39,965 bases of DNA, from positions 1 to 39,965 of the forward strand of contig JAHFUA010000012.1 of NCBI GenBank assembly GCA_023265315.1, read 5' to 3'. Position 1 is the first letter of the stretch, and the number at the start of each line of letters is the position of its first letter. The position numbers and the translations under genes are program-made. The stretch comes from Acidobacteriota bacterium. GTDB taxonomy: Bacteria > Acidobacteriota > Terriglobia > Terriglobales > Acidobacteriaceae. Positions 1 to 39,965 of the stretch are shown in pieces. Under the pieces are notes generated by a model. The model did not search any database, was not told where the DNA came from, and worked only from the letters and a program-made list of their open reading frames with translations.

Positions 1-34
1 CGGAGAAAAGTAGCCGGTCAGCACTCCCCGACAT

Positions 35-64
35 TGTAGAGACGCAGCATGCTGCGTCTCTACA
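35..64. repeat. Dispersed palindrome, copy 1
   Basis: A perfect 30-bp palindrome centred at 49/50; the left half ends GTAGAGACGCAGCAT. It lies 26 bp upstream of the terC-like start. The same core recurs at 38515-38546, and a variant occurs at 4670-4691. No promoter or U-run accompanies it, so a plain terminator is unlikely. It behaves like a REP-type intergenic repeat; its mobility or function is unknown. Confidence 0.85.
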
Positions 65-90
65 GAGGATGGTGAGACAATGGCCTCGGC

Positions 91-1038
91 ATGCCTCCCA
101 ACTGGGTCTTCTGGGTGGTCTTCAACGCGTTCGTGCTGTTGATGCTGGTCCTGGACCTGGGCGTCTTCCACCGCAAGTCGCACGTCGTCCACTTCAAAGA
201 AGCCCTCGCCTGGACCTTCGTCTGGGTCTCGCTGGCTGCCCTGTTCGCCCTGCTGGTGTACCTGTTCGGGCACCACATGGTGCCCAATCCCACCCGGCCC
301 AACCACGTGCTGGCGCTGGAATTCGTGACCGGCTACCTGATCGAAGAATCGCTCAGCGTGGACAACCTCTTCGTCTTCCTGCTGATCTTCCGCTATTTCC
401 GCGTGGACCGCTCGCACCAGCACATAGTGTTGTTCTGGGGCATCCTGGGGGCGCTCATCATGCGCGCTGCGTTCATCATCGGCGGCGTGACCCTCATTAA
501 CCGCGTGCACTGGGTCATCTACCTGTTCGGCGCCTTCCTCATTTACACCGGTTTTCGCCTCTTCAAGCAGCGGGAGACCGATATCCATCCCGAGAGCAAC
601 CCGGTGCTGAAGCTGTTTCGCCGCTTCGTCCCCATCGCGCAGCACTACGAAGGCCGAAAGTTTCTGGTGAGGCGCGGCGGGCAGTGGATCGCCACTCCGC
701 TGGCGGTGGTGCTGATCGTGGTCGAGACCACGGACCTGATGTTTGCGGCCGACTCGATTCCGGCCATCCTGGCCATCACCCGCGACCCCTTCATCGTGTA
801 CACCTCCAACGTCTTCGCCATCCTCGGCCTGCGCTCCCTCTACTTCGCCATGGCCGGCATGATGGAGATGTTCCATTACCTGCATTACGGGCTGTCGGTG
901 ATCCTCATCTTCATCGGGGTGAAGATGCTGGCGTCGGAATATTGGCATATCCCGATCGGCGTGGCCTTGTCGATGGTGGGAGGAATCCTGGTGATCTCGG
1001 TGATCGCCTCGCTGGCGTTCCCGAGGAAGACGGGGTAA
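91..1038 (+). CDS. TerC/Alx family integral membrane protein
   Basis: A 315-aa polytopic membrane protein of the TerC/Alx family, which is linked to metal ion (manganese) efflux, tellurite resistance and pH response. About seven to nine hydrophobic segments are visible. The family's acidic intramembrane motifs are present: EESLSVDNLFVF near residue 85 and VETTDLMFAADSIPA near residue 210, the latter a family hallmark. The length matches Alx-type members (about 320 aa). The ATG at 91 is the first start in frame that retains the N-terminal TM segment; no strong Shine-Dalgarno is seen. The gene stands alone and converges on nadB. The substrate cannot be assigned from sequence. Confidence 0.93.
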   Translation: MPPNWVFWVVFNAFVLLMLVLDLGVFHRKSHVVHFKEALAWTFVWVSLAALFALLVYLFGHHMVPNPTRPNHVLALEFVTGYLIEESLSVDNLFVFLLIFRYFRVDRSHQHIVLFWGILGALIMRAAFIIGGVTLINRVHWVIYLFGAFLIYTGFRLFKQRETDIHPESNPVLKLFRRFVPIAQHYEGRKFLVRRGGQWIATPLAVVLIVVETTDLMFAADSIPAILAITRDPFIVYTSNVFAILGLRSLYFAMAGMMEMFHYLHYGLSVILIFIGVKMLASEYWHIPIGVALSMVGGILVISVIASLAFPRKTG

Positions 1039-1042
1039 CGGC

Positions 1043-1147
1043 GGTCGGCGGTCCTCGGTCGTTGGTCGTCGGCCAAAGAGTGCCTGGACACCTGCGGCCT
1101 GCTGGATTCATCTCTGCGGCCGACGACCGACGACCAACAGCCGACGA
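1043..1147. repeat. Heptad repeat locus A (inverted arrays)
   Basis: Four 7-bp units beginning GGTC (GGTCGGC, GGTCCTC, GGTCGTT, GGTCGTC) run from 1043 to 1070. Four units CCGACGA, CCGACGA, CCAACAG, CCGACGA run from 1120 to 1147. The arrays are mutual inverted repeats; 1061-1072 is exactly complementary to 1127-1138. The locus fills the gap between the converging terC-like gene and nadB, so the transcript of either gene could fold into a long hairpin and end there. One of five such loci in the window. Confidence 0.85.
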
Positions 1148-1151
1148 CTCT

Positions 1152-2738
1152 TCACCCAAACCGGATCGCATCCCGGCGCACGATGGAATGCTTCTTGAAC
1201 CGGGCATCGTTGTGGGAGGGATAGTCGAGCCGGTAATGCGCACCGCGGCTTTCCTGGCGGGCCAGGGCGGAGCGCGCAATCAGCAGCGCCGTCTGGAAGA
1301 TGTTGTTGGCCTCGCACTGCCGGCGGCCCGTCATCGCGGGCAGGCAGCCTCGCCATTTTTCCAGTTGCTCGATGGCTTCGCGCAAGCCGGTGCCAGTGCG
1401 CACAATGCCGACATTCTTCCAGGCAAGGTCACGCACCGCGCGCATGAACTCCTCGGCGCCGCGACCCTCCCTTGTCCCAGGATTTTCTGCCGTCGCCTGA
1501 TATTTTGCGGTCGCATGGTCGGGCTTGCTGTGCCGGAGCTGCACCTCTTCCCGGATAGTCGCGCCGGCGCGTGCGCCGTACACTAGCCCTTCGAGCAGCG
1601 AGTTGCTGGCCAGGCGGTTGGCGCCGTGCACCCCGGTGCAGGCGGCCTCGCCCGCGGCGTAAAGCCCGGGCAAGCTGGTGCGACCGTGGAGGTCAGTCCG
1701 CACGCCGCCCATGGCGTAATGCGCCGCCGGCCGCACCGGGATGAGGTCGGTGCCGATGTCGATGTTGTATTGCAGGCAGGTGGCGTGGATGCGGGGGAAA
1801 CGCTCTGCCAGATGGCTGGGGTCGAGATGCGTCAGGTCGAGGTACACCACCGGGTCGGCCAGGCGCGAGACCTCGAGCTCGTGGGCGATGGCGCGCGCCA
1901 CCACGTCGCGCGGCGCCAGCTCCGCCATCTCGTGGTACTTGGGCATGAAGCGGAGCATCTCGGCGTTGCGCAGGCACGCGCCTTCGCCGCGCAGCGCCTC
2001 CGACAACAGAAAGCGCGGCGCCTTCTTCACGTAGAGCGCCGTGGGATGGAACTGTACGAACTCCATGTCCTGGAGCTCGGCGCCCGCGCGGAAGGCCATG
2101 GCCACGCCGTCGCCGGTGGCCACCCCAGGGTTGGTCGTCTCCCGATACACCTGTCCCAGGCCGCCGGTGGCCAGCAGGACGGCAGGCGCGTGCACCTCGC
2201 GCGCCTTGCCCTCCTCGTTCATGACCCGGATGCCGGCGACGCGCCCGTCGTGCATGCACAGGTCGGCGGTGAATTCCCACTCCCACAACGAGATGTGCTT
2301 CAGGCTTGCGGCCTTGGCATAGAGTGCGCGCCCGATCTCGCGTCCGGTGGAATCGCCGTGGGCGTGCAGGATGCGGGAGCGGCGGTGGGCGCCTTCGCGG
2401 GTGAAGGTGAGCTTGGTCCCTTGGCGGTCGAACTCGGTGCCCCAGTCGATCATTTCCTGGATGCGCGCCGGTCCTTCCTCCACCAGGACCCTCGCCGCTT
2501 CGGGATGGGAGAGCCCGTCGCCGGCATCGAGAGTATCTTGCAGGTGCAGGCCGATCTCGTCCTCGTCGCTGAGCGCCACCGCCACTCCGCCCTGCGCGTA
2601 CTGCGTGGCCGACTCGGTGAGTTCGTTCTTGGCCAGCACCAGCACGCGCCCGGCGGCGGCCAGTTCGATGGCGGCGCGCAGCCCCGCGACACCCGCCCCC
2701 ACCACGATGTAATCGGTCTCGGCCGGGACCGTCTTCAT
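1152..2738 (-). CDS. nadB: L-aspartate oxidase
   Basis: FAD-dependent L-aspartate oxidase (528 aa), which makes iminoaspartate, the first step of de novo NAD synthesis. A Rossmann FAD-binding motif GAGVAG sits at residues 14-19. The NadB/succinate-dehydrogenase flavoprotein signatures follow, including AQGGVAVAL, a HGDSTGREI segment, a TGGLGQVY segment, and AAHYAMGGV with YAAGEAACTGVHGANRLASNSLLEG. A C-terminal helical domain completes a normal family length. The ATG at 2738 is the start that exposes the FAD motif correctly. nadA and nadC are not in the window. The gene is divergent from aroB across 59 bp. Confidence 0.97.
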   Translation of the reverse strand: MKTVPAETDYIVVGAGVAGLRAAIELAAAGRVLVLAKNELTESATQYAQGGVAVALSDEDEIGLHLQDTLDAGDGLSHPEAARVLVEEGPARIQEMIDWGTEFDRQGTKLTFTREGAHRRSRILHAHGDSTGREIGRALYAKAASLKHISLWEWEFTADLCMHDGRVAGIRVMNEEGKAREVHAPAVLLATGGLGQVYRETTNPGVATGDGVAMAFRAGAELQDMEFVQFHPTALYVKKAPRFLLSEALRGEGACLRNAEMLRFMPKYHEMAELAPRDVVARAIAHELEVSRLADPVVYLDLTHLDPSHLAERFPRIHATCLQYNIDIGTDLIPVRPAAHYAMGGVRTDLHGRTSLPGLYAAGEAACTGVHGANRLASNSLLEGLVYGARAGATIREEVQLRHSKPDHATAKYQATAENPGTREGRGAEEFMRAVRDLAWKNVGIVRTGTGLREAIEQLEKWRGCLPAMTGRRQCEANNIFQTALLIARSALARQESRGAHYRLDYPSHNDARFKKHSIVRRDAIRFG

Positions 2739-2797
2739 AAGCAGGTCATGGTACCACGCACACGCGGCGCCTCCGATTTCCGCGCCGGTGGGCTATC

Positions 2798-3907
2798 ATG
2801 GAAGATTACGTGAAGACCGTCACCATCGCCGTGCAGCCCGCCTACGAGGCCCGCATCGAGAACGGCCTGGTGTGCCAGACCGGGGCGCAGCTCGCCGAGC
2901 TATACGTCGGCGGCAGTCTCTCCGTGTTTGTAATCACCAACGCTGCGGTGCGCAAACACTGGGGAGGCGCGCTAACCGATTCGCTGACCCAGGCGAAGCT
3001 CCGGTTTCAGATCCTGGAGATGGGCGACGGCGAGCGCTACAAGACCCTGGCCACCATCGAGGAGCTGGCCACGCGCCTGGTCGAGCGCGGCGCCGACCGC
3101 CGGTCTCTGGTCGTCGCCTTCGGCGGCGGCGTGGTGGGCGACATGACCGGTTTTCTGGCTTCGATCTACATGCGCGGGCTCGACTTCGTGCAGGTCCCGA
3201 CCACCTTCCTGGCGCAAGTGGACGCAGCCATCGGCGGCAAGACCGGTGTCGACCTCCGCGCCGGTAAGAACCTGCTGGGGAGCTTCCACCAGCCGCGGCT
3301 GGTGCTGATCGATCCCTCCGTGCTGGGGACGCTGCCGGAGCGCGAGTACCGCGCCGGCGTCTACGAAGCGCTCAAGTGCGGCGTCATCCGCAACCCGCAG
3401 ATCTTCGATTTCATGGAGAAGGAGCGCGAGGCCATCCTGCGCCGCGATGCCGCCGCGCTGGAGTGGCTGATCGCGGAATGCGTGGCGGTGAAGGCGGCGG
3501 TGGTCGGGGCCGACGAGCGCGAGTCGGGCCTGCGCCGCATTCTGAATTTCGGCCACACCATCGGACATGCCCTCGAGGCGGAGACGTCGTACAAGCAATA
3601 TCTGCACGGCGAAGCTGTCGCCTGGGGCATGGTGGCCGCCTCCATGATCGCCGCGGGCTTGGGGAAGACCGACGCCGAGACCGCGCGCCGCATCATCTCC
3701 GCTGTGCTCGCCTACGCGCCTTTGCCGCGGGTGACGGCGCGCAGCAGAAACGTCGCCCGGCGGCTGCGCGCCGACAAGAAGACCGTCGCTGGCGCCGTCC
3801 ACTTCGTGCTTCCTGTCGAGATCGGACGGGTGGAGATCGTGAGTGACGTCCCCGAGCGCGCCGTGCTGCACGCCATCGACGAATTGCGCACCCTCTCGCA
3901 GGTGTGA
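2798..3907 (+). CDS. aroB: 3-dehydroquinate synthase
   Basis: Cyclises DAHP to 3-dehydroquinate in the shikimate pathway. The 369-aa protein has the NAD-binding GGGVVGDMTGF at residues 109-119, GKTGVD at 147-152 with the following AGKNLLGSFHQP, and the zinc-ligand segments YEALKCGVI, NFGHTIGHALE and HGEAVAWGM. Two starts are possible. ATG 2798 lies inside a -10-like TATCAT (2794-2799), so GTG 2810, which gives MKTVTIAVQ, may be the true start on a nearly leaderless transcript. The gene overlaps menG by 4 bp (GTGA), so the two are translationally coupled. Confidence 0.97.
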   Translation: MEDYVKTVTIAVQPAYEARIENGLVCQTGAQLAELYVGGSLSVFVITNAAVRKHWGGALTDSLTQAKLRFQILEMGDGERYKTLATIEELATRLVERGADRRSLVVAFGGGVVGDMTGFLASIYMRGLDFVQVPTTFLAQVDAAIGGKTGVDLRAGKNLLGSFHQPRLVLIDPSVLGTLPEREYRAGVYEALKCGVIRNPQIFDFMEKEREAILRRDAAALEWLIAECVAVKAAVVGADERESGLRRILNFGHTIGHALEAETSYKQYLHGEAVAWGMVAASMIAAGLGKTDAETARRIISAVLAYAPLPRVTARSRNVARRLRADKKTVAGAVHFVLPVEIGRVEIVSDVPERAVLHAIDELRTLSQV

Positions 3908-4662
3908 CCTTGGCCGCACCCGATAAACCCGCCGTGGCGGGCGCTTCACCTGCGGGCGCTCACGACCAGCAGGCGGCCGCCCGCGCCGTGCGTGAGATGT
4001 TCACCGCCATCGCGCCCCGCTACGACCTGCTCAACCATCTGCTCTCGCTGAACGTGGACCGCTTGTGGTGGCGCCGCGCCGCGCGGACGTTTACGGGCAT
4101 TCTGGAGCGCCCCGACGCTTGCGTGCTCGACCTCTGCTGCGGCACCGCCGACATGGCGCTGGCCTTGCGCCATCGAGCTGCGGGTTCGGCCACAATCTTC
4201 GGCGCCGATTTTTCCCACGCTATGCTGACGCTGGCCGGAGGCAAGGCGCGCGACCGCGTAAAGCTGATCGAGGCTGACGCGCTTTGCTTGCCGGTCCGGG
4301 ACGCCTGCTTCGACCTGGTCGTCTCTGCCTTTGGCTTCCGCAATCTCGCCAGCTACGATGCCGGGCTGCGCGAAATCTTCCGCGTGCTGCGCCCGGGTGG
4401 GGAAGTGGGCATCCTCGATTTCGGCGAGCCCAAGGGAATAGTGGGGAAGGTTTACCGCTTGTACTTCCGGCGCGTGCTGCCGTTGATCGGGACCGTTATC
4501 TCCGGCGTGCGCGGACCGTACTCCTACTTGCCGGCATCGGTCGAGCGTTTTCCCGATCCTTCACAGATGCTGGAGCGCATGCGCGCCGCCGGGTTTTGTG
4601 ATGTGAACTGGACGCCGTACACGTTTGGGATTGCGGGACTGTATCGAGGAAAGAAGGCGTAG
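3904..4662 (+). CDS. menG: Demethylmenaquinone methyltransferase (UbiE/MenG family)
   Basis: SAM-dependent C-methyltransferase of the last step of menaquinone (or ubiquinone) synthesis, 252 aa. Family signatures are clear: YDLLNHLLSLNVDRLWWRR near residue 40, the SAM motif VLDLCCGTADMAL, the second UbiE signature FGFRNLASYDAGLREIFRVL with RPGGEVGILDFGEP, and GPYSYLPASVERFPDP near the C-terminus. It starts at a GTG overlapping the aroB stop. Menaquinone is the expected acidobacterial quinone, hence the menG label; sequence alone does not separate MenG from UbiE. It converges on the SDR gene across a palindromic repeat. Confidence 0.94.
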   Translation: MTLAAPDKPAVAGASPAGAHDQQAAARAVREMFTAIAPRYDLLNHLLSLNVDRLWWRRAARTFTGILERPDACVLDLCCGTADMALALRHRAAGSATIFGADFSHAMLTLAGGKARDRVKLIEADALCLPVRDACFDLVVSAFGFRNLASYDAGLREIFRVLRPGGEVGILDFGEPKGIVGKVYRLYFRRVLPLIGTVISGVRGPYSYLPASVERFPDPSQMLERMRAAGFCDVNWTPYTFGIAGLYRGKKA

Positions 4663-4669
4663 GATCTCC

Positions 4670-4691
4670 GAGACGTAGCAAGCTACGTCTC
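4670..4691. repeat. Dispersed palindrome, copy 2 (variant)
   Basis: Arms GAGACGTAGC and GCTACGTCTC with an AA loop, followed by the same TAC flank as copies 1 and 3. Compared with them, one pair changed from C-G to T-A on both arms, so the stem is preserved. It sits between the converging menG and SDR genes, and the SDR stop codon (4691-4693) overlaps its edge. Confidence 0.8.
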
Positions 4692-5815
4692 TACACTTGG
4701 GTTTTGGACGCGGTCTGCTCGATAGGCTGCGCAGCGGGCGTCTCTGTCTCCAGCTTGAAGCTGTCGGCCAGCGCTTCTTCGATGCTGTACCGGATCACGT
4801 CCTCGTAATCTTTTCCCAACAATTCCCGCAGCCGGCTCGTGTCCATGAGGTAGGTTCCGGTGAAATAGGGGACGGCAGCGGCGGGCACCGAGGAGATGCC
4901 CAGCTTCCACGCCAGGCTAAGCGCCAGGCGGCAGCCGATCTTGCCCGGCAGGCGGGTCACCTTGGTGCCGGCGATCTGCGCGCAACGCTCGAACGGGAGC
5001 GCCTCGCCGCGTCCGGCCACGTTCAGGATGGTGAGACTCCGTCCCACCTCGCGCTGCCGCAGGATCCATGCCAGGAGGCGCGCCATATCGTCCACGTGCA
5101 CGTACTGGAAGCGGGTGTCGAGGTACTTGCGCCCGTAGGGGATCAGCGCCGGCAGCCGGCGCCCGCGCTGCTCCATCCAGCGCCCCAGCCGGCCGTGCCC
5201 GTAGGGTGTACCACGCAGGATGTTGATGAGGTAATTCCGCATGCTGGCGCCGGCGAAGATGTGCGGCCGCAGGATGTAAGTGCTGCATGCGCCCAGCGAC
5301 TTGGCGCGCGCCTGCACCACCTGGTCGGACTCGCGCTTGTGGATGGCGTAGGGCAGGGTGTGCCCGGACAGCGGTTGGTCCTCGGTCACCGGCCGGGGAA
5401 GGTCCGATCCGTAGGCCGCCACGCTGCTGACGTAGATCACCTTCTTGATGACGCCGCCGTTGCGGTTCACCACGGCGACCGCTTCCATCACCCGCGCCGT
5501 GCCGGCTACGTTGATCCGCCACATGCGATCCACGTCCAGCACGCCGGTGCGCAGGGGATCGATGACGAACGCCAGATGCACCACCGACTGCGCTTCCGTC
5601 TTGCGCAGCAGATCGATCAACTCGCGGCAGGAAGGTTCTTCGCCCAGGTCGATCGTCTGGAATTGGAATGAGGGGTAATTGCTAAGAACGGATTGGTCGC
5701 GAATCGGATGCATGTCGAGCCCGCAGACGTCGAACTCTGGGATCTCGCGCAGCAAGCGCACCCCCAGGTTACCGGCTACGCCGGTGACCACGACCGTCTT
5801 CTCGGGTGCGGACAT
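4691..5815 (-). CDS. NAD-dependent epimerase/dehydratase (extended SDR)
   Basis: A 374-aa extended short-chain dehydrogenase/reductase, probably acting on a nucleotide sugar or similar alcohol. The Rossmann glycine motif TGVAGNLG is at residues 11-18, the catalytic serine near 130-131 (YVSSVAAYG), and the YxxxK pair is Tyr156/Lys160 (YAIHK). HVDDMARLLAWIL around residue 240 is typical of the substrate domain. The C-terminal 20 residues look unstructured and end inside the palindromic repeat. The start lies 3 bp after the stop of the foldase gene, so the two form an operon. The substrate is unknown. Confidence 0.85.
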   Translation of the reverse strand: MSAPEKTVVVTGVAGNLGVRLLREIPEFDVCGLDMHPIRDQSVLSNYPSFQFQTIDLGEEPSCRELIDLLRKTEAQSVVHLAFVIDPLRTGVLDVDRMWRINVAGTARVMEAVAVVNRNGGVIKKVIYVSSVAAYGSDLPRPVTEDQPLSGHTLPYAIHKRESDQVVQARAKSLGACSTYILRPHIFAGASMRNYLINILRGTPYGHGRLGRWMEQRGRRLPALIPYGRKYLDTRFQYVHVDDMARLLAWILRQREVGRSLTILNVAGRGEALPFERCAQIAGTKVTRLPGKIGCRLALSLAWKLGISSVPAAAVPYFTGTYLMDTSRLRELLGKDYEDVIRYSIEEALADSFKLETETPAAQPIEQTASKTQV

Positions 5816-5818
5816 CCC

Positions 5819-6967
5819 TTACTTGCTTTGCGGGGGACCTGGAGGAGTCGGCTTGGGCGCCTCGGGCGTGCCTGAAGGTGTGGCCGGCTGCGCCGGAGCC
5901 GTAGGCGGATGAAGTTCCCCGCCGGTCGCCGGCGGAGGCTCACTCCCGAAGTAAGTATCGTTGAAAGTCGGCTGCACCGAAGCACGCAGCTTCTCCATGC
6001 TCTCGCGCACGTGCTCCCGTGCCAGCGTGCCCTTAATCTCCTCGCGCACCTTGTCCAGCGGGACCTCATCCTTGCTGACTACCTTGTAGATATAGAAGCC
6101 GGAAGCCTCCTCGAGCGCGGGCGAGACTCCACCCGCTTTCAGGCCGAACACCCCGTTTTCCTGTTTGGGCGGAAGGGTGCCGCGGCGGCGCTCCCCGATG
6201 TCCACGGGCGGCGGCGTGCCCTTGCCGCTGGCGGCGGTGAAGGCTTCCTTTTGGAGCTTGTCGAACTCTTCACCGGCGGCGGCGCGCTGCTGGATCTTTT
6301 CGGCCAGGGCCTTGCTGGCGGCTACGTCGGACGGCTTGCCTTCCTCGGCCGCCACCATCGGAACGTAGATCCGCAGCAGCTTGGCCTCCTCGTACTGTGA
6401 GGCATGCTCCTGGTAGTACTTCGCGATGTCGGCTTCCGGGATTTCCGCTTGCTTCTGCTGCATCTCGCGCGAGTAGGAAGTGGCCAGGATCTGCAGCTTC
6501 GAGAGCCGCATCTGTTCCTGCACCTTGGGTTCTTTCTCGACGCCGGCCTTGACGGCGGCGTTGGCGACCAGCAGCAGCTCCACGTACTGCTGCGCCAGCA
6601 TGCGGCGCTGCGCGGGCTGCAGGTTCGGCCGCACCGTGTCGATCAGCAGTTCCAGTTGCTTCCGGGTGATTACGGTCTCGCAGGCTGCGGGCTTGGCCGC
6701 CGCAGAACCCTTGGCCGTTTTGCTGCTGGTGGCCTTGGGCGCAGGAGTGGAGCACAGCCCTTTGATGGTGATGACGGCCGCATCCGGCGCTACTTCCTTG
6801 GCTGCTTCCGCTTGCTGCTTGGCGGAAAGCGGCTTCGTGGCCGGGGCGGCATGGCCGGCCTTTGCTCCCTGGGTGGGGGCGGCTTTGGGGGTTGTGGCGG
6901 TTGGGGCCTGGGGGGAACTCGTCTGTCCCGCGGCCAAAAGCGAGCCGAGGCAGATCCCTGCTATCAA
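5819..6967 (-). CDS. Exported peptidyl-prolyl cis-trans isomerase (parvulin/SurA-like)
   Basis: A periplasmic folding chaperone of the SurA/PrsA type. After a hydrophobic export signal and a long Ala/Pro/Thr/Lys-rich linker (about residues 15-60) come a SurA-type N-terminal chaperone helix set (ITRKQLELLIDTV onward, about 100-190) and one PPIC rotamase domain (about 195-310: LLRIYVPMV, GEEFDKLQKEAF, FGLKAGGVSPALEEASGFYIYKV). The listed end is a TTG start. That start lacks a basic signal-peptide n-region and lies 25 nt from the only Shine-Dalgarno (AAGGAG, 6993-6998). A CTG at 6982 would give MRSFILIAGICLGSLLAAG with 10-nt spacing and fits better. The gene is first in the operon with the SDR gene. 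Confidence 0.85.
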   Translation of the reverse strand: MIAGICLGSLLAAGQTSSPQAPTATTPKAAPTQGAKAGHAAPATKPLSAKQQAEAAKEVAPDAAVITIKGLCSTPAPKATSSKTAKGSAAAKPAACETVITRKQLELLIDTVRPNLQPAQRRMLAQQYVELLLVANAAVKAGVEKEPKVQEQMRLSKLQILATSYSREMQQKQAEIPEADIAKYYQEHASQYEEAKLLRIYVPMVAAEEGKPSDVAASKALAEKIQQRAAAGEEFDKLQKEAFTAASGKGTPPPVDIGERRRGTLPPKQENGVFGLKAGGVSPALEEASGFYIYKVVSKDEVPLDKVREEIKGTLAREHVRESMEKLRASVQPTFNDTYFGSEPPPATGGELHPPTAPAQPATPSGTPEAPKPTPPGPPQSK

Positions 6968-7080
6968 AATGAAAGAACGCAGGGGGCGCTCACTCCTTCG
7001 AGGTCTCCGGTCATGCTAGCACAAGCTCCCGTTCCTGGCGGGCCGCGCAGGCCTGCACTTTGGGTTCGGCACCACAAGCG

Positions 7081-7086
7081 TAAAAT
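7081..7086 (+). promoter_or_regulatory. Probable -10 box of the CDF transporter gene
   Basis: TAAAAT lies 8 bp before the ATG at 7095 and no Shine-Dalgarno intervenes. If real, the transcript is leaderless or nearly so. No convincing -35 box was found. Confidence 0.4.
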
Positions 7087-7094
7087 GCCTGGGG

Positions 7095-8522
7095 ATGGTT
7101 ACGCCCAACCTCAGCGCCGGGGCCAGCGAGATGCGCCTGGAGAAGCGCGGGGTAGCCTTCAACTCCGTGCTGGCGGCCACGGCCATCACCGCGTTGAAGG
7201 TGGTGGTCGGCATCACCACCGGCAGCCTCGGCATCCTCTCCGAGGCCGCGCACTCGGGGCTGGACCTGATCGCCGCCGGCATCACCCTGTTCTCAGTGCA
7301 AGTTTCCGACAAGCCCGCCGACGCCGACCACCAGTACGGCCACGGCAAAGTCGAGAACTTCTCCGCCTTCCTCGAGACCGGCCTGCTGCTGCTCACGTGC
7401 GTGTGGATCGTATACGAGGCCACCCGGCGGCTGTTCTTCCGTCATGTGGAGATCGAGCCCAGCCTGGCGGCGTTCCTGGTGATGTTCGCTTCGATGGCGG
7501 TGGACGGGTGGCGGTCGCGGGCGCTGAAACGCGTGGCCGTCAAATACGACAGCCAGGCTTTGCAAGCCGACGCCCTGCACTTTTCCACCGATATCTGGTC
7601 GAGCGGCGTGGTCATCCTGGGACTGCTGCTGGTCTGGCTGGGCCGGCGGCTCGCGATCGGCTGGCTGCGCGACGCCGACCCCATTGCCGCTCTGTTCGTC
7701 GCTGGAGTGGTGGTGTACGTGGGTTCGCGTCTGGCGCGCCAGACCGTCGACGCGCTGCTGGATGCCGCTCCCACGGGAGTGCGCGCGCGCATCATCGGCG
7801 AGGTGGAGCGCGTGGAAAGCGTGCTGGACGTGGACCGTGTCCGCATTCGCCGCGCCGGCAACCGCTATTTCGCCGATCTCTCGGTGGCGCTGCGCCGCAA
7901 CGTCACCTTTCTCAAGTCAGGGCAGGTGGCGGAAGATGTGACGGAAGCCGTCCACCGCGTTCTGCCCAATGCCGACGTGGTGGTGCACCCCATCCCGCGC
8001 GCGCCGCAAGAGGAGAACCTGTTCGATCGCATCCGCGGCGTGGCCGCCCGCAGCAACCTCAACGTGCACGAGGTCAGTGTTCAGGACCTGGGCGGCTTCC
8101 TGCACGTGGAGCAGCACCTGGAACTCGGCGAGCATATGCCCTTGAAGGACGCGCACGATCTGGTGACCCGCCTGGAAGGCGAAATCCGCGCCGAGGTGCC
8201 GGAGATCTCCTCCATCCTGACCCACATCGAGAGCGAGCCCGGGCACATCGAGACCACCGACGAGATCCGCGATACCGCCCTGGAGAGCCGGCTGCGCCGC
8301 ATCGGGCGTGAATTCCCCGAGATCCTCGACATGCACGAGATCACGCTTAAAAAAGCCGGCAGCCACATTAATGTCTCCTGCCATTGCACGCTTCCTGACA
8401 CGCTTCCTCTCTCGCGCGTGCACGACATCTCCACCGAACTCGAAATCCGCTTCAAGCAGGAAGCCCCCGAGCTGTTCAAGGTGCTCATCCACACCGAGCC
8501 GCAGACCGACAATCGGAGATGA
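7095..8522 (+). CDS. Cation diffusion facilitator with three C-terminal dimerisation domains
   Basis: An inner-membrane divalent metal (Zn/Fe/Co/Mn type) exporter of the CDF family. Six TM segments span about residues 20-215. Metal-site segments are visible in TM2 (HSGLDLIAA), the following loop (HQYGHGKVE) and TM5 (HFSTD, the HxxxD site). The 475-aa length exceeds the usual 290-330 because the cytosolic ferredoxin-like ZT-dimer module is present about three times: roughly residues 220-295 (ending VVVHPIP), 300-375 (ending ILTHIESEPG) and 380-470 (ending VLIHTEPQ). The extra modules may add metal sensing or oligomerisation, which is an inference. The metal cannot be named. Confidence 0.93.
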   Translation: MVTPNLSAGASEMRLEKRGVAFNSVLAATAITALKVVVGITTGSLGILSEAAHSGLDLIAAGITLFSVQVSDKPADADHQYGHGKVENFSAFLETGLLLLTCVWIVYEATRRLFFRHVEIEPSLAAFLVMFASMAVDGWRSRALKRVAVKYDSQALQADALHFSTDIWSSGVVILGLLLVWLGRRLAIGWLRDADPIAALFVAGVVVYVGSRLARQTVDALLDAAPTGVRARIIGEVERVESVLDVDRVRIRRAGNRYFADLSVALRRNVTFLKSGQVAEDVTEAVHRVLPNADVVVHPIPRAPQEENLFDRIRGVAARSNLNVHEVSVQDLGGFLHVEQHLELGEHMPLKDAHDLVTRLEGEIRAEVPEISSILTHIESEPGHIETTDEIRDTALESRLRRIGREFPEILDMHEITLKKAGSHINVSCHCTLPDTLPLSRVHDISTELEIRFKQEAPELFKVLIHTEPQTDNRR

Positions 8523-8877
8523 TTGAGCCATTGGGTAGGGGCGGTTGGCTACAAAAATGGCCTTTGCGCAAGTGACCCGATTGCGAGTGCAAACGGCTGT
8601 TACCGACAACTATCTGTGCGATGGCGTTTCGCACCGCACGAAACCAGACGGACAAATTCACCGTGGGCCAGCACGACACTCGTTTTTGACTGCGTCCAGC
8701 CTGCACGTTTCTGTTTGCGGCAATGTCGATGCCATCGGAAAATGGCGAGGGAAGGGCTTCTACTGTGGCGACACTAGACGTGCCAGCGTGTTGCCGTGAC
8801 CGAAATCACAGTTCGATGTGATAATGCTGATTTTGATTGACCAACCGCTTTCTTGGGCCCATCATTTCACGGACTAT

Positions 8878-8928
8878 CGCCTCCCCGAAGAGCAGTTCCC
8901 ACCACGGGACGCAGCACCCCCTGGGGCG
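8878..8928 (+). repeat. Hairpin element, copy 1
   Basis: First copy of a roughly 52-bp element repeated exactly 120 bp downstream; 44 of 50 aligned bases (8881-8930 versus 9001-9050) match. The outer stem is CGCCTC against GGGGCG with one G-T pair, weaker than in copy 2. The inner stem TCCC/GGGA and the loop text GAAGAGCAGTTCCCACCA are conserved. Confidence 0.7.
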
Positions 8929-8997
8929 AGTCTCCGGATTCATACCGGCCCCTCATAGAGCAGACTGTCGAGTCGGTCATTCACTGAACTAACCGAG

Positions 8998-9048
8998 CGC
9001 CTCACCGAAGAGCAGTTCCCACCAAGGGATGCAGCACCCCGTGAGGCG
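8998..9048 (+). repeat. Hairpin element, copy 2, directly before a start codon
   Basis: A perfect 8-bp outer stem (CGCCTCAC 8998-9005 with GTGAGGCG 9041-9048) encloses an inner TCCC/GGGA stem. It ends 9 bp before the ATG at 9058, so its 3' arm covers the position where the ribosome would bind. It could be a 5' leader control element, an sRNA fold, or a mobile palindromic repeat; sequence alone does not decide. Confidence 0.6.
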
Positions 9049-9057
9049 AAGGGCCTT

Positions 9058-9453
9058 ATGGAAAACCAGCTCAATGCACGCCTTAGGCGATGCGCGCAGG
9101 AACTCTGGGCGATTCAGACAGAACTGGTCAAAGCGGCCGCAACGGTAAGCACGTCAGAATCCGACAATGTCTGCGTTTATCAAGGCGTGGATAATGATTC
9201 ACTCCAAGATGTGAAGGGCGCTGTCGACCAGATGCGACACCTGCTGTGGGTTCATTTAGAAGAGGCCAGAAAGAAAAGGGGATTTGATTTAGAGGAGGTT
9301 ATTTTCGAATATAGAGTCCGCCGTGTAGTTGAGATGGTTCGACTAATTCAGTCCGATATACAACGTCAGAAAAGGTCATTGACACCGGAGCTCTTCAAGA
9401 TGGCCGAAGGTCTGAGGTCAACAGTTGACGAACTACTCTCGTTAGCCAAGTGA
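9058..9453 (+). CDS. Hypothetical protein, 131 aa
   Basis: Not recognised. The protein is soluble, charged and mostly helical in character, with no TM segment or signal peptide; residues 60-130 (RHLLWVHLEEARKKRG, RRVVEMVRLIQSDIQRQK) have amphipathic or coiled-coil periodicity. Codon use is visibly less GC-biased at third positions than in its neighbours, which fits horizontal acquisition. It sits immediately after the duplicated hairpin element and before a short terminator-like hairpin, so element plus gene may be one transferred unit. The open frame and ATG are clear; expression is unproven. Confidence 0.6.
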   Translation: MENQLNARLRRCAQELWAIQTELVKAAATVSTSESDNVCVYQGVDNDSLQDVKGAVDQMRHLLWVHLEEARKKRGFDLEEVIFEYRVRRVVEMVRLIQSDIQRQKRSLTPELFKMAEGLRSTVDELLSLAK

Positions 9454-9464
9454 AATGCGTGCGG

Positions 9465-9487
9465 CCCGCTTTCCGGCTCTGAGCGGG
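9465..9487 (+). terminator. Terminator-like hairpin after the 131-aa gene
   Basis: CCCGCT (9465-9470) pairs with AGCGGG (9482-9487) shortly after the stop at 9453. A T-rich run follows only some 20 bp later, so intrinsic termination is possible but weak. The rest of 9488-9689 shows no gene. Confidence 0.35.
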
Positions 9488-9689
9488 AATCTGTAACGAC
9501 CCCCGTTTTTACTGACTTTTCGCCTTCGGTTTGAGGTTGCCCGGAACTCTGTGCGTCGTGGTGGCTTGCGGGCGTGTCGGCCCGATAACCGATTACTGTT
9601 GATAAATCCCCTTCTCACTAATTGGGAGACACCCCCCATCCTGCAGAAAAAAAGCAGCCGTCCGCCGCGCTGCGTCGTCAGATGCGCTT

Positions 9690-9935
9690 ATGACCGAGAT
9701 CGCAAAGCGTATCCTTTTGTTCAGCCAGCCCGGCTGACCTCCGTGCTCCACGGCGCGAGCCTACCTCTCGGCGAGAGGCATCCCGTTCGAAGAACGCGAC
9801 GTGAGCGATGATTTCTCGGCCGTCCGCGAGCTGGTGGAGACTTACCATAGCCGCGCGACCCCGACCGTAGTCATCGGCGACGAGGTGGTCATCGGGTTTG
9901 ATCCGCAACGCATTGACGAACTCCTCAGCTCCTAA
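9690..9935 (+). CDS. Glutaredoxin-like selenoprotein (UPPC), in-frame TGA
   Basis: An 81-codon gene that conventional calling breaks at a TGA (9735-9737, codon 16). Read through, it gives a complete small glutaredoxin/NrdH-like thiol-redox protein: beta strand RILLFSQPG, then U-P-P-C (Sec16, Cys19), helix STARAYLSARG, strand IPFEERDVSDD, helix FSAVRELVETYHSR, cis-proline segment ATPTVVIGDEVVIGF and C-terminal DPQRIDELL. The TGA falls exactly where relatives have the first Cys of CPPC. The frame is open and family-like on both sides, and a hairpin fitting a bacterial SECIS follows. A nonsense mutation is the alternative but would have to hit this one codon. The ATG lacks a clear Shine-Dalgarno. 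The 3' end overlaps the EamA gene. Confidence 0.85.
9764..9778 (+). promoter_or_regulatory. Candidate bacterial SECIS hairpin
   Basis: CCTCTC (9764-9769) pairs with GAGAGG (9773-9778), leaving a GGC loop. Thirty-two nucleotides separate the TGA from the loop, and the loop starts with G. This agrees with the usual bacterial pattern as I remember it: an upper stem of several pairs, a G in the first two loop bases, and about 16-37 nt from the UGA. A second hairpin, CCGTG/CACGG (9741-9753), lies nearer but its CTC loop has no G. Confidence 0.6.
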
Positions 9936-10875
9936 CCATCCCCTGCGCGGATACCTGTCGATCGCGGTCGCGGCGCTGTGCTGGGGCGCCGCCGCAACTT
10001 TGGGGAAGGCCGTGTTCACCGGCCGGCTGCTCGCCGGATCGCAGGCGTTGCGGCCTATCGACCCGCTCGTTCTGACGCAAACGCGGGTCAGCTTCGCCCT
10101 CCTGATCCTGGCGCCTCTGGTGCTGGCGCGCGGCGGCCGGGCCGCGCTCTCGCTTCCTCCGCGCGACGTGCTCCGTTGCATCGTGCTGGCGGTTTTGGGT
10201 GTTGCTGGCTCCAACTACTTTTACTTTTACGCTATCGCCAAGACCACGGTGGCCACCGCCATCATCCTGCAGTACACAGCGCCGGTATGGGTGCTGCTGT
10301 ACCTGGTGGCGCGGCGGCAGCAGCGCGCGACCGCGCAGCGCGTGATCGCAGTGGCGGCGGCGGTGGCCGGGAGCGCACTGGTGGTCGGCGGACATCTGCG
10401 GGCGAACCCCGCCGGGGTGGCCGCAGGACTGGGCGCCGCCTTCTCCTTCGCCTTCTACAACCTCTATGGCCACAGCCTGCTGGCGCGCCTCGACCGCTGG
10501 CGCGTGCTGGTGTACACCTTGCTGGGCGCGACCGTGTTCTGGCTGCTGGTCAATCCGCCCTGGAAGCTCGTGGCCGCCCGCTATTCCGGCCGCGAATGGG
10601 GTTTCCTGCTGGTATTCTCGGTGTTGTCCGTGCTCCTGCCGTTCTCCTTCTACTTTGCGGGATTGCAGTATCTGGACGCGACGCGCGCCATCGTCACCAG
10701 TTGCCTGGAGCCGGTGTTCGCCATGGTGCTGGCGGCGGCGTTCGTGGGCGAATCCTTGCAGCCGGTTCAGGCGGCGGGGATCGCCGTCGTGCTGATTGCC
10801 ACTGTCCTGGTGCAGCTCCAGTCCCGGCGTGGCGGAGAACGCCCCACGGATGTCCGTGTATCGATGGTGGAGTGA
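9898..10875 (+). CDS. EamA/DMT family transporter, copy 1
   Basis: A ten-TM drug/metabolite exporter-type permease (325 aa) with two EamA repeats, about residues 15-155 and 170-310. The typical end-of-repeat segment SNYFYFYAIAKTTVATAIILQ and the second-repeat SFYFAGLQYLDATRAIVTSCLEP are present. It starts at TTG 9898 inside the preceding glutaredoxin gene; TTG 9913 is an alternative that still leaves a 23-bp overlap, so coupling is likely. It is closely similar along its whole length to the next gene, a tandem duplication. The substrate is unknown (amino acids, purines and other metabolites in the family). Confidence 0.9.
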   Translation: MIRNALTNSSAPNHPLRGYLSIAVAALCWGAAATLGKAVFTGRLLAGSQALRPIDPLVLTQTRVSFALLILAPLVLARGGRAALSLPPRDVLRCIVLAVLGVAGSNYFYFYAIAKTTVATAIILQYTAPVWVLLYLVARRQQRATAQRVIAVAAAVAGSALVVGGHLRANPAGVAAGLGAAFSFAFYNLYGHSLLARLDRWRVLVYTLLGATVFWLLVNPPWKLVAARYSGREWGFLLVFSVLSVLLPFSFYFAGLQYLDATRAIVTSCLEPVFAMVLAAAFVGESLQPVQAAGIAVVLIATVLVQLQSRRGGERPTDVRVSMVE

Positions 10876-10878
10876 GTC

Positions 10879-11886
10879 ATGGGAGACCGCGGGAGCGTCA
10901 TCCGCGAGGTGCGTGAGACCACACCCGGGCACCACCGGCACGCCCTTCGTGGCTATCTGGCGATTATGGCCGCCGCGCTCTGCTGGGGCGCCGCCGCCAG
11001 CCTGGGCCGGGCAGTATTCACCGGACGCCTCCTCGGCGGATCCCATGCCCTGCGGCCCATCGGCCCGCTCATCCTCACCCAAACGCGCATCAGCTTCTCT
11101 TTCCTCATCCTGGCCCCGCTGGTGCTTTGGCTGGGCGGCCGCTCCGCCCTGGCGATGGGCAAGAAAGAAGTGCTGCGCTGTTTCGTGCTGGGAATCGTCG
11201 GCATGTCGGCGGCCAACTTCTTCTACTACGTGGCCCTCGCCAAGACGTCCGTGGCCACCGCCATCGTCCTGTTCTACACCGCGCCGGTGTGGGTGCTGTT
11301 GTATCTGCTGGCGCGAGGCCAGCAGCGCGCCACCGCGCGCCGGGTCGGCGCCGTGGGGGCCGCGGTGGTGGGCTGCGGACTCGCCATCGGCATCGGCGGA
11401 CCTGCGCACTTGCGCCTGAACGGCCTGGGATTGGCCGCGGGCCTGCTGGGTGCCGGCGCCTTCGCCTTCTACAACGTGTATGGCCACAGCATCCTGGCGC
11501 AGCATGAGCGCTGGCGCGTGCTGGTGTACGCCTTCTTCGGCGCCACCCTGTTCTGGATGGTCGTGAACCCGCCCTGGGCCATCGCGGCGGCGCGCTACTC
11601 GGCTGGAGAATGGGGCTTCATGGTGGTGTTCGCGGTGGTCTCGCTGCTGCTGCCGTTCTCCTTCTACTTCGCGGGACTGCAGTACCTGGACGCCACGCGC
11701 GCGGTGGTGACCAGTTGCCTGCAGCCGGTGTTCGCCATCCTGTTCGCGGCGGCGTTCATCGCCGAGTCGTTGCACTGGCTGCAAGCAGTGGGGATTGTGA
11801 TTGTGCTGGCCGCCAGCGTGGCCATCCAGATCCCGGATAAGGGCGGCGAAGCGCCTACGGATGTGCGGCTGTCTTTGGCGGAGTGA
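10879..11886 (+). CDS. EamA/DMT family transporter, copy 2
   Basis: A 335-aa paralogue of the gene immediately upstream (3 bp between stop and ATG). Both share the opening LRGYL..AALCWGAAA, the internal VFTGRLL.GS.ALRPI.PL.LTQTR and the SFYFAGLQYLDATRA stretch near the end. This copy has a longer hydrophilic N-terminus (about 25 residues, HHRH). Ten TM segments and two EamA repeats are visible. Tandem DMT pairs sometimes act as heterodimers, but each protein here is full length and could act alone. Confidence 0.92.
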   Translation: MGDRGSVIREVRETTPGHHRHALRGYLAIMAAALCWGAAASLGRAVFTGRLLGGSHALRPIGPLILTQTRISFSFLILAPLVLWLGGRSALAMGKKEVLRCFVLGIVGMSAANFFYYVALAKTSVATAIVLFYTAPVWVLLYLLARGQQRATARRVGAVGAAVVGCGLAIGIGGPAHLRLNGLGLAAGLLGAGAFAFYNVYGHSILAQHERWRVLVYAFFGATLFWMVVNPPWAIAAARYSAGEWGFMVVFAVVSLLLPFSFYFAGLQYLDATRAVVTSCLQPVFAILFAAAFIAESLHWLQAVGIVIVLAASVAIQIPDKGGEAPTDVRLSLAE

Positions 11887-11889
11887 GCA

Positions 11890-11928
11890 CCCGCAGGGGC
11901 CGAAGCCCGGCGCTTCACCCTCCGCGGG
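11890..11928. terminator. Bidirectional hairpin between convergent genes
   Basis: A long interrupted stem: CCCGC/GCGGG, GGG/CCC and GAAGC/GCTTC with a CCGGC loop. It fills the gap between the EamA pair and the FAD oxidoreductase, whose stop is at 11933. There is no T-run, so a bidirectional structural terminator is inferred. Confidence 0.5.
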
Positions 11929-11932
11929 CCAC

Positions 11933-13618
11933 TTAGTTGCCCTCGTGGTATTCCATCTCGGTGTTGACGCGCCACAGGTTCGACTTGTCGGTGCGGCCGG
12001 CGATGATGTTATCCACGGCTTCCATGGCGGTCAGCATGGAGTGGTCCTGGTTGTTGTACTTGTGCATGCCGTTGCGGCCCACCAGGAACAGGTTGGGGAA
12101 GCCGTCCAGGTATGCGCGGACCTCGTCGAAGCGCGCGTAGGCGCCGAAGTATGCGGGATAAGTCTTGGGCATGCGGATGACGGTGGAGTCCAGCACCGCA
12201 TCGCCGTCGATGATGCCGATCTTGGCCAGCTCCTGGCGCGCGAACTCGGCCATCTCCGCGTCCGGCTTGCGCCACAGCTCGTCGCCTTCATAGCAAAAGT
12301 ATTCCACGCCCACCCAGACCTTCCCGGGCTGGCTTACCAGGTGCGGACTCCAGTTGTTGAAGATTTGCAGGCGGCCGGCGAGCACGTCGGGCTCCTGGAT
12401 GTAGATCCAGTTATCTTCGATCAGCTTGCGGGCGTAGCCGGGCCTGCTGCCATTGGAGCTAGGGTCGCTTACCTTCAGGCCTTTCAACAACAGGCCGACG
12501 GTCAGGAAATCACGGTACTGGAGATTGTCGCTCACCTCGCGCACATTGGCGGGGACTTCGGCATCGAGCGCCCGCACCAGTTCCTTGACCGGCATGGTGG
12601 AGAAGAAGTAGTCGCCGGCGAATTCACGCTCCTGGCCGCTCGCGTCCACGGCGCGCACCGAGACGATGCGCTGGCCTGCGCAGTGCAGCCCGCGGACCTC
12701 GATGCCGCTGTGGATCTCGCCTCCCAGATCTTTCACCTTCTGCGCCACCGTCTCCCACATCTGCCCGGGACCGAACTTGGGATAGAGGAACTGCTCGATG
12801 AGTGAGGTCTCGGTACTCTTCTGCGCCACATCCCCGGGCTGATGGCTGTTGAAGCGCTTCTTCAAGAAGTGGGTGATGGTCTTGGTGACGGAGAGGCCTT
12901 TGACCCGCTGCGCCCCCCATTCCGCGCTGATCTCCTGGCAGGGCACGCCCCACACCTTCTCCGTGTAAGACTTAAAGAAGGTTTCGTAGAGCTCGCGGCC
13001 GAAGCGATTGATGAAGAACTGCTCCAGGTTGTGCTCGTTCCTGCAGGGGAACAGGGCGCTGCGGGCGTAGCTGGCGCCGATGCGCAGGGTGCGCGCCACG
13101 CCCAGGTTGCGCAGCGTGTCCTGGCTCAGCGAGATGGGATAGTCGAAGAACTTGCGCAGAAAATAGATGCGCGACTTGCGCCTGCGCACCAGCATGACCT
13201 GGTCGCAACTGTCCGGATCGGGGCCGTCCTCGCGGGCGGCGAGGTCGCGCGTCTGGTTCTGATAGGTGATCTTCAGCCCGTTGCTATTGAGCGGCAGGCG
13301 CTCCATGGGCATGTGCTGCAGCCACCATTGCATGACGCGATTGCTTTTGGAGAAGAAGCGGTGCCCGCCGATGTCGATGCGGTTGCCCTTGTAGTTGACC
13401 GTGCGCGAGATGCCGCCCATGTACGCGCTCTTCTCCAGCACGATCGGCTGCACATCGCTGCGGGTCAGCAGCTCGTAGGCGGCCGTGAGTCCCGCCGGCC
13501 CGGCTCCGATGATGATGGCTTTCTTGCGGCTCAATTGCCCTGTCCTTGTGGCGCCTGGCGCGCGAGTGGATGCCAGGACCTCCTCGGCGCTATGCCGATT
13601 ACAGGCCTGCGGGCGCAT
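11933..13618 (-). CDS. NAD(P)/FAD-dependent oxidoreductase (amine oxidase/UDP-galactopyranose mutase-like)
   Basis: A 561-aa flavoprotein. A dinucleotide-binding [17 protein letters not shown] begins near residue 35, followed by [14 protein letters not shown] and the [12 protein letters not shown] segment of the protoporphyrinogen-oxidase/UDP-galactopyranose mutase superfamily. [14 protein letters not shown] is typical of members found in polysaccharide loci. The C-terminal [17 protein letters not shown] is another family landmark. The first 30 residues precede the fold; a TTG start near 13534 ([10 protein letters not shown]) may be the real one. The reaction is not assignable. Its upstream neighbour is the remnant of a lost gene, then a glycosyltransferase, so an envelope-glycan role is plausible. 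Confidence 0.85.
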
Positions 13619-13630
13619 GATGCCGTCATT

Positions 13631-13798
13631 CTAGTCCACCACCCACACCCGCCGATGGGCGAAATAGCGGAGCAGCTCTTCGTTCTTCTCCCGGCCCATA
13701 TCCCGCGCCCAGACGATCCTGGCGTGGTCAATATCGGGCTTGTTGTAGATCCAGTCGTCGGAGCCGGTGTGCCATGTCGGGAAGAAGGTTGGGATTGA
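13631..13798 (-). pseudogene. 3' remnant of a lost gene (about 55 codons)
   Basis: Immediately downstream of, and in frame with, the TAG that ends the glycosyltransferase gene, an open stretch reads PTFFPTWHTGSDDWIYNKP, then DIDHARIVWARDMG and ELLRYFAHRRVWVVD before a TAG at 13631-13633. It has no start of its own. The pattern looks like the conserved soluble C-terminal end of an acidobacterial membrane glycosyltransferase (from memory). It ends 13 bp before the oxidoreductase start, as expected for an ancestral operon partner whose 5' part was replaced. Confidence 0.6.
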
Positions 13799-15193
13799 CT
13801 AGCTTCTCCCCCAGCGGGACGAACGACCAAACCCGGCGCAGCAGACTTTGTCAGGTGGGTTTTCCAAACGCCCAGCTTTCCGCAGGTTCTTGCCCGCCAT
13901 CTTAGCCTTGAAATGCCTTACGGTTTCGTACAGGAAATAGACGGAAAGAATGAGCATTTCCGGTTCTATCGTGTGGCGATAGCGCACGTTGACAAAGGCA
14001 AGGTAGTACGGAACTGGGTATAGGAGCAGAAGCCCAGCAGCTAATATTGAGCCTGGAACTTTCTGGCCGATAGCCAGAACCAGCCCCCACAATGTAAGCA
14101 GCGACAGAGAAAGGTACATCCAGGGCCGCCATTCATCATGTGTCACGTAATTCAGCGAAGTTCCATCCCAGAAGACAGTAAAGCGGCGCAGGCATAACTG
14201 GACAAATTCGCCGGGATACCGGCGGACAAATTCCATCCCCTGCCGCGCATGTTCCACCACAAACGCCCGCTCCCCCAAGCCCAGATATTGCGCCAGGATG
14301 CTCTCGTTCTGCGTGGGGTGCCGCTTGAACCAGCCTAGGCCATTGCTGCCGTGGTAGTTGCCGAGATGAAATTCAAAACCGAAGTTGCCGCGAATAAAAA
14401 CGTATTCGCCGAACACCAGCCGATTTCGAACCAGCCAAGGCGCCACAACGACGAAGCAGCCCAGGGCTGCTACGGCCATCAGAGGACCAATTTCCCGCCA
14501 CTTGCGCCGCAGGTGGTAGGCCAGCCATGCCGCCGACACCGGCAGAAAAGCGAGGAGGGCAGGATTGGTCAAGGCAGCGATGCCCCAGAGGAGACCCCAT
14601 CCCAGCCACTTCTTGCAGCTTGTGGTGCGTCTTAACTCCAGGGCACAAAGAAAGAGCAGGCTCATCAGCAGCGCTGAGAGGCTCATGTCCCACACCCAAG
14701 TAGTGGGCCAGCGCATGAAGAAGGGGACTACGGCCCACATCCATCCCGCCCACAAGCCAACCTGTCGGCCGACCGTCCGCTCGCAAGTCAGGTAAATCGT
14801 CATGCAAGTGACGGCGGAAAAAAGGCTATTCATGGCTAGGATCGCGATGGCGGACGCCACCGTGAACACCCCCAGGACCTTGAAGATGGCGGCGCAAAGG
14901 AACGGGTAAATCGGGGCAATCCACGCCGTCGGCCCGCTGGCCACACCGAACGGAGAAGAGAACCCGTGTCCGGTCGCAATCGAGGCGGCGATGCTGCCAG
15001 TTTCAAACCCAAAGTCGAAAGTGCTCGGCAGTGGAGGCGTAGCAGCAGGGAACTGGAAAGTGCGAGCGTACAGCAGGAGCGCAAGCCGACAAAGAAAGGC
15101 TGCCGAAGCCATCCACACATACGGGGCGATTCGCAGCCGTGGTAACGCGAAACTCTCGCTCGGGACGGGTAAGGACGTGGTTGCGGAGTCCAT
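13799..15193 (-). CDS. Membrane glycosyltransferase (PMT/ArnT-like, GT39/83 type)
   Basis: A 464-aa polytopic protein with about ten TM segments. It resembles lipid-linked sugar transferases of the dolichyl-phosphate-mannose/undecaprenyl family: an early acidic loop (FDFGFETGSIAASIATGHGFSSPF), aromatic-rich TMs, a large loop with GNFGFEFHLGNYHGSNGLGW, and VRYRHTIEPEMLIL near the end, the usual last-TM RYRHPIEP-type motif. The last 25 residues (after KAKMAGKNLRK) look like unrelated sequence read through to the TAG at a deletion/insertion junction. Third-position GC is visibly lower than in the flanking genes, which suggests transfer. The sugar donor and acceptor are unknown. Confidence 0.85.
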   Translation of the reverse strand: MDSATTSLPVPSESFALPRLRIAPYVWMASAAFLCRLALLLYARTFQFPAATPPLPSTFDFGFETGSIAASIATGHGFSSPFGVASGPTAWIAPIYPFLCAAIFKVLGVFTVASAIAILAMNSLFSAVTCMTIYLTCERTVGRQVGLWAGWMWAVVPFFMRWPTTWVWDMSLSALLMSLLFLCALELRRTTSCKKWLGWGLLWGIAALTNPALLAFLPVSAAWLAYHLRRKWREIGPLMAVAALGCFVVVAPWLVRNRLVFGEYVFIRGNFGFEFHLGNYHGSNGLGWFKRHPTQNESILAQYLGLGERAFVVEHARQGMEFVRRYPGEFVQLCLRRFTVFWDGTSLNYVTHDEWRPWMYLSLSLLTLWGLVLAIGQKVPGSILAAGLLLLYPVPYYLAFVNVRYRHTIEPEMLILSVYFLYETVRHFKAKMAGKNLRKAGRLENPPDKVCCAGFGRSSRWGRS

Positions 15194-15744
15194 ATCAGTT
15201 TGGGCTCAATCTGTTCGCGGTCGGAAAACTAACCCGAGTTTAAGTGATGCGTTCGGCCGGCGTAAATGGTCAGTGCACCTTCGTTACTTCCTCCCGTGAT
15301 GTCCCTTATGGTGCGATGACATGGCGGACTCCGCCATGGAAAGCGAGTCCGGGCAGGTTTGAATTGAAAGTATCGGTACCGAACGGGCCTATTATCGGTC
15401 GGTCACGCACTGCACCACTATTACGCTAAAGCCCGGCCCAGCCCGGCCCAAGTGGTTTTTCCTGAGTTCTCGGCGCCGGAGGGCGTGTTCGGAAGGCACC
15501 CTAGGTGGGATGTTAGGAGACTAGTGGTCACTCGACGCTTGTGGTTTGTGGAACAGGAATATGGAGAGGCGGACACCACGTATGATTACCTGCATCAAAT
15601 CCGCCTTCGATACTGTTCCGGCGCCGAGGTTCGTACCTTCGGCTCCATTGGCGTAAGGCTCTGCGTGCCGCAGCCCTGAGAGCTAGATTGGCTGTTAGAA
15701 GTCCTAGGCGCTAGCCTGCTGTGCACGCTACGGATCTTCCTCCT
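15194..15744. other. Gene-free, compositionally atypical stretch
   Basis: I see no gene. Visible structures are a tight hairpin CATGGCGG-ACT-CCGCCATG at 15320-15338 and a 10-bp direct duplication AGCCCGGCCC at 15430-15439 and 15440-15449. A 75-codon open frame at 15452-15679 has no recognisable features. Together with the glycosyltransferase this may be an inserted segment. Confidence 0.45.
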
Positions 15745-17022
15745 TCAGCACTCCAGTTGTTCGCGGGTGAGCTTCATGCCTTCGAGGTTGCCGAGCACGG
15801 TGACGGCGATCTGGTCGGCGTGGAAGAAGTCGTTGGCCAGCCCCACCAGTTCTTCGGCATTGACCGCTTCGATGCGCTCGATGATCTCGTCCAGGCCGAA
15901 GAAGCGGTCGAAGTACATCTCCTGCCGCGCCAGGTTGGACATGCGCGCGGTGGTGGACTCCAGGCTGAGCATGAGCGAGCCTTTGAGCTGTTCTTTGGTC
16001 CGGCGCAATTCTTCTTCGCTGATGTGGTTCTGCTTGAGGTCGCGGAACTCGTTCACAATCAGCTCCACTACTTGCGGCGCCGATTCCAGCGAGGTCCCGG
16101 CGTAGACCGACAAGCAGCCGGTATCACGATAGGGATTCAGCTCGCTGTAGATGGCGTAAGCCAGACCCTGGCGCTCGCGCACGTTCTGGAAGAGCCGCGA
16201 GCTCATGCCCCCGCCCAACAGGGTGTTCAGGATGTAAGAGGCGTAGCGCTTTTCGTGCGAGATGGGATAGGTGGGCACGCCCACGCAGAGCTGCACCTGC
16301 TCCAGCGATTTCTTGTTGCGCAGGATGATGCGCGCCGTCACCTCGGGCACGGAATCGTGGAAGCCGTTATTCGCCGGCTTAAGGTGCTCGAAGCGTTCAG
16401 CCGTAAGCTTGACGAAGTGCTCGTGGTTGATGTGCCCGGCGGCGGCTACGATCAGGTTTCCCGGCGTGAAGCGCTTGCCGTAGTAGTCTAACACCAGCGC
16501 CTGCTCGAAATGGCGGACGGTTTCTTTGGTTCCCAGGATGGGCTTGCCCAGCGGGTGGTCCTTCCAGAAGTTCTGGGTGAAGATCTCGTGGACGAGATAA
16601 TCGGGACTGTCCTCGTCCATCTTGATCTCCTCCAGGATCACGCCGCGCTCGCGCGCGATGTCCTTGCTGGCGAACACCGGGTGCAGCACCAGGTCGCTGA
16701 GCACGTCGAGCGCGATGGGCAGGTGCTCATCCAGCACTTTCACGTTGAAGCAGACGCATTCCTTGGCGGTGAAGGCGTCGAGGTTGCCGCCGATGGAATC
16801 GATCTGCCGGGCGATGTCCTCGGCAGTGCGCGTATCCGTCCCTTTGAACACCATGTGCTCGAGGAAATGCGAGATGCCGTTGTGCTCGGCCTGCTCGTGG
16901 CGCGACCCCGTCTTCACCCAGATCCCGATCGACACCGAGCGGATGTGCTGCATTTTTTCGGTGAGCACGATCAGACCATTGGGCAACACTTCGCGCCGAA
17001 TGTCGCGCAGTTCATCCGCCAT
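15745..17022 (-). CDS. M16 family zinc metallopeptidase
   Basis: A pitrilysin/processing-peptidase-like protein of 425 aa from the ATG at 17022. The inverted zinc motif HFLEH is at residues 52-56 and the third ligand lies in the ERGVILEEIKMDED segment (Glu131/132). The second half carries the M16C domain (LGGGMSSRLFQNVRERQGLAYAIYS), whose R...Y pair is typical. Length and architecture match the YmxG/PqqL-like peptidases common beside housekeeping genes. An in-frame GTG at 17103 would add 27 non-family residues and lies upstream of the likely transcription start, so ATG 17022 is preferred. Cytosolic; no signal peptide. Confidence 0.93.
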   Translation of the reverse strand: MADELRDIRREVLPNGLIVLTEKMQHIRSVSIGIWVKTGSRHEQAEHNGISHFLEHMVFKGTDTRTAEDIARQIDSIGGNLDAFTAKECVCFNVKVLDEHLPIALDVLSDLVLHPVFASKDIARERGVILEEIKMDEDSPDYLVHEIFTQNFWKDHPLGKPILGTKETVRHFEQALVLDYYGKRFTPGNLIVAAAGHINHEHFVKLTAERFEHLKPANNGFHDSVPEVTARIILRNKKSLEQVQLCVGVPTYPISHEKRYASYILNTLLGGGMSSRLFQNVRERQGLAYAIYSELNPYRDTGCLSVYAGTSLESAPQVVELIVNEFRDLKQNHISEEELRRTKEQLKGSLMLSLESTTARMSNLARQEMYFDRFFGLDEIIERIEAVNAEELVGLANDFFHADQIAVTVLGNLEGMKLTREQLEC

Positions 17023-17104
17023 AAAATCAGTGCCGAAAACAGCTTCGGGTAGGGCCGAAAATCGACTGGATAGATTCTTACACACGGCGACTGCTCCGAT
17101 CACC

Positions 17105-17124
17105 GAATATAGAGTCTGTATAAT
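17105..17124. promoter_or_regulatory. Back-to-back -10 boxes between M16 peptidase and rlmN
   Basis: On the plus strand a consensus TATAAT occupies 17119-17124, pointing to rlmN. On the minus strand TATATT (17110-17105) points to the peptidase gene. Good -35 boxes are not evident for either. Confidence 0.45.
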
Positions 17125-17179
17125 GAACGACTTACAGATGCTGGCTCGCGCTGGCGGGGTGAGCGCCCCCCAGTCGTTC
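17125..17179 (+). promoter_or_regulatory. Structured leader upstream of rlmN
   Basis: GAACGACT (17125-17132) pairs with AGTCGTTC (17172-17179), enclosing an inner GCGCT/AGCGC stem. It begins right after the TATAAT box, so most of the leader could fold. A protein or rRNA-like target is not recognised. Confidence 0.35.
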
Positions 17180-17200
17180 TAAAATCACCCTATTGGATGC

Positions 17201-18310
17201 ATGGCTACCGTTCCACAAAGCGAACTTTTAGGTCTTGATATTCAAGAACTTACCGTATTGGTCCAGGATGCTGGCGAGCCCGACTACCGCGCCCGGCAAC
17301 TGTTCGAGGCCATCTACCGCCAGCGCGTCCGCTCGGTGGAGGAGATCTCCACGTTACCGCTGGCATTCCGACACACGTTGTCAGAGCGCGCGATGACGGT
17401 CGGACAGCCGCGCATCGAGAAGCAGTACGTGTCGTCGGATGGCACCATCCGCTATCTGATCGCTTTCTCCGACGGGCAAAGCGTCGAGACGGTGTGGATG
17501 CCCGACGGCGACGGCGGCGAGGCCGGCGATGGCTCCGAAGCCGGCGATGCCTGCGAGAAGAATGCGCGTGCGTGGGACCGCGCCACCATTTGTGTTTCCA
17601 GCCAGGCGGGCTGCGCCGTCGATTGCCGCTTCTGCCTGACTGCGCTGCTCGGTCTGCGGCGAAATCTTGCGGCGGGTGAGATCGTCGGGCAGGTGGTGGC
17701 GGTGCTCAACGACCGCGGCGTCGCGCTCGATCGCGGTCGCATCAATCTGGTCTTCATGGGCCAGGGCGAGCCGTTCCTCAATTACGACAACTTCATGAAA
17801 GCGGTGCGGCTGCTGGTGGAGGGTCTGGGCATCGCGGGATCGCGCATGACGGTCTCAACCTCCGGCATCGTGCCCCGGATCTACGATCTCGGTCGCGAGC
17901 CGGTGCGGCCCAAGCTGGCCATCTCGCTAAATGCGTCCAACAATGAATCGCGGCGAGAGCTGATGCCGATCACCCGCAAGTGGGACATGGAGCAACTCAT
18001 GGCCGCGGCGCGCGCTTTCCCGCTGCGCCTCCGCGAGCGCCTAACCTTCGAATACGTGCTGCTCGACCAGGTGAATGATTCCGCCCAGGCGGCGCGCGAA
18101 GTGGTGGAGCTGGTGCGCGGCATTCGCGCCAAGGTTAACCTGATCGCGCTGAATCCCGGCCCCGGCATCGCCTTCCGCACTCCCGCGGAAGAGCGCGTGC
18201 TCGCCTTTCAGCAGGTGCTGGTCAAGGCGGGCATCCCCACGTTCATCCGCCGTCCGCGCGGACGCGATATCTACGCTGCCTGCGGGCAGTTGAAGCTGTC
18301 GGGGGCGTGA
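17201..18310 (+). CDS. rlmN: 23S rRNA (adenine2503-C2)-methyltransferase
   Basis: A radical-SAM methyltransferase of 369 aa that modifies A2503 of 23S rRNA and also tRNA. The cluster-binding CxxxCxxC is Cys138, Cys142, Cys145 (CAVDCRFC). The essential methyl-carrier cysteine near the C-terminus is Cys361 in the ACGQL signature. Other family blocks are FMGQGEPFLNYDN, VSTSGIVPRI, LAISLNA and FIRRPRGRDIYAACG. An insertion near residues 105-125 (DGDGGEAGDGSEAGDA) is acidic and repetitive, unlike the core family. The ATG at 17201 lies 15 bp after a second possible -10 (TAAAAT, 17180-17185). Confidence 0.96.
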   Translation: MATVPQSELLGLDIQELTVLVQDAGEPDYRARQLFEAIYRQRVRSVEEISTLPLAFRHTLSERAMTVGQPRIEKQYVSSDGTIRYLIAFSDGQSVETVWMPDGDGGEAGDGSEAGDACEKNARAWDRATICVSSQAGCAVDCRFCLTALLGLRRNLAAGEIVGQVVAVLNDRGVALDRGRINLVFMGQGEPFLNYDNFMKAVRLLVEGLGIAGSRMTVSTSGIVPRIYDLGREPVRPKLAISLNASNNESRRELMPITRKWDMEQLMAAARAFPLRLRERLTFEYVLLDQVNDSAQAAREVVELVRGIRAKVNLIALNPGPGIAFRTPAEERVLAFQQVLVKAGIPTFIRRPRGRDIYAACGQLKLSGA

Positions 18311-18331
18311 GTACCGAGTACCAAGTACCGA
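18311..18331 (+). repeat. Heptad repeat locus B, left array
   Basis: Units GTACCGA, GTACCAA, GTACCGA start directly after the rlmN stop, followed by a degenerate GTGCGGT unit. The segment 18318-18334 is an exact 17-bp inverted match to 18862-18878, on the far side of the acetyltransferase gene. Confidence 0.9.
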
Positions 18332-18338
18332 GTGCGGT

Positions 18339-18836
18339 ATGCTTGCCGCGATCGCCGTGCCAGCGTTGATCCGCGAATATCGACCCGACGATTTCGAACC
18401 CCTGTGGAGGATCGACCAGGCGTGTTTCACGCGGGGGATCTCCTACACCCGCCGCGAGCTTGCCTTCTACATCGGCCAGAAACGCGGTTTCACGCTCGTG
18501 GCGCAGAGCGATGGCACGATCGTCGGATTCGTGGTGGTAGACCGTGGCCGCCAGAGCCAGGGACACGTCATCACCATCGACGTGCTGCCGGCAGCGCGGC
18601 GCTCCGGCCTGGGCTCGCGCCTGATGGCTGCGGCGGAAGAGCGCCTGCGCGCTCTCGGATGTTCGGGGGTCTTCTTGGAAACCGCGGTGGACAACGCCGC
18701 CGCGCTCGCCTTCTACAAGCGGCGCGGTTACGCCGTCGTCCACACCATTCCCCGCTACTACCTCGACAGCATCGATGCACTGGTGCTCACCAAGGACCTC
18801 ACACCGCAGGGCTCGGACGTTGGCCCAGAGGCGTAG
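18339..18836 (+). CDS. GNAT family N-acetyltransferase (RimI-like)
   Basis: A 165-aa acetyl-CoA-dependent acetyltransferase. The acetyl-CoA-binding loop RRSGLGSRLM is at residues 87-96, preceded by the strand HVITIDVLPAAR and followed by GVFLETAVDNAAALAFYKRRGY, as in RimI-type protein N-terminal acetyltransferases. The substrate is unproven, so no symbol is given. The ATG at 18339 directly abuts the left heptad array, and the gene is enclosed between the two inverted arrays of locus B. Another start (GTG or TTG) within the array is less likely. Confidence 0.9.
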   Translation: MLAAIAVPALIREYRPDDFEPLWRIDQACFTRGISYTRRELAFYIGQKRGFTLVAQSDGTIVGFVVVDRGRQSQGHVITIDVLPAARRSGLGSRLMAAAEERLRALGCSGVFLETAVDNAAALAFYKRRGYAVVHTIPRYYLDSIDALVLTKDLTPQGSDVGPEA

Positions 18837-18863
18837 GTCGCCGCGTCCGTACAGGAAATCCCA

Positions 18864-18898
18864 CTCGGTACTTGGTACCGGGTACTCGGTACTTGTAC
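18864..18898 (+). repeat. Heptad repeat locus B, right array
   Basis: Units CTCGGTA, CTTGGTA, CCGGGTA, CTCGGTA and a decayed CTTGTAC lie between the acetyltransferase gene and pheA. They are the inverted counterpart of 18311-18331; the exact inverted match covers 17 bp. Confidence 0.9.
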
Positions 18899-18908
18899 AT
18901 TGGTCGCG

Positions 18909-19724
18909 GTGAAAGTCGCCATCCAGGGCGAAGCCGGCTCGTTCAGCCACGAAGCGGCGCGGCAGATGGCGCCGGGCTGCGCCGTGGTTCCGTGCGCGGC
19001 CTCGGTGGACGTCTTCGAGCGCATCGGCTCGGGCGCCGTCTCCTGCGCCGTGGTCCCCATCGAGAACTCGCTGGCCGGCTCGGTGGCGGAGCACCTGGAC
19101 CTGCTGCTGGCGTCAGACGTTTTCATCCAGCGCGAATTCCGCCTGCGCATCCAACACAACCTGATCGCAGCGCCGGGGGTGAAGCTGGCCGGGCTGACCC
19201 GCGTCTTCTCGCATCCCGTGGCGCTGGACCAGTGCCGCGATTTTTTTCGCCGGCGCCGCAAGATCGAGGCTGTGCCCTTCTACGATACTGCCGGCGCGGT
19301 GAAGCACGTGGTCGGCAACCAGCTCCAGCATGCGGCGGCGATCGCCGGCCGGCAGGCGGCGGCGGAGTACGGCGGCCGCATCCTCCAGCGCGGACTGGAG
19401 GACGACAAGCAGAACTTCACCCGCTTCTTTCTCATCACCCGCGGCCGGCGCGTGCTGGCCGGCGCCAACAAGACCTCGGTGGCCTTCTCGCTGAAGAACG
19501 TCCCCGGCGCGCTGTTCAAGGCGCTGAGCGTGTTCGCGCTTCGTGACCTCGATCTCAGCAAGATCGAGTCGCGCCCGGTGCGCGGACGCCCCTGGGAGTA
19601 CCATTTCTACGTGGATGTGCTCCACGAGCGCGGGCAGGCGGCCGCCGCCGAGAACGCGCTGCGCCACCTGCGCGAGATTTCCCACTTCGTCAAGGTGCTG
19701 GGGACGTATCCGGCGGCGAGATAG
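18909..19724 (+). CDS. pheA: Prephenate dehydratase
   Basis: Converts prephenate to phenylpyruvate in phenylalanine synthesis. It is monofunctional (no chorismate mutase domain), about 271 aa. The catalytic PDT domain spans roughly residues 1-180, with IQGEAGSFSHEAA, VVPIENSLAGSV and the active-site threonine segment NFTRFFLI. The regulatory ACT domain (about 190-265) has GALFKALSVFALRDLDLSKIES, the phenylalanine-binding region. GTG 18909 gives the family-typical MKVAIQGEAGSFS; TTG 18900 is a longer alternative lying right next to the heptad array. Confidence 0.95.
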   Translation: MKVAIQGEAGSFSHEAARQMAPGCAVVPCAASVDVFERIGSGAVSCAVVPIENSLAGSVAEHLDLLLASDVFIQREFRLRIQHNLIAAPGVKLAGLTRVFSHPVALDQCRDFFRRRRKIEAVPFYDTAGAVKHVVGNQLQHAAAIAGRQAAAEYGGRILQRGLEDDKQNFTRFFLITRGRRVLAGANKTSVAFSLKNVPGALFKALSVFALRDLDLSKIESRPVRGRPWEYHFYVDVLHERGQAAAAENALRHLREISHFVKVLGTYPAAR

Positions 19725-20122
19725 ATCAAGTGCGCCAGCGTCTCGCCGGCAGGCTGGCTATGGCTTATACCAGTTGCTGCCCTACTGCTCTTGGCCTTTG
19801 GCTCTTGGCTTTTGGCTGCTCTGGCCGTGCCGTATTCGTTAGCGAATGTTGCTCCCGCACGGGTCCCAAAAGCTAAGAGCTAATTGCCAAGAGCCAAGAG
19901 CCAACAGCGGTTTGCCCGGTTGGGATCCCCTAACGGCTGAGAGGGAATCACAGACCTAAACAGTTGGAGCGAGTACCCTGTACTCCTGGTAGCTGGCATC
20001 TTACTGCTGGCATCGACTAAAATCCGGCGCGCGCGGCGACAGCGGCGCTGCATCCTCGCGCTCCCGAGGTTCATCAATTGAAGAGCACTTTTTCTCAGTG
20101 ATTCGCACTCATAAGGAGCTCC
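19725..20122. other. pheA-lon intergenic region
   Basis: A gap of about 400 bp. Besides heptad locus C it holds a small AGTAC/GTACT hairpin near 19971-19983 and a doubled GCTGGCATC (19992-20000 and 20006-20014). A strong Shine-Dalgarno (AAGGAG) stands before the lon ATG. No CIRCE element and no convincing sigma-32-type promoter were found. Confidence 0.5.
19787..19907. repeat. Heptad repeat locus C (inverted arrays)
   Basis: The left array is GCTCTTG, GCCTTTG, GCTCTTG, GCTTTTG (19787-19814). The right array is CCAAAAG, CTAAGAG, CTAATTG, CCAAGAG, CCAAGAG, CCAACAG (19866-19907). About 50 bp separate them and they can pair as a long stem. The locus follows pheA and could end its transcript. Confidence 0.88.
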
Positions 20123-22552
<2,430 letters not shown>

Positions 22553-22560
22553 TCGAGGGA

Positions 22561-22629
22561 GCAGGAAGCAGGCTGCAGGAGGCAGGAGTACCTGCTGGTG
22601 GTTTTCGTGCTTCCTGCCTCCTGCCTCCT
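22561..22629. repeat. Heptad repeat locus D (inverted arrays)
   Basis: The left array is GCAGGAA, GCAGGCT, GCAGGAG, GCAGGAG (22561-22588). The right array is GCTTCCT, GCCTCCT, GCCTCCT (22609-22629). An exact 13-bp pairing joins 22575-22587 with 22612-22624 across a short loop. It sits between lon and moaDE and could terminate lon transcription. Confidence 0.9.
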
Positions 22630-22663
22630 ACTCACTCACACGAAAAGCGTCTATGCTTTATCC

Positions 22664-23398
22664 ATGCAGGTCAAAGTGCTGTTCTTCGGCGCCTTGCGCG
22701 ACCTGGTCGGCCGCAGTAACGACGCCCTGACGCTTCCCGAGGGCGCGCGTCTCTCCGACCTGCTGGCCCACTATGAAGGCACGGTTCCGCGGTTGAAGGA
22801 TTTCCTGCCTGCGATTGCGCTGTCCATCAACCAGGAGTACGCCGCTCCAGGCGCCGCCCTGCACGACCAGGACGAAGTCGCTCTGCTGCCGCCGGTCAGT
22901 GGAGGGAATGAAAGCCGGCGGATGGCTGCCCATGTCGCGCTCGTCCGCGACCGCATCGCTACCGAGACCGTGCTGGCCGAGATCAAGCAGCCCGAGGATG
23001 GCGCGGTCGTGGTCTTCGAAGGCATCGTGCGCGACCACACCCGCGGCCGCCGCACCCTCTACCTCGACTACGAGGCTTACGAGCCCATGGCACGCCGCAA
23101 GCTGGAGGAACTCGGCGCCGAAGCCCTCGAGAGGTTTGAGGTCCGCCAAGTCGCTCTGGTCCATCGTCTGGGACGCCTCCAGCACAGCGAGACCAGCGTG
23201 CTGATCGCCGTGGCCTCGGCCCACCGCTCGGCCGCCTTCGAGGCCTGTCGCTGGCTCATCGACACCCTCAAGAAGACGGTGCCCATCTGGAAGAAAGAGT
23301 ATTTCGAGGACGGCGCCGTCTGGGCCGATGGCGAGCCTTTTCCCGACGATATTCCGACGGCAGGTGGAACACTCGCCGGTCCTCCGGCATCCAAGTGA
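22664..23398 (+). CDS. Fused MoaD-MoaE molybdopterin synthase
   Basis: Molybdopterin synthase small and large subunits in one 244-aa chain, acting in molybdenum cofactor synthesis. Residues 1-81 form the MoaD ubiquitin fold (MQVKVLFFGALRDLVG) ending PPVSGG at Gly80-Gly81. In MoaD this Gly-Gly must be a free C-terminus for thiocarboxylation. Residues 88-240 are MoaE (VVVFEGIVRDHTRGR, LDYEAYEPMA, VLIAVASAHR and the active-site LKKTVPIWKKE). Proteolysis after Gly81 is the likely answer, as reported for mycobacterial MoaX. The ATG at 22664 is chosen because upstream codons run into the heptad array. A 4-bp overlap links it to the next gene. Confidence 0.94.
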   Translation: MQVKVLFFGALRDLVGRSNDALTLPEGARLSDLLAHYEGTVPRLKDFLPAIALSINQEYAAPGAALHDQDEVALLPPVSGGNESRRMAAHVALVRDRIATETVLAEIKQPEDGAVVVFEGIVRDHTRGRRTLYLDYEAYEPMARRKLEELGAEALERFEVRQVALVHRLGRLQHSETSVLIAVASAHRSAAFEACRWLIDTLKKTVPIWKKEYFEDGAVWADGEPFPDDIPTAGGTLAGPPASK

Positions 23399-24375
23399 GC
23401 AGTTCTCCCGTGAATTCTTCGATGAGATTCCTGCTGGCCCTGGCGGTGCTGGCAGGGTTGAGTATCGCCGCCCCAGCGCAGGCTGCTGCTCCGGCCCAGC
23501 GCCCCGCCGAGCCCAGCGAGAGTGCCCCCACCTACCGGGTGGACGTGAAACTAGTGAACGTGTTCGTCACCGTCACCGACGATCACGGCGCTCCAGTCTC
23601 CTCGCTCAAGAAGGAGAATTTCGCGGTGCGGGAAGACGGCGTCGAGCAGAAGCTGGCGGTCTTCGACCGCGAATCCGCCCTGCCGCTTTCCATCGTTCTG
23701 GCCGTGGACGCCAGCCTGAGCACGGGCAAGGACCTCAAGCTGGAGCTGGATTCGGCGCGCGCCTTCGCCCACTCGGTGGTCCGCCCCCAGGACGCGCTGG
23801 CGCTGTTCCAATTCAGTGAAGTGGTGAATGAGTTGGTGCCCTTCACCTCCGACCTGCGGCTGGTCGACCGCGGCATCGCGCGCGTCCACCTGGGCGCTGC
23901 CACCGCTCTCTATGACGCCATCTTTCTGGGCTCGCAGGCGCTCATGCGCCGGCAGGGAAGGAAAGTGCTGGTGGTGATTACCGATGGCGGCGACACCATG
24001 AGCCAGGTCGACTACCATGAAGCTCTGCGTGAGGCGCAGCAGGCCGACGCCTTGGTATACAGCATCGTCATGGTGCCCATTGAGGCCAGCGCCGGCCGCA
24101 ATACCGGGGGCGAGCACGCCCTCATCCAGATGTCAGAGGACACGGGCGGCATATACTACTATGCCGATACGCCGCAGCAGATCGACCGCGCCTTCCACCG
24201 CATCAGCGACGAACTCCGCACCCAGTATCTGCTGGGCTACTACCCCCGCCAGCGGCTGAGCGACTCCGATTTCCGGCGCATCCAAGTGACAGTCACGCCT
24301 CCGCCCGGTCCCGGTTTGGCATTACCCCTGCACGCCCGCCATCGCACCGGCTACTACACCAGCAAGGCGGAATAA
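23395..24375 (+). CDS. VWFA-related acidobacterial domain protein
   Basis: An exported von Willebrand factor A protein (326 aa) of the lineage-expanded acidobacterial VWFA-related family. The signal peptide covers about residues 1-31 (RFLLALAVLAGLSIAAPAQA). A family-specific strand block YRVDVKLVNVFVTVTDDHG with FAVREDGVEQKLAVF follows. The VWA domain has a MIDAS-type D105-A-S107-L-S109, and YLLGYYP is the usual C-terminal family motif. GTG 23395 overlaps the moaDE stop; ATG 23422 is an alternative that keeps the signal. The function is unknown; metal-dependent protein binding at the envelope is likely. It is the best lineage marker in the window. Confidence 0.92.
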   Translation: MSSSPVNSSMRFLLALAVLAGLSIAAPAQAAAPAQRPAEPSESAPTYRVDVKLVNVFVTVTDDHGAPVSSLKKENFAVREDGVEQKLAVFDRESALPLSIVLAVDASLSTGKDLKLELDSARAFAHSVVRPQDALALFQFSEVVNELVPFTSDLRLVDRGIARVHLGAATALYDAIFLGSQALMRRQGRKVLVVITDGGDTMSQVDYHEALREAQQADALVYSIVMVPIEASAGRNTGGEHALIQMSEDTGGIYYYADTPQQIDRAFHRISDELRTQYLLGYYPRQRLSDSDFRRIQVTVTPPPGPGLALPLHARHRTGYYTSKAE

Positions 24376-24418
24376 CGGCAGGCGCGGCGCCCATGCCCTC
24401 GGCGTGTACAATGTCGGC

Positions 24419-24706
24419 ATGCCCTTCCAATCCTCCATGCTGCCGCTACACAAGAAGGCCGCCAAGAATCCTCCTCCGGACGAGACCTTCCAGGAAGCCG
24501 CTTATCTGAAATCGCTGGGCGAGAAGCAGACGCCGGTCAGCATCAAGCTGCTCGATGGCGAGGTGGTGACGGGCTGGATCGAGTACTACGACCACAAGAT
24601 GATCCGCCTGACGCGCGAGGGCGCGCCCAACCTGTTCATCTTCAAGCACGAGATCCTGTACATCTCCGAGGACGGCGCCGCGCGCAAGCCTCGGCGCGAG
24701 CCGTGA
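24419..24706 (+). CDS. Hfq-like Sm-domain RNA-binding protein
   Basis: A 95-aa protein. A hydrophilic N-terminal arm of about 22 residues precedes an Sm-like fold. The Sm1 block is TPVSIKLLDGEVVTGWIEYYD (about residues 38-58) and the Sm2-like block NLFIFKHEILYIS (71-83), with KHE standing where Hfq has the RNA-contacting KH. The C-terminus is basic. It differs from proteobacterial Hfq by the N-terminal arm and Sm2 details, so no symbol is assigned. A -10-like TACAAT (24407-24412) lies 6 bp before this ATG, which argues for a leaderless start here rather than the in-frame GTG 24404. It overlaps the phosphatase gene by 4 bp. Confidence 0.8.
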   Translation: MPFQSSMLPLHKKAAKNPPPDETFQEAAYLKSLGEKQTPVSIKLLDGEVVTGWIEYYDHKMIRLTREGAPNLFIFKHEILYISEDGAARKPRREP

Positions 24707-25551
24707 GCGCCGAGCGGGCCAGCGAGTTCGTTTCCGCCATCGAGGCCATCGCCCGCGAAGCCGGCGAGTTGCTGATGGGTTACTTCGCGCGCCGCGTCCC
24801 CATCGAGTACAAGGGCGACGTAGATCTGGTCACCGAGGCCGACCGCGCCTCCGAAGCCCTCATCATGGACCGCATTCAGGCGCGTTTTCCCCGCCACGAC
24901 GTTCTGGGCGAAGAAGGCGCGCGCCGCGAGACCGGCAGCGACTACAAGTGGTACGTCGACCCGCTTGACGGCACAACCAACTTCGCACATGGCTTCCCCG
25001 TCTTCTGCATTTCCATGGGCCTGGAACACAAAGGCCAGTTGATCGCAGGCGTGGTGTACGATCCCGCGCGCGGCGAGATGTTTTCGGCAGAGAAGGGAAG
25101 CGGCGCCTACCTGAACCAGCGCCGCATGCAGGTCTCGAAGACGACAAACCTGCCCGAGTCGCTGCTGGCTACCGGTTTCCCCAGCCACAAGCGCCATAAG
25201 AATCCCAACATCCGCTTCTATCACCAGATCACGTTGCGCACGCACGGCGTGCGCCGCGCCGGTTCCGCCGCGCTCGACCTGGCGTGCGTAGCCAGCGGAC
25301 GCTTTGACGGCTTCTGGGAGTTCAATCTCAATCCCTGGGACCTTGCCGCCGGCGTGCTGCTGGTCGAGGAGGCAGGCGGACAGGTGACCGGCTTCTTCGG
25401 CCAGCCGTTTCGCCTTGCCGAGCGCGACGTGGTCGCGAGCAACGGCCTGATTCACGCCGACCTGCTGCGCGAATTCAAAGAAATCTTCGCTGGCCGCTGC
25501 CTGGAGCCGCTGCCCGACCCCCGGGAATACGCGAAGAGTCATCAGCCATAG
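24703..25551 (+). CDS. suhB: Inositol monophosphatase family protein
   Basis: A Mg2+-dependent sugar-phosphate phosphatase of the SuhB/IMPase family, 282 aa. Metal ligands are Glu70 (LGEEGA), Asp86 and Asp89 in the DPLDGTTNF signature, and the C-terminal aspartate in the second signature NPWDLAAGVLLVEEAGG. The GTG start overlaps the Hfq-like stop (GTGA). Its position after an RNA-binding protein is interesting because SuhB also acts in rRNA antitermination in E. coli, but neighbours alone do not show that here. Substrates in the family include inositol-1-phosphate and related sugar phosphates. Confidence 0.92.
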   Translation: MSAERASEFVSAIEAIAREAGELLMGYFARRVPIEYKGDVDLVTEADRASEALIMDRIQARFPRHDVLGEEGARRETGSDYKWYVDPLDGTTNFAHGFPVFCISMGLEHKGQLIAGVVYDPARGEMFSAEKGSGAYLNQRRMQVSKTTNLPESLLATGFPSHKRHKNPNIRFYHQITLRTHGVRRAGSAALDLACVASGRFDGFWEFNLNPWDLAAGVLLVEEAGGQVTGFFGQPFRLAERDVVASNGLIHADLLREFKEIFAGRCLEPLPDPREYAKSHQP

Positions 25552-25598
25552 CGATTTTTTGTTGAACTTTCAATTCAGATCTACACATCAAAGAAACC

Positions 25599-26513
25599 AT
25601 GCACCGCCTCCGAATCACGATCCTGGTCTTATTGGCCGCCATCAGCATGCCGCTGATCGCCTCCGGCCAGGGCACCGTCGGCCACGTCGATGCCGTTTAC
25701 CAGCGCGAAATCGAAAAGTTCCGTGCCGAAGAGATCAAGGACCTGAAGTCCAACTGGCTGGTGCTGGCCGGTTTGTTCTGGTTGAAGTCGGGCGCGAATG
25801 CATTCGGGACGGCTTCGTCGAACTCGATCGTGCTGCCCGCGGGAACGGCTCCCGCCAAAGCCGGCGTCTTCGAGCTTATGGGCGATGAGGTCACGTTGAA
25901 GATGGAGCCTGGCGTGGCAGCGGTCATCGACAACCAGCCGGTCCTGACTGCCAAGCTCCAGCCCGACACCTCGGGCAAGGCGACCGTGGTTGCCCTGGGC
26001 CGGCTGCGCATGCACGTCATCAAGCGCGGCGAGCGCACCGGTATCCGCCTCAAAGATCTCCAGAATCCGGCGCTGCGCAACTTCACCTCGCTGCACTTTT
26101 ATCCGATCAACACGGCGTATCGCATTACTGCAACCTGGGTGCCCTCGGACGGCAAAAGAACGGTGGACGTGCCCAACGTGCTCGGCGACGTGACGAAGGA
26201 AACCGTTCCTGGCGAAGCGCGCTTCACCCTCAACGGACAAAAGCTAACACTGACGGCTCTCGGCGGCGATGCCGCCAAGGGGCTGTTCTTCGTCTTCAGC
26301 GATCCGACCAGCAAGACCGACACGTATCCCGCCGGCCGCTTCCTCGACGCCGACGCAGTTCAAGACGGCAAGGTGGTGCTCGACTTCAACAAGGCCTACA
26401 ACCCGCCGTGCGCCGTTACGCCCTATGCCACGTGCCCGATCGCGCCCAAGGAAAACCGGCTGGCGGTGGCCATCCCCGCCGGCGAGAAGTTCGACCACAG
26501 CAAGCCGCACTGA
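25599..26513 (+). CDS. DUF1684 domain protein, exported
   Basis: A 304-aa protein with an N-terminal signal peptide (RLRITILVLLAAISMPLIASG). The remainder matches the DUF1684 pattern: ADEIKDLKSNWLVL-type start with WLVLAGLFWLKSG, MHVIKRGERTGIRLKD, the LHFYPINTAYRITATWVP block and the terminal NPPCAVTPYATCPIAPKENRL signature with its two cysteines. The function is unknown; members are usually secreted and highly conserved in sequence. It ends the moaDE-vwa-hfq-suhB gene run, 47 bp after suhB, and converges on the APC permease. Confidence 0.88.
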   Translation: MHRLRITILVLLAAISMPLIASGQGTVGHVDAVYQREIEKFRAEEIKDLKSNWLVLAGLFWLKSGANAFGTASSNSIVLPAGTAPAKAGVFELMGDEVTLKMEPGVAAVIDNQPVLTAKLQPDTSGKATVVALGRLRMHVIKRGERTGIRLKDLQNPALRNFTSLHFYPINTAYRITATWVPSDGKRTVDVPNVLGDVTKETVPGEARFTLNGQKLTLTALGGDAAKGLFFVFSDPTSKTDTYPAGRFLDADAVQDGKVVLDFNKAYNPPCAVTPYATCPIAPKENRLAVAIPAGEKFDHSKPH

Positions 26514-26524
26514 TAGCAGGATTG

Positions 26525-28030
26525 TCATCCCGAGCGCAGCGAGGGATCTTGGTTTATCTGAAACGGCCACTCGCGCCGTCCCCAGGCGCGCACAAAGAAG
26601 ATGAGCAATCCCGCCACCAGGATCACCACCGCGTAACGCACTTCCTTCAGAAAGTTCTGCCGCGACACCAGCACGAAGAGAAATCCCGCTATGGCCGCCA
26701 GCGTCGGCAGCGGATACAGCCCCATGCGGAACGGCCGTGGCACATCGGGCCGCCTCGCACGCAGGATCAGGAGGCCGATCGCCTGCACCAGGAACTGGAT
26801 CACGATGCGGATTACGACCAGTGCGGCGATTACGTCGGCCAGCCGCAGCAGGCAGAAGCACGCTGCCACCGCGCCCAGCGCCACCAGCGACACATGCGGA
26901 AAGCGGCCGACGGGATGCACGCGGCCAAGGGCGCGGAAATAATTGCCGTCGAGCGCCGCCGCATAGGGCACGCGCGAATAGCCCAAGAGCAGGGAGAACA
27001 CGGAGGCAAACGCTGTCCAGATCACCAGCAGGGTGACGGCGTATCCCGCCCAGCTCCCGTACACGCGCTGCATCATCAATGACACGACGTAGTAGCGGGT
27101 CTCACTCTTGCCCGCCGCCGCCAGTTCCCGCCAGGGCACAGCGCCCAGGATGCTGACGTTCATCACCACGTAGAGCGCGCCCACGGCCAGGATCGAGTAC
27201 ACCAACGCGCGCGGGATGGTGCGTGCCGGCTCTTTGACCTCGTCGCCGAGAAAGCAGACGTTGTAGTACCCCCAGTAGTCGTAGGTGGCGATGAGCAGCG
27301 CCGATCCCAGGCCGGCGAAGAAGGCAGGGTCGAGGCGGAAAGCGCCGGCGGGGAAGTCGAAGGCGCGGGCCCGGTCGAAGTGCGCCAAGCCGGCGACGAT
27401 CACCCACCCCACCGTCGCCAGCACGCCCACCCAGAGCAGCTTGGAGAGCCGTCCCACCACGCTGATGCGCCGGTAGAGCAGCAGGACGGCGACTGCGCAA
27501 GCGGCGATGGCCACGAATGTCGCCCGACTGACCAAAACGCGCGCCTCGAGCGGCCCCAGCCCGGGCACGGACCACGCCAGCGTCGTCGCCAGGTACGTCT
27601 TCTCCAACGACGGCAGCAGGTAACTCGCGTACTGCGCCAGTCCGAGGCAGCCCGAGGCGATGGAGAGGGGCGCGCTGAAGGAAAGCTGCCATACGAACAG
27701 AAACGACATCAGCCGTCCCAGGCGCGCCGGACCGTAGATCTCTTTCAAGTAACGATACGAGCCGCCCGAGCCCGGCATCGCCGCGCCCAACTCGGCCCAC
27801 ACCATGCCGTCGCACAGCGCCAGGGCCGCGCCCAGGATCCAGCCCAGCATGGCCTGCGGGCCTCCGGCCGCGCTGATGATGAGGGGAATGGTGATGAACG
27901 GCCCCACGCCGATCATGTCGATCATGTTCAGCGCGGTGGCTGAGCCCAGCCCTACGCCACGGACCAGCGCCCTGCCGCGGTCGCCCGTGCCAGCGGAGTG
28001 CGACGGCGATTTGCCTTGCGGTTGATACAC
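26525..28030 (-). CDS. APC family amino acid permease
   Basis: A 501-aa, roughly twelve-TM secondary transporter of the amino acid-polyamine-organocation superfamily. The TM1 region GSATALNMIDMIGVGPFITIP carries the glycine-rich unwound segment, and GSGGSYRYLKEIYG in TM2-3 is a hallmark. The C-terminal eight residues are encoded by a repeat element. It follows the NTF2-like gene by 9 bp and is the last gene of the minus-strand run that begins with the PIG-L deacetylase. The substrate is not assignable. Confidence 0.92.
   Translation of the reverse strand: MYQPQGKSPSHSAGTGDRGRALVRGVGLGSATALNMIDMIGVGPFITIPLIISAAGGPQAMLGWILGAALALCDGMVWAELGAAMPGSGGSYRYLKEIYGPARLGRLMSFLFVWQLSFSAPLSIASGCLGLAQYASYLLPSLEKTYLATTLAWSVPGLGPLEARVLVSRATFVAIAACAVAVLLLYRRISVVGRLSKLLWVGVLATVGWVIVAGLAHFDRARAFDFPAGAFRLDPAFFAGLGSALLIATYDYWGYYNVCFLGDEVKEPARTIPRALVYSILAVGALYVVMNVSILGAVPWRELAAAGKSETRYYVVSLMMQRVYGSWAGYAVTLLVIWTAFASVFSLLLGYSRVPYAAALDGNYFRALGRVHPVGRFPHVSLVALGAVAACFCLLRLADVIAALVVIRIVIQFLVQAIGLLILRARRPDVPRPFRMGLYPLPTLAAIAGFLFVLVSRQNFLKEVRYAVVILVAGLLIFFVRAWGRREWPFQINQDPSLRSG
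26527..26547. repeat. Short imperfect hairpin at the 3' end of the APC gene
   Basis: ATCCC and GGGAT arms surround GAGCGCAGCGA. Text of this kind (GTCATCCCGAGCGCAGCGAGG) recurs between genes of many bacteria, from memory. Here it supplies the last codons (QDPSLRSG) and stop of the minus-strand permease, which suggests it inserted at the gene end. Confidence 0.5.
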
Positions 28031-28039
28031 TTTGGCGGT

Positions 28040-28543
28040 TTATTTCGCTGTGTTCCACATCACACGAGCGAACTTCCAGGAGCCGTCTGGCTGGCGTTTA
28101 AGGATGCGCAGCAATTTGCCTCGTAAGTTCACCGGCTTAGCCTCGGCAGATTCCTTGAAGGAGGTTTCAAAGTAGCCCCACTCGAAAGCCCAGCCATCTA
28201 CGATCTGCACGTCCCTGATGTCGGGTTTGTAAGAAAGGGTTTTTGCTCCTGGGTAGTGTTGCTCTGCGCGCTTGTCGCCGGCGTATATTGCCGGCTTGCC
28301 GACCTCTGCTGGACCGCCAGGTTCCATGCGGACAGCATCGTCCGACCACAGCTTGGCGAAGTCATCGGCTTTGCCGGATAAGGTTGCTTCCACGTCCTGC
28401 TGATGTAAGCGTTCGATCGCCGCCATGTCGTCTTGCGCAGGCGGGTTTGTTGCTGCCAAAACGGCTGTCACTTTGCCTCCACCCGCCGCGATGATGATTG
28501 TGGCGGCAGTCATGATCTCCGCAAGATAAAACAGTGCCCTCAT
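28040..28543 (-). CDS. Exported NTF2-like (SnoaL/DUF4440) protein
   Basis: A 167-aa protein with a hydrophobic N-terminus suitable for export (about residues 1-30), then a single NTF2-like cone: AIERLHQQDVEATLSGKADDFAKLWSDDAV, PGGPAEVGKPAI, and the terminal strands GKLLRILKRQPDGSWKFARVMW. This is the DUF4440/SnoaL-like pattern, used for ligand binding or small enzymatic roles. No catalytic residue can be assigned. Third-position GC is a little lower than in its neighbours. Confidence 0.8.
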   Translation of the reverse strand: MRALFYLAEIMTAATIIIAAGGGKVTAVLAATNPPAQDDMAAIERLHQQDVEATLSGKADDFAKLWSDDAVRMEPGGPAEVGKPAIYAGDKRAEQHYPGAKTLSYKPDIRDVQIVDGWAFEWGYFETSFKESAEAKPVNLRGKLLRILKRQPDGSWKFARVMWNTAK

Positions 28544-28579
28544 GTGTTCCCTCCAAGAACCTAATGCTCCGCCGCAGCG

Positions 28580-31213
28580 TCAGGGCTTCCCATGGCCGGC
28601 GCTCAGCAGGTTCACGTAAAGGCGGATGGCTCCGGGGACTCCATTGGGAAGCTGGCGGAAGAATGCGTAGCCGGTGTAGATGTAGGTGCCGCGGCCGTAG
28701 CGGGCGCGCAGCAAGCCGCCTTCGCGCGCGGGCTCGCCGGGATCGGCCGAGGAGAGCAATGGCCGGTAGTGGTTGTCCCACTTGTCCATGAAGTAGAGCC
28801 CACGCTCCTGCACCCATCCCTCGAAGTCTTTTTCGGTGATGGCATTGGGAAAGCGGAAGATGCGGTCGTAGGGCTCCAGCAGCGTGACCGGCGCTTGTTC
28901 CACGCTCACGCGGTCGTGGCTGAGCTCAGCCGGGTAGGGCGTGTAGTGGCCGACGTTGAACTGCTCGGGATTGGTATTGTACTGCACCAGGAGAGTACCG
29001 CCGCGGTCCACGTAATCGAGCAGGCGGCGGTTGTTCTGGCGGAGGTCGGCGCGGGTGTCGTAGGCGCGGATGCCTAGGACGATGGTGTCGAAACGTCCAA
29101 GGTAGCCGTGCGCCACCTGATCAGGCGAGATCATCTCCACGCTCAAGCCGAGCTCGCGCAGAAGGGTGGGGATCTCATCACCCGCGCCCATGATGTAGCC
29201 GATCTTCAGCCCCGGGGGCACTTTCACGTCCACCATGCTCAATTGCTCGACCGCCGGCTGGTAGTAATTGAAGGCGCCCAGGTCCTCTCCCGTCACCACG
29301 GTGAAGCCTTCGGAGTACTGCCGCCCGCCCGCCTCCAGCACCGCGCGCACCCGCAGTTTCCCCGGCCGATAGGCGGTGCCGGGCGGGGTCAGCTTGAGAC
29401 TCACCTTATGCTGCTGGCCGCCGCGCTCGAAACGCACGGGCGCGGAGGCGGGAGCGACCGTCCAGCCCTGCGGCGCGCGCAGGTGCACGCTGGCCTCACC
29501 GGCGAGGTAGCCGCGGACCTCGACCGCCACCGTCGTCGGCGAGGTCGAATCGGCGGGCACCGCCTGGGTGCGCGGCGCGATCAGCAGGGAAAACGCCGGC
29601 ACCACCGCCAGCGGCGGACTGTTCTCCGCCAGGGAGGCGCGCGCGATCGCCCGCACCGTGCCGCGGTGTCCGCCAAAGGCGAATACCGCATGCCCCTCGA
29701 CCGGCGGCGGAGGGAAGGGAAGCGTGGCATAGCGGGGATCGTCGATCTCGTACACCGTGTCGGTTTCCGGATCGTTGCGGTGCCAGTAGGGACGGGTCAG
29801 TTCCGCATTCGGTGCGACCGTGAGATTGAAGGCCACGGTGGTGCTGTCGCCGGGTTTGAGCCGCGCCGGCCGGATCCATACCGGGGGCGCGTTCCAGCCT
29901 TGCGGTAGGTCAAGCGTGATCTCGCGCACTTGCACCGCCTCGTCGCCGGAATTGTGGAGGTCAGCCAGCAGGCGCACCGTCTGCCCCGGCACCAGCAGGC
30001 CGCTGGCCGGAGGCGTAGTGGAGATCCGCAGCTCCAGGTTCAAGGCCAGCTCGCCCGCTCGCTGGAACTGCTCCCGCTTGGTGCGCAGGTTCACCAGCAG
30101 CAAGGATTTCGCCGCCGGCGAAAGCTCCGAGTGCGCGATCTGGTTCATCAGTTCCGACACCTGCTCCGCGCCGGCGAGCAGGGGCCCGGCCAGGCGGGAT
30201 GAAGGTCCGGGAATCAGGTGCGTGGCCTCATCCACCCGCTCCTTGATGGCGACCAGCGCCGGGCGCAGGAAGGCAACCTTGGTCTCCTCATCGCCGATGC
30301 GCGCGGCCAGCCCGGGCAGCGTAGTGTCGATGCCATCGAAGAAATCGTGTTCGCGCGCGCGCTCGCGCGGCATGGGCAGCACCGAATCCACCAGCTTGTA
30401 GTAGGAGACGTGCGGGCGCGCGGAAAGTTGCCATTCGCCCGCGCCCTGCGAGAGCTGGTGCCGCAGACCCTGCATGGCGTATTGCACGAAGCTCATGCCC
30501 AGCACCGGGGAGTAGGCGCCGCTGTCCAGCGCCAGCGTGTAATCGTCACTGCCGCCGCGGATGTAGAGCTTTTTCGCCTGCCACGGTTCGAGGCCTTCCT
30601 GGATTTGTTCGGGGAAGTGCGAGGGGTCAGCGGCGGCGCGGAAAGCTTCGCGGGTGAGGATACCGCTGGCCTGGTGATTGCCGTGGCCGTCGCGCTCCGT
30701 GCCCTGGAAGCGGGAGACGATCACCTCGGGCCGGAAGGCGCGAATCACGTGCACCATGTCGGCGAGCGCGACGTCGTGCCCGCGCCATTTGTCGAAGGTC
30801 TCGCTGGCGCTCTTGGAATAACCGAAGTCGGCGACGCGGGTGAAGCGTTGCTCCACCCCGTAATACTGGTCGGCGGCGAGCAATTCCAGGGTGCGCAGCA
30901 CGCCCAGCTCGTCGAACAGGTTGCTGCCCATGCGGTTCTGTCCGCCTTCGCCGCGGGTCAGCGTCAACTGCAGGGCGGTGACGCCTTCCCCGCGCGCTTC
31001 CAGCACCAGCATGCCGCCGTCTTCGTCGTCGGGATGGGCGACGGTGTGCATCAGCCGCGCCGTGGTGTGCAGCTTGATGAGCAGTTGCTCCAGTTCGCTG
31101 GTGCCGCGCGCGAAAGCCGGAGCGGCGGCCAGGCGCGGGGCAGCGCCCGGCCAGGCCAGCAGCAGGACGAGCAGCAGCGTCCCTGCGGCGAATCCCCTGG
31201 AGTGCTTGACCAT
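28580..31213 (-). CDS. Exported PIG-L family deacetylase with C-terminal accessory domains
   Basis: A secreted 877-aa multidomain protein. A signal peptide (FAAGTLLLVLLLAWPGAAP) is followed by a GlcNAc-PI de-N-acetylase (LmbE-like) domain. Its zinc motif AHPDDE is at about residues 59-64 with the second histidine cluster in RDGHGNHQASG. The middle (about 390-640) carries beta-sandwich NEW3/CARDB-like repeats (LLADLHNSGDEAVQVREITL). The C-terminus (about 690-860) resembles a glutamine-amidotransferase-like ThuA fold (TIVLGIRAYDTRADL, DYVDRGGTLLVQYNT). It probably deacetylates an extracellular amino-sugar glycan or conjugate. ATG 31213 is used because the upstream TTG (31240) adds only non-signal residues. 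Confidence 0.88.
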   Translation of the reverse strand: MVKHSRGFAAGTLLLVLLLAWPGAAPRLAAAPAFARGTSELEQLLIKLHTTARLMHTVAHPDDEDGGMLVLEARGEGVTALQLTLTRGEGGQNRMGSNLFDELGVLRTLELLAADQYYGVEQRFTRVADFGYSKSASETFDKWRGHDVALADMVHVIRAFRPEVIVSRFQGTERDGHGNHQASGILTREAFRAAADPSHFPEQIQEGLEPWQAKKLYIRGGSDDYTLALDSGAYSPVLGMSFVQYAMQGLRHQLSQGAGEWQLSARPHVSYYKLVDSVLPMPRERAREHDFFDGIDTTLPGLAARIGDEETKVAFLRPALVAIKERVDEATHLIPGPSSRLAGPLLAGAEQVSELMNQIAHSELSPAAKSLLLVNLRTKREQFQRAGELALNLELRISTTPPASGLLVPGQTVRLLADLHNSGDEAVQVREITLDLPQGWNAPPVWIRPARLKPGDSTTVAFNLTVAPNAELTRPYWHRNDPETDTVYEIDDPRYATLPFPPPPVEGHAVFAFGGHRGTVRAIARASLAENSPPLAVVPAFSLLIAPRTQAVPADSTSPTTVAVEVRGYLAGEASVHLRAPQGWTVAPASAPVRFERGGQQHKVSLKLTPPGTAYRPGKLRVRAVLEAGGRQYSEGFTVVTGEDLGAFNYYQPAVEQLSMVDVKVPPGLKIGYIMGAGDEIPTLLRELGLSVEMISPDQVAHGYLGRFDTIVLGIRAYDTRADLRQNNRRLLDYVDRGGTLLVQYNTNPEQFNVGHYTPYPAELSHDRVSVEQAPVTLLEPYDRIFRFPNAITEKDFEGWVQERGLYFMDKWDNHYRPLLSSADPGEPAREGGLLRARYGRGTYIYTGYAFFRQLPNGVPGAIRLYVNLLSAGHGKP

Positions 31214-31513
31214 CGGCGGATGTGCGGAACTCTGTCGCAAACGGCTGCCACTGTTTTAGTGGATGGCAGCGGCGGTTGCAAGTTGAGGCGATTGCGCGGT
31301 CCATTCACAGCTTCGCATGGCTCAGCTGCTCAGGGCAGGCTAAAACCTGAGCCGCGCGCCGAAATTCCCGAGCGCTACCGGGGTCCCCAGCGCACCCGGC
31401 TTTGGTTCGCTGGGGCGATGAAGCGAGGGATCACCGAGGCCCAACTCCGGCCCCAACAGAAAAGACTTGACACGCGGGTGTAGAATTGGTCCGTTAACTG
31501 AACCAAAGGTCTG
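31214..31513. other. Divergent intergenic region upstream of the GntR gene
   Basis: Contains a strong hairpin CCCCAGCG/CGCTGGGG (31385-31415) and the GntR-type half-sites described separately. On the minus strand near 31340-31480 a short open stretch ends in LGNFGARLRF, reminiscent of the last strand of an outer-membrane barrel, but nothing longer supports a gene. A TTGACA (31467-31472) is spaced only 8 bp from TAGAAT (31481-31486), so they do not form one promoter. Confidence 0.45.
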
Positions 31514-31527
31514 ATGACTGGACCAAT
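31485..31527. promoter_or_regulatory. Candidate GntR/FadR-type operator
   Basis: Half-site ATTGGTCC (31485-31492) is mirrored exactly by GGACCAAT (31520-31527), and an extra ACCAA (31502-31506) makes a tighter TTGGT-N11-ACCAA pair around a GTTAAC centre. FCD-type GntR regulators typically read TGGT/ACCA half-sites. The sites straddle the ATG (31514) of the regulator gene, so autorepression is inferred. Confidence 0.5.
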
Positions 31528-32248
31528 CTGGACTGCAAGCGTGGGCTCTACCGCCAAACCGGAATTCGAGGCCATCCGCCGCAACAAGGTCTATGAAGAG
31601 GTGGCGCGCCAGCTCGAGCAGTTCATTGCCGAGCGCATGAAGCCCGGCGACATGCTGCCCCCGGAGCGCGAGCTGGCGGAGAGCTTCGGTGTCAGCCGCA
31701 GCTCCATCCGCGACGCCATCCGCCGGCTGGAGCTGGTAGGCATGGTGGAACCCCGGCAGGGCTCGGGCACGGTGGTGCGCGAGCTTTCGACGGACACCCT
31801 CATCAATCCCCTGACCACGGTGCTGGTGCAGAAGCGCAAGCTGGTAGTGGAGCTGCTGGACGTGCGCAAGATGCTGGAGCCGCCGCTGGCGTCGCGTGCG
31901 GCGACGCATGCGTCTGCGGGCGATATTGCCGAAATGGAGGACATCCTGCGCCGTCAGGACGAGAAGCTGCGCCGGGGCGAGGCTGCCATCGAGGAGGACA
32001 ACGAGTTCCACTACACCATCGCCATGGCGTCCGACAACAGCGTGGTGCTGAAAGTTCTGGACGTGCTGATGGACCTGCTGCGCGAGACTCGCGAACGCTC
32101 CCTGCAGGTGGAAGGACGTCCGCAGAAATCCCTCGCCGGCCACCGGCGGATCTTGGCCGCCATCAAGCGGCATGATGCCGTCGCGGCGGAACTGGCCATG
32201 CGCCGGCACATCGAAGAGGTATCGGAGATCGTACTCAACAAGTTTTGA
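31514..32248 (+). CDS. FadR/FCD-type GntR transcriptional regulator
   Basis: A 244-aa repressor-type protein. The winged helix-turn-helix spans about residues 20-90 (VYEEVARQLEQFIAERMKPG, LPPERELAESFGVSRSSIRD, VEPRQGSGTVV). An FCD effector-binding all-helical domain covers about 105-235, with metal-ligand-type residues in DNEFHYTIA and GHRRILAAIKRHD. FCD members usually sense organic acids. It stands 20 bp upstream of, and in the same direction as, the oxidoreductase genes, so it probably controls them; the ligand may be oxalate or a related acid. A candidate operator overlaps its start. Confidence 0.93.
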   Translation: MTGPIWTASVGSTAKPEFEAIRRNKVYEEVARQLEQFIAERMKPGDMLPPERELAESFGVSRSSIRDAIRRLELVGMVEPRQGSGTVVRELSTDTLINPLTTVLVQKRKLVVELLDVRKMLEPPLASRAATHASAGDIAEMEDILRRQDEKLRRGEAAIEEDNEFHYTIAMASDNSVVLKVLDVLMDLLRETRERSLQVEGRPQKSLAGHRRILAAIKRHDAVAAELAMRRHIEEVSEIVLNKF

Positions 32249-32268
32249 ATTGACGACGGAGGTTTTGC

Positions 32269-33441
32269 ATGGGCCGGCTATTCGCGGTCGAAATCATCTA
32301 TCGAGGGATTTTCCAGAAAACCCTGGCCAAGAACATCAGCCGGGGCATCGTGCTGGCGGCGCACCAGGCCGGCAAGCCCGGCATCTCCTTCGGGCGCTAC
32401 AGCGACAGCCCGGAGCGCAACGGCATCCCCGCCAAGAGCTTCGCCATCGTGGGCACCGACCAGGAGACCCTGGAGCGGGGCATGGCGAAGTACGAACCCA
32501 AGGAGGTGGACATCACCATCACCGTCGACGACACCCTGTGCAAGGGCGTGGAGTCGTGGGCGTGGTATGGCCTGCAGCCTGTCAACAAGCTGCTCAAGCA
32601 GGGTGGAACGCTGATCGTCACCTCCAGGGAGACGCCGGAAGCGCTCATCTCGATGGCCCACCGCAAGGAGTACCCCTACCAGTTGTGCATCGTGAAGGGC
32701 ACGGTCAGCTTTTCCGGGCTGTGGGTGTACAAGGACGACCACAGCGACGTGCGCATCCTGGGCACCATCGCCCGCATCCTGCCCGAGCTGTTCACGCTGG
32801 ATTCGCTGAAGAAGGTGATCCAGGACGAGTGGCACGATGCGGTGAAGGTGAGCTCGGCCGAGCGGGCCTATGAGCGCTTCACCAGCACCACCGTCCGCCC
32901 CAACCAGGGCAATCCCGAAACGCCCTACAAGTTCGATCTGCCCAAGTGGCACGAAATGGGCGAAGGCGTTGCCATCCCCAGCATCCCCACCGGCAAGCAG
33001 ATCGAAGATCCCGGCACCCACGCCATGGGCGGCTACCGGCCCGACCGCAATCCCACCTTCAAGAAGTTCAGCACGCGGACCATGCGCCCGGTGGTGGACT
33101 TCGACACTTGCATCAAGTGCACGTTGTGCTGGCTGCAGTGCCCGGACACTTGTTTCGACGTCACTCCCGACGGGCTCTACGACGCCAACATGCAGGCCTG
33201 CTGCGGCTGCGGCGTTTGCGAGGCCGTCTGCCCGGTGCCCAACTGCGTCACCATGATCAACGAGACGGAGTTCAGGGACAACTCCAGCCAGTGGGAGGCG
33301 TGGAAGAAGGACAAGTCCGGGTACAAGACCTGGTTGCAGCAAAAGATCGAATCGCGGCCGGAACGCTCGCATGGGTTCCGTTACCGCGGACAATACAAAG
33401 AGCAAATCCCGGAGATGCTGGAAATCGCGCGCGAAGGTTAG
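32269..33441 (+). CDS. 2-oxoacid (probably oxalate):ferredoxin oxidoreductase, fused gamma-delta subunit
   Basis: A 390-aa fusion. Residues about 1-190 are the gamma domain (MGRLFAVEIIYRGIFQKTL, KEVDITITVDDTLCKG) and about 240-390 the delta ferredoxin domain with two 4Fe-4S motifs: Cys281, 284, 287, 291 (CIKCTLCWLQCP) and Cys311, 314, 317, 321 (the CGCGVCEAVCP region). It passes electrons from the TPP active site to external ferredoxin. Gamma-delta fusion and the gene order gamma-delta, alpha, beta match the oxalate oxidoreductase of acetogens, as remembered. A strong GGAGG lies before the ATG. First structural gene of the operon. Confidence 0.9.
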   Translation: MGRLFAVEIIYRGIFQKTLAKNISRGIVLAAHQAGKPGISFGRYSDSPERNGIPAKSFAIVGTDQETLERGMAKYEPKEVDITITVDDTLCKGVESWAWYGLQPVNKLLKQGGTLIVTSRETPEALISMAHRKEYPYQLCIVKGTVSFSGLWVYKDDHSDVRILGTIARILPELFTLDSLKKVIQDEWHDAVKVSSAERAYERFTSTTVRPNQGNPETPYKFDLPKWHEMGEGVAIPSIPTGKQIEDPGTHAMGGYRPDRNPTFKKFSTRTMRPVVDFDTCIKCTLCWLQCPDTCFDVTPDGLYDANMQACCGCGVCEAVCPVPNCVTMINETEFRDNSSQWEAWKKDKSGYKTWLQQKIESRPERSHGFRYRGQYKEQIPEMLEIAREG

Positions 33442-33462
33442 CCAGCCAGGAGGAAAGAGTTC

Positions 33463-34695
33463 ATGGCACAGATGGTAGAGACGCTGGAACAGCAGCACAA
33501 GACGGACGAGACCGCCCTGATCACGGGCAGCGAGGCCATCGCCGTGGCCTGCAAGCTGGCGGACGTGGACGTGATCACGGCCTATCCCATCCGTCCCTAC
33601 GACACCGTCATGCAGTACGTCTCCAAGCTGGTGTCGCACGGCGAGCTGGATTGCGAATACATCGTGGCCGAAGGCGAACACTCGCAGTTCGAGATTGTCA
33701 AGCATGCTTCTGCGGTAGGCGCGCGCGTATTCTGCGGCTCCAGCGGCGTCGGTTGGATGTACGCCATGGAAGCGCTGACGGTCACGCCCGCGCTGCGCAT
33801 CCCCATGGTGGCCATGGTGGGTAACCGCGCGCTCGACGATCCCGGCGCCTTCGGCGTGGAGCACAACGACGCGCTCACCGTTCGCGACCTGGGCTGGATG
33901 CTGGTCTGGGTGGACACCGCCCAGGAGGCCCTCGACACCGCGCTCATCGCCTATCGGGTGGCCGAGGACCGCAGGATCTTCCTGCCCTGCGCCATCAGTT
34001 GCGACGGCGCCTTCCTCACCCACTCGCAGGCGCTGGTCAAGATTCCCGCGCAGGAGAAGGTCAACGAGTTCCTGCCGCGCTATAACCGCGGCGACCTGCT
34101 GCTGCATCCCGATAACCCCATCACCGTCGCCCCTCAGGTCAACGAGGACTGGGTGATGGAGATCCGCCGGCAGAACTACGCAGCCATGGAGCGCACCACC
34201 GCGGTGATCAAGGAAGCCTACGCCGACTTCGAGCGCATCTTCGGCCGCTCCTACGGCAACCCGTTTTTCGAGGAATACATGACCGAGGACGCCGACATCG
34301 TGCTCATGGGCATGGGCACGCTCTCCATCCCCATGAAGGTGGCGATCCGGCAGATGCGCAAGGAAGGGAAGAAAATCGGGTTCGTGCGCCTGCGCTGGTT
34401 CCGTCCCTTCCCGGCGGAAGCGCTGGCCAAGTCGCTGGGCCGCTTCAAGGCAGTGGGCGTGGTGGACCGCGATTATTCCTTCGGTTCGCCCTACATGAGC
34501 GGCGTGGTCACCCACGAAGTCCGCACCGCGCTCTACTCCGCGCCCGGTCCCAAACCGCCAGTGCTGTGCTTCATCTGCGGCCTGGGCGGCCGCGAGGTGA
34601 CCCTGCCCGACATCACCCGCATGACCGAATCCGTGTACCAGGCGGCGGAAGGCAAGGCGCAACCTTTGACGCAGTGGATCGGATTGCGCGAATAG
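33463..34695 (+). CDS. 2-oxoacid (probably oxalate):ferredoxin oxidoreductase, alpha subunit
   Basis: A 410-aa alpha subunit with the pyrimidine-binding domain I and domain II of PFOR-type enzymes. Family anchors are EAIAVACKLADVDVITAYPI, SSGVGWMYAMEALTV, and the catalytic-arginine block VGNRAL (Arg122), the counterpart of PFOR Arg114. The usual YPITP reads YPIRP here, giving Arg44 in place of the pyruvate-contacting Thr31. Oxalate oxidoreductase is reported to carry Arg at that place, which suits a dianionic substrate. A GVEHND block replaces the usual G(D)HSD/HQD. The Shine-Dalgarno AGGAGG is good. The substrate assignment is an inference. Confidence 0.9.
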   Translation: MAQMVETLEQQHKTDETALITGSEAIAVACKLADVDVITAYPIRPYDTVMQYVSKLVSHGELDCEYIVAEGEHSQFEIVKHASAVGARVFCGSSGVGWMYAMEALTVTPALRIPMVAMVGNRALDDPGAFGVEHNDALTVRDLGWMLVWVDTAQEALDTALIAYRVAEDRRIFLPCAISCDGAFLTHSQALVKIPAQEKVNEFLPRYNRGDLLLHPDNPITVAPQVNEDWVMEIRRQNYAAMERTTAVIKEAYADFERIFGRSYGNPFFEEYMTEDADIVLMGMGTLSIPMKVAIRQMRKEGKKIGFVRLRWFRPFPAEALAKSLGRFKAVGVVDRDYSFGSPYMSGVVTHEVRTALYSAPGPKPPVLCFICGLGGREVTLPDITRMTESVYQAAEGKAQPLTQWIGLRE

Positions 34696-34741
34696 ACGAT
34701 TTTGCTGGCGTGTTCCCCCCGCCAGAAAGGATGAAGAAGCG

Positions 34742-35767
34742 ATGGCTACTTACGTGAACATCGAGCCAACCCAGAACCTCGAGCCTTTCAAGGGAGTTAA
34801 GAAGCTACCCCTCGAAGAATACTTTACCTCAGGGCACCGCACGTGCCAGGGCTGCGAGTCGGCGCTGGTGATGAAGATGATGGTGAAAGCCGCCGGCCCC
34901 CGCACCATCGTGCTGGGCAGCACCGGCTGCATGTACGTGGCGAACACCACCTACTACAGCACCTCGTGGGTAGTGCCGTGGATGCACACCCAGCTCGGCA
35001 GCAGCGGTTCGGCGGCGTTGGGCACGGCCGCCGGCCTAAAGGCGCTCATGCGCAAGGGCAAGATCAAGAACGAGCCCATCAACGTGATCGCCTTCTGCGG
35101 CGACGGCGGCGGGGCGGACATGGGCCTGGGGGCCATCTCCGCCACCCTCACCCATCCCGACTACAACTGCCTGATCCTGATGTACGACAACGAGTCCTAT
35201 GCCAACACCGACATCCAGCTCTCGGGAAGCACCCCCTGGGGCGCCAACACCACCTTCAGCACGCCCGGCCCGGCGAAGCGCATCATGCATCACCGCTGGA
35301 AGAAGAACATGGCGGGGATGATGGCCGCGGGGCACCCGACCTGCCGCTACGTAGCGACCATCTGCATGTCCTATGGTCTGCACGGCATGAACTCCATCCG
35401 CAAGGCGCTGACCATCGGCGGGCCGACCTTCATCCACTCGCTCGATCCCTGCCCCAAGGGCTGGGACTACGACCCCATTCAGTCGCACGAGCTGGGCGAG
35501 CTGGCGGTGAACACCGGCGTGTGGCCGCTGTATGAGGTGGAAGACGGCGTCCTGCGGCTGACCGGCCGCACGCAGCAGATCGCCGACAAGCGCATCCCGC
35601 GGCAGCCGGTGCGCGATTACCTGCTCCGGCAGGGACGCTTCGCCCACTTCACCGACGACGACATTGATTACTTCCAGAGCAAAGTGGACGAGATGTGGCA
35701 CAAGTGGTTGATCCCCGGGGCCATCCCCTTCCACAAGGAGATTGAAGCTGACAATCCGCCCGCGTAA
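34742..35767 (+). CDS. 2-oxoacid (probably oxalate):ferredoxin oxidoreductase, beta subunit
   Basis: The TPP- and cluster-binding beta subunit, 341 aa. The proximal 4Fe-4S ligands are Cys35 and Cys38 (RTCQGC), Cys63 (GSTGC) and Cys237 (LDPCPKGW). The TPP diphosphate/Mg motif begins GDGGGADMG (residues 120-128) and ends with Asn150 in YDNESYANT. Everything required for catalysis is present. It completes the gamma-delta, alpha, beta set. The stop codon lies inside a terminator stem, so the oxidoreductase operon ends here. Confidence 0.92.
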   Translation: MATYVNIEPTQNLEPFKGVKKLPLEEYFTSGHRTCQGCESALVMKMMVKAAGPRTIVLGSTGCMYVANTTYYSTSWVVPWMHTQLGSSGSAALGTAAGLKALMRKGKIKNEPINVIAFCGDGGGADMGLGAISATLTHPDYNCLILMYDNESYANTDIQLSGSTPWGANTTFSTPGPAKRIMHHRWKKNMAGMMAAGHPTCRYVATICMSYGLHGMNSIRKALTIGGPTFIHSLDPCPKGWDYDPIQSHELGELAVNTGVWPLYEVEDGVLRLTGRTQQIADKRIPRQPVRDYLLRQGRFAHFTDDDIDYFQSKVDEMWHKWLIPGAIPFHKEIEADNPPA

Positions 35768-35784
35768 GAGGCGTGGGCGGTTTT
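35756..35784 (+). terminator. Intrinsic terminator overlapping the beta-subunit stop
   Basis: CCGCCCGCG (35756-35764) pairs with CGTGGGCGG (35772-35780), including one G-T pair, followed by TTTT (35781-35784). The TAA stop (35765-35767) is in the loop. A translating ribosome would shield the 5' arm, so termination may depend on translation ending. Confidence 0.7.
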
Positions 35785-35891
35785 CATAATTCGGGTTGGG
35801 GTTTAGCGCGCCGACCGGCTGGGACGTTAGAGAAGTAACGGCATTTTGATAATGATCCGTTAGTCCGTGGAGCCACCCGGGAGGTGTGCTT

Positions 35892-37235
35892 ATGGCTGAT
35901 TACGCGACGCCCGCAGGCGCCATTCACCCATCGCGTATACCCAATCGCTGGGTCCAGTTGATTGCCGGCATTATCGCGATGATGGCCATCGCGAACCTGC
36001 AATACGCCTGGACCCTGTTCACCAAACCCCTGCAAGCCCACCTGCACGTTTCGCTCACCGTCATCCAAGGGGTATTCGCAGCGTTCATCCTGGTGGAAAC
36101 CTGGCTGGTCCCATTTGAAGGAGCGCTGATCGACCGCATAGGTCCGCGCCTCATGCTGGGCATGGGCGGGATCCTGGTCGGATTGGGCTGGCTGGGTTCG
36201 GGCTATGCCGAGTCGCTGCGCAGCCTGTACTTCTGGTACATGCTCGGCGGCCTGGGCGCCGGGTTCATCTATGGCGGCACCGTCGGCAACGCCCTGAAGT
36301 GGTTCCCTGACCACCGCGGCCTGTGCGTGGGGCTCACGGCGGGAGCTTACGGCATCGGCACGGCGGTGAGCGTCGCGCCTATCGCCAACATGATCAAGAC
36401 TTCCGGCTACCAGCACACCTTCATCGTCTTCGGTATCATCCAAGGCGCTGTTGTGGTGGTCGCCGCGCTTTTCCTGGCCAAGCCTCCGGTGGGTTGGATG
36501 CCGCCGAACTGGAAGGAAAAGGAAGCGCAGGTCAAAGCCCGCGTGCACAGCTCCAAAGTGGACATGACACCGATGCAGATGGTGAAGAACAGCTCGTTCT
36601 GGATCGTCTACTTCATGATGACTCTGGTGGCCTTCGGCGGCCTGGTGGTCACCGCCCAGCTCAATCCCATGGCGGTTTCCTACAAGGTGGACAAGATCAT
36701 CATCTTCGGCGGCATGACCGCATTGGTGCTGGCCATCGAGGTGGACCGCATCCTCAACGGGCTGACGCGGCCCTTCTGGGGATGGGTCTCCGACCACATC
36801 GGCCGCGAGAACACCATGTTCATCGCTTTCACCGCGGAAGCGTTGGCGGTATTCGCGCTGCTGCAACTGATCCACCGTCCCCTCTGGTTCATCGTCCTGT
36901 CAGGGCTATGCTTCTTCGCCTGGGGCGAGATCTTCTCGCTGTTCCCCTCGATTACCGGGGACCTGTTCGGCAAGAAGTGGGCGACCACCAACTACGGCAT
37001 TGTGTACACCGCTAAGGGAACGGCATCGTTGTTCGCCGGTCCCGGTGCCGCTTGGTTGTTCTCCAAGACCGGAGCCTGGACGAAGGTCTTCTGGATCATG
37101 ATCGCCTGTGACCTGACCGCGGCTTTTTTGGCTCTGCTGTGGCTCAAGCCAGTGGCTAAGCGTACAATTGCTCGCGCGGAAGCCGCGTTAGCTGAGCCCG
37201 TCACGGCGCGTGGCGCAGTCGCGGGAGTTGCCTGA
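35892..37235 (+). CDS. OxlT-like oxalate/formate antiporter family MFS transporter
   Basis: A 447-aa, twelve-TM MFS protein close to the oxalate:formate antiporter group. Family landmarks include NLQYAWTLFTKPLQ, DRIGPRLMLGMGG, ALKWFPDHRGLCVGLTAGAYG and SITGDLFG. The two positive residues that bind oxalate in Oxalobacter OxlT (Arg272, Lys355) have counterparts in Arg293 (LTRPFWGWVSDHIGR) and Lys375 (NYGIVYTAKGTAS). ATG 35892 is preferred, 7 bp after GGGAGGT; GTG 35886 adds only two residues. It follows the oxidoreductase genes and probably supplies their substrate. The counter-ion is uncertain, since formate is not a product of the oxidoreductase. Confidence 0.9.
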   Translation: MADYATPAGAIHPSRIPNRWVQLIAGIIAMMAIANLQYAWTLFTKPLQAHLHVSLTVIQGVFAAFILVETWLVPFEGALIDRIGPRLMLGMGGILVGLGWLGSGYAESLRSLYFWYMLGGLGAGFIYGGTVGNALKWFPDHRGLCVGLTAGAYGIGTAVSVAPIANMIKTSGYQHTFIVFGIIQGAVVVVAALFLAKPPVGWMPPNWKEKEAQVKARVHSSKVDMTPMQMVKNSSFWIVYFMMTLVAFGGLVVTAQLNPMAVSYKVDKIIIFGGMTALVLAIEVDRILNGLTRPFWGWVSDHIGRENTMFIAFTAEALAVFALLQLIHRPLWFIVLSGLCFFAWGEIFSLFPSITGDLFGKKWATTNYGIVYTAKGTASLFAGPGAAWLFSKTGAWTKVFWIMIACDLTAAFLALLWLKPVAKRTIARAEAALAEPVTARGAVAGVA

Positions 37236-37352
37236 TCGCGGCGCTGTTGGTTTCCTCAAGGCCCTGCGCGTAAACAGTTTGGGATCGCAATGCCGTGGAT
37301 GCGCGGCATAGCGTTCTTGTCTTTTTATCCATTCCACAACAGGGAGGCAATG

Positions 37353-38501
37353 ATGAAACCGAAGGCCACATTCGTTTCCACACTGGCTTTGCTTGTTCTC
37401 GCAACCGCACTCGCATGCGCCCAGCAGGCCCCGGCCAAGAAGAAGGCGGCTGCGGCCCCCGCCGGCAAGCACTACACCCTGCCCGCCACCAAGGAGAACG
37501 TGCAGTGGGGCTGGCTCGACGTGAACGAGAAGCCCAAGCTCACCGTCAATTCCGGCGACACCGTCTCCATCGAGACCTGGTACCACGCCCTCGACCAGCT
37601 CAAGCCCAAGCCCACGGATCACACCATCGAAGGCCCGCCCATGGACAAGATCGCCGGCTGGCGCAAGGAGAATGATGGCGGCGGTCCACATTCCGTCACC
37701 GGTCCCATCTACGTGAACGGCGCCGAACCCGGGGACACCCTGGAGATCCGCATCCTGAAAATCGTTCCCAAGGAATACGGCCAAAATTTCAACCTGCCCG
37801 GCAAGCAGTTTCCCACCGGCCTGTTGCCGAAGGAATTCCCCGAAGGCTTCGTCCGCTACTACAAGTTCGATCTGGCGAAGATGACGACGGAGTTCAAACC
37901 CGGCATCGTACTCGACCTCAAACCATTTCCCGGCATCGTCGCCGTGGGCGTGGATCCCAACGAACCCAAGGAGAAAGCCGGCCCGCCCATCAAGGACGAC
38001 AAAGGCCGCACCAGCACGCTGCGTCCGTGGAAGAACGGTTCCAACATGGACCTGAACGAGCTGCAGGCCGGCTCCACGCTCTATGTGCCCGTCTTCAACA
38101 AAGGCGGTCTCATCTGGATCGGCGACGCGCACTGCCGCCAGGGCAACGGCGAGGTCAACCTGGAGGCGATCGAGTGCGCCTATAAAGAGATCGAGATCCA
38201 GCCCATCGTGCGCAAGGACCTGAAGATCGAGTGGCCGCAGGCGGAGACCAAGGATTACTGGATCTTCACCGGCTTCGACGAGGACCTCGCCGAAGCCATG
38301 AAGATCGCCGTCCGCAACACCATCGACTGGCTCTCCACCCAGAAGATGGTGCCCATGGACCGCTACGAGGCTTACGCGCTGGCTTCCATTACCGCCGATT
38401 GCCGGGTCACGCAGATGGTGGACATTCGCAAAGGCGTCCACTGCATGGTGCCCAAGTCCATCTTCGTGAAGCACGCAAAGATGGCCGCCAGCAAGCCGTA
38501 A
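37353..38501 (+). CDS. Exported acetamidase/formamidase family protein
   Basis: A 382-aa member of the FmdA/AmdA amide hydrolase family, which normally makes ammonia plus formate or acetate. It starts with a signal peptide (KATFVSTLALLVLATALAC) and a Lys/Ala-rich linker, whereas classical members are cytosolic. The core motifs are GDTVSIETW, the SVTGPIYVNGAEPGDTLE block, and the metal-rich GGLIWIGDAHCRQGNGEVN loop. ATG 37353, 5 bp after GGGAGG, is chosen over ATG 37350. The Cys ending the signal core (ALAC) is not a canonical lipobox. Direct downstream partner of the OxlT-like transporter. Confidence 0.88.
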   Translation: MKPKATFVSTLALLVLATALACAQQAPAKKKAAAAPAGKHYTLPATKENVQWGWLDVNEKPKLTVNSGDTVSIETWYHALDQLKPKPTDHTIEGPPMDKIAGWRKENDGGGPHSVTGPIYVNGAEPGDTLEIRILKIVPKEYGQNFNLPGKQFPTGLLPKEFPEGFVRYYKFDLAKMTTEFKPGIVLDLKPFPGIVAVGVDPNEPKEKAGPPIKDDKGRTSTLRPWKNGSNMDLNELQAGSTLYVPVFNKGGLIWIGDAHCRQGNGEVNLEAIECAYKEIEIQPIVRKDLKIEWPQAETKDYWIFTGFDEDLAEAMKIAVRNTIDWLSTQKMVPMDRYEAYALASITADCRVTQMVDIRKGVHCMVPKSIFVKHAKMAASKP

Positions 38502-38514
38502 GCGATAACAAAAT

Positions 38515-38546
38515 ATGTAGAGACGCAGCATGCTGCGTCTCTACAT
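38515..38546. repeat. Dispersed palindrome, copy 3
   Basis: A perfect 32-bp palindrome containing the whole core of copy 1. It sits 13 bp after the formamidase-type gene and immediately before heptad locus E, the only place in the window where both repeat classes touch. Confidence 0.85.
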
Positions 38547-38555
38547 GTCCTCCCC

Positions 38556-38595
38556 ACTCCCTACTCCCTCTCCCTACTCCCTCTCCCTACTCCCT
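38556..38595. repeat. Heptad repeat locus E (direct array)
   Basis: Units ACTCCCT, ACTCCCT, CTCCCT, ACTCCCT, CTCCCT, ACTCCCT: four heptamers and two hexamers, with no inverted partner nearby. A TATATT (38603-38608) follows that may be the -10 of the nitrilase gene, so the array occupies the -35/upstream region. Confidence 0.88.
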
Positions 38596-38634
38596 TTTCT
38601 GTTATATTTCGGAGGCTCCGGGGGGTCACTCGCC

Positions 38635-39537
38635 ATGCCTCGCATCGTCCGCTGCGGCCTTATCCAGGCGCGCAATGTTCTCGGTCCCGACCGCTCCCTG
38701 GCCGAGATCAAAGAAGCCATGATCCAGAAGCACGTTGGCCTGATCGAGCAGGCGGCCGGCCAGGGAACCCAGGTGCTCTGCCTGCAGGAACTCTTCTACG
38801 GTCCTTATTTCTGCGCCGAGCAGGACCCGCGCTGGTACGAGATGGCCGAGCTGGTGCCAGAGGGTCCCAGCGTGCGCCGAATGCAGGAACTCGCGGCCAA
38901 GCACCAGATGGTGATGGTCGTGCCGGTGTACGAGGAGACCATGCCCGGCTTCTACTTCAACACCGCCGCGGTGATCGACGCCGACGGCCGCTATCTCGGC
39001 AAGTACCGCAAGCACCACATCCCGCATTGCCATCCCGGCTTCTGGGAAAAGTTCTATTTCACGCCCGGCGACCTCGGATACCCGGTGTTCGAGACCAAGT
39101 ACGCCAAGGTCGGTGTGTACATCTGCTACGACCGCCACTTTCCCGAGGGCGCGCGCGCTCTCGGCCTGAATGGTGCCGAGATCGTCTTCAATCCCTCGGC
39201 CACCGTGGCCGGACTCTCTGAATATCTGTGGGAGCTGGAGCAGCCGGCGCATGCGGTCGCCAACCAGTACTTCATCGGCGCCATCAACCGCGTGGGCGAG
39301 GAGAAGCCGTGGAGCATCGGCGAGTTCTACGGCAAGAGCTACTTCTGCAATCCCCGCGGCAAGATCGTCGCCCAGGCCAGCCGCGACCGGGACGAGGCGC
39401 TGGTGGCCGAGCTCGACCTCGACCTGATCGCGGAAGTGCGCAAGGTGTGGCAGTTCTTTCGCGATCGCCGCCCAGAGACCTACGGTATCCTCAGCGCCCA
39501 GAGCGCGCAGAGCGGCCGCGCCGCAGCCGCAGATTAA
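38635..39537 (+). CDS. Nitrilase superfamily amidohydrolase (beta-ureidopropionase/N-carbamoylputrescine amidase type)
   Basis: A 300-aa C-N hydrolase. The catalytic triad is Glu52 (CLQELFYGPYF), Lys126 (GKYRKHHIPH) and Cys164 (VYICYDRHFPE). The blocks EQDPRWYEMAE and HPGFWEKFYFTPGD fit the beta-ureidopropionase/carbamoylputrescine amidase branch, which releases CO2 and NH3 from N-carbamoyl amines. ATG 38635 gives the usual MPRIVRCGLIQ N-terminus; in-frame codons upstream read the heptad array. The next gene, 8 bp later, is an aminotransferase, so the first branch (pyrimidine degradation to beta-alanine) is favoured. Confidence 0.9.
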   Translation: MPRIVRCGLIQARNVLGPDRSLAEIKEAMIQKHVGLIEQAAGQGTQVLCLQELFYGPYFCAEQDPRWYEMAELVPEGPSVRRMQELAAKHQMVMVVPVYEETMPGFYFNTAAVIDADGRYLGKYRKHHIPHCHPGFWEKFYFTPGDLGYPVFETKYAKVGVYICYDRHFPEGARALGLNGAEIVFNPSATVAGLSEYLWELEQPAHAVANQYFIGAINRVGEEKPWSIGEFYGKSYFCNPRGKIVAQASRDRDEALVAELDLDLIAEVRKVWQFFRDRRPETYGILSAQSAQSGRAAAAD

Positions 39538-39545
39538 GGTTAACC

Positions 39546-39965
39546 ATGACCAAAGAAGAGATCATCCGCAAATATAAGCAGTACCTGTTCCCCTCCGTCA
39601 GCACGTACTACTCCGAGCCGCTGGTCACCGACCATGCCAGCATGCAGTACTTGTGGGACCTTGAGGGCAAGAAGTATCTCGATTTCTTCGGCGGCATCGT
39701 GACCATCTCGGCGGGTCACGCCAACCCGCGCATCACCTCGAAAATCAAGGCGCAGATCGACAAGCTGCAGCATGCCTCCACGCTGTTCCCCAACGAGGCC
39801 ATTGTGGCGCTGGCGGAGAAGATTGCCCGCCTCACCCCCGGCGAGATCAGCCAGAGCTACTTTACGAACAGCGGCACCGAGGCCAACGAGATGGCCATCC
39901 AGCTCGCGCGCGTGCACACCGGCAATTTCGAGGTGGTGGCGCTGCGTCACGGATACAGTGGCGGC
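39546..39965 (+). CDS. Class III (aspartate-family) aminotransferase, 5' part
   Basis: The first 140 codons, open to the window edge. It matches PLP fold-type I class III transaminases of the AGXT2/beta-alanine:pyruvate kind: YLWDLEGKKYLDFFGGIVT, the SAGHANPRI substrate loop, and the PLP phosphate-binding YFTNSGTEANEMAIQLAR. The PLP lysine lies beyond the window. Beside a ureidopropionase-like gene, transamination of beta-alanine to malonate semialdehyde is the best guess. dihydropyrimidinase and preA/preT genes would be expected further on. Confidence 0.88.
   Translation, partial: MTKEEIIRKYKQYLFPSVSTYYSEPLVTDHASMQYLWDLEGKKYLDFFGGIVTISAGHANPRITSKIKAQIDKLQHASTLFPNEAIVALAEKIARLTPGEISQSYFTNSGTEANEMAIQLARVHTGNFEVVALRHGYSGG

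What the first reader, a model, noticed from the sequence alone, without database searches (positions are those of the whole stretch)
9690..9935. Unannotated selenoprotein: glutaredoxin-like UPPC with a TGA as the first redox residue
Reading through one TGA (9735-9737) gives a full 81-residue glutaredoxin/NrdH-like protein. The TGA stands exactly at the first cysteine of the CPPC redox motif, and the other half (Cys19) is intact. The regions before and after the TGA are both family-like in one frame, which a random nonsense mutation or noncoding DNA would not explain. A hairpin CCTCTC-GGC-GAGAGG lies 32 nt after the TGA with a loop-leading G, consistent with a bacterial SECIS. Conventional gene callers lose the gene and extend the downstream EamA gene into it. 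Sec-containing small glutaredoxins are known in some bacteria; one next to a DMT exporter pair in an acidobacterium would be a notable addition.
Basis: partly seen in the sequence, partly recalled or inferred. Interest (0 to 1): 0.9.

Follow-up and report, generated by a model that had tools for sequence, protein, structure and literature searches.

The report
Unannotated selenocysteine glutaredoxin-like protein

Summary
The finding is confirmed. Window 9690-9935 encodes an 81-residue glutaredoxin/NrdH-like redoxin with TGA (9735-9737) at the first cysteine of a (U/C)PPC site. The genome carries selA, selB, a Sec tRNA (UCA), and a selD that itself holds an in-frame TGA; two peroxiredoxins have TGA at the peroxidatic position. 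Thirty-eight homologous sequences have TGA at exactly this residue, and both sides of it are under purifying selection. U-form genomes have Sec machinery in 31 of 33 cases (the exceptions are 61-75% complete). Six close CPPC homologues form one clade, and five of those six genomes lack it. A hairpin (CCTCTC-GGC-GAGAGG, loop 32 nt after UGA) shows compensatory changes and reduced synonymous change, and is absent from CPPC homologues. In the window's clade the gene sits in a conserved CDF-(OsmC)-Grx-EamA neighbourhood. Sec-glutaredoxins are already described, so this is a new member. What may be new is that homologues use two SECIS registers (loop at +32 or +22/23) that share one pivot strand. 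Selenium incorporation was not measured; the reductant (TrxR rather than glutathione) and the targets are inferred.

The parts
9690..9935 (+). Sec-containing glutaredoxin/NrdH-like redoxin, 81 aa with Sec16, stop TAA included
   Evidence: homologues with TGA at the same residue
9735..9737 (+). in-frame TGA, predicted Sec16, first residue of UPPC
   Evidence: aligned to Cys of CPPC homologues
9744..9746 (+). TGC, resolving Cys19 of UPPC
9764..9778 (+). bSECIS-type hairpin CCTCTC-GGC-GAGAGG, apical loop 9770-9772, 32 nt after UGA
   Evidence: conserved and covarying in 20 U-form homologues; not in Cys forms; reduced synonymous change; fold
9913..10875 (+). EamA-family DMT transporter; start TTG 9913 (or TTG 9898) overlaps the Grx 3' end; neighbour conserved in 19 of 20 clade loci
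10879..11886 (+). second EamA-family transporter, paralogue of the first
7095..8522 (+). cation diffusion facilitator (Cation_efflux + ZT_dimer), upstream neighbour conserved in at least 15 of 20 clade loci
9058..9453 (+). 131-aa ORF without a Pfam match, in the place where most relatives have an OsmC-like gene

Best explanation
The locus encodes a selenoprotein redoxin of the glutaredoxin/NrdH/Cp9-like group. UGA 9735-9737 is read as selenocysteine by SelB and Sec-tRNA(UCA), directed by the hairpin 9764-9778 (strongly supported by sequence, not measured). The selenolate of Sec16 attacks a substrate disulfide or an oxidised peroxidase, and Cys19 resolves the mixed bond to a Sec16-Cys19 selenenylsulfide (inferred from the family mechanism). 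The oxidised protein is most likely re-reduced by thioredoxin reductase rather than glutathione, since no gshB was found and its closest solved relative, BC3987, groups with Cp9/NrdH redoxins (inferred). Likely clients include the genome's own Sec-peroxiredoxins (inferred). It is expressed with or next to a DMT exporter and, in relatives, OsmC and a CDF transporter; the meaning of that linkage is not shown.
For: Frame intact except TGA; Grx domain. Complete Sec machinery in the same genome, with TGA in selD at the expected N-terminal site and in two peroxiredoxins at the peroxidatic site TPGU / TPTU. TGA at the same residue in 38 homologous sequences, no scattered stops in close relatives. U-forms accompany Sec machinery: selB 11 of 12 genomes, selA 20 of 21, exceptions being incomplete genomes. 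pN/pS 0.30 before and 0.37 after the TGA. Hairpin: 91.9% of cells paired against 45-71% when slid, 8 cells with both sides changed, Cys forms 50%; pS 0.36 in hairpin codons against 0.62-0.68 elsewhere. Rare Arg AGA (3 of 159 Arg codons in window ORFs) is kept in 14 of 20 homologues at the hairpin. Ungapped full-length match to B. cereus BC3987 (PMC3720550). No gshB.
Against: No peptide or 75Se data. The window's hairpin by itself is modest (p=0.029), and one relative, L055/L077, breaks one pair of it. No Rfam match, though none is expected for a general bSECIS. Misses the NCBIfam cut-offs for YruB (80.4 of 88.55) and Uxx-star (56.2 of 66). The reductant and targets are untested; only gshB of TIGR01380 type was sought.
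Confidence: 0.95

Rival explanations
1. It is a pseudogene: a CPPC glutaredoxin inactivated by a Cys-to-stop mutation (TGC/TGT to TGA).
For: A single substitution TGC to TGA would do it; a second Grx-family gene without a stop exists in the genome.
Against: The same TGA in 38 homologous sequences across the phylum, with low pN/pS after it (0.37); complete Sec machinery; conserved hairpin.
Confidence: 0.01
2. The UGA is read through as an ordinary amino acid (Trp, Cys) by code change or suppression, not as Sec.
For: UGA-Trp codes exist in some bacteria (general knowledge).
Against: TGA appears to serve as the ordinary terminator of the Grx gene in relatives such as L068 and L072; tRNA-Sec UCA and selA/selB are present; the in-frame TGAs read sit at redox sites (SelD, Prx).
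Confidence: 0.02
3. It is a Sec redoxin, but glutathione-dependent (a true glutaredoxin) rather than thioredoxin-reductase-dependent.
For: The C. oremlandii Grx1, a native selenoprotein (PMC7642778), is probably the second-best solved relative (7c10/7c12; the chain-to-paper link is mine); other routes to glutathione or another low-molecular-weight thiol were not tested.
Against: No gshB at E<=0.001, while control genomes ring; best solved match is the CPPC redoxin BC3987, which groups with Cp9/NrdH redoxins (PMC3720550).
Confidence: 0.25

Closest known systems
Sec-containing glutaredoxin (Grx, PF00462, UxxC; e.g. Geobacter sulfurreducens WP_010943784.1, Clostridium oremlandii cGrx1)
   Same: Small Grx fold, U at the first redox position, resolving Cys, UGA recoding; described as a selenoprotein family in PMC1794560, PMC9312934 and PMC13188914.
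   Different: UPPC motif, GFDP C-terminal region, no gshB in the genome; the conserved CDF/OsmC/EamA neighbourhood was not in the text I read.
BC3987-type CPPC redoxin of Bacillus cereus (PDB 3zij/3zit) and Cp9/YruB redoxins
   Same: Full-length ungapped alignment, CPPC site, Ser/Thr four residues before the first redox residue (PMC3720550).
   Different: Sec in place of the first Cys; below the TIGR02196 (YruB) cut-off.
Uxx-star family glutaredoxin-like (seleno)protein, NF041212
   Same: Grx-like small protein with U at the first position; second-best NCBIfam score, 56.2 bits.
   Different: Below its cut-off of 66 bits; the window protein keeps the second Cys.

Membership tests
Bacterial selenoprotein (any) | in-frame UGA aligned with Cys of homologues and with UGA in others | tested here: met
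Bacterial selenoprotein (any) | selA, selB, selD and tRNA-Sec in the genome | tested here: met
Bacterial selenoprotein (any) | bSECIS: loop of 3-9 nt, G in the first two loop positions, loop 16-37 nt from UGA | tested here: met
   3-nt loop GGC, 32 nt, 6-bp stem; criteria from PMC13188914
Bacterial selenoprotein (any) | Sec shown in the protein (mass spectrometry or 75Se) | not testable with these tools
   needs cells or expression
Glutaredoxin PF00462, Sec form (UxxC) | Pfam glutaredoxin domain over the curated cut-off with UxxC site | tested here: met
   57.3 bits against 22.9, UPPC
Glutaredoxin PF00462, Sec form (UxxC) | glutathione-dependent reduction | tested here: inconclusive
   no gshB match; other thiol pathways and activity not tested
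YruB/Cp9 redoxin TIGR02196 | score over 88.55 bits | tested here: not met
   80.4 bits
Uxx-star NF041212 | score over 66 bits | tested here: not met
   56.2 bits
NrdH redoxin TIGR02194 | score over 85.75 bits, C-[VMI]-Q-C motif, class Ib RNR operon | tested here: not met
   40.1 bits, UPPC motif, neighbours are transporters

The most novel reading that the evidence does not exclude
The SECIS of this redoxin family has moved inside a conserved reading frame without losing selenocysteine. In the window's clade and in one member of another family of its order (L084) the loop lies 32 nt after UGA (CCTYTC-GGN-GARAGG). In more distant homologues it lies at 22-23 nt (GCGAAAGA-GTT-TCTTTCGC). The same CTTTC/CTCTC strand is the 3' arm of one hairpin and the 5' arm of the other, and L026 and L058 can form both, as if a strand-swapping intermediate allowed the shift.
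Probability: 0.5. Interest if true: 0.6.

Novelty: new member of a known kind. Interest (0 to 1): 0.45.

Why it matters
It adds a widespread Sec redoxin with a conserved gene neighbourhood in Acidobacteriota, a phylum listed with only 3 selenoprotein families and 4 selenoproteins in the 2006 survey (PMC1794560). Such genes are easily lost in annotation. The CPPC clade, in which five of six genomes lack selA or selB, is a clean natural case of Sec/Cys exchange, and the two SECIS registers make the question of how a SECIS moves within coding sequence directly testable.

Tried and rejected
Pseudogene, code change and chance frame were tested and rejected. Rfam scan of 9500-10100 gave nothing. Plasmid tblastn gave only 33-41% redoxins; the best of them (Acetoanaerobium, L052), unannotated in that record, proved to be a Cys form. 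My first reading of minus-strand loci was not reverse-complemented and was redone. MsrA as a Sec partner, as in C. oremlandii: the own-genome MsrA has no in-frame stop, so that Sec-Sec pairing is not indicated. The +1.1 kb EamA offsets are hit ends, because those hits start inside the Grx frame; they are not distant genes. No structure prediction was run, since the fold is clear from Pfam and from solved relatives.

Full report
Observation. Window 9690-9935 (+) is an 81-codon frame interrupted only by TGA 9735-9737. The product is a full-length glutaredoxin-fold redoxin: PF00462 57.3 bits. A whole-genome scan with the family finds this place with '1 TGA' inside. The TGA takes the place of the first Cys of CPPC, and Cys19 is intact.

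Can the cell make selenoproteins? Yes. The window's own assembly (95% complete, 182 contigs) has selA (C114, 565 bits), selB (C114, 378 bits), selD (C181, 356 bits, itself with an in-frame TGA near the N-terminus) and tRNA-Sec with anticodon UCA (C120), all over curated cut-offs. Two further selenoprotein candidates are peroxiredoxins with TGA at the peroxidatic site...NTPGUT... and ...NWTPTUS...; a third TGA-bearing AhpC/TSA match (C104) was not read.

Homologues. In 247 genomes of the phylum and 399 of the class, most of the best matches carry one TGA. Reading them with the genome-contig hits, 38 U-form sequences (one pair identical, possibly one species sampled twice) place TGA at exactly the first redox residue, while six close homologues have CPPC. 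The extra stops in G444 and G495 are the natural C-terminal stops; only the remote L043 has a further in-frame TAG. The six Cys forms make one supported group (98/98), though the tree rests on 76 columns and its root is arbitrary, so the direction of exchange is not settled.

Sec machinery follows the codon. U-form genomes: selB over cut-off in 11 of 12 and selA in 20 of 21; the exceptions are 75% and 61% complete. Close Cys forms: G139 has no selB over cut-off; G504, G512, G594 and G432 have no selA over cut-off; G474 does. Four more distant matches without stops (G465, G518, G447, G533) also lie in genomes with selA, so Cys forms do occur beside Sec machinery.

Selection. Across 20 U-form relatives pN/pS is 0.30 before the TGA and 0.37 after it, so both halves are kept as protein. 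Synonymous change drops to pS 0.36 in the hairpin codons against 0.62 for the whole stretch after UGA and 0.68 beyond the hairpin. The Arg codon there is AGA in 14 of 20, although AGA is 3 of 159 Arg codons in window ORFs. This is constraint on the nucleotides, beyond the protein.

SECIS. CCTCTC-GGC-GAGAGG meets the published bSECIS constraints (PMC13188914). In the window alone p=0.029 against synonymous recoding; most relatives give lower values, down to 0.001. On 20 sequences 91.9% of cells pair, against 45-71% when slid by 1-3 columns. Three pairs show changes on both sides, including CG to UA in three sequences and UA to GC in one. Some of this covariation is shared ancestry. The Cys homologues pair at 50%, like their slid controls. 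L055/L077 breaks one pair.

Register shift. Outside the window's order the same family has a different hairpin, GCGAAAGA-GTT-TCTTTCGC, with the loop at 22-23 nt. One strand is shared: it is the 3' arm there and the 5' arm in the window's clade. L026 and L058 can form both. This is my reading and has not been tested in a model or by experiment.

Neighbourhood. In 19 of 20 clade loci an EamA gene follows closely or overlaps. In 15 of 20 an OsmC-like gene precedes, and in at least 15 a CDF transporter lies upstream (loci are short). None of this is seen in the six Cys-form loci. The window lacks OsmC within the searched stretch and has a 131-aa ORF in that place.

Mechanism. Shown by sequence: UGA at the catalytic residue, recoding machinery, conserved hairpin. 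Inferred: Sec16 as the attacking residue, Cys19 as the resolving one, TrxR as reductant. The last rests on the absence of a gshB match, and on the full-length ungapped match to B. cereus BC3987, a CPPC redoxin that groups with Cp9/NrdH redoxins (PMC3720550). That paper links CPPC redoxins and Cp9 to peroxiredoxin reduction, which fits the Sec-peroxiredoxins here, but no pairing was tested.

Known or new. Sec-Grx is an established family (PMC1794560; PMC13188914 and PMC9312934 list PF00462 UxxC), with C. oremlandii cGrx1 studied structurally (PMC7642778). No paper found in the library describes this acidobacterial locus; the library is partial.

Noticed in passing
L091 (G000:C114:76576-76962, -) and L092 (G000:C123:10247-10645, +): Two peroxiredoxin-family frames with TGA at the peroxidatic position (TPGU, TPTU): further selenoprotein candidates of the same genome, possible partners of the redoxin.
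   Followed up: partly
G000:C104:19542-19934 (-): A third AhpC/TSA match with one in-frame TGA, not read.
   Followed up: no
L017 (G000:C181:5117-6061, -): selD of this genome itself carries an in-frame TGA at the N-terminal Cys/Sec site (KAAGUASK).
   Followed up: yes
L043 1501-1722 (G005:C193): Remote homologue with TGA at the redox site and an additional in-frame TAG (FLS*HDIEF): decayed copy, sequence error or another recoding.
   Followed up: no
L026 and L058, 60 nt after the UGA: Both can form either of the two overlapping SECIS-like hairpins (loop at +22 and at +31), possible intermediates of a register shift.
   Followed up: partly
window 9058-9453 (+): 131-aa ORF with no Pfam match stands where relatives have an OsmC-like gene.
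   Followed up: partly
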